Source: Glaciecola nitratireducens FR1064 (GTDB lineage: Bacteria; Pseudomonadota; Gammaproteobacteria; Enterobacterales; Alteromonadaceae). From it: a stretch of 64,000 bases of DNA. Location of the stretch: contig NC_016041.1 of the NCBI RefSeq assembly GCF_000226565.1, forward strand, positions 3,472,001 to 3,536,000, given 5' to 3'. Both the position numbers and the translations under genes were made by a program. How positions within the stretch are numbered: position 1 is the stretch's first letter; the number at the start of each line of letters is the position of its first letter. Positions 1 through 64,000 of the stretch are shown here, in pieces. A model generated the notes under the pieces. The model searched no databases. It saw nothing but the letters and a program-made list of their open reading frames with translations, and was not told the origin of the DNA.

Positions 1-404
1 TTAAATAGTGTAAAAACCACAGTCCCCTTTACCTTTTTGACCAAAATCCGAGGCTCTAATTGTAATGAGAATAATACATTTAATTGAGGGTTGTCATTTA
101 GCCGCATTGATAAACAACCGGTTGCATGAATTGAACTCATACCTACTACATTATTACCAACAGTAGCTATAAGAAAGGCAGGATGAGAAGCGTCTATTTT
201 GCAGCGGCCGCTAAGCGTGAAGGCATGCTGCGACATCTCCAGTGAGTTTTCACCGTTAAGATACTTTGCCGTCTTATCTGGACTCATAAGCTCCATGACG
301 GAAGATTGCCTGATTTCAGTTTTTAGATTCAAGTCCTTCAAATTTTCAGCTAACTCCGATTTCGTTAGAAACGGTCCATCTAGTCTTTCCTTCGATGTAA
401 ACAT
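1..404 (-). CDS. Hypothetical protein, 3' end cut by the window edge
   Basis: An open frame runs on the minus strand from an ATG at 404 to the left edge without a stop, giving at least 134 residues. It is preceded by a good ribosome binding site (AAGGGAG about 5 bases before the ATG), which is the main reason to call it real. The visible protein starts MFTSKERLDG, is soluble-looking with no signal peptide, and has a beta-rich second half (for example FLIATVGNNVVGMSS). I do not recognise a family. It is transcribed away from the pseudopilin remnant to its right. The C-terminus lies outside the window. Confidence 0.6.
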   Translation of the reverse strand, partial: MFTSKERLDGPFLTKSELAENLKDLNLKTEIRQSSVMELMSPDKTAKYLNGENSLEMSQHAFTLSGRCKIDASHPAFLIATVGNNVVGMSSIHATGCLSMRLNDNPQLNVLFSLQLEPRILVKKVKGTVVFTLF

Positions 405-820
405 CAATACTCCCTTAATAATCTAACCTATACAAATTGTAATACTTATCGCGCAAATTAATTATACTTCAACACTTAGCCATAGTCAGTAAACCGAGGG
501 ATTTATAAGTTGCTTGACGATTCCCCAACTTCAGAGTGGCGAAATTGATATTCCAAAACAGCTCTCTTCATCCAAACACAATACATTATACTTTCAATTA
601 AATAGATTTTATCAATCACTTCTCTAATGTATAAATCGATTTCAAGAGCTCTAAGCTTAAGCTTTCCGCCTTATTTTTATAATCGGATATTCTTTGAATA
701 TTCGAAATTATCTTTCTTAAAAATATTGATTTATCGGAGACTAAATACCTTGATTACTTGGGTCAATGCTTAGTCTAGGTGCGGGTGGAGTGCATGGAAG
801 TGAGGATATAAACACCAATA
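405..820. other. Intergenic region, no gene seen
   Basis: This 416-base AT-rich stretch lies between the divergent partial gene at 1-404 and the pseudopilin remnant at 821. It must hold the promoter of the left-edge gene. I see no convincing RNA gene, large repeat or terminator. A short palindromic stretch around the AAGCTTAAGCTT at about 653-664 is the only local structure noticed. Confidence 0.5.
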
Positions 821-1207
821 TTGCTTATGTTCCTGAACTCAACTAACAAAGGCTATTCTTTAATAGAAAATCCGGTGATGCTAATTACTATAGGTTTGAT
901 AACCGCGTTAGTCATCCCTAATATGTCGGCGTTACTCGGGAGTCGTGAGCGCACTGTAAAATTGAAAGAACTCAATAGAATACTTGCGATGATGCACCTA
1001 AAAGCAACCACGCAAGTCAATGGCATAAGATTGGCGGTCGGTAGTACGATTGGAGAAATAGAGGACGTTTAAGTTACGCAAGAAATTGTGGTACTACCCA
1101 ATGGATACTGCATCGGTGGTGAGGTTTACTTAAGCCATACCCAACAAACCTTCGCTGTTCTGCCGCCATTGTGCGAATTGCAAAATCTAACACCGGATAC
1201 GCTGTAG
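821..1207 (+). pseudogene. Broken GspH/FimT-like pseudopilin
   Basis: The frame begins at TTG 821 (or ATG 827). It encodes a type III (prepilin) signal: a short basic leader ending in KG, then YSLIE with the conserved Glu at +5, then a hydrophobic helix ending in ITALVIPN. This is the hallmark of type IV pilins and type II secretion pseudopilins. An in-frame TAA at 1070-1072 interrupts codon 84, but the same frame stays open afterwards to TAG at 1205-1207 and encodes a plausible beta-rich tail (LPNGYCIGGEVYLS, then two more Cys/Pro-rich segments). The full length would be about 128 codons, short but plausible for a FimT/GspH-like minor pilin. The single nonsense codon points to a recent pseudogene, or less likely a sequencing error. 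No other pilus genes are nearby. Confidence 0.55.
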
Positions 1208-1320
1208 CAAAGCCGAGGGGGGTACTCCTTCTTATTTCTGCTTAAGCGCTAATGCCGTCTCGTTAGGGCAAATCAGGCTTCAGCGCAGTAGACACCTACA
1301 CTTGCAGAGCCATTTTCAAT

Positions 1321-3087
1321 TTACACTTCCCTCAGCGCGAAATTTTCCTGCCTCAAAGTTAAATTACAATTATACCCAGGATCCTGCGCAATATACTCAG
1401 GCCATGTGTCTTGCAAATAGACCAGTTCACGCTCAAAGCGGCTACGCTTTTCAGGCGTGTTTTCAGTACCCCGAGAAACCGATTCATGATGATACAACTC
1501 AGCCTCAGCACAATATAAATTACGCCTGCCTAAGGCCTGCACTTTCAGGCATAAGTCGACGTCGTTAAACGCTACCGCCAAGTCTTGCTCGTTAAATCCT
1601 TTTACCGCCACAAAATCTTCTTTTTTAATCAGTAAACATGCTGCGGTTACTGCGCTGAAATGATGAGTAACGATTAATCGATTGAGGTAACCAGCGTGAT
1701 AATGAGGAAAATACTTATGCGCATGGCCTGCGCCGCCGCCATATCCTAGCACCACACCTGCGTGTTGCACTCGTCGATTTGCGTAATAAAGTTTCGCACC
1801 AACGCAACCAATGTCGTGGCGCATAACGTGCATAAGCATATCACCTAGCCAAGTTGTTGATATTACCTCAATATCATTATTAACAAAGGCATATACACTG
1901 CCCTTCGCATGAGCTACAGCAAAGTTATTAATGGCTGAATAATTGAACTCATACGGGTACTGTAACAGGCGAACTTTGTCTTCCGTCTCGGCCAAAGTGT
2001 TAAAAAACGCGAGTGATTCTGGCTCATCTGAGTTGTTGTCGACAAGTAAGATTTCAAAATTTCGGTATTCACTTAATCTCAGTATGGAAGCAATACAGGT
2101 GTCAACCAGTGCCTTACCATTGCGCGTTGGAATGATAATCGACACCAACGGTTGTGAGGCTAATGGCCAACGTATTACGGCAGTATCGCTAATTTTACCT
2201 GCCGTTATTTCTAGCTTAGCCGGTATCAAAATGCCAGATTCGTTAAGCGCATCACTCCATTTCATCGGATACGACGTCTTTCTATGTAGCAAACTGAAAG
2301 GTAAGTGAGTCGTCGCTACATCAGACTCGTTTGTATATACAGTGACTAGCCACAAAGCATAGGCAGCGGCGTGTGTTTCTTTGGCAATGAAATTGATTAT
2401 CGAGCGCTGATGCTCCTCAGCGAATAAACAAATTCCTGTGTTCATGTATCCAGAGCTTAACTGTAAATCAGGATCCCATTGCGGGTAACATTGCGGCTGG
2501 GTTCTGCCTAACTCATTATGCAAAGTGTCACTGTCGCAAGTGACCACATCAACACCGTTGCTATTTTTACCCGAGGTTAAAAATGCCGCAACGGCATGTT
2601 GATGTAAAACTTCACCGGCCCTCAGCAACAATAATGGTAATGCATGATCAAGTTCAGTATGTGTATGAAGGGGCAGTATGCGAGTTTTGTTGAACTGAGA
2701 TATATCAGCGGTATTGAGCCCTGAGTTAGCATTAACTAAATAGATGTGCCGCACTCTGGGTATGTCTTGAAGAGACTTAAGCGTGTCCATCGGCAGGTCT
2801 TGCATCGACGGGTTCAATACCAAACAGTCAATCAAAGCATCAGGCTGAAGTGCCTGTTCCTGTTGTTCGAGAGCCTGCTGTTGCAATAATATGAGCTTCT
2901 CATAGCGAGCCTGTTGCTTATGCTCAGGCAAGGTCCCATAGAATAAACGAGACGTATGCAGCGCTTTTGAATAAAGAGACATCAATGAGTGCTGCTGGCG
3001 TAATCGCTGGCGCATGCCCATTGGTAACTTGTGTAAAACCAAACGAAACAAGCCTAAAGCTCGTTGTAATGCACCACGTAATAACAT
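1321..3087 (-). CDS. Family 2 glycosyltransferase of the polysaccharide cluster
   Basis: This 588-residue protein has a GT-A glycosyltransferase 2 domain over about residues 310-545. It starts with PLVSIIIPTRNG and carries the nucleotide-binding LLVDNNSDE motif, VNNDIEV at the DxD position and a later FNDVDLC segment. The N-terminal ~300 residues have no recognised domain and may be a second, diverged sugar-binding or transferase-like region. It is expected to add a sugar to a cell-surface polysaccharide on the cytoplasmic face. The gene lies 18 bases downstream of the KpsE-like gene, as the last gene of the export operon. Donor and acceptor sugars cannot be read from sequence. Confidence 0.8.
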   Translation of the reverse strand: MLLRGALQRALGLFRLVLHKLPMGMRQRLRQQHSLMSLYSKALHTSRLFYGTLPEHKQQARYEKLILLQQQALEQQEQALQPDALIDCLVLNPSMQDLPMDTLKSLQDIPRVRHIYLVNANSGLNTADISQFNKTRILPLHTHTELDHALPLLLLRAGEVLHQHAVAAFLTSGKNSNGVDVVTCDSDTLHNELGRTQPQCYPQWDPDLQLSSGYMNTGICLFAEEHQRSIINFIAKETHAAAYALWLVTVYTNESDVATTHLPFSLLHRKTSYPMKWSDALNESGILIPAKLEITAGKISDTAVIRWPLASQPLVSIIIPTRNGKALVDTCIASILRLSEYRNFEILLVDNNSDEPESLAFFNTLAETEDKVRLLQYPYEFNYSAINNFAVAHAKGSVYAFVNNDIEVISTTWLGDMLMHVMRHDIGCVGAKLYYANRRVQHAGVVLGYGGGAGHAHKYFPHYHAGYLNRLIVTHHFSAVTAACLLIKKEDFVAVKGFNEQDLAVAFNDVDLCLKVQALGRRNLYCAEAELYHHESVSRGTENTPEKRSRFERELVYLQDTWPEYIAQDPGYNCNLTLRQENFALREV

Positions 3088-3105
3088 AGGTATATATCAG
3101 CTTAA

Positions 3106-4272
3106 TTAACGACGTAATTCATTAACGGTAGCCAGCAAAATGCGACCAATACCGAACAGCAGAATATTGAGCACAAAAAACAAGGCAATATTGTAAGTAA
3201 CATCGGGATATTTTGCGTCTTGCGCTAGCGTTGACGATTCAACTGTGACTAAAAACTTAAGCTGTCGATACGCTTCTATTCTCGACTTTTCTAATGAAAT
3301 TTGTGAAGACATATAAGCGTTTAGTGCCAGCTCCATATCTATTTTGTATTCACCAAACTTTGCCAATAGTTGGCTGACACTCAAATTTTGCTCGTCTTCT
3401 GGTAACGACGGATCATCTTCGCGCTGCTGAGTTAAGCGTCCTCGTTGCCGAGAAAGCTGGTCTTCCATGCTCTCAAGTTCAGAGCGGGCTTGAATAACCA
3501 ATGGTGCGTTGGCACTCATACTGTTGCGCAACAGATGCAGTTGTGTTCGCTTGGCTGCAATTTGTGCCTCAATACCGTAGGTAATTTGTTGAAAGGCCAT
3601 ACCTTCCGCAGTGGGGTCAAGAAGATTGTGGCGCTGCTGAAAACCTAACAATTGTGACTTAGCGCTTCTTAATTTTTCATCTACAAGCTCGAATTCTTTT
3701 TTTACAAAAGAAAGCTGTTCCTCTGCCAGCCGGTGACTAATTTCATTAATATACCATTCCGCTCGATTAACGATGGCTTGGTTAATGGTCATGGCAAACT
3801 CTGGCTGAAATGCTTGTACTTGAACGCTGATCACTTGTGACTTATCGTCGATAACTACTTCAATATGTTTTTTATAATAATCTTTTAAATCCTCAGTACT
3901 AGCATCACTGTCAAGGCGACTAAACATGTCATAGTCGGTATTAGTGTAATGAGCACGCAGGTCGAAATTGCTTTCTAAATACTGCAGCATATCGTTAGAG
4001 TAAACGAAGGCTTTCACCAACTCGGTATCAGATGACGACGAACCAACGCCAAAACCAGTGAGCAAAGCCATTGCAGGGTCTAGCGTAGACATGCTATCAG
4101 GCTCTTTAATGATCAACTGCGCTTGACTTAAATAGCGGGGCGATGCAATCACTAATTGATAAAAGCTAAACAATACCAAGGGAATAATGACCAATAAAAT
4201 GAATGGTCGAAGCATCATGCTTTTTATTTTTTGTTTGTTTTGAGATGCCGTGAAAGTCGAAATATCTGCCAT
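3106..4272 (-). CDS. Capsule polysaccharide export inner-membrane protein (KpsE/CtrB/BexC family)
   Basis: The 388-residue protein has the layout of polysaccharide co-polymerases of ABC-type capsule systems. There is an N-terminal membrane helix at about residues 20-42 (FILLVIIPLVLFSFYQL), a long periplasmic region rich in coiled coil at about 185-330, and a C-terminal helix at about 355-380 (IALFFVLNILLFGIGRILL). It would link the inner-membrane exporter to the outer-membrane channel. It starts 2 bases after the KpsT-like gene and is surely co-transcribed with it. There is no C-terminal kinase domain, so it is the KpsE type and not a Wzc tyrosine kinase. Confidence 0.88.
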   Translation of the reverse strand: MADISTFTASQNKQKIKSMMLRPFILLVIIPLVLFSFYQLVIASPRYLSQAQLIIKEPDSMSTLDPAMALLTGFGVGSSSSDTELVKAFVYSNDMLQYLESNFDLRAHYTNTDYDMFSRLDSDASTEDLKDYYKKHIEVVIDDKSQVISVQVQAFQPEFAMTINQAIVNRAEWYINEISHRLAEEQLSFVKKEFELVDEKLRSAKSQLLGFQQRHNLLDPTAEGMAFQQITYGIEAQIAAKRTQLHLLRNSMSANAPLVIQARSELESMEDQLSRQRGRLTQQREDDPSLPEDEQNLSVSQLLAKFGEYKIDMELALNAYMSSQISLEKSRIEAYRQLKFLVTVESSTLAQDAKYPDVTYNIALFFVLNILLFGIGRILLATVNELRR

Positions 4273-4274
4273 GC

Positions 4275-4946
4275 TTAAAGTGCCTGATACCTTTTGATCC
4301 CTTCTTCGAGATCATTGTAAAAAGTGAGTTTACCATCTTGTAAAACAATTGCGCTATCGCAAAAATGTCTAATTTCTTCCATTTGATGGCTAACCATGAT
4401 GACATTGGCCTGTTTACTTCGCTCTAGCAACGCTTCTTTTGCACGCCGGCGGAAAGTAGCATCGCCGACCGATGTCACTTCATCTATTAAATAAACATCG
4501 AAATCAATGCCGATAGAACATGCAAACGCCAATCTTGGACGCATACCGCTGGAATAATCCTTAACCGGAAGATCAAACTTTATGCCTAACTGTGAAAATT
4601 GCTTCACTTTTTCTTCGTATGCTTTGAGATCTTTAACGCCATTTATTCTGCCGATGAAACGCGTATTCTCTCTCCCGGTCATCTGGGGGTGTATTCCAGT
4701 TGCTAATGCCACCGGCCAAGACAAACTAAGAGAAGTTGTTATTGTGCCGGAAACTGGATATTCACTGCCAGCAAGAAGCCTAAATAACGTTGATTTACCG
4801 GAGCCGTTAGCGCCTAGGATAGCAATATTGTGGCCACTAGGGATCGTAAAGCTAAGGTCTTTAAATATGTATTGTTTGCCCAGAGCACTAGGATAATACT
4901 TTGTCACATTTTCGAGTGTAATCATCGACTGATTGCCTGCTTCCAA
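4275..4946 (-). CDS. Capsule polysaccharide ABC transporter ATP-binding protein (KpsT/CtrD family)
   Basis: This 223-residue ATPase has Walker A GANGSGKST, signature YSSGMRPRLAF, Walker B VYLIDEVTSVGD and the switch His in VSHQ. The ERGMxx-type signature and short length are typical of the KpsT/CtrD/BexA group, which powers export of lipid-linked capsule across the inner membrane. The listed start overlaps the end of the permease gene by 25 bases; an internal ATG seven codons later (MITLENVTKYY) is an equally likely start and leaves only a minimal overlap. Partners are the KpsM-like permease just upstream and the KpsE-like protein downstream. Confidence 0.92.
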   Translation of the reverse strand: MEAGNQSMITLENVTKYYPSALGKQYIFKDLSFTIPSGHNIAILGANGSGKSTLFRLLAGSEYPVSGTITTSLSLSWPVALATGIHPQMTGRENTRFIGRINGVKDLKAYEEKVKQFSQLGIKFDLPVKDYSSGMRPRLAFACSIGIDFDVYLIDEVTSVGDATFRRRAKEALLERSKQANVIMVSHQMEEIRHFCDSAIVLQDGKLTFYNDLEEGIKRYQAL

Positions 4947-5713
4947 AGGACAAAATAAACTGACAACGAGACAAACATAGTAGCAAGAACAGTGCCCGCT
5001 AAAAATAGCAAACTCACACCGTCACTACTATAAGTTGGTTGCACTGCATATCGTGATAGCTCGATGGAGTGTAGAATGGGATTCCAAGTTAAGTAAGGCC
5101 AAAACTCCCTTGGGATGTCTTGCAAAGAAAAGAATGTGGCTGAAATAAAGAAAAGCGGGCGCGTTAACAATTCTCGAATTTTACCAATTTCGCTAATATA
5201 CAGCTCAGCTATGCCAAATAATAATCCAAGTGAACTTGCAAACAACAGCAGCAGACATAGGCAAGTTATAAACAGCAGTCCATTGGTCATAACAATATCT
5301 AAATCAAAAAAATACATAATAATCAAAATGCCAATAAGCGAAAATACCTTCACTAAAAACTGAAACAATGTAGCCGCGATGACCGCACTAATGGGTTGAA
5401 CCTGTCGAAAAGCAAATAGCGCTCTGTTTTTTGTTACGGTCATGGTGCAAGCCGTGAAGGTTTTGAGAAAGCTTTGGATAAATAGAATGCCAATTGCCAT
5501 GAAGGTGAACGTTGATATGGTGTGAGTTAGCTTGCCATTGATGATTTCTCGAATAAACGACAGTACAAAAATAAACACAACAGGATTGATCACCGCCCAG
5601 CTCAAACCGAACTTATCATTAAAGCCCGTTCGCAATTCACGCGCAAACAACGCAAAAATCACGTCTTTCCAAATGGACCATGTATTGCGTTTTATGAGGG
5701 TGACAGTAGACAT
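4922..5713 (-). CDS. Capsule polysaccharide ABC transporter permease (KpsM/CtrC family)
   Basis: This 263-residue ABC-2 type permease has about six hydrophobic helices, for example near VVFIFVLSFIREII, LIGILIIMYFF, LLFITCLCLLLLFASSLG and LFLAGTVLATMFVSLSVYF. The amphipathic start with the LFARELRTGF motif and the GLSWAVINP segment match the KpsM/CtrC/BexB group. It forms the membrane channel with the neighbouring KpsT-like ATPase. It lies 13 bases downstream of the KpsD-like gene and overlaps the ATPase gene, consistent with translational coupling. Confidence 0.9.
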   Translation of the reverse strand: MSTVTLIKRNTWSIWKDVIFALFARELRTGFNDKFGLSWAVINPVVFIFVLSFIREIINGKLTHTISTFTFMAIGILFIQSFLKTFTACTMTVTKNRALFAFRQVQPISAVIAATLFQFLVKVFSLIGILIIMYFFDLDIVMTNGLLFITCLCLLLLFASSLGLLFGIAELYISEIGKIRELLTRPLFFISATFFSLQDIPREFWPYLTWNPILHSIELSRYAVQPTYSSDGVSLLFLAGTVLATMFVSLSVYFVLWKQAISR

Positions 5714-5726
5714 ACTGTTAGCGCTC

Positions 5727-7586
5727 TTAATTCAGTGCGACGTTAGCGGTAATGGCAATTTGCGCCAGGATCTGAGTAATATCTTTAACACTTTGCATTA
5801 ATTTGGTGTCTACTTTGGGTAATATTAGCAACTGGTCACCCGGTCGTAACACTTGCTGTTTGGACGTAGTGCTCCAATAACCACTGTCGTTCAGTGAGGC
5901 AAAGCGCGTAGAGCCGTTTGCATGCACTACCAATGCTTGCTGCATATCGGCGCGCTCACTGAAACCGCCAGCCCATGCAATGTAGTCGTCAATACTGGCC
6001 TTGTCGTTATACACAATCGCTTGGGCCATGAGCACCTCACCTGACACCTGTATTAAGTCGGTATGCTCAGGAATAATGATTTCATCACCTTGCTCTAATC
6101 TAATATTTGCCACGTTCTCATTGTCCGCCACCACCACTTTACCAAGAGGCTCAATTTCTCTTGCCTTGGCGATGAACTGCGACACTAACTGCGCTTCTTG
6201 TGAGCGAATGGCAGCCTCACCGTCACTTGACGCTGGGGCAGTAAAAATACTGCGTTCCAAACGCTGTAAGGACTGTTCAATTAGCAGCTTTTGCTGTGCA
6301 ACTACGCTCTCTCGCTTAATATACACATTCTTATAATTTGCAGCCGTTGGGTCAACTTCAATGTAACTAAGCAGATCAAGCAGGCGAGCCCCTTTCTCTA
6401 AGGTGTAAAATGAGGGCCCCTGATAGCTACCTGAAATTTGTACACTGATAACCTGCGGACGGATATCGTCGTTGAATAACACGACATCGCTGTCGGCTAG
6501 GGTAAAATCATCAAAGTCCTCAAACGGCACGTATACCGAAATCGGTCCTGCTGTCCGATTACCTGTTACCGCCACATGACTGGTTTTGGTCAATGGACGT
6601 GCGTACTCAATCAACTGACTACCTTGCTGATTGTCTTGGGTGAGCTCAAAGCGAAAAGGATAGCGAGCAGCGCCTTTTACCGTCACCATCGGGCCTTGTT
6701 CGGAAACCAAAATCACATCATCATCTTTAAATGAGAAGGTAGGAAGATGACCTTCCATTAAAAAACCATACAAATCATATTGTATAGCCACCTCGCCTTC
6801 ACGCAGCACCGATATTGAACGGTAGCTGCCTCGGTAAGGGTCGATACCCCCTGCGCGGCTCAAAAAGAATAACAACGAATCAGACGCCAATCCGGCATAT
6901 TGCCCCGGCCGCTGCACCGGACCTGACACATACACACTAACCGGCGTGGCACTTAATAAATTGATGTATACATTTACGTTGTTAGGATAAATACGCTTAA
7001 TACTTTGCGTTACAACATTGTTCAACTGACTTGCAGGCACTTCGCTCACTCGCACTGGTCCAATATCAGGAATGAATATATTACCTTGATTATCGACCGT
7101 CACTACTTGGGCACTGGCGACTGCACCCCACATTTGAATGGCTATTTTATCCCCTGGTGATACTCGATATTGACTGTTGAGACCATCGCTACGCTCTGCC
7201 ACATAACCACTATTAAAAAGATTCGCACCATAAGGCGCTGGGTTGCCTTCCTCTCCTGCCGGAGGATTGTCATACATATCATTGTTGTTTGAAGGCGACA
7301 TCGGGCTTCGCCCCGTGTTATTTCCCTCAGATTGAATGTACTGTGACAAATCAACCCGCTGTGAATTTGCCGCTTGTTGAGCTTGCATTAATTGAGCTTG
7401 AGATAAGTTTTGCGCTTGATTTATATTAATATTTGGGCGTGGATTTGGGGTTTGCTGTGCTTGAGCGCAAACCCCGAAAGTAATGACGCCCAGCATAATG
7501 ACCGCAATTTGACGCATAAACTGCTTATACGCTCGGACTTCTTGTTGTACTGCGCTGTGTTTTTTACTTTGGCTTAAATTAATCAT
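5727..7586 (-). CDS. Outer-membrane polysaccharide export protein (KpsD/Wza-like, SLBB domains)
   Basis: I place the start at ATG 7586. It follows an AGAGAGGG ribosome binding site, overlaps the upstream stop as ATGATTAA, and puts a signal peptide at the N-terminus (hydrophobic FMRQIAVIMLGVITFGV, cut after CAQA). The open frame extends to 7688 but that extension is arginine-rich and overlaps the upstream gene. The ~619-residue mature-type protein has a poly-export domain (RVSPGDKIAIQMWG, then DNQGNIFIPDIGPV) followed by several SLBB beta-grasp repeats (for example VYVSGPVQRPGQY and VTVKGAARYPFRF). A short hydrophobic segment ends the protein. It should form the outer-membrane channel for the polymer exported by the KpsMTE proteins downstream. 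A Gln/Asn-rich linker follows the signal peptide. Confidence 0.88.
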   Translation of the reverse strand: MINLSQSKKHSAVQQEVRAYKQFMRQIAVIMLGVITFGVCAQAQQTPNPRPNININQAQNLSQAQLMQAQQAANSQRVDLSQYIQSEGNNTGRSPMSPSNNNDMYDNPPAGEEGNPAPYGANLFNSGYVAERSDGLNSQYRVSPGDKIAIQMWGAVASAQVVTVDNQGNIFIPDIGPVRVSEVPASQLNNVVTQSIKRIYPNNVNVYINLLSATPVSVYVSGPVQRPGQYAGLASDSLLFFLSRAGGIDPYRGSYRSISVLREGEVAIQYDLYGFLMEGHLPTFSFKDDDVILVSEQGPMVTVKGAARYPFRFELTQDNQQGSQLIEYARPLTKTSHVAVTGNRTAGPISVYVPFEDFDDFTLADSDVVLFNDDIRPQVISVQISGSYQGPSFYTLEKGARLLDLLSYIEVDPTAANYKNVYIKRESVVAQQKLLIEQSLQRLERSIFTAPASSDGEAAIRSQEAQLVSQFIAKAREIEPLGKVVVADNENVANIRLEQGDEIIIPEHTDLIQVSGEVLMAQAIVYNDKASIDDYIAWAGGFSERADMQQALVVHANGSTRFASLNDSGYWSTTSKQQVLRPGDQLLILPKVDTKLMQSVKDITQILAQIAITANVALN

Positions 7587-8103
7587 TACCAGACCCTCTC
7601 TCGTTCTGTTTTGAGAGCGGCGATGCCAGCGTTTCTTCCAAAGCCTGCATGTCCGATAATACCGCCGGCACTGCAAACCAATCACCACCTACATTTTTAC
7701 AATACAGTTGCCGCGTCGTCCCATCGGATAAAAACTGGCAGAATTGCCCGCGTGCGGAATAAAAAACAGGAGAAAACTTGTAGAGGGTTGCAGTAGATTT
7801 CATCTCACTGTCTGGAACTTTAGCTATCTGATTATCCGCATTCATTGTTACTTCACCTTCCAGCAATTCAACAATCCGCGGCGACACCGGCTCGGATTTC
7901 TGCACAAACGGTGTTACTAACGCTACCTTTGCCACAGGTTGATCAATACTCGAACACCCCGTTAATCCTAGTATCGGCAACATCATTAACATGACTCTAT
8001 TGCTAGAGCCCGATTGACGAGCGGACAGGATCAGCAGAATAAGCAGACTGGAGACAGCAAAAAACGCGGTGAAAAGAAGCGTGGATCCTAAATGAGCGAA
8101 CAT
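7579..8103 (-). CDS. Hypothetical membrane or lipoprotein, first gene of the polysaccharide export operon
   Basis: The 174-residue product has an N-terminal hydrophobic stretch (LLFTAFFAVSSLLILLIL) and then a second one ending in a lipobox-like PILGLTGCSS. The real start could therefore be one of the internal methionines just before the lipobox (VMLMMLPILG), giving a lipoprotein of about 137 residues. The C-terminal part has FYSARGQFCQF and RQLYCKN with paired cysteines and an aromatic GGDWFAVP segment. I do not recognise the family. The 8-base overlap with the KpsD-like gene argues that it is part of the export operon, perhaps an outer-membrane accessory of the channel; this is inference from position. 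Confidence 0.65.
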   Translation of the reverse strand: MFAHLGSTLLFTAFFAVSSLLILLILSARQSGSSNRVMLMMLPILGLTGCSSIDQPVAKVALVTPFVQKSEPVSPRIVELLEGEVTMNADNQIAKVPDSEMKSTATLYKFSPVFYSARGQFCQFLSDGTTRQLYCKNVGGDWFAVPAVLSDMQALEETLASPLSKQNERGSGND

Positions 8104-8383
8104 ATCGTGCGATTATCCCTTTTAATTGCCAGTATACTATGTGGATGCGTGTCTAGTATTGCGGCTTTAAACTTGTGTAAGTGCTTATTTTGCTGCCTGT
8201 GGACTACTCTTTCTAGTGCGCTGCGTGGCTGCTCTCGGCTTTATTTACCTTGTAACTCTAACAGTGAGACCGACGCACCCAACGCCCAGTATTTTTGGCA
8301 ACTTTTTAGCCTTAATTATGCGCGGTATCATAGCAAATATACTCACTAAAATACCAGCGTTATTAGCGTTGTGCGCACGCCGA

Positions 8384-8992
8384 TTAAGCTTTTGCACTTG
8401 GCCTAGCAGATACCCGTTTATACCATTCCTGCAAAGCCGTATGTTCTTCTTTAATGCGCACATCCACAACGCGACCAAAATCGATTGAACACATCGTTGT
8501 AATATCTGCGATTGAAAATGCATCACCAGCAACAAATTGACTTTTTTCAAGTTGACGATTTAACACATTTAAAAACTTCGACGCATTGATACCGGCCTCA
8601 ACGCCATACTCTTTAATAGGATTCATTCGGTCTTTGAAATACCCCGTCGTATGTTGAAAGCACATGCCAATTGGCATGAATAAATAGAACTCCACCTGCC
8701 TCGACCACATCGCAATTTGCGCTTTTTGCAGAGGAGTTTCCCCGAATAAGTAAGGCTCAGGTTGCAATGCTTCAAAATACTGGCAAATTGCATCGCTTTC
8801 ACTAATGCAGGTGCCATCATCTAGTTCCAATATCGGGATTTTGCCTACGGGGTTTTTAGCTCGCATTTCTTTTGATAAGTTTTCACCTTTTTGCAAATCA
8901 ACCTGAACGTATTCCATGGGAATGTTCTTTTCCGCTAAAAATACTCGAACTCTACGAGGAGTGGGTGCTGTTTTGGTATCATAGATTTTCAT
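8384..8992 (-). CDS. Glutathione S-transferase family protein
   Basis: The 202-residue length and two-domain pattern fit a cytosolic GST. The N-terminal thioredoxin-like domain (residues 1-80) starts MKIYDTKTAPTPRRVR, has the cis-proline NPVGKIPILEL loop and the glutathione gamma-glutamyl contact SESDAIC. The C-terminal helical domain has the N-capping box motif SIADITT. Substrate is unknown. It is transcribed on the minus strand as a single gene, with ubiG starting further upstream; the end of ubiG lies 111 bases away. Confidence 0.9.
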   Translation of the reverse strand: MKIYDTKTAPTPRRVRVFLAEKNIPMEYVQVDLQKGENLSKEMRAKNPVGKIPILELDDGTCISESDAICQYFEALQPEPYLFGETPLQKAQIAMWSRQVEFYLFMPIGMCFQHTTGYFKDRMNPIKEYGVEAGINASKFLNVLNRQLEKSQFVAGDAFSIADITTMCSIDFGRVVDVRIKEEHTALQEWYKRVSARPSAKA

Positions 8993-9103
8993 TTAGTCGT
9001 GTTCCTTTACTGTTGAATAATGCCTGTTCAAAAGCCGTCTTTCCAACTCACTATACTGTAATAATCAGAAAGGAAACAGCGCACCAGCTGCTAGCAACTA
9101 TTT

Positions 9104-9877
9104 TTATTTTTTATAACATTGAATATAGTTAACGGACAAATTTTGAGTAAGGCGCCAACGTTTACTAAAAGGATTATATGCCATACCCGACTCCGATAGC
9201 TGGGTGAGTCCTGCTGCATCCGCCATCTGGTTTAGTTCAATTGGCGTAACAAATTTCGTCCAACTGTGGGTGCCAACGGGTAGATACCGCATTACATACT
9301 CCGCTCCCAAGATGGCAATAATGTATGACTTCAACGTGCGATTAAGTGTTGCCAAAATCACGAAGCCCTTATCCTTGGTTAAATCACCGCACTCTTTAAT
9401 TAGCGCTTTTTGATCGGGCACATGCTCAACCACCTCGGCGTTAATAACAACATCAAATTGTTGGTCTTGATTCGCAAGTTCTGTCGACAGCATGTGTCGA
9501 TAGTCAATATCCAAGTCTGATTTTAGCGCGTGTCGCTTTGCAACTTGCACACTCATTGCACTAGCGTCAATGCCAACCACTGTGGCTCCTCTTGCGGCTA
9601 AAGGCTCACATACGAGGCCACCACCACTGCCAACATCGAGAATAGTTAGTCCTTTTAAACAATCATCTTGTTTCGGGTCTCTGCCGAAATGCTGACAAAT
9701 TTGTGGCACGAAGTAGCTAATACGAGCTTGATTAAAAATTAATGCCGTTTTGTATTTTCCATTGGGGTCCCACCAAGATTCAGCTAGGCTATCAAATCGC
9801 TCAATTTCTTGAGCCGAAACATTACTTGAATTTTCATCATTTTTTGAAAGGTGACTAAGCTTACTCTTATCTAACAT
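9104..9877 (-). CDS. ubiG: Ubiquinone biosynthesis O-methyltransferase UbiG
   Basis: This 257-residue class I SAM-dependent methyltransferase carries out the two O-methylations of ubiquinone synthesis. Family hallmarks are the N-terminal ERFDSLAESWWDPNG, motif I LDVGSGGGLVCEPLA, acidic motif II VVGIDAS, the EVVEHVPD motif, NRTLKSY, and the GTHSWTKFV to AYNPFSKRW tail. The second Cys-Gly of the usual GCGGG is GSGGG here, which is tolerated. It is a single gene divergent from the DUF2237 gene. An unusual polar extension of about 20 residues precedes the ERF motif. Confidence 0.93.
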   Translation of the reverse strand: MLDKSKLSHLSKNDENSSNVSAQEIERFDSLAESWWDPNGKYKTALIFNQARISYFVPQICQHFGRDPKQDDCLKGLTILDVGSGGGLVCEPLAARGATVVGIDASAMSVQVAKRHALKSDLDIDYRHMLSTELANQDQQFDVVINAEVVEHVPDQKALIKECGDLTKDKGFVILATLNRTLKSYIIAILGAEYVMRYLPVGTHSWTKFVTPIELNQMADAAGLTQLSESGMAYNPFSKRWRLTQNLSVNYIQCYKK

Positions 9878-9964
9878 CGTAATAACTAACCTTAACTCGT
9901 AATAAATGAGTAATATGTGTAGCGTAATATGTTAACTACGCAGTATAAAGCTTAAGGATTAAAA

Positions 9965-10327
9965 ATGGCGAATCAAAAAAACGTGTTGGGAACAACTTTG
10001 AAATTGTGTTGTGGAAATACGGGTTACACTCGAGAAGGCTTTTGCTACGTTCCTGAGGGCGACATAGGCAATCATAGCGTGTGTGCAATAGTCAGTGAGG
10101 AGTTTTTAAACTATTCACTGTCTCGCGGCAATGACTTGATAACGCCGAACCCGATGTATCAGTTTAAAGGGCTCAAGCCAGGCGATAAATGGTGTTTGTG
10201 CGCCATGAGATGGCGTGAAGCTTTAAATATGGATGTGGCACCTAAAATTGATCTTGAAGCGACGAATGAAGCTGCCTTGACTATTATTCCACTGGAAACT
10301 TTACAGCAGTTCAGTTACAAGAATTAA
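9965..10327 (+). CDS. DUF2237 family protein
   Basis: This 120-residue protein matches DUF2237: NVLGTTLKLCCGN at the start, GFCYVPEGDIGNH, VCAIVSEEFLNYS, RGNDLITPNP, the strongly conserved GLKPGDKWCLCAMRWREAL, and EATNEAAL near the end. The conserved cysteines suggest a redox or metal role, but no function is established for the family as far as I know. It has its own promoter region shared with divergent ubiG and is followed by the convergent DUF4112 gene. Confidence 0.88.
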   Translation: MANQKNVLGTTLKLCCGNTGYTREGFCYVPEGDIGNHSVCAIVSEEFLNYSLSRGNDLITPNPMYQFKGLKPGDKWCLCAMRWREALNMDVAPKIDLEATNEAALTIIPLETLQQFSYKN

Positions 10328-10351
10328 GTTACAGGAATTGGGCTACAAAAA

Positions 10352-10825
10352 TTAATCTTGCTTTTGTTCCCACTCGAGTAGTTTTTGTTTAGCCAGCGCG
10401 TCTACTTGGGCTTTATTTTCCTGTATCCACCAGCGCTCGATAAGACGCACGTTTTTTTGGTTCGCTTTATAAAACAAGTCGACGATATCCCCTATTATCG
10501 GCACGAAACCTAAGCCAAAATCGATTGCAATGTTACGTAACATTGCAGTCTGTGTCTGTTTTGGCACGCCTAGCTTGCGCCCCAGATGAACAATCCTGAG
10601 AGAGACTAGCATCATCGAGGCGTCTCCAACTACGGGAATTAAACCAATCAAAAAGTCCAAACCAACCGGAATACCTATAATCGGGATCTTAACCGCTGTA
10701 TCGAGTGTGTTAGCTAACATTTGCGCTTGCAGCAGCTCGTCCGGAGCACGAAAATGTTTATCGCCCATCGCAATATCAGGCGATTGATTAGCTTTATTTT
10801 TTTCTTCGGACTTTTTTGGCGACAT
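10352..10825 (-). CDS. DUF4112 family membrane protein
   Basis: The 157-residue product has the twin DUF4112 motif: GLDFLIGLIPVVGDA, then about 45 residues later DFGLGFVPIIGDIVDLFYKAN. The two Gly/Pro-rich hydrophobic segments suggest membrane association. N- and C-termini are charged. It overlaps the hemH stop codon by one base (TAATG), so it is translated from the hemH message. Function is unknown. Confidence 0.85.
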   Translation of the reverse strand: MSPKKSEEKNKANQSPDIAMGDKHFRAPDELLQAQMLANTLDTAVKIPIIGIPVGLDFLIGLIPVVGDASMMLVSLRIVHLGRKLGVPKQTQTAMLRNIAIDFGLGFVPIIGDIVDLFYKANQKNVRLIERWWIQENKAQVDALAKQKLLEWEQKQD

Positions 10826-11916
10826 TATTTTTCAGAACCTAGTTTTTTTGCTAGTGCACTGCGTTGTTCATAGTCATTGCTTTTGCCCGGCTCCAAGTTC
10901 CACCCCTGCAGGTTGTCCTTGATAACATTACACAGCATTGTAAGATGTGCATCATCACTATTTAAAGCCTCGATATATTCATAACGCTCACCGCCAGCTT
11001 CTTCAAAATACTCTCTATTTTCTTCACCAATTTCTTCGATGGTCTCCAAACAATCCGATGAGAATCCTGGGCAAACCACTTGCACGGATTTCACGCCTTG
11101 CTCGGGGAGTGACTTCAAAGTGTGGTCGGTATAAGGTTTCAACCATTCTTCGCGGCCAAATCGAGATTGAAACGTCGTCATATGATCCGATTCTTGCAGA
11201 CCTAACTCCTGAGCAATAAGACGAGACGTTTTGTGGCATTCGCAATGATACGGGTCGCCATTTAATAAATAACGTTTAGGAATACCGTGGTAAGAGAAGA
11301 TTAATTTATCGGCTCTTGGATGCGTTTGCCAATGTGCTCTGATTTTATCAGCAACACATTTTATATATTCAGGATTGTCATGATAGTGACTGACAAAACG
11401 GAAATCGGGTAGCCAGCGTCTCTTAAGGAAATCTTCAGCTACAGCATCAAACGTGGACCCGCTTGTAGACGCACAATATTGCGGGTACAGAGGCAAAACA
11501 ACGATTTTCCTGGCTCCCTGATCGAGCAACTCATCAATCGCATGACTCACTGAGGGTTGCCCATATCTCATGGCATAGCTGACAACCACGTTATCGCCGT
11601 ACTCAGACTGTAATTGTTTTGCAATTCCTGCGGCCTGATTTTTGGTGTGTACTAATAACGGTGACCCCTCGTCTGTCCACACTGTTTTGTATGCTTCAGC
11701 AGAACGCTTTGGACGAATGTTCAAAATAATGAGGTTTAAGATACACCACCATATCAGCTTAGGTACTTCGACCACTCGAGGATCCGACAAAAACTGTTTT
11801 AAATAAGGCTTAAGCGCTTGTTTAGTAGGAGCGGTTGGCGTCCCAAGATTGGAAACTAACACACCGACCTTGTCTGCTTGAGCATGTGTAAATGATGTTT
11901 GAGATTTATATTTCAT
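10825..11916 (-). CDS. hemH: Ferrochelatase
   Basis: This 363-residue enzyme inserts ferrous iron into protoporphyrin IX, the last step of heme synthesis. Motifs seen are the N-terminal VGVLVSNLGTP, the catalytic-His FSYHGIPKRY, GDPYHCEC with family cysteines, TTFQSRFGREEWLKPYT, and the VVCPGFSSDCLETIEEI stretch with the second conserved Glu/His region. The length is usual for the gammaproteobacterial enzyme. hemE, another heme gene, lies about 19 kb away in the same window but is not linked. Confidence 0.96.
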   Translation of the reverse strand: MKYKSQTSFTHAQADKVGVLVSNLGTPTAPTKQALKPYLKQFLSDPRVVEVPKLIWWCILNLIILNIRPKRSAEAYKTVWTDEGSPLLVHTKNQAAGIAKQLQSEYGDNVVVSYAMRYGQPSVSHAIDELLDQGARKIVVLPLYPQYCASTSGSTFDAVAEDFLKRRWLPDFRFVSHYHDNPEYIKCVADKIRAHWQTHPRADKLIFSYHGIPKRYLLNGDPYHCECHKTSRLIAQELGLQESDHMTTFQSRFGREEWLKPYTDHTLKSLPEQGVKSVQVVCPGFSSDCLETIEEIGEENREYFEEAGGERYEYIEALNSDDAHLTMLCNVIKDNLQGWNLEPGKSNDYEQRSALAKKLGSEK

Positions 11917-12005
11917 AGACTCTTTAGTATTTAGATTGCGCTGTAAACGTAGTGCGTCATTTATATTGTGATGTTTATACTGCTCTCAGCACGTTTTGGA
12001 CTTTA

Positions 12006-12028
12006 TGCAGGCGCTAAAAGCACCTGCA
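12006..12028 (-). terminator. Hairpin downstream of the AbgT transporter gene
   Basis: A stem of 10 bases with one mismatch (TGCAGGCGCT and AGCACCTGCA around a 3-base loop) lies 13 bases past the stop of the minus-strand transporter gene. It has no clear T-run on the minus side, so it is a weak terminator candidate. Confidence 0.35.
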
Positions 12029-12040
12029 ATGTAATTTATA

Positions 12041-13651
12041 TTAAGGTGTGTAATAAGTTGGTGCGCCTGGCCCAACTGGCAAGCCAAATGCAAACACCCA
12101 TAAATAAAACAATAAGGTCCAACCGACCATGAATACGAGAGTATAGGGCAACATTGTTGCTATAAGGGTACCAATTCCCAAATCTTTTTTATAGCGCACA
12201 CCAATTGCTAAAATCAGCCCAAAATAACTCATCATGGGTGTAATGACATTAGTGACTGAATCACCAATTCGATAAGCTGCTTGGATCACTTCAGGAGAAT
12301 ATCCAATCAGCATCAACATCGGCACAAAGATAGGGGCGGTAATTGCCCACTGAGCCGACGCGCTGCCCAAGGACAAATTAACCAAACCACACATTAGAAT
12401 AAATAAAACAAACACTTCAGGTCCATCTAAACCAGTGGCTTGCAGCATGGCTGCCCCTTTAACAGCCAGCACCGTTCCTAAATTAGTCCATTTGAAAAAT
12501 GCAACAAATTGTGCAGCAAAAAACACTAGCACAATATACAAACCCATTGAGCTCATGCTTTTCGACATAGCGTCAATGACGTCCCGATCGTTCTTCATCG
12601 TCCCAACTATCTTCCCGTAAACAAAACCAGGAATTGCAAAAGTGACGAAGATATAAACCACAATGCCTTTTAGAAAAGGTGATCCTTTCACTAGCCCTGT
12701 TTCTTGGTTTCGTAAAATACCGTCCGCGGGCACGACCGTTAGGGCTAAAATACCAAGCAAAATAAAGAAGCTGAATCCAGCCCACTTCATTCCCTTGATT
12801 TCCAGTGCTGTCGGACTATCCAATTGCTGTTTGCCTAGATCTATTGAAGCATCGTCTGGATTGTATTTACCGAGCCTCGGTTCCACTATCTTTTCAGTAA
12901 CAAATGCGCCCATCGCTGCAACGGCAAAAGTACTGACTATCATAAAGTACCAGTTCACTTCAGCACTCACCGTATAATCGGGATCAATAATACGAGCTGA
13001 ACTTTCAGTAAACCCAGCTAGCAATGGATCAACCGTACCAATCAGAATGTTCGCACTATATCCAGCAGAAACGCCAGCAAATGCAGCCGCTAGGCCGGCT
13101 AGAGGGTGACGACCTAATGAATGGAATATCATTGCTGCTAGCGGGATCATCACTACATATCCCAACTCAGAAGCAGTATTGGAAACAACACCTGCAAAAA
13201 CAACGACTACGGTTACCATGCGGTCAGAGGCATTCATTACCATAGAGCGCATTATGGTACTGAGTAATCCTGAGTGCTCAGCAAGTGACACACCGAGCAA
13301 CGCGACTAGTACTGTTCCGAGTGGTGCAAAGCCTGTGAAGTTAGTGACTAAACCCGTGACGATTCGACGCAAACCCTCAGCGTCGAGAAGTGAAATAACT
13401 TCAATCATACCGTCCACTTCTCGTCCCTTACTCCCAACAGGTCGAGGGTCGGCAACGCTAACATCGAAGTAACCTAACATGCCGCTCAATAAGACAATGA
13501 ACACGGCAAGCAAAGCAAATAAGGTGATTGGGTGAGGCAGTAGGTTACCCAACCACTCTACTGTCGCTAAAAATCGTGAAAACCAACCGGACTGCGATAC
13601 ATCTTGCGGTTGTTTAGATGATGGGTTTGAAGGTGAATTCCTGCTGCTCAA
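12041..13651 (-). CDS. AbgT family transporter
   Basis: The 536-residue integral membrane protein has about a dozen hydrophobic segments. It matches the AbgT family (p-aminobenzoyl-glutamate transporter and sulfonamide efflux relatives): VEWLGNLLPHPITLF near the N-terminus, SNTASELGYVVMIPL, GYSANILIGTVDPLL, and SASAQWAITAPIFVPML followed by IGDSVTNVITPMMSYFG. Family members export antimetabolites or import aminobenzoyl-glutamate; the substrate here is not decidable. It appears to be a single gene and starts with a polar Ser/Pro-rich cytoplasmic tail. Confidence 0.9.
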   Translation of the reverse strand: MSSRNSPSNPSSKQPQDVSQSGWFSRFLATVEWLGNLLPHPITLFALLAVFIVLLSGMLGYFDVSVADPRPVGSKGREVDGMIEVISLLDAEGLRRIVTGLVTNFTGFAPLGTVLVALLGVSLAEHSGLLSTIMRSMVMNASDRMVTVVVVFAGVVSNTASELGYVVMIPLAAMIFHSLGRHPLAGLAAAFAGVSAGYSANILIGTVDPLLAGFTESSARIIDPDYTVSAEVNWYFMIVSTFAVAAMGAFVTEKIVEPRLGKYNPDDASIDLGKQQLDSPTALEIKGMKWAGFSFFILLGILALTVVPADGILRNQETGLVKGSPFLKGIVVYIFVTFAIPGFVYGKIVGTMKNDRDVIDAMSKSMSSMGLYIVLVFFAAQFVAFFKWTNLGTVLAVKGAAMLQATGLDGPEVFVLFILMCGLVNLSLGSASAQWAITAPIFVPMLMLIGYSPEVIQAAYRIGDSVTNVITPMMSYFGLILAIGVRYKKDLGIGTLIATMLPYTLVFMVGWTLLFYLWVFAFGLPVGPGAPTYYTP

Positions 13652-13887
13652 ATGCCACTCTCTTTTTTATTATTATTATTCTGGTGGCAAATGATACATA
13701 AAATACGCTGCCATATCATAAAAAAATTATGCGGTGCAAAGCTCAACTGAAAAGTTATCTGCCCCCTTTATTTTTTAACCTCCCAGACAATTAATAAATT
13801 TAGTTTAATAATCGAACGAAAACAGAGTAGTATTTGGTAAGAAGCAAAAACACGGCTCGGCGTGCTTTAGTAACTTGGACGAACGGA

Positions 13888-14418
13888 ATGTCAGAAAAAC
13901 CTAATAAAACCGATTCAAATATGCAAAGTTCAGATACAACAAATGAACTAGAGCAACTTCGGTTTATCGTATTTGGCGAAGCTAAAAAATCGATTGAAAA
14001 CCGCATTGATACTATTCATAGTGAACTCACTCACTCCATTAGCGCCTTCAAAGAACAGCAAATAATTCAGTTCAGCCACATGCAGCTTCACTTTGAAAAC
14101 GCGCTTAACGCTCTCGATAAAAAGCTTCAAAGCATCGATTCCCATCATGAAGATAATCATAACAATCTGATTAAAGCCAATGAAACTCTGAATTCAGCGC
14201 TCGAAATGGCGGAGTCCTCAGGGAAAGACGATGCTGACGCACTGCACGACCGAATTGATAAAGAAATGGCGGCATTAAGCGCTAACTTCGATTTCAAATA
14301 TGCAGAAGCAATGGAAAAACTCTCTAAAGTGACACACGAGCTAACTGATACAAAAACGGATAGAAAAACCTTGGCGCGACTGCTTGCCACCATGGCTTCT
14401 AATTTGGAAACCGATTAA
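13888..14418 (+). CDS. Coiled-coil protein, first gene of the small-GTPase operon
   Basis: I start this 176-residue protein at ATG 13888 (MSEKPNKTDS); an in-frame GTG at 13834 would add an unlikely basic leader. It is soluble, acidic and mostly helical, with heptad-like patterns over residues 35-165 typical of coiled coil. Near the N-terminus (residues 21-40) LEQLRFIVFG resembles LETLRRILIG at residues 21-30 of the next protein, which may be a shared docking or dimerisation element. It is 6 bases upstream of the OmpA-domain gene and so heads the operon. No known domain is recognised. It may act as a scaffold or as a partner of the membrane protein, which is inference from context. Confidence 0.7.
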   Translation: MSEKPNKTDSNMQSSDTTNELEQLRFIVFGEAKKSIENRIDTIHSELTHSISAFKEQQIIQFSHMQLHFENALNALDKKLQSIDSHHEDNHNNLIKANETLNSALEMAESSGKDDADALHDRIDKEMAALSANFDFKYAEAMEKLSKVTHELTDTKTDRKTLARLLATMASNLETD

Positions 14419-14424
14419 GCTGAC

Positions 14425-16200
14425 ATGCAAGACAAGACGGGTTTTCAACAGGACGTGGATAATTCGAATGTCGAAGACTCTCAATTAGAGACCCTTCGCA
14501 GAATTCTCATTGGCAAAGAAGTAGATAAAGCAGCGGCAGAAATTCGGGCCGAATCACGAGAAATGGTTTCCGACGTTTTATCTGAAGCGTTACATGATCG
14601 TGAAAAGAAAGATGGCTCAGTACAACGTATTATCCAACCTATCATTGCGAAATCAGTCGAAAAGTCGCTGATTAGCCAACGCAAAGACTTCATCGATTAT
14701 TTGTACCCACTCGTCGGTAGTTTAGTGCGCAAAGCCGTTTCCGTGTTTTTTACTGACTTCATCGAAAAAACTAACGAAATTATTGAAAATAGCATTACGG
14801 CAAAAGGCATAAAATGGCGTATTAATGCTTGGCGTTCAGGTATCTCTTTTTCAGAATATGTTGCATCGCAAACATTTGTTTTTAAAGTTGAACAAGTATT
14901 TTTAATACATAAAGACACTGGCAACTTATTAAAATCTGTCGTTGCTGATAACTTCAACGAGGAAGATGCTGACTTGGTTTCGGCAATGTTAACTGCTATC
15001 AATGATTTCGTTGCGGACTCTTTTAATCGCTCCGATGATCGAACCGAACAGCACCTAGATACAGTCAAAACTGATGACTTTACCTTGTTGGTCCGCCAAG
15101 GCCCTCAAGCGATACTAGTGGCAGCTGTTAGCGGCAATATTTCGAGAAAGGCAACAAGCCAGCTTCAAATAACACTAGAAGAAATACAGCGTATTTACCT
15201 TACTGATTTTAAAGAATATACAGGCGACAGCAAACCATTCGAAACCGCCGACGCATTATTGCAAGATTGTCTTCTATCCGAGGTAAGAGATGAGCACCAA
15301 AAAACATCCAAAAAGCCTATCTTTGGCTGGCTACTTGTTGTTGTCATGTTGGGTATTATAGCTTGGTATTCATTTGCTTGGTGGAGTGCTTCACAAACCA
15401 TCAATAAAATAAATAAGCTAGAACAACCACCAGGAGTGCTTATTCAAAAGCTAGTAGCCGATGGCCGATATGATATTAAACTTTACGCACTGAGAGACCC
15501 GGCAGCTCAGGAAATTGGAGAATGGTTGTCACAAAATAGTATTGAACAGAAATATATCAATATTGCTGAAACGCCCTTCATTTCAATAGACAAGAAGCTT
15601 ATTACGCAAAAAATATCAACAATTGTGGATGAATACGACACAATCGATATTGATACTCAATCGATGGCATTAGCAGGTAATCTACAACTGAACGATTACC
15701 AAATATTAAAAGCGAGAATTGACCGTATTCCTGGTGCTGAGTTCTTTAAAATCGATAGCCAAGCGATAGAATTCATAGATAATGAAATAGACTTATCAGA
15801 GAATAACGCGGTAAACGAGCAGATATTCATTCGCTTAGTAGGTGAAATAAGCAGTATACAAATTGGCTTTGATGTTGGTGAAACAGCCTTATCCCCGGAA
15901 CAAAGCACTGGCTTAGACAAAGTAAGTGAGCATTATAATAATATTGAGCGGCTGGCCAAAAAGTTAAACCGTAGTACCAACTTAGTGATAGTTGGTGCCA
16001 GTGATAGCACCGGCGAGCGTGGTTTTAATCAGCGACTCAGCGGTCAAAGATCTCTTGTCGTTCGGGAGGCCCTGATTGCACGAGGATTAAAACCTGAACA
16101 TGTCTTTTCAGTTGGAATAGGCGAAATTGAATTACCGGGCAACATAAAAACAACTCGAAAAGTGTTGTTTAATGTTATGTTTGCAGAACTAAACGATTGA
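14425..16200 (+). CDS. Transmembrane protein with predicted roadblock/longin-like domain and periplasmic OmpA domain
   Basis: This 591-residue protein has five visible parts. Residues 20-60 hold an LETLRRILIG motif and a helix. Residues 65-150 form a helical segment (YPLVGSLVRKAV, WRINAWRSGISF). Residues 152-265 have a pattern suggestive of a profilin-like roadblock or longin fold (VEQVFLIHKDTGNLL, LVSAMLTAINDFVADSF, LLVRQGPQAILVAAVSG). A single membrane helix spans about 299-320. A BON-like region covers about 340-450, and a C-terminal OmpA peptidoglycan-binding domain about 480-590, with the key Asp in GASDSTG and Arg in NQRLSGQRS. This predicts an N-terminal cytoplasmic half facing the GTPase encoded next and a periplasmic half bound to peptidoglycan. 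Related proteins of this layout occur in other bacteria as far as I recall, without an established function. The fold assignment for 152-265 is inference. Confidence 0.75.
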   Translation: MQDKTGFQQDVDNSNVEDSQLETLRRILIGKEVDKAAAEIRAESREMVSDVLSEALHDREKKDGSVQRIIQPIIAKSVEKSLISQRKDFIDYLYPLVGSLVRKAVSVFFTDFIEKTNEIIENSITAKGIKWRINAWRSGISFSEYVASQTFVFKVEQVFLIHKDTGNLLKSVVADNFNEEDADLVSAMLTAINDFVADSFNRSDDRTEQHLDTVKTDDFTLLVRQGPQAILVAAVSGNISRKATSQLQITLEEIQRIYLTDFKEYTGDSKPFETADALLQDCLLSEVRDEHQKTSKKPIFGWLLVVVMLGIIAWYSFAWWSASQTINKINKLEQPPGVLIQKLVADGRYDIKLYALRDPAAQEIGEWLSQNSIEQKYINIAETPFISIDKKLITQKISTIVDEYDTIDIDTQSMALAGNLQLNDYQILKARIDRIPGAEFFKIDSQAIEFIDNEIDLSENNAVNEQIFIRLVGEISSIQIGFDVGETALSPEQSTGLDKVSEHYNNIERLAKKLNRSTNLVIVGASDSTGERGFNQRLSGQRSLVVREALIARGLKPEHVFSVGIGEIELPGNIKTTRKVLFNVMFAELND

Positions 16201-16208
16201 GTTTTTGA

Positions 16209-16703
16209 ATGATGTTACAGAAGAAGATTTGTGTACTTGGTCCAACCGGCGTTGGAAAAACAAGTCTTATTAAACAATTTGTCGAAGGTATATTTTCCGA
16301 AAAATACCTGACTAGTATCGGTGTAAAGATCGATAAGAAGATTATTGACTCAACTTTTACTCCGATTCAGTTAATGATTTGGGATTTAGAAGGTATTGAT
16401 AAATACTGCGGATTCAATCCCCGATACTTACGTGGTGCTGCTGCCTATATAATTGTGATGGATCAGACTCGTAGCGCCTCTTTCGTTGAAGCAATTGAAA
16501 TATTTAAAGAAGCGCAAAAACATTCAGACTCTCCAGCATTTCTAGTCATCAATAAACAGGATTTACCAACTGCTATCAGTTGGGAACAAAACGACGTCGA
16601 GTCAGTTTCCGCGTTGTTTAAAGGGCACTTTCTTACAAGCGCAAAAACGGGTAGCCAAGTAGAAGAAATGTTTAGGTTTTTAGCAAAAACAATAATGGAC
16701 TAA
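16209..16703 (+). CDS. Ras-like small GTPase
   Basis: The 164-residue protein is a stand-alone small GTPase strongly resembling the eukaryotic Ras/Rab type. G1 is GPTGVGKTS (residues 11-19), G2 the Thr in YLTSIGVK (about 35), G3 WDLEGID (58-64), G4 NKQD (115-118) and G5 TSAKTG (143-148). The catalytic Gln that follows DxxG in Ras is Ile here, so intrinsic hydrolysis should be slow unless a partner supplies the missing group. There is no C-terminal prenylation cysteine or membrane anchor. It sits 8 bases after the OmpA-domain gene and 4 bases before the PAS-GGDEF-EAL gene. The neighbouring roadblock/longin-like domain is a natural candidate regulator, by analogy with MglA-MglB, which is inference. 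Confidence 0.88.
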   Translation: MMLQKKICVLGPTGVGKTSLIKQFVEGIFSEKYLTSIGVKIDKKIIDSTFTPIQLMIWDLEGIDKYCGFNPRYLRGAAAYIIVMDQTRSASFVEAIEIFKEAQKHSDSPAFLVINKQDLPTAISWEQNDVESVSALFKGHFLTSAKTGSQVEEMFRFLAKTIMD

Positions 16704-16707
16704 TAAA

Positions 16708-18870
16708 ATGCAACCTTCACTCATTCAAGCTTTAGGCATAATTGATTGTGCGGTATTCAAACTTCGCAGTGGCAGTGTTTTTGAAGTAGTGCAGTCAACG
16801 CCTAGCTGGGTCAGCAAACTTGTTCCTTCAATTAATAACGGTGATAACGTCGACTTAGCTGAAGTTAGTCTTTTTCTCACCGACTTTTTGATTGATGCAC
16901 ATGAGTTTTGGAAGCTGCATTCATCAGGTCAAGTGCACAGCGGGATTTGGACCGAGGCCCTTCAGGATGACGACAATCTGCACCTTGAAGCAATAGCCGC
17001 GAGTGCAGGACCAGATCAATATCTTGTTATTAATAACGTAAATGATGCATATGTCCGGCAGCAGGAAACCCTCCAGGTAGCTCGTGAATTACTGATATCC
17101 AATGATCGCGTCATTGAAAAGCATGACTATATGCATGAGAGACTGCGTTCAGTGCTGATGCAACAGCATTTAGGCGCAGAAGGTAGCTTGCCTATTAGAG
17201 AGGCTATACAGTATGCATCAATAGGCGTAGTTATTACCGATATCGAATTCCATATTTCAGAGTCAAATCCAAGCTCTTACAAAATATTCGAAATGGAAGT
17301 GGGCCTATCAGACCAATCACCGATTGACGTCATATTAAATCTGCTAAATAAACAGTTCCCAGAAAAAGACCGTATTTTTGAAACACAATCAGGCTGGACC
17401 GGAGAACTATATTGGCATCTTCCCCCCAATTATCATAAGTGGATACAGTTAGGCATTCATCCAGTCAAAGATGAAAACGGTAATCTCTGTAATTGGATAT
17501 TTACCACCAGTGATGTCACCAGAGTTAAATATTTGCTGCAAACTAATGAAGATTTGTCGCTGCACGATGCGCTCACCAAGCTGCCCAATAGACAGTATTT
17601 TTGGCAAACGCTAGACCAGACGATTGCTAGCCAAACACCTTTTTACGTCATTTATTTAGACATCAGCAATTTCAAAAATATCAACGAACTTTATGGTCAC
17701 TTAACAGGTGACCAGTTGCTTACTCAGGTTGCCCAAAGGTTACGAAATCTTGTTCCTGAACGAGATTTTATCGCTCGAATTGGCGCTGATGAATTCGCCA
17801 TAGTGCACTTTGCAAAAGACAATGTTAGCAAACCCGATTTTAAGACTTATTTAGATGACACCATTAAGTTAACTCAGGAATTAAGCGCCGCCTCAAACGA
17901 ACCCTATTACACCAATAAAGACCGTCGCTGTGAGCTTCCCTTGAAAATTGGAGTGTCAACCTATCCGAGTGATGCAGGGACCGTTGAAGAACTGATGAAA
18001 TACGCTGATTTAGCTTTACACCATGCCAAGCAAACTGGCACAGACCCAATTCAATTCTACTCCTTAGATTTAAAAATCGCGTCTGAAAGAAGATTGATGC
18101 TTGAAGAAGCACTTCGTCATGCAATAGAGAAAGAGCAATTTGAGCTGTATGTGCAGCCTATTTATGATTTACGTACAAATACGATAGTTAAAGCGGAAGC
18201 TTTACTCAGGTGGCACATTAGCGATGATGAAATGATTAGTCCTGACATATTTATTCCGATTGCGGAACAGAGTGGACAAATTGTGGCAATAGGAAGATGG
18301 GTTATTAGCAGTGTTTGTGAGCTACTAGCTCAAATGTCTAAGCAAAATCTCTCAGTGCCACTATCGCTGAACTTGTCACCTCGTCAGATCTCAGATCGTC
18401 ATTTATTCGACTTCATTAATAACGCCGTAATTAAAAACAAAGTATCACCCGATTTGCTTGAATTAGAAATTACCGAAGGTGTCTTAGTCGATAATCATGA
18501 GAAAGTACGAAAGCTTCTGCAAGAGCTACGCGAAATGGGTGTAACTGTAGCAATCGATGACTTTGGAACAGGTTATAGTTCGTTAAGTTATCTAAAATAT
18601 TTGCCAATAGATTCGCTTAAGATTGATCAGTCCTTTGTTTTTGATCTTGGCTACAACTCAGACGACCAAGCCATCGTTTTAGCGGTTATCGCTATGGCTA
18701 AAAGCTTAAAATTAGGTGTAGTAGCTGAAGGTATTGAAACTCAGCAACAAAAAGACTTTCTCGAACAACATGACTGCATTATAGGACAAGGGTTCTTATT
18801 GAGCAGACCCCTAACTATTTATAATTTCATTAAGTTGGTTGAGCAGAATTACCGTGAGATAAGAGGTTAA
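16708..18870 (+). CDS. Sensor PAS-GGDEF-EAL cyclic-di-GMP protein of the GTPase operon
   Basis: This 720-residue protein has an N-terminal domain (1-145) with a distinctive FLTDFLIDAHEFW motif and a helical end, a PAS-like domain (about 165-285), GGDEF (about 290-460) and EAL (about 470-715). The GGDEF signature reads GADEF, so cyclase activity is doubtful. The EAL domain keeps the expected residues: EALLRW, NLSPRQ, LEITEG, DDFGTGYSS, the Lys in LKIDQSF, and VAEGIETQQQ. It is therefore predicted to be a c-di-GMP phosphodiesterase, possibly controlled by GTP through the degenerate GGDEF domain. No membrane helix is seen. It is the last gene of the operon, 4 bases after the GTPase, and would be the output. 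Confidence 0.88.
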   Translation: MQPSLIQALGIIDCAVFKLRSGSVFEVVQSTPSWVSKLVPSINNGDNVDLAEVSLFLTDFLIDAHEFWKLHSSGQVHSGIWTEALQDDDNLHLEAIAASAGPDQYLVINNVNDAYVRQQETLQVARELLISNDRVIEKHDYMHERLRSVLMQQHLGAEGSLPIREAIQYASIGVVITDIEFHISESNPSSYKIFEMEVGLSDQSPIDVILNLLNKQFPEKDRIFETQSGWTGELYWHLPPNYHKWIQLGIHPVKDENGNLCNWIFTTSDVTRVKYLLQTNEDLSLHDALTKLPNRQYFWQTLDQTIASQTPFYVIYLDISNFKNINELYGHLTGDQLLTQVAQRLRNLVPERDFIARIGADEFAIVHFAKDNVSKPDFKTYLDDTIKLTQELSAASNEPYYTNKDRRCELPLKIGVSTYPSDAGTVEELMKYADLALHHAKQTGTDPIQFYSLDLKIASERRLMLEEALRHAIEKEQFELYVQPIYDLRTNTIVKAEALLRWHISDDEMISPDIFIPIAEQSGQIVAIGRWVISSVCELLAQMSKQNLSVPLSLNLSPRQISDRHLFDFINNAVIKNKVSPDLLELEITEGVLVDNHEKVRKLLQELREMGVTVAIDDFGTGYSSLSYLKYLPIDSLKIDQSFVFDLGYNSDDQAIVLAVIAMAKSLKLGVVAEGIETQQQKDFLEQHDCIIGQGFLLSRPLTIYNFIKLVEQNYREIRG

Positions 18871-18891
18871 AATAAAGAGGTCTTAAAAATA

Positions 18892-18943
18892 AAGGGGTCC
18901 GTGTTAATTAATATTCTTAAAAATTAATTAACACGGACCCCTT
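18892..18943. repeat. REP-like perfect palindrome, also a likely bidirectional terminator
   Basis: Two perfectly complementary 21-base arms (18892-18912 and 18923-18943) flank a 10-base loop. The arms contain GGGGTCCGTGTTAATTAA. A degenerate second copy lies at 30375-30410. Both lie between convergent gene pairs. The form resembles REP elements mobilised by RAYT transposases; none is encoded in this window. On the minus side the hairpin is followed by a T-rich run, so it probably also terminates hflC transcription. Confidence 0.75.
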
Positions 18944-18956
18944 GTTTGGGGCTACT

Positions 18957-19841
18957 TTATTTCTTTTTGCCCGACTGAGAGTTCAAGTAATTAAAGAACT
19001 CACTGTCTGGCTCAAGCACAATTACGTCTTGCTTGCTGTTAAACGAATTTCTGTAGGCGTCCATACTTCTCAAAAATGAGTAAAACTCAGGATCTTTTGA
19101 AAAAGTATCAGCGTAAATTTTAGCTGATAATGCAGCACCTTCACCGCGCAACTGTCGTGCATTTCGCTCGGCGTCGGCTAGCATGATGGTTACTTTTGCA
19201 TCAATGTTGGCACGAATGATTTCGCCTTGCTCTTTACCCTCAGAGCGATATTCTCTGGCGGCTGCGGCACGCTCTGAACGCATCCGGTTGAATATTGACT
19301 CACTGATTTCTGTCGGCAAGTTAATTTGCTTCACTCGAACATCAACAATCTTTATACCCAACTCGTCGGAGCTGCCAGACGCTTGTTCCATTGCACCGTC
19401 CATCAATTCACTACGTTCCCCAGAGACTATCTGTTGAATCGTGCGAGAACCGAACTCAGAACGTAGCCCGTTGTTCACCTTCTGCTTCAATAGACTCTCT
19501 GCTTGGAATCTATCGCCGCCAGTTGACAAGTAGTAACGTTCGAAGTCTTCAATTCTCCACTTTACATAAGAATCGACAATCAGATCTTCTTTCTCTATTG
19601 TAACGAAACGATCGGCTTGCTCATCCAAAGTTTGAATGCGAGCGTCCAATATCTTTACCGTATCGAAAACAGCCAATTTAAGGTGCAGACCCGGTGCATA
19701 AACTTGCGTTTTGCCTTCATCATCTTGAACAACTTTACCGAAACGAACAACGATAGAGCGAGTGCCTTCCTTAACTACGAAAATAGAACCATAACCGATG
19801 GCTAACAGGACAATTATTACTATCGCTAATAAATTCTTCAT
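18957..19841 (-). CDS. hflC: HflC, protease modulator
   Basis: This 294-residue SPFH/prohibitin-domain protein has an N-terminal membrane anchor (LLAIVIIVLLAIGYGSIFVV). The SPFH core includes GTRSIVVRFGKV and YAPGLHLKLAVFDTV, and a long helical region includes RSERAAAAREYRSEG. With HflK it forms the large periplasm-facing cage around FtsH that limits proteolysis of membrane proteins. It is 3 bases downstream of hflK, forming one transcription unit. Confidence 0.95.
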   Translation of the reverse strand: MKNLLAIVIIVLLAIGYGSIFVVKEGTRSIVVRFGKVVQDDEGKTQVYAPGLHLKLAVFDTVKILDARIQTLDEQADRFVTIEKEDLIVDSYVKWRIEDFERYYLSTGGDRFQAESLLKQKVNNGLRSEFGSRTIQQIVSGERSELMDGAMEQASGSSDELGIKIVDVRVKQINLPTEISESIFNRMRSERAAAAREYRSEGKEQGEIIRANIDAKVTIMLADAERNARQLRGEGAALSAKIYADTFSKDPEFYSFLRSMDAYRNSFNSKQDVIVLEPDSEFFNYLNSQSGKKK

Positions 19842-19844
19842 GCT

Positions 19845-21002
19845 CTAGTTTCTCCCCTGTCTATTGCTACTGCGTGTATTGCTGTCTTGCGTTCTGTTTA
19901 ACAACTCTTCGGTTGCCGGCGAGTTACGCAAACCTTCTAAGGTATTTCTCTGCTGATCACGCTGAGCTTGAGTTTGCGAATTTTGACGCTCCATAATCTT
20001 ATCCAAAGGTAAGTACATCATGTTGCCGCCACCCTCTGTATCAACGATGATTTTACTTGTACTAGAATAGACTTCTTCCATTGTCTCAAGATAAATACGC
20101 TGTCTTGTCACTACTGGTGCTGCTAAGTATTGCGGCAACAGCTCTTCGAAACGAGCAACTTCACCTTGAGCTTCCAATATCGAACGCTCTTTGAAAGCCT
20201 GCGCTTCTTCGTTCATACGGTTAACTTGACCACGTGCTCTAGGCTCAATTTCTCTTGCATAAGCCTCAGCTTCACGGATGAATCGCACTTCATCTTCCTG
20301 AGCCGCGATAGCATCGTCGAACGCTGCTTTAACTTCTGCTGGAGGACGAGCATCTTTGAAGTTCATGTCGATAACCGAGACCCCAATGTTGTAAGCTTTA
20401 ACAATACTGTCTAGCTCTTCACGAACGCGCTGTCTCGCCGTCTCACGACCGTCAGTTAGAATGTCATCCATTCTCATGTGACCAACAACGTAGCGAATAG
20501 CACTGTCGAGCGCTTGGCTCAAACTCGTTTCTGGGTCTGTAACCGAGAATTTCCACAAATATGGGTCAGCAATACGATATTGCATTTCCATTTCAACGCG
20601 GACCATGTTTTCGTCTTCGGTTAACATTGCACCAGCTGAACCTAATGAGCTGATATTTTGCACGTTAACCGGAATGATTTCGTCAATAAACGTCATTTTC
20701 CAGCTCAAACCAGGCATTGCTAACTCGCCCGTATTTTCACCAAATCTTAATATCACGCCTCGCTCAGCTTCTTTAATGGTATAAAACCCACTTAAGCCCC
20801 AAACAACAACGATGATAGCAGCAAGCAAGCCTATGCCCATGCCGGTATAGCTTTTACCGCTACCACCGCCACTTCCGCCAGCCTTGCTAAACTTGCCAAA
20901 TAAATTTTTCAGTACTTCGTCAAGGTCTGGTGGACCTTGCTCTTTACCGCCGCGATTTTTCCAAGGGTCGTTTTTATCACCACCCGGCTCATTCCAAGCC
21001 AT
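19845..21002 (-). CDS. hflK: HflK, protease modulator
   Basis: The 385-residue partner of HflC begins with the family-typical MAWNEPGGDKNDPW. A Gly/Ser-rich cytoplasmic tail and one membrane helix (GIGLLAAIIVVVWGLSGFYTI) follow, then the SPFH domain (ERGVILRFGEN, PGLSWKMTF) and coiled coil. The C-terminus is Gln/Asn/Arg-rich and probably disordered. It lies between hflX and hflC as in other gammaproteobacteria. Confidence 0.95.
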   Translation of the reverse strand: MAWNEPGGDKNDPWKNRGGKEQGPPDLDEVLKNLFGKFSKAGGSGGGSGKSYTGMGIGLLAAIIVVVWGLSGFYTIKEAERGVILRFGENTGELAMPGLSWKMTFIDEIIPVNVQNISSLGSAGAMLTEDENMVRVEMEMQYRIADPYLWKFSVTDPETSLSQALDSAIRYVVGHMRMDDILTDGRETARQRVREELDSIVKAYNIGVSVIDMNFKDARPPAEVKAAFDDAIAAQEDEVRFIREAEAYAREIEPRARGQVNRMNEEAQAFKERSILEAQGEVARFEELLPQYLAAPVVTRQRIYLETMEEVYSSTSKIIVDTEGGGNMMYLPLDKIMERQNSQTQAQRDQQRNTLEGLRNSPATEELLNRTQDSNTRSSNRQGRN

Positions 21003-21104
21003 ACAAATACTCCGTAATTAAAGTCATTAATACTTACATTTTCATTTTGTTAATACTTATACTACAAGCTGATTCGAATAGTTTTTTTAATTGAACAAAA
21101 AACA

Positions 21105-22388
21105 TCACAAAATGTAATTAGTGAGTCGATTCTCTAATTGTTTATTCATTTTGTTCCAATCGCTCTCTAACATTTTGATATCAACCAGCCAATCTCCGTC
21201 ATCTGAATAGCTTTGCTGTGCAATACAATTTAGATTATAGAGCATTCCGCGCAGCCTGCCTTCATTTGCTGGAACTTTTAATTGATACTCAACCATTGCC
21301 TTGTGTAGACATTCAGTGAGGGCACTTCTTAATAAATCAATACCTAAACCATCTTGAGCTGAAACCCAAACTCGAATAGGTCGGCCTGTATCATCTCGAT
21401 CAATCTTGGGTTCAACGCCCTCTAATCTGTCTATTTTGTTGCAAACAATAAGCTGAGGTACATCGCCTGCATCAATCTCATCTAATACATCGTTTACTTG
21501 ATCGATATATTCCAGATACTTATCGTCAGCGTAATCTATCACATGTAATAAAATATCGGCTTCTTGTGTTTCTTGCAGTGTTGCTTTGAATGCAGCAACC
21601 AAGTCATGTGGCAAATGGCGAATAAAACCAACCGTGTCTGCCAAAATCGCATGACCAACCTCTGGTAATTCAATTTTCCGCAATGTGGGGTCGAGTGTAG
21701 CAAACAATTGGTCTGCTGCATAAACTCCCGCGTCGGTAATCGTATTAAACAAGGTTGACTTACCAGCGTTGGTGTATCCAACCAGCGAAACCGTTGGAAT
21801 TTCAGCCCGTTTTCTGGAACGACGTCCTTGCTCGCGCTGCTTCTTTACTTTTTCAAGACGTTTCAGAATGCCTTTCACTCTCGCCCGCAGTAAGCGTCTG
21901 TCGGTCTCTAACTGTGTTTCGCCTGGACCGCGCAAACCAATGCCGCCTTTTTGCCTTTCCAAATGTGTCCATCCGCGAATAAGTCGCGTCGACAAATGGC
22001 GCAATTGAGCCAATTCAACCTGCAGCTTCCCTTCGTGCGTTCTTGCTCGTTGAGCAAAAATATCGAGTATAAGGCTGGTACGGTCGAGAACTCGACAGCA
22101 GATAAGTGCTTCGAGATTACGTTCTTGCGAGGGAGTTAGCTGGTGATTGAAAATGACAACATCTGCGCCAACAGCTTGCACAGTATCGGCTATTTCTTGC
22201 GCCTTACCACTCCCCACAAAATACTTTGCATGGGGAGCACGACGAGATGTGGTGAGCACGGATGCTGTTTTAACACCCGCAGAACTCACTAGCATTTGCA
22301 ATTCGTTTACGTCTTCCTTATTGCTTTCATCAGAGAAATCAACGTGAACTAAAACAGCCTGTTCACCGGCTTCGTAACGATCAAACAA
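21105..22388 (-). CDS. hflX: GTPase HflX, ribosome rescue factor
   Basis: This 427-residue protein has the HflX N-terminal domain (residues 1-190, including GSGKAQEIA and the GGIGLRGPGETQLETDRR linker) and a TRAFAC GTPase domain. G1 is GYTNAGKST, G3 DTVGFI and G4 NKID. HflX splits stalled 70S ribosomes under stress. It lies 90 bases downstream of hfq. Confidence 0.96.
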   Translation of the reverse strand: MFDRYEAGEQAVLVHVDFSDESNKEDVNELQMLVSSAGVKTASVLTTSRRAPHAKYFVGSGKAQEIADTVQAVGADVVIFNHQLTPSQERNLEALICCRVLDRTSLILDIFAQRARTHEGKLQVELAQLRHLSTRLIRGWTHLERQKGGIGLRGPGETQLETDRRLLRARVKGILKRLEKVKKQREQGRRSRKRAEIPTVSLVGYTNAGKSTLFNTITDAGVYAADQLFATLDPTLRKIELPEVGHAILADTVGFIRHLPHDLVAAFKATLQETQEADILLHVIDYADDKYLEYIDQVNDVLDEIDAGDVPQLIVCNKIDRLEGVEPKIDRDDTGRPIRVWVSAQDGLGIDLLRSALTECLHKAMVEYQLKVPANEGRLRGMLYNLNCIAQQSYSDDGDWLVDIKMLESDWNKMNKQLENRLTNYIL

Positions 22389-22478
22389 ATAGGGCTCCGT
22401 TTATATAATTTTTACTTATTACGTAACCTACGATTAAAACGATCGGAATGCAGTCACTACGGCTAAAGCCTTTCGGCA

Positions 22479-22718
22479 TTACTCGCCGTCGCCGTCGCCT
22501 TGAGTAGGCATAACAATTGCTCGAGCAGGCACAACCGTTGAGATTGCGTGCTTGTATACCATCTGGCTTACTGTATTTTTCAATAGGATAACAAATTGAT
22601 CGAAAGACTCGACCTGACCTTGTAATTTAATACCATTTACTAGATAGATTGATACTGGGATACGTTCTTTTCTTAAAGCATTTAAGAAGGGGTCTTGAAG
22701 TGATTGACCTTTAGCCAT
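22479..22718 (-). CDS. hfq: RNA chaperone Hfq
   Basis: This 79-residue Sm-like protein pairs small RNAs with mRNAs. The Sm1 motif ([20 protein letters not shown]) and Sm2 motif ([12 protein letters not shown]) are intact, including the proximal-face QDPFLN and the KH pair. The C-terminal tail is much shorter than the 102-residue E. coli protein, ending in an acidic GDGDGE. It lies between miaA and hflX in the conserved order. Confidence 0.97.
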
Positions 22719-22814
22719 TTGTGATCCTTACTCTTTATTATGTTTTTTATTCTTTCGGAATACTCTCACTATTGGTGGAGTGTATACTATTCAAACAAAA
22801 ATATGTACCCAATT

Positions 22815-23774
22815 TTACCGAATGTATTGCAAAATCAACGCGACGTTTTCTGGATTACCGGTTTCCAGTGAAATCGCGCCTTCCCAGCCTCTTAACCAAG
22901 TAATTTGACGCTTAGCTAATTGCCTTGTTGCTATAATTCCTTTTTCACGCATTTCATCGAATTGACACTCGCCGTCTAAGTACTGCCACATCTGGCGATA
23001 TCCCACGCTGCGGATCGCAGGCAAATCTATGTGCAACGCTGTATTTTGACGTAATTTTTTTACTTCTTCTTCAAAGTTATGCTGCAACATTAAATCAAAG
23101 CGCAATGCAATGCGTTCATGCAGCAAAGCGCGATCGTTCGGCATCAAGCTAAACTGCATGAATTCGTAAGGTAAAGGGTCTGGTTTAATGGCTTGCAACG
23201 CCGTCATTGTCTTACCGGTCAGCGCATGAACCTCGAGCGCGCGCACAATGCGCTGCGGATCGTTTTCATTTATACGCAAGCCACTTTCAGGATCAATATC
23301 ACTAAGCTGTTTATGTGCAGCTTGCAATCCATGCTCTTTAATAAACAGTTGTATTTGCGCTCGCGTTTTTTCATCGGCAACTGGCAAGCTAGACAATCCT
23401 TTTATCAGGCCGTTGAAGTACATCATTGTGCCACCAGTCAATATCGGGACTTTCCCCCGCCGCAGAATGTCTTCAATACACACGATTGCGTCTTGACAAA
23501 ACTCTGCCACAGAATATCCATTTTGTGGTTCAACAATATCAATCAGCCAATGTTTAATGCCTGCTTGTTCTTCTGCACTAGGTTTAGCGGTACCAATATC
23601 CATCCCTTGGTAAATAAGGGCGGAATCAACGCTAATTATTTCGCCATCAATCGCTTTCGCTAACTCAATTGCTAGTGCCGTTTTGCCAGAAGCGGTCGGC
23701 CCCATAATTGTAATCACTTGCGGGAGTCGTTCGCTTGGTTGTGCCTCTGAAGAATGATTCATTTTAATTTTCAC
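22815..23774 (-). CDS. miaA: tRNA dimethylallyltransferase MiaA
   Basis: The 319-residue enzyme adds the isopentenyl group to A37 of tRNAs that read codons starting with U. Seen are the P-loop GPTASGKT, the substrate motif DSALIYQGMDIGTAKP, the DIVEP segment, GGTMMYFNGLIKG and a C-terminal ATRQLAKRQITWLRG. It overlaps the end of mutL by 11 bases; an ATG four codons further in (MNHSSEAQ) would remove that overlap. Co-transcribed with mutL and hfq. Confidence 0.96.
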   Translation of the reverse strand: MKIKMNHSSEAQPSERLPQVITIMGPTASGKTALAIELAKAIDGEIISVDSALIYQGMDIGTAKPSAEEQAGIKHWLIDIVEPQNGYSVAEFCQDAIVCIEDILRRGKVPILTGGTMMYFNGLIKGLSSLPVADEKTRAQIQLFIKEHGLQAAHKQLSDIDPESGLRINENDPQRIVRALEVHALTGKTMTALQAIKPDPLPYEFMQFSLMPNDRALLHERIALRFDLMLQHNFEEEVKKLRQNTALHIDLPAIRSVGYRQMWQYLDGECQFDEMREKGIIATRQLAKRQITWLRGWEGAISLETGNPENVALILQYIR

Positions 23775-25650
23775 CCAGCGAAAAACTCAACGCAGGGATA
23801 TCAAGCGTTTGTGAAAATTGTTTAATCAGTTGAGCTTGCTGTGTTTGTGGCATTGCTTGAAACCAGTTTTGCAGTTCGGCATAAGTAAATTCATGCGATT
23901 GTGCCCAACAAAAACAAATGTAGTGCACCACTGCTTTGCCCGTGAGCAGCGTGTGCTCTGTATCTAATAACTTTGGTAAAATTGACACCCAGGGTAGCTG
24001 GCGTAAACACGCTGGCACCTGTTTTAATATCCACTTTCCAACATTTGATTGGATATCAAAACCAAGCTCTTCTAAGACTTTTAAGCGACTTTGCAAAGTC
24101 TCCTGAGTCTTTTCACTATCAGGCCCTAACTTTGTGCCCGTAACCTCTTGCTTTACAGAGACAGGCATTAACAGCGGTTGCTGTACGCCTGATGCCTGTA
24201 TTTGCTCATATAAAACTTGCGCGGGAACATGGTACGCAGGTAAAAAGCGAACAGCTTGGCCTTGCACAAAAACTAGTTGCTTGGAATCGCTTAACAAAAA
24301 CGGAAATACAGCATCCGCTGAAGTTGCAGTTCTGTTTGAAGAGTCGCTTCCCGCACTCATTAAGTTTTGATATGAACTCGCTGCACTTTTGCTGACTTGA
24401 CCAACACCATGATAAGCCTTGCCTTGAAAACTAGTTCCCTGACTGCCTTTACTCTCGAATCCTTTTGCATTCGGGCCAAGGCGCAGTGGCGCTATATAGT
24501 CCGTATTAGGTACTCTAGTGTTAGACGCATCTGAACCAGAGCGCCTATCATCAGGCTGCTGATATGCATGCTTTGGCACTTCGTATAAAGAAGTAACGTT
24601 GCTGCTTATAGACTCAGCGTCATCCTCATTCTCAAACTCGAGCGCGTCGGTTGATGCACTGAGCAACAATGCATCTGATACACTTTTATAGATCAAATCA
24701 TGCACTTGGCGACTTTGATGAAACCTGACTTCGTGCTTGGCTGGATGCACATTAATATCCAACTCTTCAGGCGGCATCGTAATGAATAATACAAATGCTG
24801 GGTAGGTTTGTGAATCAATCATACCTTCAAATGCTTGACGAATAGCGTGCAAAATAACGCGATCTTTCATCATTCGACCATTCACAAAACTGTATTGCAG
24901 CTCATTAGTCCCACGACCTTGGCCCACTGCGTTGCACCAACCTGTAACCGTTACATTTTGGTACTCACCGTGCACAGCGATACTATTTTGCAAAAATGCC
25001 TGACCACAAACGGCAGCGATTCTTTTATCTTTAAGTTCCGGCACAACGGCGGGAAAACGATGCACGACGCGGCCATTATGCTTCAGCGTAAAACCAACTT
25101 CAAAATGACTTAATGCGATACGTTTAAAGATCTCTTCAACATGTTGAAATTCAGTTTTTTCTGCGCGTAAAAATTTGCGTCTTGCCGGCGTATTAAAAAA
25201 TAAATCAAGCACTTCCACCGATGCGCCTTTAGGATGCGCTGCTGGATTCAATTGAATCTCCATTTCGCGGCCCTCACAGTGCGCTTGCCACGCCTCTGCT
25301 TGCTCTTCGGTTTTGGATGTCAGGGTTAAACGACTCACTGAACTAATACTTGCTAGCGCTTCGCCTCGGAAACCTAAGCTGGTAATAGATTCCAAATCAT
25401 CAATATCTTCAATCTTACTCGTAGCGTGACGACTCAGGGCTAAACTTAGCTCTTCTCTTGGAATGCCTTTGCCATTATCACGTATAAGCATTCGCTTATG
25501 TCCGCCCTTATCTATTTCCACCAATATATCTGTAGCGCCGGCGTCGATACTGTTTTCAACAAGTTCCTTAATGACGGATGCGGGTCGTTCTACCACTTCA
25601 CCTGCGGCTATTTGGTTTGCGAGTCGAGCGGGGAGTATTTTAATAGTCAA
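23764..25650 (-). CDS. mutL: DNA mismatch repair protein MutL
   Basis: The 628-residue protein has a GHKL ATPase N-terminal domain: VKELVENSIDAGA, IRDNGKGI, TSKIEDIDDL and GFRGEALASI. A Ser/Gln-rich linker (about 350-440) joins it to a C-terminal dimerisation domain. I see no DQHAxxE endonuclease motif, which fits a MutH-dependent lineage. It couples MutS mismatch recognition to strand incision. It lies 50 bases downstream of amiB and overlaps miaA. Confidence 0.96.
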   Translation of the reverse strand: MTIKILPARLANQIAAGEVVERPASVIKELVENSIDAGATDILVEIDKGGHKRMLIRDNGKGIPREELSLALSRHATSKIEDIDDLESITSLGFRGEALASISSVSRLTLTSKTEEQAEAWQAHCEGREMEIQLNPAAHPKGASVEVLDLFFNTPARRKFLRAEKTEFQHVEEIFKRIALSHFEVGFTLKHNGRVVHRFPAVVPELKDKRIAAVCGQAFLQNSIAVHGEYQNVTVTGWCNAVGQGRGTNELQYSFVNGRMMKDRVILHAIRQAFEGMIDSQTYPAFVLFITMPPEELDINVHPAKHEVRFHQSRQVHDLIYKSVSDALLLSASTDALEFENEDDAESISSNVTSLYEVPKHAYQQPDDRRSGSDASNTRVPNTDYIAPLRLGPNAKGFESKGSQGTSFQGKAYHGVGQVSKSAASSYQNLMSAGSDSSNRTATSADAVFPFLLSDSKQLVFVQGQAVRFLPAYHVPAQVLYEQIQASGVQQPLLMPVSVKQEVTGTKLGPDSEKTQETLQSRLKVLEELGFDIQSNVGKWILKQVPACLRQLPWVSILPKLLDTEHTLLTGKAVVHYICFCWAQSHEFTYAELQNWFQAMPQTQQAQLIKQFSQTLDIPALSFSLGEN

Positions 25651-25700
25651 TGAAAGTGTCTTCGCTTTTATATGTTTAGTTTTTTGACCGATGTACTGAG

Positions 25701-27035
25701 TTAAAACTCAGGAATGGTCAACGTTTGCCCAATCCTGACTAAATCACCTTTTATATTGTTCGCTTCTCTTAAACGGTCTAAATCGACATTGTACCGTTTA
25801 GCCACCAGCGACAATGATTCACCACTTTTTACTTTGTGTCTGACGGGCTGATTATCGCGTTCCTGAGCCCATAAAGTACCTTCGGGCGGCGCATTTCTAA
25901 AAAACACTTGGATAGATTTAAATAGAGAATCAGCTAATTGTTGACGATAAGCACGCCAGTTTAAATTTTTCTCTTCTTGCGGATTAGAAATAAAACCAAC
26001 TTCAACCAAAATTGAAGGCGTTTCCGGCGCCGTCAACACTGCAAAACTAGCGCTTTGAGGCACTTTTTTGTGCATTTTTGTTACTTTCTTCATTTCTTTA
26101 ATGACTTTATTGCTGATGTCGTAGCTTGACGCACGGGATAAATCCATGGACATATTGAATATCGTTTCAGCGAAATACCTTTCCGTATCTCTATCACCAA
26201 TAAGGTCAGCAGCAGACCCCAGCAATTCAGAGTTTCTTTCTGTTCTTTCTAGTAAGCGACCTAATTCACTGTCCGCTCGACCTTTCGACAGAACCCAAAC
26301 TGAGCCACCTCTCGGCTGCGGCGTACTAAAAGCATCTGCGTGGATTGACACTAACAAATCAGCGTTTTCTTTAGTAGCAAAACCCGGTCGGTCGTTTGGG
26401 CTAATGTAATAATCACCCGTGCGTGTCATGACGGCGCGCAGACCAGGCTCTTCGTTAATGCGCTTCTCAAGCATTTTACTAATACTGAGGGTAATGTTTT
26501 TCTCGTATGTTCCCTCTGGGCCAATCGAGCCAGGATCAACACCACCATGACCAGGATCAATGACGATGACGATGTCTTTGTCACGCACGGGTGCTTTGCT
26601 ATTTGTCGGAACAGGAGAGGGGTTAGGATCCTTTAAGTCGATCACAATCCGATGTCCAAAATCGGCACTCGGTTCTAGCGAAAACAACTCTGCATTGACT
26701 GATTTGTTGAGTTCAATAACCATTCGCATATCAGACGCCAATTTCGGTGATGAATGACGCATTTTTTTGATCAAACTACTGGTGTTTTCGACATTGCTGA
26801 AATTGAATTTTCGGTTGGTGTTTTTGAAATCGACGACCAACCTTTCGGGAGATTTTAAATTGAAATAAGAGAAACTAGTCTGCTCGGATAGGTCAACTAC
26901 GATACGCGTATTGTCAGTAGAGGGAGATACTCTGATATCGCTAATATTTGATTGCGCTTGGGCATACGAGGTTAAGCTAACCAAAATCGCTAGTATTAAG
27001 CTCACTACTTTGCATGCAACTACATTCTTGTTCAT
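25701..27035 (-). CDS. amiB: N-acetylmuramoyl-L-alanine amidase with AMIN and LysM domains (AmiB type)
   Basis: I choose ATG 27035 because it starts the signal peptide directly (MNKNVVACK, hydrophobic core, cut after YAQA); the frame reaches up to 27068. The 444-residue protein has an AMIN domain (about 30-125), an amidase_3 catalytic domain with zinc ligands in IDPGHGG, the Glu in GTYEKNITL and SIHADAF, and catalytic EVGFISNP, then one LysM repeat (HKVKSGESLSLVAKRYNV) at the C-terminus. It splits septal peptidoglycan during division and is normally activated by EnvC-like LytM proteins. A helix inserted near 270-330 probably covers the active site. Confidence 0.94.
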   Translation of the reverse strand: MNKNVVACKVVSLILAILVSLTSYAQAQSNISDIRVSPSTDNTRIVVDLSEQTSFSYFNLKSPERLVVDFKNTNRKFNFSNVENTSSLIKKMRHSSPKLASDMRMVIELNKSVNAELFSLEPSADFGHRIVIDLKDPNPSPVPTNSKAPVRDKDIVIVIDPGHGGVDPGSIGPEGTYEKNITLSISKMLEKRINEEPGLRAVMTRTGDYYISPNDRPGFATKENADLLVSIHADAFSTPQPRGGSVWVLSKGRADSELGRLLERTERNSELLGSAADLIGDRDTERYFAETIFNMSMDLSRASSYDISNKVIKEMKKVTKMHKKVPQSASFAVLTAPETPSILVEVGFISNPQEEKNLNWRAYRQQLADSLFKSIQVFFRNAPPEGTLWAQERDNQPVRHKVKSGESLSLVAKRYNVDLDRLREANNIKGDLVRIGQTLTIPEF

Positions 27036-27180
27036 TGTATTTTTTATTCTTATTGTCCCAACAGTCACGGCTTAAGATTAACACAGTATCAAATAATCCA
27101 ATATTATCTTACAGACTTCCTTTGTCACCAGATCCATTGGCGCAATATTCGCATCCTGGAATTGTCTGTTTCAACTTCAT

Positions 27181-27669
27181 TCACCTGCTTTCGTTTAGCG
27201 CAGATATTATGCGCTCCCCTGCTTCAGATGAGGCTAAAAACTCAAACACCCGAATGTCGGCCTGCGCGTTGTCAATTTTTATATCCAGCTCTATGTCTGG
27301 CTTTGCTAACAAGCCCCAGCCTTTTTCAGCCCATTCAATGAGACACATACTGTCATTATTAAAGTAGTCACGAATACCCATAAACTCGAGTTCTTCTGCA
27401 TCTGCTAAGCGATATAAGTCAAAGTGAAATACTTTGACGTTATCTATTTCATAAGGTTCAACTAGTGTGTACGTCGGGCTTTTCACACTACCTTTGTGCC
27501 CCAAAGCTTGCACTAAATGTCTTGTAAACGTGGTTTTGCCTGCTCCTAAATCACCATTGAGGTAAAAGGTAATACCGCCGAGACCTTTCTGTTTTAAAAT
27601 CGTTGCTACTTTTACAGCAATACTTTTTGTTTCATCTTCAGAGTGAACTACAAACGCGCGCTTTATCAT
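27181..27669 (-). CDS. tsaE: tRNA threonylcarbamoyladenosine biosynthesis ATPase TsaE
   Basis: This 162-residue ATPase has Walker A GDLGAGKTTF, the switch segment KSPTYTLVEPY, HFDLYRLADAEELEFMG and the Trp-containing CLIEWAEKG. It works with TsaB, TsaC and TsaD in t6A37 formation. It lies 19 bases downstream of nnr and about 145 bases upstream of the amiB start. Confidence 0.95.
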   Translation of the reverse strand: MIKRAFVVHSEDETKSIAVKVATILKQKGLGGITFYLNGDLGAGKTTFTRHLVQALGHKGSVKSPTYTLVEPYEIDNVKVFHFDLYRLADAEELEFMGIRDYFNNDSMCLIEWAEKGWGLLAKPDIELDIKIDNAQADIRVFEFLASSEAGERIISALNESR

Positions 27670-27688
27670 GCTACCTATAAACTCTTTA

Positions 27689-29188
27689 CTAATCGTTAAT
27701 TAACATGCGCACTGTATCAAATAAATCACTCGCAAGCATACCTCTTTGACCTTGCTTTTCAGCAACGATGTCGCCCGCTTTTGCATGCAAAGAAACACCA
27801 TATTGGCAAGCAAGTGCTGTCTTAACGCTTTGCGCCATCAGTGAGCCGATAATACCAGTAAGCACATCGCCCATACCCGCGGTCGCCATTCCAGGATTAC
27901 CATGACGGCACACCCAAGAGTTTTGTTCGTCGTCAATAATCGTACCGGCTCCCTTTAAGACACACGTAGAGTGATATCGTTCCGCAACCTGGCGAGCAAA
28001 AACAAATCTATTATTTTCGATTTCCTCAACACTGACACTTAACAGTCTAGCTGCTTCGCCGCTATGCGGCGTCATCACACAGTCATCGATACTAACAAAT
28101 GAGGCAGTGCTCGCCATAATATTCAGGGCGTCGGCGTCGATTACCATCGGTTTAGGGTTATTTTGACAATATTGCAAAACGGTTTCGTAGGTCGCTCGAC
28201 TCCAATCATCTTGGCCTAAGCCAGGACCAATCACAACACACGTCGCCCAAGCCAGCGCTTCCTCCAAGCCACTAGAGATCACCATAATTTCAGGTCGTCC
28301 CGCACTAATTTGAATTTTTGAGCTTTCGTGAGCATATACTTTCACTAAGCCAGTACCGCTTCGCAAGGCCGCTTCGGCGCTTAATCTTATGGCACCCGCC
28401 ATACCTGAATTCCCACCGACACAAAGCAGACGACCGTAGGATCCTTTATGACTGTGCACTGGTCTTGGGGCTAATCCTTTAAAATGAGCAATATCAAGCG
28501 CACTTGCATCGCTTCGCGCAATCTCAGCAAAAGCTTTACCAATGCCTAAATCTTCAAACACCAGTTGTCCACAAGATTGTTTGCCTGCTCCGGTTGTTAA
28601 GCCTAGTTTGATCCCAATAAACGTGATGGTGATGTCGGCTTGTATGCAGCGGCCTAATGACTCTCCGGTATCGGCATCCAATCCGCTTGGCAAATCTACA
28701 CTAACAACCGGCACATCAGCGTTATTTATCGCGTCAATTACGTCAGCAAACTCATTGCGAATAATACCCGAGATACCTATGCCGAGTAATGCGTCAATTA
28801 TTAAGTCGCAGCGATCAAGCATTTCCGGATTAAAGGCTTCAACTTTCCCGCCATTATCCAACCAAGCCTTTTGAGCTCGAGCAGCGTCACCCGTGACTTC
28901 TCTCTCAGGCTCGACTGCACACAGAATTACCTTTTTACCAGCGTTGACTGCGTTTAATGCAGTAATGTAACCGTCACCTGCATTGTTTCCCACGCCTACT
29001 AGTATTAAATACGTTTGCGTATTTGGCATTAATGAAACGCAGCGTTCGAATACCGCTTTGCCTGCCCGCTGCATTAATTCAAACTTTGAAAGACCCAATT
29101 TAGCGGCCGCTTCTAATTCCAAATGCTTAACTTGATCAGCACGATAGAGTTTTTGTGTTAAACTTGGAGCTGTATTTTTATGCAACAT
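27689..29188 (-). CDS. nnr: Bifunctional NAD(P)H-hydrate epimerase / ADP-dependent dehydratase
   Basis: I choose ATG 29188 (MLHKNTAPSL) because the longer frame to 29257 runs into the divergent queG gene. The N-terminal half (about 1-215) is the NAD(P)HX epimerase, with GVGNNAGDGY and VDLPSGLDADTG. The C-terminal half (about 230-495) is the ribokinase-like dehydratase, with VGGNSGMAGA, VIGPGLGQ, VIDADALN, MTPHSGEAARL and GNPGMATAGMGDVLTG. Together they repair damaged hydrated nicotinamide cofactors. The divergent queG starts 20 bases away. Confidence 0.95.
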   Translation of the reverse strand: MLHKNTAPSLTQKLYRADQVKHLELEAAAKLGLSKFELMQRAGKAVFERCVSLMPNTQTYLILVGVGNNAGDGYITALNAVNAGKKVILCAVEPEREVTGDAARAQKAWLDNGGKVEAFNPEMLDRCDLIIDALLGIGISGIIRNEFADVIDAINNADVPVVSVDLPSGLDADTGESLGRCIQADITITFIGIKLGLTTGAGKQSCGQLVFEDLGIGKAFAEIARSDASALDIAHFKGLAPRPVHSHKGSYGRLLCVGGNSGMAGAIRLSAEAALRSGTGLVKVYAHESSKIQISAGRPEIMVISSGLEEALAWATCVVIGPGLGQDDWSRATYETVLQYCQNNPKPMVIDADALNIMASTASFVSIDDCVMTPHSGEAARLLSVSVEEIENNRFVFARQVAERYHSTCVLKGAGTIIDDEQNSWVCRHGNPGMATAGMGDVLTGIIGSLMAQSVKTALACQYGVSLHAKAGDIVAEKQGQRGMLASDLFDTVRMLIND

Positions 29189-29207
29189 GCGAATGTGTCC
29201 GTAGAAA

Positions 29208-30371
29208 ATGTCCGTTATTAATTCAATAGATTTAAACCAGCTTACCGACAATATCAAGACTTGGGGTAAGTCGCTAGGTTTTCAGCAAGTTGGTGTCAGT
29301 GATGTTGATCTAAGTCAGCATGAAAAAGCGCTACGAAACTGGCTTGAAAATGGTTATCAAGGCGATATGAGCTTTCTTGAGCGCAATATTGATAAACGTC
29401 TATCGCCCAGCGAATTAGTCCCCGGAACGTTACGCATCATCAGCGTGCGAATGGATTACCTGCCACCCGATGCTTCCTTCGCCAGTAATTTAAAGTCGTC
29501 TTCTACTGCTTATATTAGTCGCTACGCACTTGGCCGAGACTACCACAAAGTTATCCGCAAGAAATTGCAGAAACTGGCTGAACAAATTCAAGAGTACACT
29601 CAAGATTTATCGTTTAGACCATTTGTTGACTCTGCTCCTGTACTTGAGCATGCGGTAGCCGAAAAAGCAGGCATTGGCTGGACGGGTAAGCATTCACTTA
29701 CTATCAATAAAGAAGCTGGTTCGTATTTCTTTTTAGGTGAACTGTTTATCAATTTACCCTTACCTGTTGACCAAGCTGTCGAGGAGAACTGTGGTAAGTG
29801 TACTGCCTGCATTTCAATTTGTCCTACGCAAGCAATCGTAGAGCCCTATGTAGTCGATGCGCGCAAATGTATTTCGTATCTGACAATAGAAAATGACGGT
29901 GCAATACCTGTGATTTACCGCAAAGCGATAGGCAATCGAATTTATGGTTGTGACGACTGCCAACTTGTCTGCCCTTGGAATAAATATGCTGAAGTGACCG
30001 AAGAAAAGGATTTTTTTGCACGCCAGCATATGCACAACCGCTCATTGCTCGACTTATTCAAATGGACGGAAGATGAATTTTTAGAGCACACCGAAGGCTC
30101 TGCAATCAGGCGTATTGGCTATCGAAAGTGGAAGCGAAATATTGCGGTAGGGTTAGGTAATCAAATCGTGCAGAGTGTTGAAGATGCTGAAAATATTAAA
30201 AGTGTATTGCAAAATGCACGCGATTTTCCAGATGATATGGTGCAAGAGCATATTCGCTGGGCATTAGCTGAGATTGAACAATCCGAGCTTCAATTAGGTA
30301 AAAAGAGCGTAAACAGAAAAACGCTGAGTTTGGCGAGAAGTGTTGAGAAGGGAATGCCGAGGCACGGATGA
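29208..30371 (+). CDS. queG: Epoxyqueuosine reductase QueG
   Basis: The 387-residue cobalamin- and Fe-S-dependent enzyme makes queuosine from epoxyqueuosine in tRNA. Motifs seen are VDSAPVLEHAVAEKAG, GWTGKHSL, and two [4Fe-4S] ligand sets in CGKCTACISICP and GCDDCQLVCPW. A HEAT-like C-terminal region follows (IRRIGYRKWKRN). It is divergent from nnr with only about 20 bases between starts, so their promoters must overlap coding sequence. Confidence 0.96.
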   Translation: MSVINSIDLNQLTDNIKTWGKSLGFQQVGVSDVDLSQHEKALRNWLENGYQGDMSFLERNIDKRLSPSELVPGTLRIISVRMDYLPPDASFASNLKSSSTAYISRYALGRDYHKVIRKKLQKLAEQIQEYTQDLSFRPFVDSAPVLEHAVAEKAGIGWTGKHSLTINKEAGSYFFLGELFINLPLPVDQAVEENCGKCTACISICPTQAIVEPYVVDARKCISYLTIENDGAIPVIYRKAIGNRIYGCDDCQLVCPWNKYAEVTEEKDFFARQHMHNRSLLDLFKWTEDEFLEHTEGSAIRRIGYRKWKRNIAVGLGNQIVQSVEDAENIKSVLQNARDFPDDMVQEHIRWALAEIEQSELQLGKKSVNRKTLSLARSVEKGMPRHG

Positions 30372-30374
30372 AGC

Positions 30375-30410
30375 AAAGGGCCGATGAAAATTAATTAACA
30401 CTGACCCTTT
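30375..30410. repeat. Degenerate second copy of the REP-like palindrome
   Basis: The arms AAAGGGCCGATG and CACTGACCCTTT pair at 9 of 12 positions. The core AATTAATTAACAC(G/T)GACCC is shared with the perfect copy at 18892-18943 with one difference. It sits between the convergent queG and hemE genes and is followed on the plus strand by a T-rich run, so it probably acts as a terminator too. Confidence 0.6.
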
Positions 30411-30418
30411 ATTTTTAT

Positions 30419-31483
30419 CTACTTATGATACTGCGCGCTATATTTGTGCACCGCGTCCACAAACACGCCAGCATTTTCAGGCGGTACATCTAAGTGAATC
30501 CCGTGCCCAAGATTAAATACATGGCCGTCGCCTTCACCAAAGCCCGCAAGGATGTCCTGAACTTCCTGTTCAATACGCTCTGGCTGTGCATATAAAATAG
30601 AAGGGTCCATATTGCCTTGTAGCGCCACTTTGTCTCCAACGCGTGCTTTTGCATCGGCAATATCAATCGTCCAATCCAAACCAATCGCATCGCAGCCAGT
30701 GGCAGCAATAGACTCTAACCACATGCCACCATTTTTAGTGAACAATGTAACCGGTATTTTCTGGCCTTCGTAATTACGCGTTAATCCAGCAACAATTTTT
30801 TCCATATATTGCAACGAAAACAGTTTGTAATCACGAGGGCTCAATACACCACCCCAAGTATCAAATACCATAACCGATTGCGCACCTGCTGCGATCTGCG
30901 CGTTCAAATACAGTATTACCGAGTCGGCAAGTTTATCGAGTAGTGCATGCAAAATGCTCGGTTCTGCAAACGCCATCTTCTTAATCTTAGTAAACGCTTT
31001 ACTCGAGCCTCCTTCCACCATATAGGTTGCCAGCGTCCAAGGACTGCCGGAAAACCCAATTAAAGGAACTTCTCCTTTCAGGTTTTTGCGGATCGTGCGC
31101 ACCGCATCCATCACATATTTAAGTTCTAGCTCAGGATCAGGAATAGCTAATTTATCCACACCCGCTTTATCCACGATAGGAGATTTGAATTTTGGCCCTT
31201 CGCCCGCTTCGAAATATAGACCGAGACCCATTGCGTCTGGAATAGTTAAGATATCAGAAAACAAAATTGCGGCGTCTAACGGAAAACGACGCAAAGGCTG
31301 CAGCGTCACCTCGCAAGCTAATTCAGGATTAGTACACAAAGCCATAAAATCGCCAGCTTCAGCTCTAATTTCTTTGTATTCTGGCAAATAACGTCCAGCT
31401 TGGCGCATCATCCATACAGGGGTAACGTCAACAGGTTGCTTTGAAAGAGCGCGTAAATATCTATCGTTTTTTAATGGGGTCAT
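30419..31483 (-). CDS. hemE: Uroporphyrinogen decarboxylase
   Basis: This 354-residue TIM-barrel enzyme converts uroporphyrinogen III to coproporphyrinogen III in heme synthesis. Conserved features are [15 protein letters not shown] with the substrate-binding Arg residues, the Asp in [26 protein letters not shown] and [13 protein letters not shown]. It is a single minus-strand gene between the REP-like element and nudC, convergent with queG. Confidence 0.97.
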
Positions 31484-31553
31484 GCTTTACTCATTGTGAA
31501 ATTTGAAACTGACTCGTCTAAATTTTAACTAGCTCGAGATAACTTGTATTCTA

Positions 31554-32366
31554 TTATACCGACTTTTCTAGCATTCTTTTTTGCGTTTCCTCAATTAATC
31601 TCCCAGCAATGGAAAATTTTGGTGGCACTACCGGTAAATTATCGATATCAAACCAATCTGCTTGTATTATTTCCTTGCCATCAACAACAATGTCACCACT
31701 ATCGTACTCGGCTAAATAACCAACCATTAATGAATGTGGAAAAGGCCAAGGCTGACTATTAAAGTATTCAACATTTTTTACTTTTACACCCACTTCTTCA
31801 AACACCTCCCGGTGCACTGCTTCCTCAAGTGTTTCACCACTTTCTACGAAGCCAGCAAGTGTGGAAAAGAAACCGGATTCTTTCTGGCGCTCGCCCTGAG
31901 CGAGAAGAATTTTATTGCCATGGCGAATGGCGACGATAATACAAGGAGACACTCGCGGGTAACAGCGGTGCTGACAAGTATGGCAATGCATCGCCATTTC
32001 CCACGACACACGATCCATGCGTGAACCGCAGCGGCCACAAAACTGATGTGTGCGCAAAAAGACAGCATATTGCCACGCTTGAGCTACGTGTTGAAAATCT
32101 TCCTTAGGCATCATCATGACCACTTCACGCAAACTTATGGAACGCACCGATTCGTGTTCAAGTATTTCCTTCTGCATATCTACAAGATGGTGTTCGATGT
32201 GCTCATTGACGTGTATGTGGACAGTTTGCTCTGCATATTCTGTAAAGATATCTTGTGTAAGATTAGCCAGCATTTCAACACCAGAACGCAAATCGGCCTC
32301 AATCGGCACCAATAATCTGTCATTCGAAAAAATGAAATATCTTTTAATTTTTACTATTGCTGTCAT
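31554..32366 (-). CDS. nudC: NAD(+) diphosphatase / RNA deNADding enzyme NudC
   Basis: The 270-residue Nudix hydrolase has a zinc ribbon (FCGRCGS and HCHTCQH), then the Nudix box GFVESGETLEEAVHREVFEEVG with the catalytic Glu residues, followed by the NADH-specific SQPWPFPHSLMVGY motif. It cleaves NAD(H) and removes NAD caps from RNA. It is a single gene; zur starts in the opposite direction about 230 bases away. Confidence 0.95.
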   Translation of the reverse strand: MTAIVKIKRYFIFSNDRLLVPIEADLRSGVEMLANLTQDIFTEYAEQTVHIHVNEHIEHHLVDMQKEILEHESVRSISLREVVMMMPKEDFQHVAQAWQYAVFLRTHQFCGRCGSRMDRVSWEMAMHCHTCQHRCYPRVSPCIIVAIRHGNKILLAQGERQKESGFFSTLAGFVESGETLEEAVHREVFEEVGVKVKNVEYFNSQPWPFPHSLMVGYLAEYDSGDIVVDGKEIIQADWFDIDNLPVVPPKFSIAGRLIEETQKRMLEKSV

Positions 32367-32595
32367 TACTTACCTTATTGAGTCGCCGTCTACTCACAAG
32401 AGGCTTAGGTCGAGGATGCTAAAGCTATATGAATATTGCTGTTTATGCAAAGACAAAAACAAACGAAGAATGTGATATAAAATTAACCAGAAGCTGCACT
32501 ACCTATTCCCTTAACATAAATAAAAGTCTTTCCTTTACTGTTGTCGAAGTGCACACCGGTGTTATACTATTTCACTGATTAGCCGCATTATATTG

Positions 32596-33063
32596 ATGTC
32601 TGCAAATAGGGAAAAGACCTTGGTGTTATCCAAACAAAACAAAGCTATTTTGGTGAAAGCAAAGTCGTATTGCCAAGAGAAAGGCGCTCGTCTTACGCCG
32701 CTGCGCGAGAGAGTCTATGAAATTCTATTACATCAAGACAGCGCAATAGGTGCATATGACCTACTAGATGAATTAAGGAAAACCGATGATAACGCAAAAC
32801 CCCCTACTGTTTATCGGGCATTGGACTTTTTCCTTGATTTAGGGCTAGTACACAAAGTTGAATCAACTAATGCCTTCATGGCCTGCCATCATTTTGGTTG
32901 CAGCCACCCCGTGCAATTTTTAATTTGCGACACATGCGGTGATGTTCAAGAGATTCAGTCCGCTGGCGTAAAAGAAACCTTAGAGGCACAAGCCGAACAA
33001 AATTCTTTTGTCATTTTGCGTCAAACTATTGAGGCACATGGCGTTTGCCAGAAGTGCCAATAA
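32596..33063 (+). CDS. zur: Zinc uptake regulator Zur (Fur family)
   Basis: The Fur-family repressor has a winged helix (LTPLRERVYEILL, AYDLLDELR, KPPTVYRALDFFLDLGLVHKVES) and a C-terminal zinc domain with FICDTCGD-type CDTCGD and HGVCQKC cysteine pairs. The PPTVYRALDFL-type helix and HKVESTNAF segment are Zur-like, not Fur-like. ATG 32596 gives 155 residues. A TTG at 32620 has a better-placed AGGG ribosome site and gives a length closer to the E. coli protein, so the start is uncertain. It would repress zinc uptake genes; none are adjacent. Confidence 0.9.
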   Translation: MSANREKTLVLSKQNKAILVKAKSYCQEKGARLTPLRERVYEILLHQDSAIGAYDLLDELRKTDDNAKPPTVYRALDFFLDLGLVHKVESTNAFMACHHFGCSHPVQFLICDTCGDVQEIQSAGVKETLEAQAEQNSFVILRQTIEAHGVCQKCQ

Positions 33064-33295
33064 AAAATATAGGTATTTACAGTTATTTTGTCTCTTTCAG
33101 TTGCCGCTACTCCCCCTCAAATGTGTCACCTTTTTACTACTAATTTGAGCAGCTCGAAATTCTAAATCAATTTTAGTTAATTTATATTGAATAAACCCCA
33201 TTAATAACAAGGTTTCGTTGGAAATTGATTGAAATGTAGGCGATAATTAAAGGGTTACAGAAAAACACACTATTTTGGATAAAAGGAAGTCAATC

Positions 33296-34588
33296 ATGAA
33301 ACGCTCTATGCTTTTCACAGCAGTTGCAGTTGCAACAACTATGTCTGCTAGCACAATCGCTCAAGAAGCTCCAGCCTACGAAAATTGGGTCGGTGGTTTC
33401 GCACAATATTACAGTCCAGATTCAGATAAGCCTGAGCCTTTGGGTTATTTAGACGACGGAAAAACATTGGGGGGCGAATTAGGTTTCCGTTTCGATCCTA
33501 AATGGGGTATCCGTTTTGAACTTTCTCGCATTTTCCTCGACATGCAAGGCCCGAACCGCCCAGGTTTTGGTGATGATGGTATTATGTTGGGTGCTGATGC
33601 AATGTACTTCTTAGACAATGACGCAGCGTATTTATTTGGTGGTTTGCGTGAGCAATCAATCGAAGATAGCTACCGCATGATGAGCTACGGTGTTGGTAAA
33701 CATTGGGAAGTAAGCGAAAGCGTGCGCGTAATCACAGAACTTGCTGGCTACCGTGATTTCGGTCAAGGCTACAACGAATATAGCGCAAAACTTGGTTTAG
33801 CGTATATTTTCGGCCAGACACCTGCAGCACCAGTTCGCAAAGATACTGACAACGATGGGGTTTACGATGCTGTTGACCGTTGCCCTAACTCTCCTGCGGA
33901 AACCCAGGTTGATGCAACTGGCTGTAGCGTTGATTTAGACAATGACGGTGTATTAAACGGCGTTGACCAATGTCCAAATACACCAGCAGGCGTAAAAGTG
34001 TCTGCAAATGGTTGTGAAATCAAAGACGCTGACAAAGACGGTGTTTTAGATATCAACGATTCTTGCCCGAACACGCCAGCAGGAACCAAAGTAAATGCTA
34101 AAGGTTGTGCGATCAACTTAGATAAAGACGGCGACGGTGTATTAGATAGCAAGGACAAGTGCCTTGACACCCCAATGACTGACAAAGTAGATGCGGACGG
34201 TTGTAGCGTATTATTAGAAAAAGAAGTGTCCATCGCACTTAACGTTTTATTTGCTAATAACAGCAGCGAAATCGAAAACCCTAGCGCAGACAAGATCGTA
34301 GAATTTGTTGACTTCATGAAGCGCTATGGCAATACCGACGTTGTTATTGAAGGTCATAGTTCTGCAGTCGGCAGTGCTGAATACAATCAATACCTTTCGC
34401 AAAAACGTGCGGATGCAGTTAAAACTATGCTAATCAATAAATATGGTATTGAAGCATCTCGTTTAAGCGCAATTGGTTATGGGGAAACGCAGTTGAAAGA
34501 TACTTCTAACACTGCAGAAGCTAATAAGATTAACCGTCGTATTGAGGTTAAAGTGACCGCTAAGGTTAAAACTACAGCGACTCGTTAA
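33296..34588 (+). CDS. OmpA family outer-membrane protein with thrombospondin type-3 repeats
   Basis: I choose ATG 33296, which follows AAAAGGAAG and begins the signal peptide (MKRSMLFTAVAVATT, cut near TIAQEA). The ~430-residue protein has an N-terminal eight-stranded barrel domain (about 25-185) and four calcium-binding type-3 repeats of the form DxDxDGVxDxxDxCPNTPAG (about 190-315). The C-terminal OmpA peptidoglycan domain follows. The usual Asp of GHTDxxG is replaced: the motif reads GHSSAVG, though the Arg in LSQKRADAV remains. It is a single gene with its own terminator and is expected to be abundant in the outer membrane. A weak promoter-like pair (TTGGAA 33218, GATAAT 33242, 18-base spacer) lies upstream. 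Confidence 0.92.
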   Translation: MKRSMLFTAVAVATTMSASTIAQEAPAYENWVGGFAQYYSPDSDKPEPLGYLDDGKTLGGELGFRFDPKWGIRFELSRIFLDMQGPNRPGFGDDGIMLGADAMYFLDNDAAYLFGGLREQSIEDSYRMMSYGVGKHWEVSESVRVITELAGYRDFGQGYNEYSAKLGLAYIFGQTPAAPVRKDTDNDGVYDAVDRCPNSPAETQVDATGCSVDLDNDGVLNGVDQCPNTPAGVKVSANGCEIKDADKDGVLDINDSCPNTPAGTKVNAKGCAINLDKDGDGVLDSKDKCLDTPMTDKVDADGCSVLLEKEVSIALNVLFANNSSEIENPSADKIVEFVDFMKRYGNTDVVIEGHSSAVGSAEYNQYLSQKRADAVKTMLINKYGIEASRLSAIGYGETQLKDTSNTAEANKINRRIEVKVTAKVKTTATR

Positions 34589-34617
34589 TTTGTATTAATA
34601 CACTTTAAGTAATAGCA

Positions 34618-34652
34618 AAGCGCCTACTTGCAAAAGTAGGCGCTTTTTTTTG
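34618..34652 (+). terminator. Rho-independent terminator after the OmpA gene
   Basis: A perfect stem GCGCCTACTT / AAGTAGGCGC with a 4-base loop is followed by eight T residues on the plus strand, 30 bases after the OmpA stop. Confidence 0.93.
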
Positions 34653-34783
34653 GCTTCTATTTTACCTGCCTAAACCTTGACGTTCACTACGTTATTTCCT
34701 ACTTTAAATCCTAGATAATAGTTTCTCTAAAGGCTCCTTAACTAAGCTTAAATCAGCAAACGCAATATAAGACGTTAGTTACA

Positions 34784-34793
34784 TTGTCGACAA
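34784..34793. promoter_or_regulatory. Palindromic GntR-type operator, upstream site 1
   Basis: TTGTCGACAA is a perfect palindrome fitting the GntR-family consensus (GT...AC half-sites, here TGTC-GACA). It is 75 bases before the start of the GntR gene. The 14-base string ATTGTCGACAAAAT around it (34783-34796) recurs exactly at 34981 inside the regulator gene. Confidence 0.65.
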
Positions 34794-34834
34794 AATGACC
34801 TTTAATGTTTGACATAAGCAACAGCAGCCTCTAT

Positions 34835-34846
34835 ATTGTCGACAAT
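34835..34846. promoter_or_regulatory. Palindromic GntR-type operator, upstream site 2
   Basis: ATTGTCGACAAT is a perfect 12-base palindrome 21 bases before the ATG of the GntR regulator. It is 51 bases from site 1, roughly five helical turns, so two dimers could bind the same face. Binding here would block transcription start or elongation of the regulator and the prp genes. Confidence 0.7.
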
Positions 34847-34867
34847 CCAGTTTAACCGACGATATTA

Positions 34868-35524
34868 ATGAACGCATTTGTTGAACAAGCTATTACCGGA
34901 GCTGACAAGACCTTCTTCCAACTAAGAAGGGACATTGTGGAAGGCGAAATTAAAGCTGGCAGCAAATTAAGTGAAATGGAATTGTCGACAAAATATGGTG
35001 TGAGTCGCGCGGTAATCCGAGAAGCGATTAACCGTTTAGAAAGCTGCCATCTAGTCGAGCGCAAACCAAACATAGGGGCAAGGGTCGTTGCGTTAACACC
35101 AGAAGGCCTTATTCAACTATATCAGGTTAGAGAATCGCTCGAAGGTATGGCCGCAAGATTAGCTGCTAAGAATATGACAGACGCCGAGATTAATGATTTG
35201 AATACTTTACTTAGTACTCACTTTCAAGAAGTAAAAACTGGCGAAACATACTATCAAGAAGCGGGTGACGTTGATTTCCACTATCGAATAATTGTCGGTA
35301 GTAAAAATGACCATCTTATTTCACTGCTAGTGAATGGTCTTTATCATCTTATTCGAATGTATCGCGTGCAATTGGGTATGGCAGGCCCACGCGTCAGCAC
35401 CGCGTTTGACGAGCACAGGCACATTGTACAAGCAATTAGTAACCGCGATGAAGAACTCGCAGAGATGCTAATGCGCAGACACATTCTCTATTCAAAACAA
35501 AATATTGAGGCTAGGTTACGGTAA
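34868..35524 (+). CDS. GntR family (FadR subfamily) regulator, likely of the methylcitrate operon
   Basis: The 218-residue regulator has an N-terminal winged helix (about 10-75, with ELSTKYGVSRAVIREAINRLE) and a C-terminal FCD effector domain with metal-binding type residues (VDFHYRI, DEHRHIVQAI, MRRHILY). It lies directly upstream of prpB in the same direction, and the TTGTCGACAA palindromes before it suggest autorepression. The ligand is probably a propionate-pathway intermediate such as 2-methylcitrate, which is inference from position. Confidence 0.9.
   Translation: MNAFVEQAITGADKTFFQLRRDIVEGEIKAGSKLSEMELSTKYGVSRAVIREAINRLESCHLVERKPNIGARVVALTPEGLIQLYQVRESLEGMAARLAAKNMTDAEINDLNTLLSTHFQEVKTGETYYQEAGDVDFHYRIIVGSKNDHLISLLVNGLYHLIRMYRVQLGMAGPRVSTAFDEHRHIVQAISNRDEELAEMLMRRHILYSKQNIEARLR
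34981..34994. promoter_or_regulatory. Intragenic copy of the GntR operator sequence
   Basis: The 14-base string ATTGTCGACAAAAT at 34783-34796 is repeated exactly here, inside codons for the helix-turn-helix region of the regulator. It contains the full TTGTCGACAA palindrome. It could be a third operator or roadblock site, or a chance result of the coding sequence. Confidence 0.4.
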
Positions 35525-35575
35525 ACGCATTTGTTTTTTGTAACTTCACTCCCACTAAAAAAGAACGAGGTAAAT

Positions 35576-36454
35576 ATGAGCGCAGGTAAAAAATTTCGTC
35601 AAGCACTAGCTGACAACAAGCCCCTTCAAATCGTTGGCACTATAAACGCCTACTCTGCAATGATGGCGAAAAAAATTGGCCATCAAGCTATTTATCTTTC
35701 TGGCGGCGGTGTTGCAAACGCATCTTACGGACTGCCCGATTTAGGAATGACTTCACTGAATGACGTCTTAGTTGATGTTAACCGCATTACATCTGCTTGC
35801 GATTTACCGTTGTTGGTCGATATCGACACTGGCTGGGGCGGCGCTTTCAATATTGCAAAAACCGTTCGTGATATGGAAAAAGCAGGCGCTGCTGCAGTGC
35901 ACATGGAAGACCAAGTTGCACAAAAACGCTGTGGTCACAGACCAAATAAAGCAATTGTTTCAACAGAAGAAATGGTCGATAGAATTAAAGCGGCCGTTGA
36001 TGCTCGCACCGATCCAGATTTCTTCATCATGGCACGCACAGATTCCTTCGCGCAAGAAGGCTTAGAAGCAGCGATAGCAAGGGCAAAAGCGTACGTTGCT
36101 GCAGGTGCTGACGGTATTTTTGCTGAAGCTGTAAAAACTGAAGAACACTATCGCGCCTTTTCTGAAGCTTTAGATGTACCTATTCTGGCTAACATTACTG
36201 AGTTTGGGCAAACCGAGTTGTGGAACAAGGAACAACTTGGAGAATGGGGAGCCGCTATGGTTCTTTACCCCCTTAGTGCTTTCAGAGCAATGAACAAAGC
36301 GGCAGAAATGGTGTATGAGTCTATTTTGGCGAACGGCGATCAAAAAGCCGTTGTCGATTCGATGCAAACTCGCATGGATTTATATGACTACCTTGGCTAT
36401 CACGATTATGAGCAGAAGCTAGACGCTTTGTTTGCAGAAAATAAGAACCTATAA
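35576..36454 (+). CDS. prpB: 2-Methylisocitrate lyase
   Basis: I start at ATG 35576 ([11 protein letters not shown]), preceded by AACGAGG; the frame extends to 35531 but the extra residues are not family-like. The 292-residue enzyme splits 2-methylisocitrate into pyruvate and succinate, the last step of the methylcitrate cycle. Motifs are the metal site DIDTGWGG, the EDQ in [12 protein letters not shown] with the catalytic Cys, and [13 protein letters not shown]. It follows the regulator by 51 bases. Confidence 0.95.
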
Positions 36455-36484
36455 CTTAGAATCACAGAATTTACGGAGACGATA

Positions 36485-37606
36485 ATGGCGAAAGTATTAA
36501 GTGGCGCGGGATTACGCGGTCAAGTTGCTGGTAAAACAGCTTTATCAACAGTAGGTCAATCGGGCTCTGGTTTGACTTATCGCGGCTATGATGTAAAAGA
36601 CCTCGCTGAAAAATGCCAATTCGAAGAAGTTGCGTACCTTATTCTCAAAGGTAATTTGCCAACACAGTCAGAGCTAGACGCCTACAAAGCCAAGCTAAAA
36701 ATGATGCGCGGACTACCTGCACCTTTGAAGGCGGTGTTAGAGCTTATTCCTGCTAATGCGCATCCTATGGATGTGTTACGAACAGGTTGTTCAATGCTAG
36801 GTAATCTTGAAACAGAAGCGGATTTTTCACAGCAGGGTGAAGTCACTGATCGCATGTTAGCCTGCTTCCCAAGCATTATTTGTTACTGGTACCGCTTTTC
36901 GCACGACGCAGTTCGTATTGACGTAGAAACTGATGACGATTCGATTGGTGCACACTTCTTACACATGCTACACGGCGAAAAGCCAAATGAATTACATGAA
37001 AAAGTAATGCATGTATCTTTGATTCTTTATGCTGAACATGAGTTTAACGCATCCACTTTTACTGCCCGTGTTTGTGCTTCAACGCTATCTGATATGCATT
37101 CATGCATTACCGGTGCAATCGGTTCACTTCGCGGACCTTTGCATGGCGGCGCAAACGAAGCCGCAATGGAAATGATTGAAGGCTTTACTTCTGCCGACAA
37201 TGCAGAAAAAGAAATGATGGGTAAGCTAGAACGCAAAGAGAAAATCATGGGCTTTGGTCATGCTATCTATTCAGATTCAGACCCGCGCAATGAGATTATA
37301 AAAGGCTGGTCTGAAAAACTAGCTGCTGATGTTGGCGATACTGTTCTATATCCGGTATCAGTGCGTTGTGAAGAAGTGATGAAACGCGAAAAAGGCTTAT
37401 TCTGCAATGCTGATTTCTTTCATGCCTCAGCTTACAACTTTATGAAAATACCCACTAAACTATTTACACCGATATTCGTGATGTCTCGACTAACGGGTTG
37501 GGCGGGTCACGTAATGGAGCAGCGCGCTGATAACCGCATTATTCGTCCTTCGGCGGATTATACGGGTGAAGAATTACGCCCAGTTGTAGCTATCGAAAAC
37601 AGATAG
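36485..37606 (+). CDS. prpC: 2-Methylcitrate synthase
   Basis: The 373-residue citrate-synthase-fold enzyme condenses propionyl-CoA with oxaloacetate. Family features include GLTYRGYDVKDLAE, the catalytic His of GSLRGPLHGGANEAAM, GFGHAIYSDSDPRN with the second His, and the C-terminal MEQRADNRIIRPSADYTG. It is 30 bases after prpB. Confidence 0.96.
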   Translation: MAKVLSGAGLRGQVAGKTALSTVGQSGSGLTYRGYDVKDLAEKCQFEEVAYLILKGNLPTQSELDAYKAKLKMMRGLPAPLKAVLELIPANAHPMDVLRTGCSMLGNLETEADFSQQGEVTDRMLACFPSIICYWYRFSHDAVRIDVETDDDSIGAHFLHMLHGEKPNELHEKVMHVSLILYAEHEFNASTFTARVCASTLSDMHSCITGAIGSLRGPLHGGANEAAMEMIEGFTSADNAEKEMMGKLERKEKIMGFGHAIYSDSDPRNEIIKGWSEKLAADVGDTVLYPVSVRCEEVMKREKGLFCNADFFHASAYNFMKIPTKLFTPIFVMSRLTGWAGHVMEQRADNRIIRPSADYTGEELRPVVAIENR

Positions 37607-37643
37607 CAATTGCAGTATCAAAACGTTACACGTTCTCACCTTG

Positions 37644-37669
37644 CAGAGGTACCTTCATTGGTGCCTCTG
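37644..37669 (+). other. Hairpin between prpC and acnD
   Basis: A 10-base-pair stem (CAGAGGTACC with GGTGCCTCTG, one G-U pair) encloses a 6-base loop. No T-run follows, so a full terminator is unlikely. In a 178-base gap within an otherwise tight operon it may be an mRNA stability or processing element that sets different levels for the upstream and downstream genes. Confidence 0.5.
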
Positions 37670-37784
37670 TATTAAGAAATTAGTTGTCTGTTGTTTACGA
37701 TCCTTACTTCTGAGCTTGTAGTAAAGCAGTCCTAAAGTATAAAGTTACTAAGCAAAGGCAACCTACTGAACCACAGGATTTGTC

Positions 37785-40373
37785 ATGAACTACGATTACA
37801 GAAAACCCCTACCCAACAGTCAGCTAGACTATTATGATACAAAAGAAGCGGTCAATAATATCCAAGCGGGTGCCTATGAAACCCTGCCCTACACTTCACG
37901 CGTATTGGCTGAAAACTTGGTTAGAAAATGCGATCCAGCGATCCTAACTGATTGCTTAAAGCAAATTATAGAGCGTAAACGTGATCTCGACTTCCCGTGG
38001 TTTCCAGCACGCGTTGTATGCCATGATATTCTTGGCCAAACTGCGCTCGTAGATTTAGCAGGATTAAGAGATGCGATTGCAGCCAAAGGCGGCGATCCTG
38101 CTCAGGTTAATCCTGTAGTACCAACACAATTAGTTGTCGACCATTCACTGGCGGTCGAACATGGAGGCGCCGACAAGGACGCGTTTACTAAAAACAGAGC
38201 GATTGAAGATCGCCGCAATGAAGACCGTTTCCACTTTATCAATTGGACAAAAACCGCATTTAAAAATATCGATGTTATTCCACAAGGTAACGGCATACTG
38301 CATCAAATTAACTTAGAGCGCATGTCACCCGTTGTTCAAGCACGCGACGGTGTCGCTTTTCCTGACACCTTAGTAGGAACCGATAGCCACACACCAATGG
38401 TTGACGCATTAGGCGTTATTGCGATTGGTGTGGGTGGTCTGGAAGCTGAAAGCGTTATGCTAGGACGAGCGTCATATATGCGCCTCCCAGATATTATTGG
38501 TGTTGAACTAACTGGCAAGCCACAAGCTGGCATTACGGCGACTGACATTGTGTTGGCACTGACAGAGTTTTTACGTGCGCAAAAAGTCGTTTCGTCGTTC
38601 TTAGAGTTTTATGGCGAAGGCACAAAGCACCTTACCCTCGGTGATCGTGCAACTATCTCCAACATGACGCCAGAGTACGGCGCTACTGCAGCTATGTTTT
38701 ATATCGATAGACAAACTATTGATTACCTAACACTTACTGGTCGAGAAGACGATCAAGTTAAGCTTGTTGAACAATACGCAAAGCATACTGGTTTGTGGGC
38801 AGACGATTTAGTAACCGCAGAATACGAGCGAGTCTTGAGTTTTGATTTGTCATCCGTTGGACGCAATATTGCTGGTCCTTCCAACCCGCATACTCGCGTA
38901 TCGACAGCCGATTTAGCTGTAAAGGGTATTAGCGGAGTGGTAGAAAATGAAGAAGGCAAAATGCCGGACGGTGCTGTGATTATTGCCGCTATCACCAGTT
39001 GTACTAACACTAGTAATCCGCGCAACATGATTGCAGCCGGCTTAATTGCTCGCAACGCTAATAAGCTCGGTTTGCTAAGAAAGCCTTGGGTAAAAAGTTC
39101 TTTAGCACCAGGCTCTAAAGCTGTGCAACTGTATTTGGAAGAAGCAGGATTGCTGCCTGAACTCGAAAATCTAGGCTTTGGTATTGTGGGTTTTGCCTGT
39201 ACCTCATGCAACGGTATGAGTGGTGCGCTTGATCCTAAGATTGCAGAAGAAATCAAACAGCGCGATTTATATGCTACAGCAGTGTTGTCAGGCAATCGCA
39301 ACTTTGACGGCCGTATTCATCCACACGCTAATCAAGCATTTTTAGCCAGTCCGCCTCTCGTAGTGGCTTACGCTATTGCCGGGACTATTCGTTTCGATAT
39401 AGAAAAGGATGTATTAGGTAAAGATGCACAGGGCAACGATATCCGCTTAATGGACATTTGGCCAAGCGACGAAGAAATTGATGCCGTTGTAAAATCTAGC
39501 GTCAAACCTGAGCAATTCCGCAAGGTTTATAATCCGATGTTTGATTTGAGCGTGGATTACGGTGAAGACAATGATCCGCTTTACGCTTGGCGGCCACAAA
39601 GCACTTATATTCGTCGCCCTCCATACTGGGAAGGCGCTTTAGCAGGCGAGCGCAGCATGAAAGGAATGCGTGCTTTGGCCGTGTTAGGTGACAACATCAC
39701 TACCGATCACTTATCACCGTCAAACGCAATCCAAATGAACAGCGCTGCTGGTGAGTATTTGCATAAAATGGGCTTGCCCGAAGTTGACTTCAACTCCTAT
39801 GCAACCCATCGCGGTGACCATTTAACCGCTCAACGTGCCACGTTTGCTAACCCAAGATTGAAGAATGAAATGGCGATCGTTGACGGCAAAATGCAGGAAG
39901 GCTCACTCACTAGAATTGAGCCCGAAGGCAAAGTGACACGCATGTGGGAAGCAATTGAAACGTACATGCAGCGTAAACAGCCACTCATTATCGTTGCAGG
40001 TGCTGATTATGGTCAGGGGTCATCTCGCGATTGGGCAGCAAAAGGTGTACGTTTAGCAGGTGTTGAAGTCATTGCAGCAGAAGGTTTTGAGCGCATTCAC
40101 CGCACTAATTTGATCGGTATGGGTGTATTACCGCTTGAGTTTGAAGCAGGGACAACTCGTAAAACATTGGGTATAGACGGCACTGAAAGCTTCGATGTAG
40201 AAGGTGAGCCGACACCTGGCGCAACACTCCACTTAGTCATCAATCGTAAAGATGGTGAGGTCATCAAAGTCCCGATGAAGTGCCGCTTAGATACCGCAGA
40301 AGAAGTCTCAATTTACGAAGCAGGCGGTGTTCTTCAGCGTTTTGCACAAGACTTTCTTGAAGCTACCGCATAA
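37785..40373 (+). CDS. acnD: 2-Methylcitrate dehydratase AcnD (Fe/S-dependent)
   Basis: This 862-residue aconitase-family protein dehydrates 2-methylcitrate to 2-methylaconitate. Cluster ligands are the Cys of ITSCTNTSNPRNM and the pair in FACTSCNG. Also seen are GTDSHTPMVDALG, the swivel-domain GDNITTDHLSPSNAI and the active-site GQGSSRDWAAKG. The AcnD type is expected where prpF follows and prpD is absent, as here. Confidence 0.96.
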   Translation: MNYDYRKPLPNSQLDYYDTKEAVNNIQAGAYETLPYTSRVLAENLVRKCDPAILTDCLKQIIERKRDLDFPWFPARVVCHDILGQTALVDLAGLRDAIAAKGGDPAQVNPVVPTQLVVDHSLAVEHGGADKDAFTKNRAIEDRRNEDRFHFINWTKTAFKNIDVIPQGNGILHQINLERMSPVVQARDGVAFPDTLVGTDSHTPMVDALGVIAIGVGGLEAESVMLGRASYMRLPDIIGVELTGKPQAGITATDIVLALTEFLRAQKVVSSFLEFYGEGTKHLTLGDRATISNMTPEYGATAAMFYIDRQTIDYLTLTGREDDQVKLVEQYAKHTGLWADDLVTAEYERVLSFDLSSVGRNIAGPSNPHTRVSTADLAVKGISGVVENEEGKMPDGAVIIAAITSCTNTSNPRNMIAAGLIARNANKLGLLRKPWVKSSLAPGSKAVQLYLEEAGLLPELENLGFGIVGFACTSCNGMSGALDPKIAEEIKQRDLYATAVLSGNRNFDGRIHPHANQAFLASPPLVVAYAIAGTIRFDIEKDVLGKDAQGNDIRLMDIWPSDEEIDAVVKSSVKPEQFRKVYNPMFDLSVDYGEDNDPLYAWRPQSTYIRRPPYWEGALAGERSMKGMRALAVLGDNITTDHLSPSNAIQMNSAAGEYLHKMGLPEVDFNSYATHRGDHLTAQRATFANPRLKNEMAIVDGKMQEGSLTRIEPEGKVTRMWEAIETYMQRKQPLIIVAGADYGQGSSRDWAAKGVRLAGVEVIAAEGFERIHRTNLIGMGVLPLEFEAGTTRKTLGIDGTESFDVEGEPTPGATLHLVINRKDGEVIKVPMKCRLDTAEEVSIYEAGGVLQRFAQDFLEATA

Positions 40374-40387
40374 TTTGGAGCGACGTA

Positions 40388-41563
40388 ATGACGTTTAAAC
40401 CACAGATAAAAGTGCCTGCTACCTATATGCGTGGGGGCACCAGCAAGGGTGTGTTCTTTAAGGTAGATGATTTACCAGAAAAAGCCAAGGTTGCAGGTCA
40501 ATTCCGCGATCAACTGCTGCTCCGCGTGATTGGCAGCCCTGATCCTTATGCAAAGCATACCGACGGTATGGGCGGAGCCACCTCAAGCACCAGCAAGACA
40601 GTATTGCTTAGCAAGAGCGATAAGCCCGATCATGACGTAAATTATCTCTTTGGCCAAGTTGCTATTGATAAACCCTTTGTCGATTGGAGTGGAAACTGCG
40701 GAAACTTAACTGCAGCAGTGGGTTCATTTGCTATCAGTAATGGCTTAGTCGACGCAAGTCGCATTCCACAGAATGGCATTGCTGTAGTTCGAATTTGGCA
40801 AGCTAATATCAACAAGACCATCATTGCAAACGTACCAATCACAAATGGCGAAGTGCAAGAAACAGGTGACTTTGAACTAGATGGAGTGACCTTTCCGGCC
40901 GCAGAAGTCAAAATTGAATTTGTCGATCCTGCAGATGGCGAAGGCGATATATTTCCATCGGGTAACGTTGTCGACCAATTGGAAGTGCCTGGTATAGGCT
41001 CTTTTAAGGTTACGATGATTAATGCAGGCATTCCAACGCTATTCTTAAATGCAGATGAACTCGGCTACGCCGGTACTGAGCTGCAAGATGCAATTAATAA
41101 CGATGACGCTGCATTAGCTAAATTTGAAACTATTCGTGCTTATGGCGCTGTTAAAATGGGACTCATTGCTCACATCGACGAGGCGGCTGCTCGACAGCAT
41201 ACACCTAAAATTGCTTTTGTTTCAGAGCCTCAAAACTATGTTTCATCAAGCGGTAAACAAATTACCAGTGTTGAAATTGATTTGAACGTTCGAGCGCTTT
41301 CTATGGGCAAGTTGCATCATGCTATGATGGGTACAGCGGCAGTTGCTATTGGAACTGCAGCGGCAATCCCTGGCACGCTAGTTAATTTAGCAGCTGGCGG
41401 AGGCGACCGCGAGGCCGTTGTTTTCGGTCATCCTTCAGGTACATTGAAAGTAGGCGCCAAAGCTGAGAATATTCAAGGTCAGTGGGCAGTTGACCGTGTG
41501 AGTATGAGTCGCAGTGCAAGAGTATTAATGGAGGGGAATGTCAGAATCCCTAGCATCGATTAG
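40388..41563 (+). CDS. prpF: 2-Methylaconitate cis-trans isomerase PrpF
   Basis: The 391-residue protein of the diaminopimelate-epimerase-like fold starts with the family hallmark PATYMRGGTSKGVFF, followed by KHTDGMGGATSSTSK, SGNCGNLTAAVG and FGHPSGTLKVGA. It isomerises the AcnD product so that aconitase can complete the cycle. It lies 14 bases after acnD and ends the operon before a terminator. Confidence 0.95.
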   Translation: MTFKPQIKVPATYMRGGTSKGVFFKVDDLPEKAKVAGQFRDQLLLRVIGSPDPYAKHTDGMGGATSSTSKTVLLSKSDKPDHDVNYLFGQVAIDKPFVDWSGNCGNLTAAVGSFAISNGLVDASRIPQNGIAVVRIWQANINKTIIANVPITNGEVQETGDFELDGVTFPAAEVKIEFVDPADGEGDIFPSGNVVDQLEVPGIGSFKVTMINAGIPTLFLNADELGYAGTELQDAINNDDAALAKFETIRAYGAVKMGLIAHIDEAAARQHTPKIAFVSEPQNYVSSSGKQITSVEIDLNVRALSMGKLHHAMMGTAAVAIGTAAAIPGTLVNLAAGGGDREAVVFGHPSGTLKVGAKAENIQGQWAVDRVSMSRSARVLMEGNVRIPSID

Positions 41564-41596
41564 CCCAATTGTCTCTAAATGCGAACTATTAGTAAT

Positions 41597-41624
41597 TTAA
41601 AAGCCCTTTTTAAGGGCTTTTAAA
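41597..41624 (+). terminator. Terminator of the methylcitrate operon
   Basis: The inverted repeat TTTAAAAGCCC / GGGCTTTTAAA, with a T-rich loop and A/T flanks on both sides, lies 34 bases after the prpF stop. It reads as a rho-independent terminator on the plus strand. Confidence 0.75.
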
Positions 41625-41917
41625 CTATACGCAACTCCGCGAACCATTGCTTCATGACCACATCATTGTCACTGCACAATCACTATGCTATGAATTTCGG
41701 AATGATTTGATATAGTCCAAGTATGTCCCGATACCGTAATAAACACTTGTATATATACTAAACATCCATCAAACGCGCACAAGTTTTGATTTATTGAAAT
41801 AATAACAACGAGACTACGTTCTACTAAGCATGTATCACATATCAATTACCTCTCATTCCATAAGGAAGAGTAATTGATAAGAGAGAAAATATCGTTACCA
41901 TAATAAGGAAGCAATAA

Positions 41918-42781
41918 ATGGCAGACCCAACTTACACGCCCCCTAAAATTTGGACTTGGGATACAGAAAGTGGCGGCAGATTCGCTAATATAAATCGGCC
42001 TATTGCGGGTTCAACATCTGAAAAAGATTTACCCGTCGGCAAGCATCCCCTTCAATTGTATTCCCTCGCAACGCCAAATGGTGTGAAAGTTACCATGATG
42101 CTTGAAGAATTATTGGAGAAAGGTTTCAAAGACGCTGAGTACGATGCTTACTTGGTCAACATAATGGAAGGGGATCAATTTACCAGTGGCTTCGTCAATG
42201 TAAACCCAAACTCAAAAATTCCAGCACTTGTGGATCACAGCACGGCAACCCCGACACGCGTATTTGAATCGGGCTCAATATTACTTTATTTGGCCGATAA
42301 ATTTGATTCATTTTTGTCAAAAGACCCAGTAAAGCGAGCGGAAACTATGTCGTGGCTGTTTTGGCAAATGGGCGCCACACCAATGCTTGGTGGCGGCTTC
42401 GGTCATTTCTACGCCTATGCACCAGAAAAATACGAATACCCGATCAATAGATATGCAATGGAAGTAAAGCGTCAGATGGACGTTCTTGACCGTCAACTGG
42501 CTGAGAACGAGTTTATCAGTGGTGATGAGTACACTATTGCAGATATGGCCATCTGGCCGTGGTACGGCGGTTTAGCGCTAGGCAAACTTTATGAAGCAGG
42601 TGAATTTTTGCAAGTAGAGGAATATAAAAACGTACAGCGTTGGACAAAAGCCATTGATGCACGTCCTCAAGTTAAGCGTGCGAAAATGGTGAACCGCGTT
42701 TGGGGCGAACTATCTGGACAGCTACACGAGCGTCACGACGCCAGTGATTTTAAGACAAAAACCCAAGATAAACTTGCTTAA
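41918..42781 (+). CDS. yghU: YghU-type glutathione S-transferase / disulfide-bond oxidoreductase
   Basis: The 287-residue protein has the YghU signature: N-terminal extension YTPPKIWTW, then a thioredoxin-like domain with ATPNGVKVTMMLEELLEKG, NPNSKIPALVDH and ESGSILLYLADKF. A C-terminal helical domain with WLFWQMG and IADMAIWPW follows. Family members bind two glutathiones and act as organic hydroperoxide or disulfide reductases. It is a single gene preceded by about 290 bases without other genes. Confidence 0.93.
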   Translation: MADPTYTPPKIWTWDTESGGRFANINRPIAGSTSEKDLPVGKHPLQLYSLATPNGVKVTMMLEELLEKGFKDAEYDAYLVNIMEGDQFTSGFVNVNPNSKIPALVDHSTATPTRVFESGSILLYLADKFDSFLSKDPVKRAETMSWLFWQMGATPMLGGGFGHFYAYAPEKYEYPINRYAMEVKRQMDVLDRQLAENEFISGDEYTIADMAIWPWYGGLALGKLYEAGEFLQVEEYKNVQRWTKAIDARPQVKRAKMVNRVWGELSGQLHERHDASDFKTKTQDKLA

Positions 42782-42804
42782 TAACAGACCAAAAACACTG
42801 CTAT

Positions 42805-42838
42805 TATAGACTAGGCTTATATTTAAGCCTGGTCTATA
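42805..42838. terminator. Hairpin between convergent yghU and the REC-GGDEF-EAL gene
   Basis: Arms of about 15 bases (core TAGACTAGGCTTA and TAAGCCTGGTCTA, one G-U pair) surround a 4-base loop between two convergent genes. No long T-run is present on either side, but position and stem strength suggest a bidirectional terminator. Confidence 0.6.
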
Positions 42839-42841
42839 GGT

Positions 42842-44629
42842 CTACATTTGTTCGAATAACGCTGGGTTTAATGGATGCTGCATCATCTCGGTGACTTCTT
42901 CGGCAGACACAGCTTTGCTAAAATAAAAACCCTGAATAATATCGCAGTGAAAACGATTTAAAGTTTTAAGTTGCCCGTGCGTTTCCACCCCTTCTGCAAT
43001 AACAGTCAGGTTCAAAGTACTTGCAAGCGCAATAATCGCTTCAACAATTGCCGCATCGTCAGGGTCTGAATCAATCGTAATAATAAAAGAACGATCAATT
43101 TTTAATGTATTTATCGGAAACTTTTTCAGATAGCTTAAAGAGGAGTAACCGGTACCAAAGTCATCAATGGATATTGCAACCCCCATGTCTCGAATTTGAT
43201 TGAGTCGAGTAATGTTATGATCGACATCGTTCATAACGGCACTTTCAGTTAATTCAACTTCCAACAATGAAGCCGGTAACCCACTGTCATCAAGTGCTCT
43301 TTTGATCATATTTAACAATGAGGCACGCTTAAATTGAATACTAGAAAGATTTACGGATACTCTGAAGTCTTGCATGCCTGCGTCGAGCCAAGCTTTGGCT
43401 TGAAAACAGGCTGTTCGCATAACCCACTCTCCGAGCTCATTAATGAGCCCTGAATCTTCGGCAACGGGAATAAAATCGCTTGGTGTTACATATCCAAGTT
43501 CAGGACTCTTCCAACGCAATAGTGCCTCTACGCTTATTATTTTATTGTTCTTCAAACACACTTGAGGTTGATAGTGCAGCATGAACTCATCGTTACTTAG
43601 GGCATTTCGTAAGCACCCTTCAATTTGCAAAAACTTCATCGCATTTTCGTTTAGCGACTCTGCATAGAATCGATATCCTCTGCGGCCCATGCTCTTGGCG
43701 TAATACATAGCAACATCGGCGTGCTTTTTCAACTCAGTCACATTTGCGCCATCGCGAGGATACATCGCAATACCAATGCTCGGTGTTAAGGCAACTTCAT
43801 AATCATCAATTGATACTAATTCTGAAATACAAGTTACTAGCGATTGCGCTACAACCTTAACGTCATCATCATGCAGAGTTTGGTTGAGCAATATCATAAA
43901 TTCGTCGCCACCCAAGCGAAAAACCTGGATGTCGATCACATCGATTAGAGCATCGGGAAAACCGGCCTTTTCTTTAACGCACTGACATATTTTCTCACTG
44001 ATTTTCTTTAGCAACTTATCGCCAAAGTCATGGCCCAAAGTATCATTTATACGCTTAAAGTTATCTAAGTCGATATACATAATACCCAAACTTTGCTGCT
44101 CCTTAGCAGCGAACCAAATGGCTTCTTCGAGACTTTCATCAAGGCTTTGCCTATTAGGTAACCCCGTTAACGAATCGATATACGCCAGTCGTCGCATTTT
44201 TTCTTCGCTTTGCTTTAAACTATTAAAAGTTTCGCTTCCTTTTAGCATATAGCGCACTCGATGAGCTACCATGGGCCAACGTAGTGGTTTCGGTAAGAAG
44301 TCGGTTGCCCCATGCTTATAGGCACTTTCAATCGACAATATATCGTCGGCTCCGGTTACCATAAGAATAGGTATATCTTTTCCTTTCGGATGCTTTCTGA
44401 TTTCAGCACAAACTTCAAAGCCACTAAGCATAGGCATGTGGACATCTAACAAGACGATGTTAGGCTCATGTTGTATATAAAGCTTCAACGCATCTACGCC
44501 GTTAGCAGCAGTTAAAACCTTGTGATTATCACTGCTCAAGGTTTCTTCCATCAGCAGTAAGTAAGTTGGGTCATCATCACAGACCAATACAGTCGCATCC
44601 TTGCCACTATTAAGCGACGGTTCAGTCAT
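42842..44629 (-). CDS. Response regulator with GGDEF and EAL domains
   Basis: I start at ATG 44629 (MTEPSLNSGKD), preceded by AGAAG and overlapping the kinase stop as ATGACTGA. The ~595-residue protein has a receiver domain (about 10-130: CDDD acidic pair, phosphoacceptor in LLDVHMP at about 60, MVTGAD, PKPL), a GGDEF domain with an intact RLGGDEF (about 235-250), and an EAL domain with EALLRW, VELTES, DDFGTGYSS, LKIDRSF and VAEGVETHGQ. Both c-di-GMP synthesis and degradation are possible on motif grounds. It is translationally coupled to the hybrid kinase just upstream, its obvious phosphodonor. Confidence 0.93.
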   Translation of the reverse strand: MTEPSLNSGKDATVLVCDDDPTYLLLMEETLSSDNHKVLTAANGVDALKLYIQHEPNIVLLDVHMPMLSGFEVCAEIRKHPKGKDIPILMVTGADDILSIESAYKHGATDFLPKPLRWPMVAHRVRYMLKGSETFNSLKQSEEKMRRLAYIDSLTGLPNRQSLDESLEEAIWFAAKEQQSLGIMYIDLDNFKRINDTLGHDFGDKLLKKISEKICQCVKEKAGFPDALIDVIDIQVFRLGGDEFMILLNQTLHDDDVKVVAQSLVTCISELVSIDDYEVALTPSIGIAMYPRDGANVTELKKHADVAMYYAKSMGRRGYRFYAESLNENAMKFLQIEGCLRNALSNDEFMLHYQPQVCLKNNKIISVEALLRWKSPELGYVTPSDFIPVAEDSGLINELGEWVMRTACFQAKAWLDAGMQDFRVSVNLSSIQFKRASLLNMIKRALDDSGLPASLLEVELTESAVMNDVDHNITRLNQIRDMGVAISIDDFGTGYSSLSYLKKFPINTLKIDRSFIITIDSDPDDAAIVEAIIALASTLNLTVIAEGVETHGQLKTLNRFHCDIIQGFYFSKAVSAEEVTEMMQHPLNPALFEQM

Positions 44630-47600
44630 ACATCTTCTCAACTAATATGTGTAGGCTTTTAAGTGAGTTCTCAAATACATCTTCGAGTTCTTCTAATTTT
44701 TCAGCATCATCAATGGGTTGATTACTTTTGGCGGCAGTTTCAATGGCAAGCAAGAGTTGCGTAAATACCATCGTTCCTACGTTACCAGAGAGTGATTTCA
44801 TTGCATGGGCTAATTCCATTGCTGTTGTTCTGTCATTACTTTTGCAGGCTTCTAAGAGCGCAGGCATCTGTTCAGCCATTACAGTTGTAAATGAATCGGC
44901 AACACGCAGATAAAGTTTCTTACCTGTTCTTACTTCAATTTCGCGAATACTTTCTACTGCATCAGCATCGATCCAATTATCAAGCTCTATTGTTTTATTC
45001 GGAACAACGCTAGCAGGTATATCTAATGAACTAATTTTAATTTGTTTTTCCGGAATATGCTCAGCTATCATGCTGAATAATTGCGATGCATTAAATGGCT
45101 TTAGCATAAAATCATTCATGCCAATTTCTAAACATAAGCCTTTTTCTTCATCAAAAACGCCAGCCGTTAAAGCAATAATAGGAACGGCGCTTGATTGCGC
45201 AGTCGACTTCTCATTTTCTCTAATAATGCACGTTGCCGTTAGGCCGTCCATTACCGGCATATGCAGATCCATAAAAATAAGGTCATAACGATTTTTCTGG
45301 GTTAGGTCGACAGCAAGTTGGCCATTACCAGCAATATCTACCTCACAGCCAAACATCTCAAGCATAGTGACAGCAACATCCTGGTTTGCAACAACGTCCT
45401 CTACCAATAAAATTTTCGCACTAAAACGGGAATTATGTTCACTCAATGCGCTGACTTCTGTCGTGTTTTCGAACATTTCTTCCTCAGCGTTGCTTGCAAA
45501 TAGTATTTCAGCTCGAACCGTTTCTAGGCGAATAGGCTTTTCGATCCGACGCAAGCCAAACTCATTAACAGCGTCAGCTTTTTCAGTCGTGCGTAGAAGC
45601 ACGCAATAGTCTGTAATATCGAGCGTCGTCGAAATAAAAGCGCGATTCAACAAGAAGTCAGCGTGGTCAATAAATATCAGCGCATTCGTAGCCGGAAAAC
45701 TATCAATGCGGAGTTCATCAATTGTTGTGAGCAAAGCGCTGACATGCAGGCGTTCGAAAGTGTTCTGCATCATTTTTGCGGCCGTATTATTGCTGCAAAC
45801 TAATAAAATAGGTCGCATGCTTAAATCTTCTACTTTGGAAACCATAACATGTTTCTTTAAAGGCAGTATAACAGGCAGATGAACGGTAAACGTCGTACCT
45901 TTCCCCAGCGCTGATTCAACCTCAATTTTGGCTGACATCTGGTCAATTATTTTTCTCGTAATAGATAAACCTAAGCCCGTGCCACCAAAGTTTCTGGTCG
46001 TTGTTGAATCCGCTTGTTGAAACTCGTTGAATATTTTTTCAAAATGCTCTTTTTCAATCCCGATACCTGTATCAATAACCGAAATTTGGATTTCTTTATT
46101 TACGTAATGGACCTCCAAATTAATACTTCCTTTGGAAGTAAACTTAATTGCGTTGTTCAGCAGGTTGGATACAACTTGGCGCAATCTGTGAGCGTCTCCC
46201 ATGATATATCTGGGACATTCTGTGGCAATGCTATAGCCGAGCTCTAGATCCTTTTCAGAGGCCCTTACGGAAAACAGAAACAGCAGCTCTTCTATTAGCG
46301 CATGAAAATCAAATTCCTGATTTTCCAGTTCAATTTTATCAGACTCAATTTTTGACAAGTCGAGAATATCGTTGATAAGAGTCAACAAACTCTCACCTGC
46401 GCGACTCACTGCATTCGCATATCGTTTTTGATTTTCATTCAACTCAGAAGTTAAAAGTAGCTCACTCATACCAATAATACTGTTCATCGGCGTCCTAATT
46501 TCGTGGCTCACAATAGCCAAGAAATTCGATTTTGCCTGAGCAGCTTTGATTGCGAGATCTTTTGCTTTACTGGTTTCTTCGACAGCAACTGCCAATTGAT
46601 TGTTTGCTAGCTCTAGTTCAGATGTTCTTAAACTGACCTCTTTTTCTAACTCTAAGCTGTGTGCAATTTGCTTTAATTTTTTACGATGCGCCATGGTAAA
46701 TAAGCGGTATGCGATAAATACAATTATCCAAAAGTAAGTTAAGTAGGCAATTGAAGAGCGGTAGATTGGGGGATTAACAAGAACAGGGATTTCTAAAATT
46801 TCTTCTGACCAGATGCCATCGTTGTTGCTTCCTCTTACTTGGATTACGTAGTAGCCGTCGGTTAAATAGGGAAAGTTAACTTGGTTCGAGTTGCCCAAAT
46901 TTATCCAGTCGCTATCGTCGCCACTTGAGCGATACTGATAGCGGTTGAAGTCTGGACGCGTAAAATCTAGCGCTGCGAAGCTGAACCCAAAGTTAGCTTC
47001 GTCAAAGTCCAGTTCTATGTTTCCTTCACTATTAAATGCTCTATGAATTGGAATTAATTCATTTAAACGACGGTATTCAGTCAGTACTATTGGTGGTTTG
47101 TATAAGTTAACGGGTACCGTTTTAGAAAGAAACGTATTAAAGCCATTAGCCCCTCCAAAAAACATCCTACCATCTTGACCTTGAAAAAATGCAATATTGT
47201 TAAAATCTGTTCCCTGCAATCCATGGCTTGTATTGAAGTTTTTGACTCTATTGTTTTCAAGAGATATAAAACTAAGTCCCTTTGCCGTACTAACCCAGAT
47301 ATAGCCATTTTCATCTGCAAGTAATCCATACGCGAAATTGGAAGCTAATCCTTGGTTGTAACCGGTATATTCAAAAACAAACTTCTCGTTGTCAAGATCG
47401 ACTTTGGAAATTCTGCCGACACCCTTGTCAGCTGTAGCAAACCATAAATTATTTTCCGTCAGCAATACGCTCCAAATTTCTTGACTTTCCAATGGCACCT
47501 TCATGAATTCTTTCGTAGCCAAATCGAACTGATTCAATCCTCCGCCACGAGTAGCCACCCATATAGTGTTGTCCCTCCCTTCTACCAAGTGAGTTATCCG

Positions 47601-49181
47601 ATTATTTGAAAGACTTTTTGCGTCATTAGCATCATGCGCAAAACGTTGTATGTTGCCTGAACTGTTAAGAATATTGATACCCCCACCATAAGTGCCAATC
47701 GCGAGGTTACCATTGCCTATTTCTATTATTTTACTAATTAGATTCGAACTTATTGTTGAATCATCTTCTGGGTCGTTTTGAAATAGAATAAACTTGTCGC
47801 TATTCTTTCGCCTTAAATGCAAACCGTCACGCAAGGTGCCCACCCACAGGTTCTGTTGTGAGTCAATAAGCATCGTTGTTATTCGACCATCTTGTAAGGC
47901 GCCCTCAACGCCGGGTTCGGCTCTGATATGGGATATAATGGACTCGTTAATATCGATAACATTGATTCCTTCTCCCCAAGTTCCGACATAAAGATCACCA
48001 TTTTCAGCTTCTGCAAAAGAAGATATCGTATCACTTGATAAATTTTTACCTGTTGGCGTTGTAGTATTTACAAGCTGAAAACTATTAAGTGACCTATTCC
48101 ATTTACTAATACCGACTGCAGTTCCTACCCAAAGGACACCTCCTCTGTCTTGAAACAGACTCAGAACGCGGTCATCACTTAAGCTAGCATCATTTGACTT
48201 GTTGTTGACATAATGAATGAAAGACTTGTTGCTGTCATCCCACTCACAGAGCCCATCACTTTCAGTAGCAATATAAATGTAACCGTCACTATCTTGAAAA
48301 ATATCATTGATTGAGTTTGAACAGACATTAGACTTAATACCGCTTGAGGACAGAAACCGCTTCTGAACACCATCAACAACATTAAATAATAATAGACCGG
48401 AATTAATTGAACCGAGCCAAATGCGCTTCTGACTATCGATTAGAATAGAGCTTATGTTGTCAAAAGGTAATTTAATTTCTGAGTCAGAATTAAAAACAGT
48501 AAAGTTGTTTTGACCTGCGGGTCTATAAAAAAGACCGCGATCGTTGGTCGCAACAAACACGTTTTGAAGCTCATCAACTGCAATATCTCTAACATAATCT
48601 GATTGCAACCCAGCCTGTGTATTAATTCGTTCAATGAACTTTGATGTAACTATATCAAAAATTACAATTCCATTGTTTTTAGTCCCAAACCAAATTTTAT
48701 CTTCTTCAACCTGCGCTATTACGGTAAATTTTAAACCTTGAATAATGTCATCTTCTTGTCCTGTAAAATTATGAAAACCGTCTATTTCAGGTAAATAAAG
48801 ACTGACACCACTCTCTCCCGCAACCCATAAATTACCCTCACGATCAGAAAAAATATCTACAATCCAGCTACCAGGAAGGCTATTTTCATCGTCTGGATTA
48901 TGTAAATAATGAGTAACCTTTTGACCGTCGTATTTATTAAGACCATTTTGTGTTGCTATCCAAATAAAGCCTTGAATATCCTGTTCGATATCGTTAACCA
49001 CTGGACCGGAGAGCTCATGTCGTTCATTGAGTGTAGAAAATGAAACATCTCTACTTACTTTCTCATAAAACAGCTTTGCTTCAATAGTTTGTGTAACTAA
49101 TAATCCAATAAAGAGTAACGATATTGAAATCCAAGGCATTGATTGTAGTATCTTATTAATTTTTGAGACAAGCATTCGCAT
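44622..49181 (-). CDS. Hybrid sensor histidine kinase with periplasmic beta-propeller (Reg_prop)
   Basis: This 1519-residue protein has an N-terminal signal/anchor (about 13-35) and a large periplasmic region of repeated two-component-regulator propeller blades (for example DIEQDIQGFIWIATQNGL, DSQKRIWLGS, DRGGVLWVGT, DSQQNLWVGT). A Y_Y_Y domain (about 745-815), one membrane helix (about 820-845) and a coiled coil follow. The HisKA His is in VSHEIRTPMN (about 892). The ATPase has NLLNNAIKF and GGTGLGLS. A receiver-like domain (about 1145-1250) lacks the acidic pocket, a complete receiver (LLVEDV, MDLHMPVMDG, LKPF) spans about 1255-1375, and an Hpt domain has its His in AHAMKSLSGN (about 1459). 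It would sense a periplasmic, possibly carbohydrate, signal and pass phosphate to the overlapping REC-GGDEF-EAL gene. The ligand is not known. Confidence 0.93.
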   Translation of the reverse strand: MRMLVSKINKILQSMPWISISLLFIGLLVTQTIEAKLFYEKVSRDVSFSTLNERHELSGPVVNDIEQDIQGFIWIATQNGLNKYDGQKVTHYLHNPDDENSLPGSWIVDIFSDREGNLWVAGESGVSLYLPEIDGFHNFTGQEDDIIQGLKFTVIAQVEEDKIWFGTKNNGIVIFDIVTSKFIERINTQAGLQSDYVRDIAVDELQNVFVATNDRGLFYRPAGQNNFTVFNSDSEIKLPFDNISSILIDSQKRIWLGSINSGLLLFNVVDGVQKRFLSSSGIKSNVCSNSINDIFQDSDGYIYIATESDGLCEWDDSNKSFIHYVNNKSNDASLSDDRVLSLFQDRGGVLWVGTAVGISKWNRSLNSFQLVNTTTPTGKNLSSDTISSFAEAENGDLYVGTWGEGINVIDINESIISHIRAEPGVEGALQDGRITTMLIDSQQNLWVGTLRDGLHLRRKNSDKFILFQNDPEDDSTISSNLISKIIEIGNGNLAIGTYGGGINILNSSGNIQRFAHDANDAKSLSNNRITHLVEGRDNTIWVATRGGGLNQFDLATKEFMKVPLESQEIWSVLLTENNLWFATADKGVGRISKVDLDNEKFVFEYTGYNQGLASNFAYGLLADENGYIWVSTAKGLSFISLENNRVKNFNTSHGLQGTDFNNIAFFQGQDGRMFFGGANGFNTFLSKTVPVNLYKPPIVLTEYRRLNELIPIHRAFNSEGNIELDFDEANFGFSFAALDFTRPDFNRYQYRSSGDDSDWINLGNSNQVNFPYLTDGYYVIQVRGSNNDGIWSEEILEIPVLVNPPIYRSSIAYLTYFWIIVFIAYRLFTMAHRKKLKQIAHSLELEKEVSLRTSELELANNQLAVAVEETSKAKDLAIKAAQAKSNFLAIVSHEIRTPMNSIIGMSELLLTSELNENQKRYANAVSRAGESLLTLINDILDLSKIESDKIELENQEFDFHALIEELLFLFSVRASEKDLELGYSIATECPRYIMGDAHRLRQVVSNLLNNAIKFTSKGSINLEVHYVNKEIQISVIDTGIGIEKEHFEKIFNEFQQADSTTTRNFGGTGLGLSITRKIIDQMSAKIEVESALGKGTTFTVHLPVILPLKKHVMVSKVEDLSMRPILLVCSNNTAAKMMQNTFERLHVSALLTTIDELRIDSFPATNALIFIDHADFLLNRAFISTTLDITDYCVLLRTTEKADAVNEFGLRRIEKPIRLETVRAEILFASNAEEEMFENTTEVSALSEHNSRFSAKILLVEDVVANQDVAVTMLEMFGCEVDIAGNGQLAVDLTQKNRYDLIFMDLHMPVMDGLTATCIIRENEKSTAQSSAVPIIALTAGVFDEEKGLCLEIGMNDFMLKPFNASQLFSMIAEHIPEKQIKISSLDIPASVVPNKTIELDNWIDADAVESIREIEVRTGKKLYLRVADSFTTVMAEQMPALLEACKSNDRTTAMELAHAMKSLSGNVGTMVFTQLLLAIETAAKSNQPIDDAEKLEELEDVFENSLKSLHILVEKMYD

Positions 49182-49322
49182 TACTGGATAATTTTTATAA
49201 CCGAACAGCAGTCTAAAACATTTATCAATTCAAAACCAAAATAACTTTGTCGAAAGGTATAAAAACTCTGTAATTTTGCTTGTATGTCCAAATGCAAAGA
49301 AATTATTTTAGTTCAAATAAAA

Positions 49323-49342
49323 AGGGCCCTCTCTGGGGCCCT
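49323..49342 (-). terminator. Terminator downstream of the subtilase gene
   Basis: AGGGCCC and GGGCCCT form a GC-rich stem around a 6-base loop. On the minus strand it is followed by TTTTTATTT, so it terminates the subtilase transcript. It lies about 140 bases before the promoter side of the hybrid kinase gene. The rest of the 49182-49451 gap holds the kinase promoter and nothing else recognised. Confidence 0.8.
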
Positions 49343-49475
49343 CTGCTTTCCTATTGATTTCTATTCGTTTTTTAAGTCTAATCTAGCTGAAGATTAGCCT
49401 GTATAGAGGCTTAGCAGCTTCATGTAGTTGGTTGTTCATTATCTTACTTTATTATTTGCCATCAAACTTTGTAAG

Positions 49476-49701
49476 TTCGTTATTCCAAACAACACCCTCG
49501 GCAACTGGGTTAACTGGCTGGGCACGTTCGTTATTCCATACCACACCTTCGGCAACTGGGTTACTGGCTGGGCACGTTCGTTATTCCATACACACCTTCG
49601 GCAACTGGGTTACTTGGCTGGGCACGTTCGTTATTCCATACCACACCTTCGGCAACTGGGTTACTTGGCTGGGCACGTTCGTTATTCCATACCACACCTT
49701 C
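49476..49701 (-). repeat. Tandem 51-bp repeats in the 3' end of the subtilase gene
   Basis: There are four copies of 51, 50, 50 and 51 bases (49476-49526, 49527-49576, 49577-49626, 49627-49677) plus a 24-base partial copy to 49701. On the minus strand an intact unit encodes the 17-residue EGVVWNNERAQPSNPVA. The second copy lacks a T near 49565 and the third lacks a C near 49591, so each is one base short and the reading frame breaks. The copy furthest from the gene start is more diverged, and its repaired frame would end ELTKFDGK and TAA at 49452-49454. Confidence 0.92.
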
Positions 49702-51159
49702 TACTCGCGTCTCCTCACCTAATAAAGCTCCACCTAACCCAGCAGGCCCAAAATAATGACTTCTCAAATTAATATCATTAGAGATATCAAGACCATTATT
49801 AGCACAGCCTACAACAGTCGCGTTAATAGCTGCTGACGCATTAATTAGACCAGCTCCTTGCGCATAACGGCTGAACGCTAGTTCGCCATTTTGTTTCGTG
49901 GCAAGCGATGCTGACGACATTAAACGACATTTGATCTCATCAGGGGTCAAACTAGGATCTTGCTGGATCATAAGTGCAACCACCCCTGCAGTAACAGCAG
50001 TAGCCTGAGATGTACCTGAAATTCCGGATTTTTTGTTTTTGTCAGCTAATCGACTATTTTTGGCAACTAATCCTTTAACGTTAGCGCCTGGTGCAATCAC
50101 TTCCGGCTTCATGAAGCCTTCTAGTGTTGGACCGAAGCTAGAGAACGAGGCAACAACATCGTCAGATGTATCAAGTGGAGTGCTATTATCATCCATTGCG
50201 CCTACAGTGATGACATAAGGGTTGTTGCCTGGAACGCCTATGCTCATATCTTTATTGTTGCCATTACCTGCAGGAGCGATAACAGTAATACCATTATCCC
50301 AAGCTCGCATAAGCGCTTGGTTAATTGGATCTTCCCAGTAAAAAGAGGTAGCTGGAAAACTAAAGGCAACATTTAACACTCTGATATTTAAGCTGTCCTT
50401 ATTGTTAATTGCGTACTCAATGCCTTGTAGAACAGATGAATAAGAAGCTTTACCTTGTTCGTCAAACGCTTTGATCATTACCAAGTCCACATCGGGTGCA
50501 ACACCGCTGTGTGCGCCTGTCGGTGCGCCATACTGGTCAAAAACATTTGAACTATCAGCTAAGATACTTGCTACATGGGAGCCGTGACCATTCAAGTCTT
50601 CAGATGCTGCGGCGTCCTCACCTGATGCATCAACGACAATGATGTTTCTTTCTTGACCAGCCGTATTTTGCTGCAACTCCGCAAATTGTCCAAGCCCACT
50701 ATCAATGATAGCAACTGTGACACCTTTACCCGTTATACCTTCTTTATGAAGCTCGTTTGCGCCAATCTGTTTAGGAATTTGTGAATTACGAGGGGCACTC
50801 TTTGGAAATACTCGGGCTTCCACTAATCCCGCATCTTTGGCTGCAGATAAACTGAGTTGATTATTTTCATTAAAGAAACGGATCATTGCATTACGAGAAG
50901 CAATTCCCTGAACCTGTTCATCTGTTAGCTTTGCAGAAACTGCTTGGATAAGTTTAAATTGGTGAATAATGACACCATTTTCTGCTTGTATGGCAGAAAC
51001 TAGAGCTGGGCGACTTGCACCTTGCAATATGTATTCCTCGCCACTTGAAAAACTTGATATACCCCAAGCAGCGGCGGTAAGCGCCATTGTAATACCTAAT
51101 ATCGCCGTGGTTATCTTATTCACTTTTCGTGGCTTTGTAATATTTTCGAGTTTGCCCAT
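49561..51159 (-). CDS. Subtilase (S8) serine protease with C-terminal EGVVWNN repeats
   Basis: The 532-residue secreted protease has a basic N-terminus with a hydrophobic signal/anchor (ITTAILGITMALTAAAWG) and an inhibitor-like propeptide (about 40-120). The S8 catalytic domain has Asp in VAIIDSGLG, His in GHGSHVAS and Ser in SGTSQATAVTAG, with APAGNGN at the oxyanion Asn. The C-terminus has two full EGVVWNNERAQPSNPVA units and then shifts frame in the third repeat, ending EGVYGITNVPSQ. Without the two one-base deletions the protein would continue through four units to a TAA at 49452. Catalytic residues are all upstream of the shift, so activity may be kept. Confidence 0.88.
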   Translation of the reverse strand: MGKLENITKPRKVNKITTAILGITMALTAAAWGISSFSSGEEYILQGASRPALVSAIQAENGVIIHQFKLIQAVSAKLTDEQVQGIASRNAMIRFFNENNQLSLSAAKDAGLVEARVFPKSAPRNSQIPKQIGANELHKEGITGKGVTVAIIDSGLGQFAELQQNTAGQERNIIVVDASGEDAAASEDLNGHGSHVASILADSSNVFDQYGAPTGAHSGVAPDVDLVMIKAFDEQGKASYSSVLQGIEYAINNKDSLNIRVLNVAFSFPATSFYWEDPINQALMRAWDNGITVIAPAGNGNNKDMSIGVPGNNPYVITVGAMDDNSTPLDTSDDVVASFSSFGPTLEGFMKPEVIAPGANVKGLVAKNSRLADKNKKSGISGTSQATAVTAGVVALMIQQDPSLTPDEIKCRLMSSASLATKQNGELAFSRYAQGAGLINASAAINATVVGCANNGLDISNDINLRSHYFGPAGLGGALLGEETRVEGVVWNNERAQPSNPVAEGVVWNNERAQPSNPVAEGVYGITNVPSQ

Positions 51160-51975
51160 AACTAAATTCCAATTTTGATTGCGTGGTTAAGTGAGTCGGG
51201 TCAATCATCTGCGTATTTAGCTTTCGTAACTAAATTGCAAAGAGAAAAACTTGAGATTCAGTATGCGTCAAAAATTTGGCGTGTAAACATTTTTGATGGA
51301 TAAAAAAGCCGAACTTAGGCCTAGTCATTTAGCAAGATCGCGTACACCCCTTAAAAACAAACATACGTAAGCATAAGAACTCATACGTAATTAATTATTA
51401 CTTTTTTGTAACACCCACTTACACTGATTATTTTTTAATCAATTAATGATTGATTTTTAACCACCTTCGAGAATGTTAAAGTTCTTTTACTTTAAATAAA
51501 ATGCACTCTTTGCTGGCCAAATGATTTCCAAAATAAAAAAGAGTTAAGAAATTTTGACAAAGCTCGAATAATTTCAATTTAAGTTAAAAACAAAAATTAA
51601 CGATTAAATACAATGAGTTGAAATTAAAAACCAATAAAAAAATAGAAGCATTAGATTATTAAATGTGAGGCTAATACAGTGACGGTATCGACTGGAGAGG
51701 GCTACAGCTATGGGCTACACTAATAAAATTAATGTCGAAATTCTAAAATTGTCTAAAAGTGAAGCAGAATGAAAGAATATATTGCATAAAACACGTATAT
51801 TTATGAAAAAATCATTCGATTTTTCACGCAAAAAGAGACATCTAAGCAGAAATATGAGATGTATATGGGTAAATATTCAAAGTAAATTATCCGCTATCTA
51901 AGAGAACGGGTGAACTGAAATATCGATGATTGGTTTACCGCTAATTACTGGACAAAAAATTGAATAGAAAGAGCG
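51160..51975. other. AT-rich intergenic region, no gene seen
   Basis: These 816 bases between dnaB (ending at 51976) and the subtilase start contain only very short open frames, none with a convincing start. The base composition is more AT-rich than the neighbouring genes, especially about 51400-51660. It must hold the subtilase promoter near 51160-51300. It could be a decayed gene or carry a small RNA; I cannot identify either. Confidence 0.5.
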
Positions 51976-53364
51976 TTAATACTCATCTTCGAATGCTGGA
52001 CCTGCGTAATTATCAAAGCGGGAAAATTGACCTTGGAACGTCAATCGACTTGTTCCGATAGGCCCATTTCGCTGTTTACCAATAATAATTTCAGCGATGC
52101 CTTTCATCTCAGACGCTTCGTTATAAACCTCATCTCTGTAGATGAACATAATCAAATCCGCATCTTGCTCTATTGACCCCGATTCTCGCAAATCAGAGTT
52201 AATGGGTCGTTTATCTGCTCGCTGCTCAAGGGTTCTGTTTAGCTGTGACAACGCCACAACTGGCACTTCAAGCTCTTTTGCTAGCGCTTTTAGTGAGCGT
52301 GAGATTTCTGCAATTTCCAGCGTTCTATTTTCACTTAGCGAAGGCACTCGCATAAGTTGAAGATAATCGATCATGATTAAAGAAATTCCGCCTTTGTCGC
52401 GCGCTATTTTTCTCGCTCGTGTTCGAAGTTCCATCGGCGTAAGGCCCGATGAGTCATCAATGTAAAGGTTATCTTTCTTTTTCAGCGTTTTAATAGTACC
52501 AGACATTCTCGCCCACTCTTCGTCGTCAAGTTGAGCTGTTCGAATATGGGTTTGATTCACTCGACTAAGTGATGCCAGCATCCTCATCATAATTTGTTCG
52601 GCAGGCATTTCGAGACTGAATACTAATACTGGTTTGTCCTGCAACATCATTGCATTTTCACATAAGTTCATTGCAAAGGTCGTTTTACCCATAGAAGGAC
52701 GTGCAGCGACAATAATTAAATCAGAACGTTGTAATCCACTAGTTTTGTCATCAAGGTCCGTGTATCCCGTCGAAACGCCGGTTATATCTCGTCCTTGTTT
52801 AACTAATTCATCAAGTCTGTTAACTGTTTTTGTTAGAACGGTAGTAACGTCTTTCGGGCCTTCGTTTTCACCCGTGCGTTTTTCCGCAATTTCAAATACC
52901 TTAGATTCAGCTAAATCTAAAATATCAGCGCTGTTTCTACCTTCAGGATTGTACCCTACGTCGGCAATATCGTGTGCAACACCAATTAGCTCTCGCACAA
53001 TAGCGCGTTCGCGAATAACATTTGCATACGCAGTCACATTTGCCGCACTCGGTGTGTTTTTTGCGAGTTCGATGAGATATGAGAAACCGCCGGCTTCTTC
53101 TAGTAAACCACTTTGAGCAAGTGTGTCTTTGACAGTGACGGTATCAACGGATTGATTGCTGCTTAAAAGCTTTATAATTGCACCGAAAATCGTGCGATGC
53201 GAACGATTATAGAAATCACTCTCTACAACAATTTCAGCAACCTTATCCCATGAATCTGGAGCGATCATCATACTGCCCAGCACAGATTGTTCCGCCTCTA
53301 TGGAATGCGGAGGTATCTTAAGCTGTTCGACATCGTCTCTTTTAGGTTTATCTTGAAATTTCAA
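51976..53364 (-). CDS. dnaB: Replicative DNA helicase DnaB
   Basis: The 462-residue helicase has the N-terminal primase-binding helical domain (IPPHSIEAEQSVLGSMM) and the RecA-like motor: Walker A ARPSMGKTTFAMN, FSLEMPAEQ, Walker B LIMIDYLQLM, SRSLKALAKEL, and RESGSIEQDADLI with the arginine finger region. It unwinds DNA at the replication fork. In most relatives it directly follows rplI; here rplI is about 7.6 kb away. Confidence 0.97.
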   Translation of the reverse strand: MKFQDKPKRDDVEQLKIPPHSIEAEQSVLGSMMIAPDSWDKVAEIVVESDFYNRSHRTIFGAIIKLLSSNQSVDTVTVKDTLAQSGLLEEAGGFSYLIELAKNTPSAANVTAYANVIRERAIVRELIGVAHDIADVGYNPEGRNSADILDLAESKVFEIAEKRTGENEGPKDVTTVLTKTVNRLDELVKQGRDITGVSTGYTDLDDKTSGLQRSDLIIVAARPSMGKTTFAMNLCENAMMLQDKPVLVFSLEMPAEQIMMRMLASLSRVNQTHIRTAQLDDEEWARMSGTIKTLKKKDNLYIDDSSGLTPMELRTRARKIARDKGGISLIMIDYLQLMRVPSLSENRTLEIAEISRSLKALAKELEVPVVALSQLNRTLEQRADKRPINSDLRESGSIEQDADLIMFIYRDEVYNEASEMKGIAEIIIGKQRNGPIGTSRLTFQGQFSRFDNYAGPAFEDEY

Positions 53365-53543
53365 TTGCAGCGCACAGTTGTATTTTGGGTCAATTATTAT
53401 GCGTGAAAAAAACCAATTTGTCTGTTAAAAATATGAGGAAATATAAATCGAGCGAATAACATAGCGTCACATTTTAGCGTTAAAAAACGTGGAGTCAGCT
53501 TATGCAGGGTCTTTGCGCTTGATCATTCAGAGGAGAACAAAAA

Positions 53544-54727
53544 TTATAAAATTAACGCTCCTATTATTCCACCGGCTATCACAACTAACCATGGTGGTAG
53601 CCTCCAGTACATTAATGCGCCAAACGCTACTATTGCCCCAATAAAGTCATTTGTACCTGACACGCCACCCACGAACACCGGTTGATAGAGTGCTGCAAAC
53701 AAAATGCCTACGACGCTAGCATTTATGCCCACCAAAGCTGCACGCACTCGAGGCTTTGTTCTTACATTCTGCCAAAAAGGTAATATTGCATAAACCAACA
53801 AGAATGACGGTAAGAAAATTGAAAATAAAGCGAGCAAGCCACCAGCTATCCCGCTAATTGGGCCATTCAATACGCCTCCCAAAAACGCAGAAAAAGTAAA
53901 CAACGGGCCAGGAACCGCTTGCGTTGCTCCGTAACCCGCCAAGAAGGCTTCCTTGCTTACCCAAGCAGTCTTTACCATTTCATTTTCAAGCAGAGGAAGA
54001 ACAACGTGCCCCCCACCAAACACCAAGCTTCCAGAACGAAAAAATGCACTTATAACGTCTATAATGGGCTGATTTACGACCAATTGAAGCATAGGGAGGC
54101 CGAACAGCAGCAAAAGAAAAATTAGAAACCAAACAGCACCGCTGAAACGAGATATTGAAAAAATCAGGTCGCTCTTTGTTGAATCCAGTGCAGGTTTAAA
54201 TAACAAGACACCGAAAATACCGGCAACAAAAATCACCAATATCGGGGCATAAATAGATTGCAGCAGCAATAGCGAAACCGCAGAGAACAACATGATAGTA
54301 ATGCGCGTTGTATCGGTACAAATGCTTCTGGACATTCCCCATACAGCTTGAGCCACAACGGCAACCGTGACAATTTTTAATCCGGTTAGTAGGCCTGACG
54401 GAATAATATCGCCATAATTTGAATAAACCAACGCTAAGAGCAAAAGCATTACCGCGGAAGGCATTGTAAAACCGAGCCATGCCGCGATAGAACCTAAATA
54501 TCCGGCACGAGACAAACCAATAGTCAGTCCTACTTGACTGCTTGCTGGGCCTGGCAAAAACTGACAGAGCGCAATTATTTCCGAATAGTCAGACTCCGTT
54601 ACCCACTTTTTTCGAACAACAAACTCTTCTCTGAAGAAAGCTAGATGGGCGACTGGACCGCCAAACGCGGTAAAACCTAATTTTAAAAAACTAAAAATAC
54701 ATCTATTACTAAGCGAACGCGATTCAT
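53544..54727 (-). pseudogene. chrA: Chromate transporter ChrA, frameshifted near the N-terminus
   Basis: The main frame (54557 to 53544, 337 residues) opens only at a TTG in the middle of the conserved ChrA motif LPGPASSQVG. The preceding N-terminal motif FGGPVAHLAFF, with WVTESDYSEII, is encoded just upstream in the same frame but has no start codon. The natural ATG at 54727, overlapping the upstream stop as ATGA, is one base out of frame. A single missing base in the run of six A (plus strand 54685-54690) explains this: with seven, the protein reads MNRVRLVIDVFLVFLKLGF and on, about 394 residues, the normal length. The C-terminal half repeats the fold (FGGGHVVLPLLE, TQAVPGPLFTFS). It is either recently inactivated or a sequencing error. 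Confidence 0.75.
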
Positions 54728-55349
54728 GCTTTTCTTGACTCCTCCAGCAACATTTCCCAAGCGTTTTTGCCCGTATTGTTCAACATCAATTTGAGCATCG
54801 GCATCGGCTGACCATGATTAACATTGGCGTCTACAAAATAGTGACAGTTTGGTTTTAAGCGCACACCGTATTGCCCGCCAACCATAGCAATATAATCGGT
54901 CGCATCGCGTTTAATCGGATTTGCATAAATACAAACAAAAGTATTTACATTTTCAAGGTTCTTTTTGCTGGGTACTCTGTAGCGATTGCGAGGTTTCGCT
55001 TTGACTGGATCTAGTGAAATGACCATATTGGTTCGGATGTTCAACTTGCGCAACGCTCTCATTGCTATATCTTTGGCAACGGAGCCGCCACGACTGTGTC
55101 CGACCAAGTTAATCCTGATATTCGGATTCTTAAGCTTTTGCTTAACAATGCTATGAATTATTTTTTCTTATCTAGATAACCATAATATTTAGTTTCACAA
55201 CCACCTCCCTTCGACATATCAAACGCAGCTTTTACGAGACCCATTAAATTAGTAGGTCCCCATTTGATGATACCGAAGCGCTCACGCGTTTTATCAGCGC
55301 CACCGCCAATGAAGTAGATTATCGTTGAAGCTTGTATTGTACTTCTCAC
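54724..55349 (-). pseudogene. Alpha/beta hydrolase (lipase-like), split by a one-base frameshift
   Basis: Two adjacent frames make one protein. The first (GTG 55349 to 55158) has TIIYFIGGGADKTRERFG and ends at YYGYLDKKK. The second (from about 55160 to 54724) has the nucleophile elbow VGHSRGGSVAKDIA, DPVKAKPR and a C-terminal His region. Adding one base to the run of six T (plus strand 55161-55166) joins them into about 209 residues with LDKKKIIHSIVKQKL across the join. The family is a small serine hydrolase, possibly lipase class; substrate unknown. It overlaps the chrA start by 4 bases. Its single-base loss in a homopolymer mirrors that of chrA. Confidence 0.65.
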
Positions 55350-55428
55350 TCATTAACTAACCCTAGAGTGAGAAATACTATCTCTATTTCATGAAACTTT
55401 CATGAAGATTCTTAAAAATATGAACAAG

Positions 55429-56394
55429 CTATTTAGTGGATACTTTGATACTGCCGTGAACGGTTGAAATATCGACGGTTCCTGTAGGGTTTGAAGTACT
55501 GAATTCCAACCAGCGTCTGGGCCCATATTCAGCTTTACTCTGCTCTTTATCTGTAATTTTATTTTTTATTGAGCCACCCGCATGCGCTTCAATATCAAAC
55601 CTCGCAGCAACCCCTTTTTGGAAGATAAGATCAATAGAACCGCCAACTGAGGAGGCTTCAACTCTACCGTTTTTTTGTAAATCCATAGTCACGTCAATCG
55701 AGCCATTTACCGTGTTTATGTTTACTTCAACAACTTCTTGCAAACTAAGCTCTATTTCACCATTCACAGTTTCAGCGCTAACCTCAGGGCTATCACTCTC
55801 AATCTCAATATCACCATTCACAGTGCTTAGCTTAAGTTCTTTTTTACCGCTATGCTTTCCCTTTATGTCGCCGTTAACGGTTTCTATCACTACGTCACCG
55901 TCAAGTCTTCTAGCTTTTATATCACCGTTCACCGACTCAAGACGAATGCGTCCAATCAAATCATCGACATCCATATTGCCATTAACTACTTCGGCACTGA
56001 CGCCACCATGTATACCACTTATTTCAAGCTCAGCATTGGTTGACGTATAGTCTACGCGGCTATTTACTGGCACGTGAATAACAAGGTCGTCTCCTTCTTC
56101 GCTGCCCCAGTTATTCCACCCCTGTTTGTTATTTTTTGGCTTCACATGAATAATAATTGAAGCACCATCACGCTCGAATTTAAATTCTTCCGTGTATTCA
56201 CCTAATTCGCCTGTCACGCTTACTTCATTTTTATCCCAACCAACGATCTTAGCTTTTCCATTCACATGTTCGATTTCAACGCTCCCCTTCGGCTCAGCTG
56301 CCATCGATTCATCGACGTTTTGCTTTGCGCTAGCAACGAAAGCGAGTAAGCCCAATCCAATCACTGCTGCGGTGCGACCTATTAATATTTTCAT
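55429..56394 (-). CDS. DUF4097-type beta-repeat periplasmic protein
   Basis: The 321-residue protein has a signal peptide (MKILIGRTAAVIGLG, cut near ASAKQ) and then a right-handed beta-solenoid-like series of short repeats centred on TVNGDI / SVNGDI / TVNGEI / TVNGSI. This matches the DUF4097 putative adhesin or polymer-like domain. It is probably exported to the periplasm or cell surface. It lies 48 bases downstream of the anti-sigma-like gene, so it is likely a target or accessory of the ECF sigma module. Function is not established. Confidence 0.85.
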   Translation of the reverse strand: MKILIGRTAAVIGLGLLAFVASAKQNVDESMAAEPKGSVEIEHVNGKAKIVGWDKNEVSVTGELGEYTEEFKFERDGASIIIHVKPKNNKQGWNNWGSEEGDDLVIHVPVNSRVDYTSTNAELEISGIHGGVSAEVVNGNMDVDDLIGRIRLESVNGDIKARRLDGDVVIETVNGDIKGKHSGKKELKLSTVNGDIEIESDSPEVSAETVNGEIELSLQEVVEVNINTVNGSIDVTMDLQKNGRVEASSVGGSIDLIFQKGVAARFDIEAHAGGSIKNKITDKEQSKAEYGPRRWLEFSTSNPTGTVDISTVHGSIKVSTK

Positions 56395-56442
56395 AATTAC
56401 CTCTTCTATTATTTGCTTATGTTATATGTTGCTACTTTACAC

Positions 56443-57015
56443 TTAGACACGCTTCCAGCGCGGTTCATGCACGCGTTCTATGATCATCATTTGTTGCTCA
56501 TAGACGTTCTTTAACATTTTCAGCAACGCCGAATTATTGGGCTCTTCAGACAGTGCTTTTTTAATCGCTATAGCCGCTTCATCTAATTCATCTATTTGTT
56601 GTTGCCAATTGTCTGTCACAGCAGGTTGATCTTTAAATCGAATTAATAGCGACTGTTTTTGAGCATTATGTTGCTCTGACAAAGCAGCGACTAAATTTTC
56701 ACCTTGTAGTGCTTTTCCACTTTCAAATGACATCCAGCCAACAAAAGTAATCACAGTTAGACTAGCCGCCATGGCTAACAATGGTTTTGGCTTATTGAAA
56801 AAACGTGTTTGACTGTCCGAATGAACTTGGTTTACTTTAGGGGATTGCGCTGGTGTTCGCTCTATAGCTTGCTCAATACCTTTCCATAAATCTCGCTCTG
56901 GCTGTTTTTCCAAACCTAACTTATTGATGCGATTTTCAAGGCTATTTGTATTGCCTTTGGCATCGTTTTTTTCGAGCCCTTTATCAATATTCTTTTCGTT
57001 ATCGCTACTCATCAT
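56443..57015 (-). CDS. Putative membrane anti-sigma factor
   Basis: The 190-residue protein has a charged cytoplasmic N-terminal half (about 1-78, including NRINKLGLEKQPERDLW), one membrane helix (about 79-97, LLAMAASLTVITFVGWMSF) and a helical periplasmic C-terminal part. It overlaps the ECF sigma gene by 11 bases, the usual arrangement for a cognate anti-sigma factor. There is no HxxxCxxC zinc motif. The assignment rests on position and topology, not on a recognised domain. Confidence 0.7.
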   Translation of the reverse strand: MMSSDNEKNIDKGLEKNDAKGNTNSLENRINKLGLEKQPERDLWKGIEQAIERTPAQSPKVNQVHSDSQTRFFNKPKPLLAMAASLTVITFVGWMSFESGKALQGENLVAALSEQHNAQKQSLLIRFKDQPAVTDNWQQQIDELDEAAIAIKKALSEEPNNSALLKMLKNVYEQQMMIIERVHEPRWKRV

Positions 57016-57580
57016 CCATCCACCCCTGAATTAAGCCTTTCGCTCTGTGAAACTGTGCTTTACTGGTACCGACAGCCATATTCAACATGTCTGCGATTTC
57101 TTCATGTCGATAACCTTCGATGGCGTGCAGCACAAACACCCATCTAGCTCTTTCTGGCAATTGGTAAATATATTGCTCTAAATTGGTATCGGCAATTGAG
57201 CCTTCGGCTGCTTTTTCCATGGCTGAAGTTTGCTCAATGCTAAACATTTTCTGCCACCAGCCTCGTTGCTTTCTCAAATAAGAAATAGTGACATTTGAAG
57301 TGACGCTGTGCAGCCACGTTGAAAACTGACTGTCGCCATCGAAATTCGCTAGTTTTTGCCATACCTGCACAAACACCTCTTGCGTGGCGTCTTCAGCCAG
57401 TGATTTATCCGCACATAAGCGAAAACACAGTCCATATACTCTGCCAACATGCAGTTCATACAGCTGTTTAAACGCCGCTTTGTCTCCCAACTTAGCGGCA
57501 TCAATCAATGCCTGATTCTGCTGTTTTTTATCAGCAAGAGCGTTATATTGAGTGTCGATTAGGTTTAATGTTGGGCTCAT
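57005..57580 (-). CDS. ECF-type RNA polymerase sigma factor
   Basis: The 191-residue sigma-70 family protein has region 2 (AFKQLYELHVGRVYGLCFRL, then DATQEVFVQVWQKL and STWLHSVTSNVTISYLRKQR) and region 4 (YIYQLPERARWVFVLHAIEG, HEEIADMLNMAVGTSKAQFHRAK). It is the first gene of the operon with the anti-sigma and DUF4097 genes and probably directs its own promoter. Inverted GTATGTCG motifs lie upstream. The inducing stress is unknown. Confidence 0.92.
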   Translation of the reverse strand: MSPTLNLIDTQYNALADKKQQNQALIDAAKLGDKAAFKQLYELHVGRVYGLCFRLCADKSLAEDATQEVFVQVWQKLANFDGDSQFSTWLHSVTSNVTISYLRKQRGWWQKMFSIEQTSAMEKAAEGSIADTNLEQYIYQLPERARWVFVLHAIEGYRHEEIADMLNMAVGTSKAQFHRAKGLIQGWMDDE

Positions 57581-57631
57581 ATTATTAGTGTTGTTTCTTT
57601 TTATTAGTCATTTAAGTAAATTCTTCAAAGA

Positions 57632-57696
57632 GTATGTCGCACGTAAATCTAAAAAGGTTTAAATAGAAAAAATTTATCGCTTTTTTTTCGACATAC
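57632..57696. repeat. Separated inverted repeat in the sigma/MOSC divergent promoter region
   Basis: GTATGTCG at 57632-57639 and its exact inverse CGACATAC at 57689-57696 lie 49 bases apart, between divergent ECF sigma and MOSC genes. They may be paired binding sites or promoter elements for each direction. Chance occurrence is possible for 8-base arms. Confidence 0.4.
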
Positions 57697-57826
57697 TTTA
57701 TTAATGTGAAGTGTATGCTACTTTATGAGCTATCAAGTTCGAAAGTTAAATACGCATCATGACAACGGTTCATGCCGCCCAGCAACACGTCATTTTGCAA
57801 AATAACAAAATAAGGAAAAAGCAACG

Positions 57827-58450
57827 ATGCTAGTTGACGCGCTATTTGCCGGTAAACCGCAAGCTTTTGGGCCTCGTCAATCGCCGAGTAGTATTATTAA
57901 GCAGCCTTTTGAGCAGCTTCATATCGAAATAGATGGCGCCGTAGAGGATGAACAAGGCAACAAAAAGTTGCACGGTGGTCCTGAAATGGCCATGCATCAA
58001 TATTCCCAAGAAAACTATGAGCTATTACAAAAGCAATTTCCGACGGTTGCTCATAAACTCGTTTTTGGCAGTATTGGTGAGAACATATCTGCAGGTCAAA
58101 TGAATGACAACAATGTATTTATTGGCGATACCTACCGCATTGGGTCTGTTGTCTTACAAGTAAACTCGCCGCGCGCTCCCTGCGTCAAGATTAATCAGCG
58201 CTACGGTGCCAAAAATATGGACTTGTTCATTGCTGAACACGGCATAACTGGCTGGTACTATCGAGTTATCGAAACGGGATTTATGCAGATTGGCGATGCA
58301 ATAAACCTAGAACATCGCTTACAAAATACTAGGTGTATCAGCGACATTATGCGCTTGGTGAGAAGCAAAGATACGTGTATCGCGGAGAAAGCTGACGCAA
58401 GCAAAATCAACGGCTTAGCCGCTGAATGGGTGAGAAAACTCAACAAATAA
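57827..58450 (+). CDS. yiiM: MOSC domain protein (YiiM family)
   Basis: The 207-residue protein has the MOSC domain of YiiM: KLHGGPEMAMHQYSQENY, VFGSIGENISA, and the key Cys in PRAPCVKINQRYG, followed by the 3-alpha-type C-terminal RLV. Family members take molybdenum cofactor and reduce N-hydroxylated base analogues such as 6-hydroxylaminopurine. It is a single plus-strand gene divergent from the ECF sigma gene. Confidence 0.9.
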   Translation: MLVDALFAGKPQAFGPRQSPSSIIKQPFEQLHIEIDGAVEDEQGNKKLHGGPEMAMHQYSQENYELLQKQFPTVAHKLVFGSIGENISAGQMNDNNVFIGDTYRIGSVVLQVNSPRAPCVKINQRYGAKNMDLFIAEHGITGWYYRVIETGFMQIGDAINLEHRLQNTRCISDIMRLVRSKDTCIAEKADASKINGLAAEWVRKLNK

Positions 58451-58538
58451 ATAGACCTTAGCATTCAGCCGCAGCTGTGGCCAATTGCAATAGCGAAACG
58501 TGGATGCCATTAAAATAAGGCAATGTTGTAAAAACAAA

Positions 58539-58570
58539 AACCCCATGAAGCGAGCAGCTTTATGGGGTTA
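58539..58570 (-). terminator. Terminator of the thiolase gene
   Basis: AACCCCATGAAGC and GCTTTATGGGGTT form a stem with one mismatch. On the minus strand it is followed by TTTTTGTTTTT, about 40 bases after the thiolase stop. It may serve the convergent MOSC gene as well. Confidence 0.85.
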
Positions 58571-58610
58571 TCAATTGAGTTAGTTCACTCTACATATTGT
58601 TGCGTAAGTT

Positions 58611-59795
58611 TTATGCGATTTCAAACAAACCGGCTGCACCCATACCACCACCAACACACATGGTCACGACAACATACTTAACGCCACGACGTTTGCCTTC
58701 AATTAGTGCATGACCTACAGCTCTTGCGCCCGTCATTCCATATGGATGACCAATCGAAATAGCACCACCGTTAACGTTGTAAATGTCTGGATCAATGCCT
58801 AACTTGTCTCGGCAGTATAAGGCTTGGCAAGCAAAAGCTTCATTCAATTCCCACAAACCAATATCGTTGATGGTCAAACCGTGTACTTTTAATAATTTTG
58901 GAATGGCATAAATGGGTCCAATACCCATCTCTTCTGGTTCGTTACCTGCCACCATCATTCCGCGATAAATGCCTAATGGCGCCAAACCGCGCTTTTCTGC
59001 CATTTTAGCTTCCATAACAACGCACGCTGACGCACCATCAGACAACTGGCTCGCGTTACCCGCTGTAATGCAACCGCCCTCAATGACAGGATTCAAACCT
59101 TGCAAGCTTTCTAAAGTAGTTGAAGGACGATTACCTTCATCTTTTTCTAAGGTCACTTCTTTAAATGACACTTGTTTTGTTTCTTTGTCCATAACGCCCA
59201 TAGTTGAAGTCATTGGCACTATTTCATCGTCAAACTTCCCCGCCGCCTGAGCTGCTGCTGTGCGTTGCTGCGACATTAACGCGTATTCATCCTGCGCTTC
59301 ACGTGAAATGTTAAACTTTTTCGCTACATTTTCTGCAGTAAACAACATCGGCATATAAGCATGTTCAGCTTTATCCGTTACATTTTTGTCTACGCACTTA
59401 CTCACCCATTCAAAATACTTTGCTTGGATTTCAGAAATATTTTCCTGTCCACCAGCAACGACAACATCCATGCCGTCTACCATTATCTGTTTAGCTGCCG
59501 TTGCAATTGCCATTAAGCCGGAAGAGCATTGACGATCGATAGTTTGGCCTGATGCAGAATAAGGCAGTCCAGCCGCTAAGCCTGCCAAACGAGCAACGTT
59601 TGAGCCTGCGCTACCTGCGTTTAAAACCGAACCAATAATCACATCATCAATTTCGCCACCTTCAACACCTGAGCGCTCTACTGCATGCTTTATTGCATGG
59701 GCGGTCATCGTTGGTGATTTAATGTTGTTGAACGCGCCACGATAGGCGCGACCAATTGGTGTGCGTGCGGTGGAGACAATTACGGCTTCTTTCAT
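58611..59795 (-). CDS. Thiolase (acetyl-CoA C-acetyl/acyltransferase)
   Basis: The 394-residue thiolase has the nucleophilic Cys in [10 protein letters not shown], the His in [17 protein letters not shown] and the second catalytic Cys in [12 protein letters not shown]. The full length fits the degradative or biosynthetic acetyl-CoA thiolase group; substrate chain length cannot be decided. It catalyses CoA-dependent cleavage or condensation in fatty acid or ketone metabolism. It is a single gene with its own terminator and no beta-oxidation partner beside it. Confidence 0.93.
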
Positions 59796-60271
59796 CGGTA
59801 AATTCCTTCAATTAGGGAGTAACAGCATGCTGACTAAAATGATTTTAACAAGGTCACCACTTCGAGCCTGCACAAGTAAACGATAATAGTGCGTTGAAAG
59901 CAGAATGATATCAAGCCAACGGCCATTTTGCTTTTTTATGTCCATTAATACTTTCAACTTATAGTGTAGATGCATTCCTTGTAGCTTGCCAAGATGACGT
60001 CTAATTGAAAAGCGCACGTTAAAACTGAGTACCTGAATCACAATGAGTATCTATACAGCGATTTATCGGCTGTGTCTTTTCATCGAGTTGTGGTTGTGGT
60101 GACCACTAATGATTGACACAAATTTATGTACAGGGTAATTTCGAGTCTCGAAAAATCGGATTTTCTGTTGCGACGATCACTATTCTAATAATGTAGTGTT
60201 GAGTGGACAAAATTAAGCAACGACTTAGTTAAAGCTAAGTTGATAAAAGTGCCATAAGATAAGGATATGCA
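59796..60271. other. Intergenic region between thiolase and YqiJ-like gene
   Basis: These 476 bases hold the divergent promoters of the thiolase and the YqiJ-like gene. A 77-codon minus-strand frame (59808-60041) is basic and low-complexity and looks like chance. Nothing else was recognised. Confidence 0.5.
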
Positions 60272-60910
60272 ATGGACAATTTCTTAGATTACATCTTCAG
60301 CTTTCCTAATATTGCTTTCACTGTTCCATTGATGATCATGATTGTTTTTTGGATATTTGCGCTCTTGGGCACAATTGACATTGAGGTACTCGATCCCAAA
60401 ATTGAATCAGAAAATTCCGACGGAAAGAGCTCATCATTTTTGGAATCTCTTGGCTTAGACGGTGTACCTTTAACCGTCGCAATAACCTTAGTGGAAATAT
60501 ATGGCTTCGTATTCGTCTATATGGCCAGAAAGTTTATCACTCCTCTGTTCGACGGTATCTTAAGTGCGACAGCTTCTGGCTTCGTCATTGCGATATTTTC
60601 ACTTATCTTAGCCATTCCTTTTGCAGCTTATACTAGCAAACCGCTAAGACGCCTTTTTGTAAGCCATAAAGCTATCGAAAAATCCGACCTTATTGGTACT
60701 TATTGTATCGTTACCACACAAAACGTGACCCAATCATTTGGCCAAGCGCGCTCTGAAGACGGCATGATTTACAGTGTCAGAACCGCTCCTGATCACCAAA
60801 TTGCAGGGGGATCGAAAGTTGTATTAATCGACTTCAACAAAGAAAATGACACATACACGGTCGTGACCGAAGCAGAACTCATGGCGATGTCATCAACACA
60901 ACATATTTAA
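60272..60910 (+). CDS. YqiJ-like inner-membrane protein with OB-fold domain
   Basis: The 212-residue protein has an N-terminal membrane helix (IAFTVPLMIMIVFWIFALLG), two more (about 70-90 and 100-125), and a soluble C-terminal OB-fold-like domain (about 140-200, SDLIGTYCIVTTQNVTQSFGQA, GSKVVLIDF). This fits the YqiJ / NfeD-related group, which normally works beside a flotillin (YqiK) in membrane organisation. No flotillin gene is adjacent here. It is a single gene ending in a strong terminator. Confidence 0.75.
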   Translation: MDNFLDYIFSFPNIAFTVPLMIMIVFWIFALLGTIDIEVLDPKIESENSDGKSSSFLESLGLDGVPLTVAITLVEIYGFVFVYMARKFITPLFDGILSATASGFVIAIFSLILAIPFAAYTSKPLRRLFVSHKAIEKSDLIGTYCIVTTQNVTQSFGQARSEDGMIYSVRTAPDHQIAGGSKVVLIDFNKENDTYTVVTEAELMAMSSTQHI

Positions 60911-60919
60911 TTTAGACAA

Positions 60920-60947
60920 AAAAAACACCGCGCAATGCGGTGTTTTT
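60920..60947. terminator. Bidirectional terminator between YqiJ-like gene and rplI
   Basis: ACACCGC and GCGGTGT pair around a 5-base loop with A-run on the left and T-run on the right. It suits termination of both the plus-strand YqiJ-like gene and the minus-strand rpsF-rpsR-rplI operon. Confidence 0.92.
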
Positions 60948-60989
60948 AATCTTCAAACGACACTCAGGAAAGGAGTGTTGTATCAGCTA

Positions 60990-61442
60990 TTAAGCCTCTT
61001 GGATAATTACCAATTTAACTGATGTCATTACTTCTGAATGCAGTTGAATATCGATTTCGAATTCACCTGTTTCACGTAAAGTACCAGTAGGTAATTTAAC
61101 TTCTGCTTTAGTAATCTCAACGCCAGCTGCAGTAATTGCATCAGCGATATCACGAGTACCAACAGAACCGAACAATTTGCCTTCATCACCAGCAGGAGAT
61201 GCGATAGTTACCGCTGCAAGAGCAGACAGTTTATCAGCACGTGCTTGTGCAGCAGCTAATTGCTCAGCAATTTTTGCTTCCAACTCAGCGCGACGTTGTT
61301 CAAATTTCTCAACGTTAGCTTTAGTTGCTGGAACCGCTTTTTGCTGTGGGAATAAAAAGTTACGTGCGTAACCTGATTTTACTGTGACTTGGTCACCTAG
61401 ACCGCCTAAGTTGGCGACTTTGTCTAGTAGTATGATTTCCAT
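60990..61442 (-). CDS. rplI: 50S ribosomal protein bL9
   Basis: The 150-residue protein has the bL9 N-terminal domain ([35 protein letters not shown]), the long connecting helix (about 45-75) and the C-terminal rRNA-binding domain ([15 protein letters not shown]). It is last in the rpsF-rpsR-rplI operon. Confidence 0.98.
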
Positions 61443-61463
61443 CTTGCTACCTCTTTGCCAATC

Positions 61464-61691
61464 TTATTTATGAGAGTCTGTATATGGTAACAATGCTAAA
61501 AAGCGCGCACGCTTGATTGCAGTTGCTAACTGACGCTGATATTTAGCGCTAGTACCAGTAATACGGCTAGGAACGATCTTGCCACTTTCAGTTATGTAAT
61601 TTTTCAACATCGGGATGTCTTTATAATCAATAACTTCTGCGCCTTCAGCTGAAAAACGGCAAAATTTACGACGTCTAAAAAAACGAGCCAT
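61464..61691 (-). CDS. rpsR: 30S ribosomal protein bS18
   Basis: The 75-residue basic protein starts [17 protein letters not shown] and contains [17 protein letters not shown] and the RNA-binding [20 protein letters not shown]. It overlaps the rpsF stop by one base. The primosomal gene priB, which lies between rpsF and rpsR in E. coli, is absent. Confidence 0.98.
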
Positions 61692-62119
61692 TATGCGTCT
61701 CCTTCTTCTGATTTAGCTTCTTCCGGTGCAGCTTTGTCTTCTGTTGAAGCTGGTGCATCGTAAGATTTTTCATCACGTGGTGGTCTACGATCTTCACGGC
61801 GTTCTTCTTTAGCCATTGGAGACTGTTCTGAAACAGCTTCTTTAAGGCGCATAACTAGGTTACGTAGAATAATGTCGTTGAAACGGAAAGCAGTTTCTAA
61901 TTCTTCAACAGCTTCAGCAGTTGCTTCAGCGTTAATAAGAACATAATGAGCTTTATGAAGTTTTTCGATTGGATATGCCAATTGACGGCGACCCCAATCT
62001 TCCATACGGTGGATTTTTCCGCCGTCTTGCTCAAGGATACCAGTGTATTTTTCAATCATGCCTGGCACTTGTTCACTCTGATCAGGGTGAACCATGAATA
62101 CGATTTCGTAATGTCGCAT
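61691..62119 (-). CDS. rpsF: 30S ribosomal protein bS6
   Basis: The 142-residue protein has the bS6 fold: [41 protein letters not shown] and [20 protein letters not shown] charged C-terminal tail rich in Glu, Asp and Arg extends past the core. It is first in the ribosomal operon. The bS6-bS18 pair binds leader RNA to repress its own operon in many bacteria; the 84-base leader here contains a CCG near the ribosome site but I cannot confirm the structure. Confidence 0.98.
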
Positions 62120-62203
62120 TATTGCTCCTTACGGTTGTAGTCTCGCGTAGTGAAGTCGTCTACATGGAGACAAGGAACTGAGATGTTGACTTCAAGGGCG
62201 CGC

Positions 62204-62232
62204 ATTATACATAGACAACGTTTGTGCGACAA
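62204..62232 (-). promoter_or_regulatory. Sigma-70 promoter of rpsF-rpsR-rplI
   Basis: On the minus strand TTGTCG (-35, 62227-62232) is followed after exactly 17 bases by a consensus TATAAT (-10, 62204-62209). Transcription would start about 75-80 bases upstream of the rpsF ATG. Confidence 0.75.
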
Positions 62233-62327
62233 GCATTTTTAGCTAGGTGCTGCTGTTTTATTGAACATTGATCTTAGCGAAGGTAAATACACCGTTATTA
62301 TGACTAACATAAGAACCAAAGAAACCC

Positions 62328-64000
62328 TTAGAGCAACCAAGCGTAGCTAAATTTCATGAAAATTGATTGATTGTTAGTTTTAAGCTTGTTCAGGTCATCA
62401 TTATTATAAGCACTGTCAGCGTAACCGATAAAGAATTTGGAAAGCGGATTAAGTTTGTATGAATAAAGTAATTGAAAGCCTATATCTTTTGAATTAGCGT
62501 TTACGTCAATCTCATAGTTATCTTGGTTTCGGCTAATGTCTGAATAGGCCACTGTCACTCTGAAAAATTGTCGCTGATCGAATTGGTAGGTCATGCGAAT
62601 ATCCGTCAGGTTAGCAATAAACAAAGGCCGATCATCCGAATCTAATTCACTATAAGTGTGCTGACCGCTTATTTTTAAATGGGTGCCAACGTTAAGCTCA
62701 AAACGAGGTTCAATATAAACCTGCTTGCCTAAACGATTATTAACAAAATCAACTGCGTCTCCTTGCCGAATAAAGTTTGCGACAAAGAAGTATTGGTTTG
62801 GCCTAGTTTCAGCATAAAAGCTATATGAGGTTTCTTCGAACAAGGTAGTGTTACCATCGATGGCTAAACTATTTGCGTTTTCTCGCAATCCTACTTTATT
62901 GCGTTTTCTAGCACCTACTTCCATAAAACTTTGATAGTCACCCGAAATAGTAAACGCGCCTTCTAGTTCCTTTTCTATTAACTCACCATTGGTATTGTGC
63001 GTAATATCCCAATCGCCGTCGATGTTGATGCGATTCCACCATGAATTTTCATTCCACCAGTTGTAGCCACCACCGATAACAGAAACCGTACGATCAATCT
63101 GTGATTGAAAACCTAAGTCCGCTCGGTAGCCTTCATCTGCATATTGATGGCGAGCACGAATATAGTAATCACTTGTTTCACGGCTATAGTCGAGAATGTA
63201 TGACAAACCGTTAAAACTGCCTTCTTTATTAGTGCGTAAAGTGGCTTCGTTGAAATCCGAAGGGTTAAGGCATTCCTCATCACAAAACGTTTTGAACAAT
63301 TCCTGTGGGTATTCTGTTTCTGACGTAATTACTTGAGCTCGCATTGTGTCTTGACCTGTTACGCGATATTTAATATCAAAAGAGCTTAAATAGTTATGAT
63401 AAGTATCGGATTCTCTGAGGGTCAGTACGCTCCCCAAAGACAGGTCGTTAGACAAGTCATAGCGATATCTTGCACCGAAGTTAAGTGATTTTTCATCAAA
63501 CGATGCCACGCTAGAACCTAAGTTTCCAGGCACTAGAAATGTTGTTTGTTGATCGTTTGCTACAAACACACCTAGAGAATGCTTGTCTTTTCGGCCCGTT
63601 ACTTTTAGTCCATAGTCAGGTGCATTGATATTTCTGGTATAGATAAGGTTTTGAAAAGACGAAAAGTAATCAATATTTTCCACAAAGAACGGACGACGTT
63701 CATCGAAAAATAGAGCAAAGGTATTATTGATACTCAACTGGGCAACATCAGCTTCAACCTGCGAGAAATCAGGATTAAGCGTTCCCTGCATGCTGATTTC
63801 AGGTGTGATGGACCAACTCAGGTCTAGGCCTATTTCTTGGTTATTTTCATAATCCCAAGCATTTGTTTGCAAAGGATCGCGGCTTCTTCCAGCAGCAAAA
63901 ACAGCAGTCGGGACAATAGCCAAATTGTCGCCTTGCGTTGCTCCGCTAAAGCCAATGGCAGAACCCATTTGGCAAAGGGTGCAGGCGTTGTTTCTGTCTG
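62328..64000 (-). CDS. DUF5916 outer-membrane barrel protein, N-terminus outside the window
   Basis: The open frame continues in phase past 63968 to the right edge (residues DRNNACTLCQ before the first Met), so the start lies outside the window. The visible 556 residues match DUF5916: IGLDLSWSITPEISMQ, LNPDFSQVEADVAQLS and FALFFDERRPFFVENIDYF. A series of alternating beta strands typical of an outer-membrane barrel follows, ending in a terminal aromatic motif (FMKFSYAWLL). Family members usually carry a CBM9-like domain before this part. The role is thought to be in carbohydrate or surface metabolism but is not established. Confidence 0.85.
   Translation of the reverse strand, partial: DRNNACTLCQMGSAIGFSGATQGDNLAIVPTAVFAAGRSRDPLQTNAWDYENNQEIGLDLSWSITPEISMQGTLNPDFSQVEADVAQLSINNTFALFFDERRPFFVENIDYFSSFQNLIYTRNINAPDYGLKVTGRKDKHSLGVFVANDQQTTFLVPGNLGSSVASFDEKSLNFGARYRYDLSNDLSLGSVLTLRESDTYHNYLSSFDIKYRVTGQDTMRAQVITSETEYPQELFKTFCDEECLNPSDFNEATLRTNKEGSFNGLSYILDYSRETSDYYIRARHQYADEGYRADLGFQSQIDRTVSVIGGGYNWWNENSWWNRINIDGDWDITHNTNGELIEKELEGAFTISGDYQSFMEVGARKRNKVGLRENANSLAIDGNTTLFEETSYSFYAETRPNQYFFVANFIRQGDAVDFVNNRLGKQVYIEPRFELNVGTHLKISGQHTYSELDSDDRPLFIANLTDIRMTYQFDQRQFFRVTVAYSDISRNQDNYEIDVNANSKDIGFQLLYSYKLNPLSKFFIGYADSAYNNDDLNKLKTNNQSIFMKFSYAWLL

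Follow-up and report, generated by a model that had tools for sequence, protein, structure and literature searches.

The four adjacent genes A to D described here are a Group 1 Rup module, in which a one-helix membrane protein with a predicted longin/roadblock-fold domain (B) stands beside a Rab-like GTPase (C) and an output protein with a predicted PAS-fold head (D). They lie in a window of 64 kb, i.e. the whole stretch of DNA analysed, from a 4.13-Mb genome that is a single contig. The layout was already known, as Wuichet and Søgaard-Andersen (2014; PMC4316618) describe it for Group 1 Rup. The similar layouts elsewhere that the initial annotation of this DNA mentioned are in print under that name.

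All four genes are encoded on the + strand with intergenic gaps of 6, 8 and 4 bases (Table 1), so that the ORFs bear out the four-gene layout read initially; the mechanical ORF of gene A begins further upstream, with a TTG at 13834. The domains noted at the outset each scored above the Pfam cut-offs, namely OmpA in B (38.2 bits against 27.2), Ras in C (97.2 bits against 21.6, E = 1e-27), and GGDEF and EAL in D (120.4 and 245.6 bits), and the single membrane helix ascribed to B corresponds to its one strongly hydrophobic stretch. The PAS domain noted in D was recovered as a match to PAS_9, albeit at 20.7 bits and thus under the cut-off of 27. Terminator-like sites were found without excess over the region (3 versus 4.0 expected by shuffling). 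An inverted repeat after the predicted operon, absent from the list of the terminator scan, is possibly a terminator or a repeat element; it sits between gene D and an opposite-strand gene (18957-19841), which looks HflC-like (the name was read from its translation).

Table 1. Features of the Rup module (positions in the window; residue numbers refer to the proteins)
Feature	Position	Strand	Basis and remarks
Gene A	13888-14418	+	ORF; predicted cytoplasmic coiled-coil protein, 176 aa
Gene B	14425-16200	+	ORF; one-helix membrane protein, 591 aa
Longin/roadblock-fold domain of B (predicted)	14878-15285	+	Residues 152-287; structure model of residues 1-297
Transmembrane helix of B	15319-15384	+	Residues ~299-320; hydrophobic stretch read from sequence
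OmpA-type domain of B	15868-16134	+	Residues 482-570; Pfam PF00691, E = 1.9e-9
Gene C	16209-16703	+	ORF, Pfam Ras; stand-alone Rab-like GTPase of Rup kind, 164 aa
Gene D	16708-18870	+	ORF, Pfam, motifs; PAS - helix - PAS - GADEF - EAL protein, 720 aa
PAS family 1 domain of D (predicted fold)	16708-17040	+	Residues 1-111; no Pfam model
Exit (signalling) helix of D, long	17041-17181	+	Residues 112-158; near-invariant Gln123 and Arg126
Second PAS domain of D (likely)	17224-17520	+	Residues 173-271; PAS_9, E = 5e-4, below cut-off
GGDEF domain of D, signature GADEF	17560-18042	+	Residues 285-445; Pfam and motifs
EAL domain of D, canonical motifs	18106-18810	+	Residues 467-701; Pfam and motifs
Inverted repeat after predicted operon	18892-18943	.	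Arms of 24 nt, loop of 4 nt, 96% complementary

Protein B comprises cytoplasmic helices and a longin-type domain, followed by a periplasmic stretch and then the OmpA domain. The initial annotation had regarded residues 152-265 as a partner-like domain of roadblock type, and our structure model agrees, predicting a longin/roadblock fold at residues 152-287. In the model, the order of helices and strands fits this fold, and the domain displays the longin topology of a five-stranded sheet, one inserted helix and two C-terminal helices. Its structure matches in PDB were entries for TRAPP, Mon1-Ccz1, Fuzzy-Inturned, Ragulator and MglB, which, judging from their titles and general knowledge, we take to be longin- or roadblock-bearing and in many cases GTPase partners. 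An alignment of B with MglB-type proteins received weak profile support (E = 0.0041, probability 8.3), and none of 60 column shuffles was as good (best shuffle, 0.02). Since this match is too weak to identify B as a roadblock from the sequence alone, the fold model carries the claim. Robl_LC7 (PF03259) gave no match for the window's B at E <= 1, and none in the window's genome at E <= 1e-5. Fuz_longin_1 was matched by two of the 87 B-family members (best E = 0.053) and did not appear among the first 25 of 109 families for the window's B. Longin domains partner Rab switches in human cells; those of SNAREs and clathrin adaptors exist without any GTPase role, and the fold is thus no proof on its own that B controls a GTPase.

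Of the 94 B homologues, 84 have a hydrophobic helix after the domain (19-residue window, mean hydropathy of at least 1.6). Among 90 B tails, OmpA was detected in 64 and BON in seven, and 26 had no OmpA domain (all at E <= 0.01), so that the module can do without wall binding. Binding of B to peptidoglycan, suggested by its domain family, would accordingly be a common and not a universal property. The OmpA domain in the window retains D527 and R542, presumably the positions of the peptidoglycan-contact pair. Directly after the membrane helix, we also noticed a periplasmic motif, PG(I/V)...G...(G)LRDP.A (15430-15504, B residues 336-360), two residues of which are kept in at least 90% of the 90 tails, i.e. 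more widely than OmpA was detected; it is possibly a sensory part. The B-family alignment used 87 of 95 rows and that of the tails 90 of 94, near duplicates and short or far matches being left out.

The GTPase C carries the motifs GPTGVGKT (P-loop), WDLEGI, NKQD and SAK, and is the only Ras-like match of the C query in its genome (next E = 0.43). Among the best 60 of 766 PDB matches to C, all but one (59) have names of the Rab, Sec4 or Ypt type, the exception being GH01619p. Gln61 is absent from WDLEGI, Ile63 occupying the G3 Gln position, and was present in two of 111 C homologues. One of the GTPase alignments took in 25 rows. Identical GTPases recur between two locus sets (L040/L091, L036/L080 and L034/L035/L076/L077), so that counts over loci are not all independent. 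One genome (G126) possesses two GTPase genes, of which one is in the order A-B-C-PAS2 and the other lies beside a PAS1-HD-GYP gene with no B within the stretch fetched (loci L036 and L037).

Residues 1-111 of D are predicted by structure modelling to adopt a PAS fold, which we designate PAS family 1. Seven of the nine near-invariant residues of this family are located in the PAS domain and two in the exit helix, where, of 54 non-gap rows, 50 have the Gln and 52 the Arg. PAS family 2 aligned with family 1 over 112 columns (E = 1.4e-4) with the Gln in register, and at least one PAS domain bears this Gln in 96 of 102 loci, the window included. Towards the C-terminus, D keeps EALLRW, LNLS, ELEITEG, DDFGTG, LKIDQ and AEGIET intact, which we take to be the catalytic motif set of EAL phosphodiesterases. 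The EAL motifs, read from aligned columns, were kept in all nine GGDEF-EAL relatives aligned, with EVL for EAL in two. The GGDEF/GGEEF signature is not intact in the window, where it reads GADEF, and is canonical in three of the nine relatives. Judging from these motifs, D is probably an EAL phosphodiesterase output that breaks down c-di-GMP, and the combination of GADEF with an intact EAL set makes net hydrolysis likelier than balanced turnover. The c-di-GMP turnover proposed initially is too narrow as an account of the output, c-di-GMP being only one of several outputs in the relatives.

The synteny at issue in the initial annotation turned out to be conserved. Among 369 genomes of the window's class, C (E <= 1e-10) was detected in 33 and the cytoplasmic region of B (E <= 1e-8) in 30, and 29 genomes have both (hypergeometric P of about 1e-37, a value that overstates independence because the sampled genomes are related). 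C without B occurred in G004, G065 and G114, as weak matches (E from 1.4e-13 to 9.1e-12), and in G366, on a 3-kb contig; B without a C match occurred in G177 only. PAS family 1 was found in 12 genomes, all of which have B and C, and all of its 13 places adjoin a C gene. The 20 genomes in which PAS family 2 was found comprise 18 that have both B and C, G177 (B) and G366 (C); among the 21 places of this family are one in G154 on a different contig from the C found and one in G177. One or both families are present in 28 genomes of the sample, and among the 369 genomes neither was found in one that lacked both B and C. Neither PAS family was found in G051, G190 and G295, three genomes of a single genus that are among the 29 having B and C.

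The named loci, which are the best 80 of 566 confirmed relatives, come, to judge by their record titles, from Alteromonas and kin, cyanobacteria, Mesorhizobium, Variovorax, Acidobacteria, Bacteroidetes, Chloroflexi-type bacteria, Meiothermus, Spirochaetes, Desulfovibrio and others. Among these best 80, B lies within 500 bp of C on the same strand in 67 and anywhere in the fetched stretch in 70. The ten loci without B comprise four with less than 1 kb upstream and six with at least 3.8 kb; the latter (L080, L099, L100, L115, L123 and L139) have C but no B despite kilobases of upstream flank. A PAS gene is found downstream on the strand of C in 71 of the 80, with family 1 in 30, family 2 in 26 and both in 15. 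Nine of the 80 have no PAS gene beside C; in three (L078, L120 and L122) the contig ends less than 3 kb from C, and two (L112 and L146) have a weaker family-2 match more than 4 kb away on the other strand.

Gene A accompanies the module in most cases, with a homologue in 67 of the same best 80 loci. Its 18 weak Pfam matches included none above its cut-off, the best being SF-assemblin (28 bits against 30.6). We noticed an N-terminal motif, L..lR.iLfG, common to A (13939-14019) and B (14476-14550), and the two aligned in hhalign with E = 0.0011 over 27 columns, the best of 60 shuffles reaching 0.034. The common motif is perhaps an assembly helix, and A would be a coiled-coil scaffold that has this helix motif in common with B.

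Output enzymes are swapped among relatives while the PAS domain stays, and both PAS families keep company with B and/or C. In 55 proteins with PAS family 1, Pfam detected HATPase_c in 23, HisKA in 15, GGDEF in 14, HD_5 in 12, EAL in ten, a sigma-54 activator in two and SpoIIE in one. In 60 proteins with PAS family 2 (60 of 62 rows), the outputs were HATPase_c and HisKA in 25 each, class III cyclase in nine, HD_5 and SpoIIE in three each, and GGDEF and sigma-54 in one each; proteins bearing both families are entered in both counts. One further alignment used 47 of 60 rows, near duplicates and short or far matches being dropped. In seven cyanobacterial loci, the protein encoded after C is PAS family 2 standing alone, 129-137 residues long and lacking an enzyme. 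Whole output proteins were uninformative as queries, matching 92 of 94 genomes, evidently via common kinase domains. In three loci without PAS family 1, a gene upstream of the module resembles a response regulator, as read from its first residues (L045, 4658-5359; L055, 6161-6952; L137, 5093-5770).

The supply of the missing Gln in trans appeared at first sight to be refuted by PAS-free genomes, on the basis of 17 sampled GTPase loci that lack Gln61 and come from genomes devoid of PAS family 1. This objection was dropped, since the genes after C in 12 loci showed PAS family 2 with the equivalent Gln. Five loci nevertheless have a complete PAS but no Gln (L079, L087, L138, L141 and L111), and their Gln61 positions are occupied by E, K, S, R and R, respectively; being uncompensated, they indicate that Gln in trans is no universal rule.

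Gene order, linkage, domain make-up, predicted folds, the association of the two PAS families with B and/or C, the exchange of outputs and the absence of Gln61 were obtained by computation, and from them we infer the contacts, the direction of signalling, the exchange or GAP activity, the cue sensed and the part played by A. B would span the inner membrane, its periplasmic end being able to hold peptidoglycan and its cytoplasmic end forming a longin-type platform. This platform may bind C and set its GTP/GDP state, through exchange-factor activity, GAP activity or the two together, in response to the condition of the wall or envelope or merely according to location. C would then act on the PAS-plus-helix head of D, and this contact would gate the output enzyme, here the EAL phosphodiesterase, so that local c-di-GMP follows the GTPase state of C. 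Gln123 of D may reach C, which has no catalytic Gln of its own, and thereby speed GTP hydrolysis and end the signal. We give this scheme an even chance of being correct: a longin platform on a wall-linked B would control the state of C, which would engage the head of D and thereby elicit a response from the output enzyme.

The signal may run the other way, the PAS of D sensing a ligand or redox state and controlling C, and C acting via B on the wall or envelope, with c-di-GMP hydrolysis as a second branch. Such a flow would suit the common sensor role of PAS domains, the occurrence of PAS family 2 as a stand-alone protein adjoining C, and the OmpA domain of many B members. Nevertheless, the variety of output enzymes to which the PAS is fused is more in keeping with a PAS that receives the GTPase signal, and we regard the reversed flow as unlikely; the split of the conserved residues between PAS and exit helix does not decide the direction. 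The module might also be a polarity switch like MglA-MglB. Its chief task would then be to bring D, or pilus or flagellar machinery, to a single site in the cell; the longin protein would be a landmark fixed to the wall and would exert no direct control of catalysis. The parts would be of the same kind at the level of the predicted folds, and OmpA domains can fix proteins to the wall, pinning such a landmark in place. Such a job is improbable in our judgement, as a constant PAS head with changing enzymes fits enzyme control better than mere placement. Lastly, C and B may form one unit and the c-di-GMP protein be a chance neighbour, as could be argued from the output type varying between lineages and from one locus (L069) that has A, B and C with no PAS gene beside C. 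Considering that the enzyme changes under a constant PAS head, and that among the 369 sampled genomes both PAS families are confined to those with B or C, we find a chance neighbour very hard to believe.

As switches, the bacterial Rup GTPases closely resemble eukaryotic Ras and Rab. PMC4316618 proposes that the Ras superfamily of eukaryotes arose from them, and PMC3521125 derives longins from MglB-type roadblocks. If a longin-type domain constantly accompanies a Rab-like GTPase in bacteria, the pairing of Rab with longin would predate the eukaryotes. A tentative reading then has three parts: (i) in bacteria of many phyla, a Rab-like Rup GTPase would be partnered by a true transmembrane longin domain; (ii) the eukaryotic Rab-longin traffic pair may be derived from an envelope-signalling module of bacteria or have a common ancestor with it, in which case its origin would not lie solely in archaeal MglB-type roadblocks; and (iii) the PAS-Gln helix would serve any output enzyme in bacteria as a plug-in effector and GAP. 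That all three hold jointly is doubtful, and likeness within one fold class cannot tell descent from convergence. With the predicted longin/roadblock and PAS folds, hitherto unnamed domains gain names and interfaces that can be tested, i.e. the longin with the GTPase and the Gln of the PAS helix with the GTPase. The role of a widespread module thus becomes directly testable, with a bearing on the origin of the Rab-longin partnership.

In open-access PMC we found neither a longin/roadblock fold assignment for a B-type protein nor the term 'bacterial longin', and in the open-access literature no later test of Group 1 Rup. According to the accessible portion of PMC4316618, no Rup protein had been experimentally characterised at that time; its authors hypothesised a signalling complex for Group 1 systems and speculated that the Gln lacking from G3 of the Rup GTPase is supplied in trans. 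The window shares with the systems described there a Rab/Ras-like GTPase without Gln61, a coiled-coil gene, a membrane protein with an unknown domain and OmpA, and a signalling output protein with a conserved Gln in its N-terminal region, here Gln123, which is presumably the same residue. That portion of the paper gives c-di-GMP enzymes or histidine kinases as typical outputs and names no fold for either unknown region; relative to it, the present analysis adds the predicted longin/roadblock and PAS folds, a second PAS family, further outputs and linkage counts in genomes. MglA-MglB of Myxococcus and Thermus likewise place a Ras-like GTPase beside a partner of roadblock/longin fold, but MglB is a small, soluble Robl_LC7 protein, whereas the window's B spans the membrane and has the extra C-terminal helix of longins in its model, and its GTPase is Rab-like and of Rup type. 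The actinobacterial conservons (CvnA-D), as far as PMC4316618 covers them in its accessible portion, also combine a small GTPase, a roadblock protein and a signalling enzyme in four genes; they differ in having an MglA-family GTPase, a separate roadblock protein and membrane helices on the histidine kinase. In eukaryotes, TRAPP-Ypt1, Mon1-Ccz1-Ypt7, Fuzzy-Inturned-Rab23 and DENN resemble the module in bringing together a Rab-like GTPase and longin-fold domains, and the module differs from them in being bacterial, in lying in one predicted operon and in having a transmembrane, OmpA-bearing partner.
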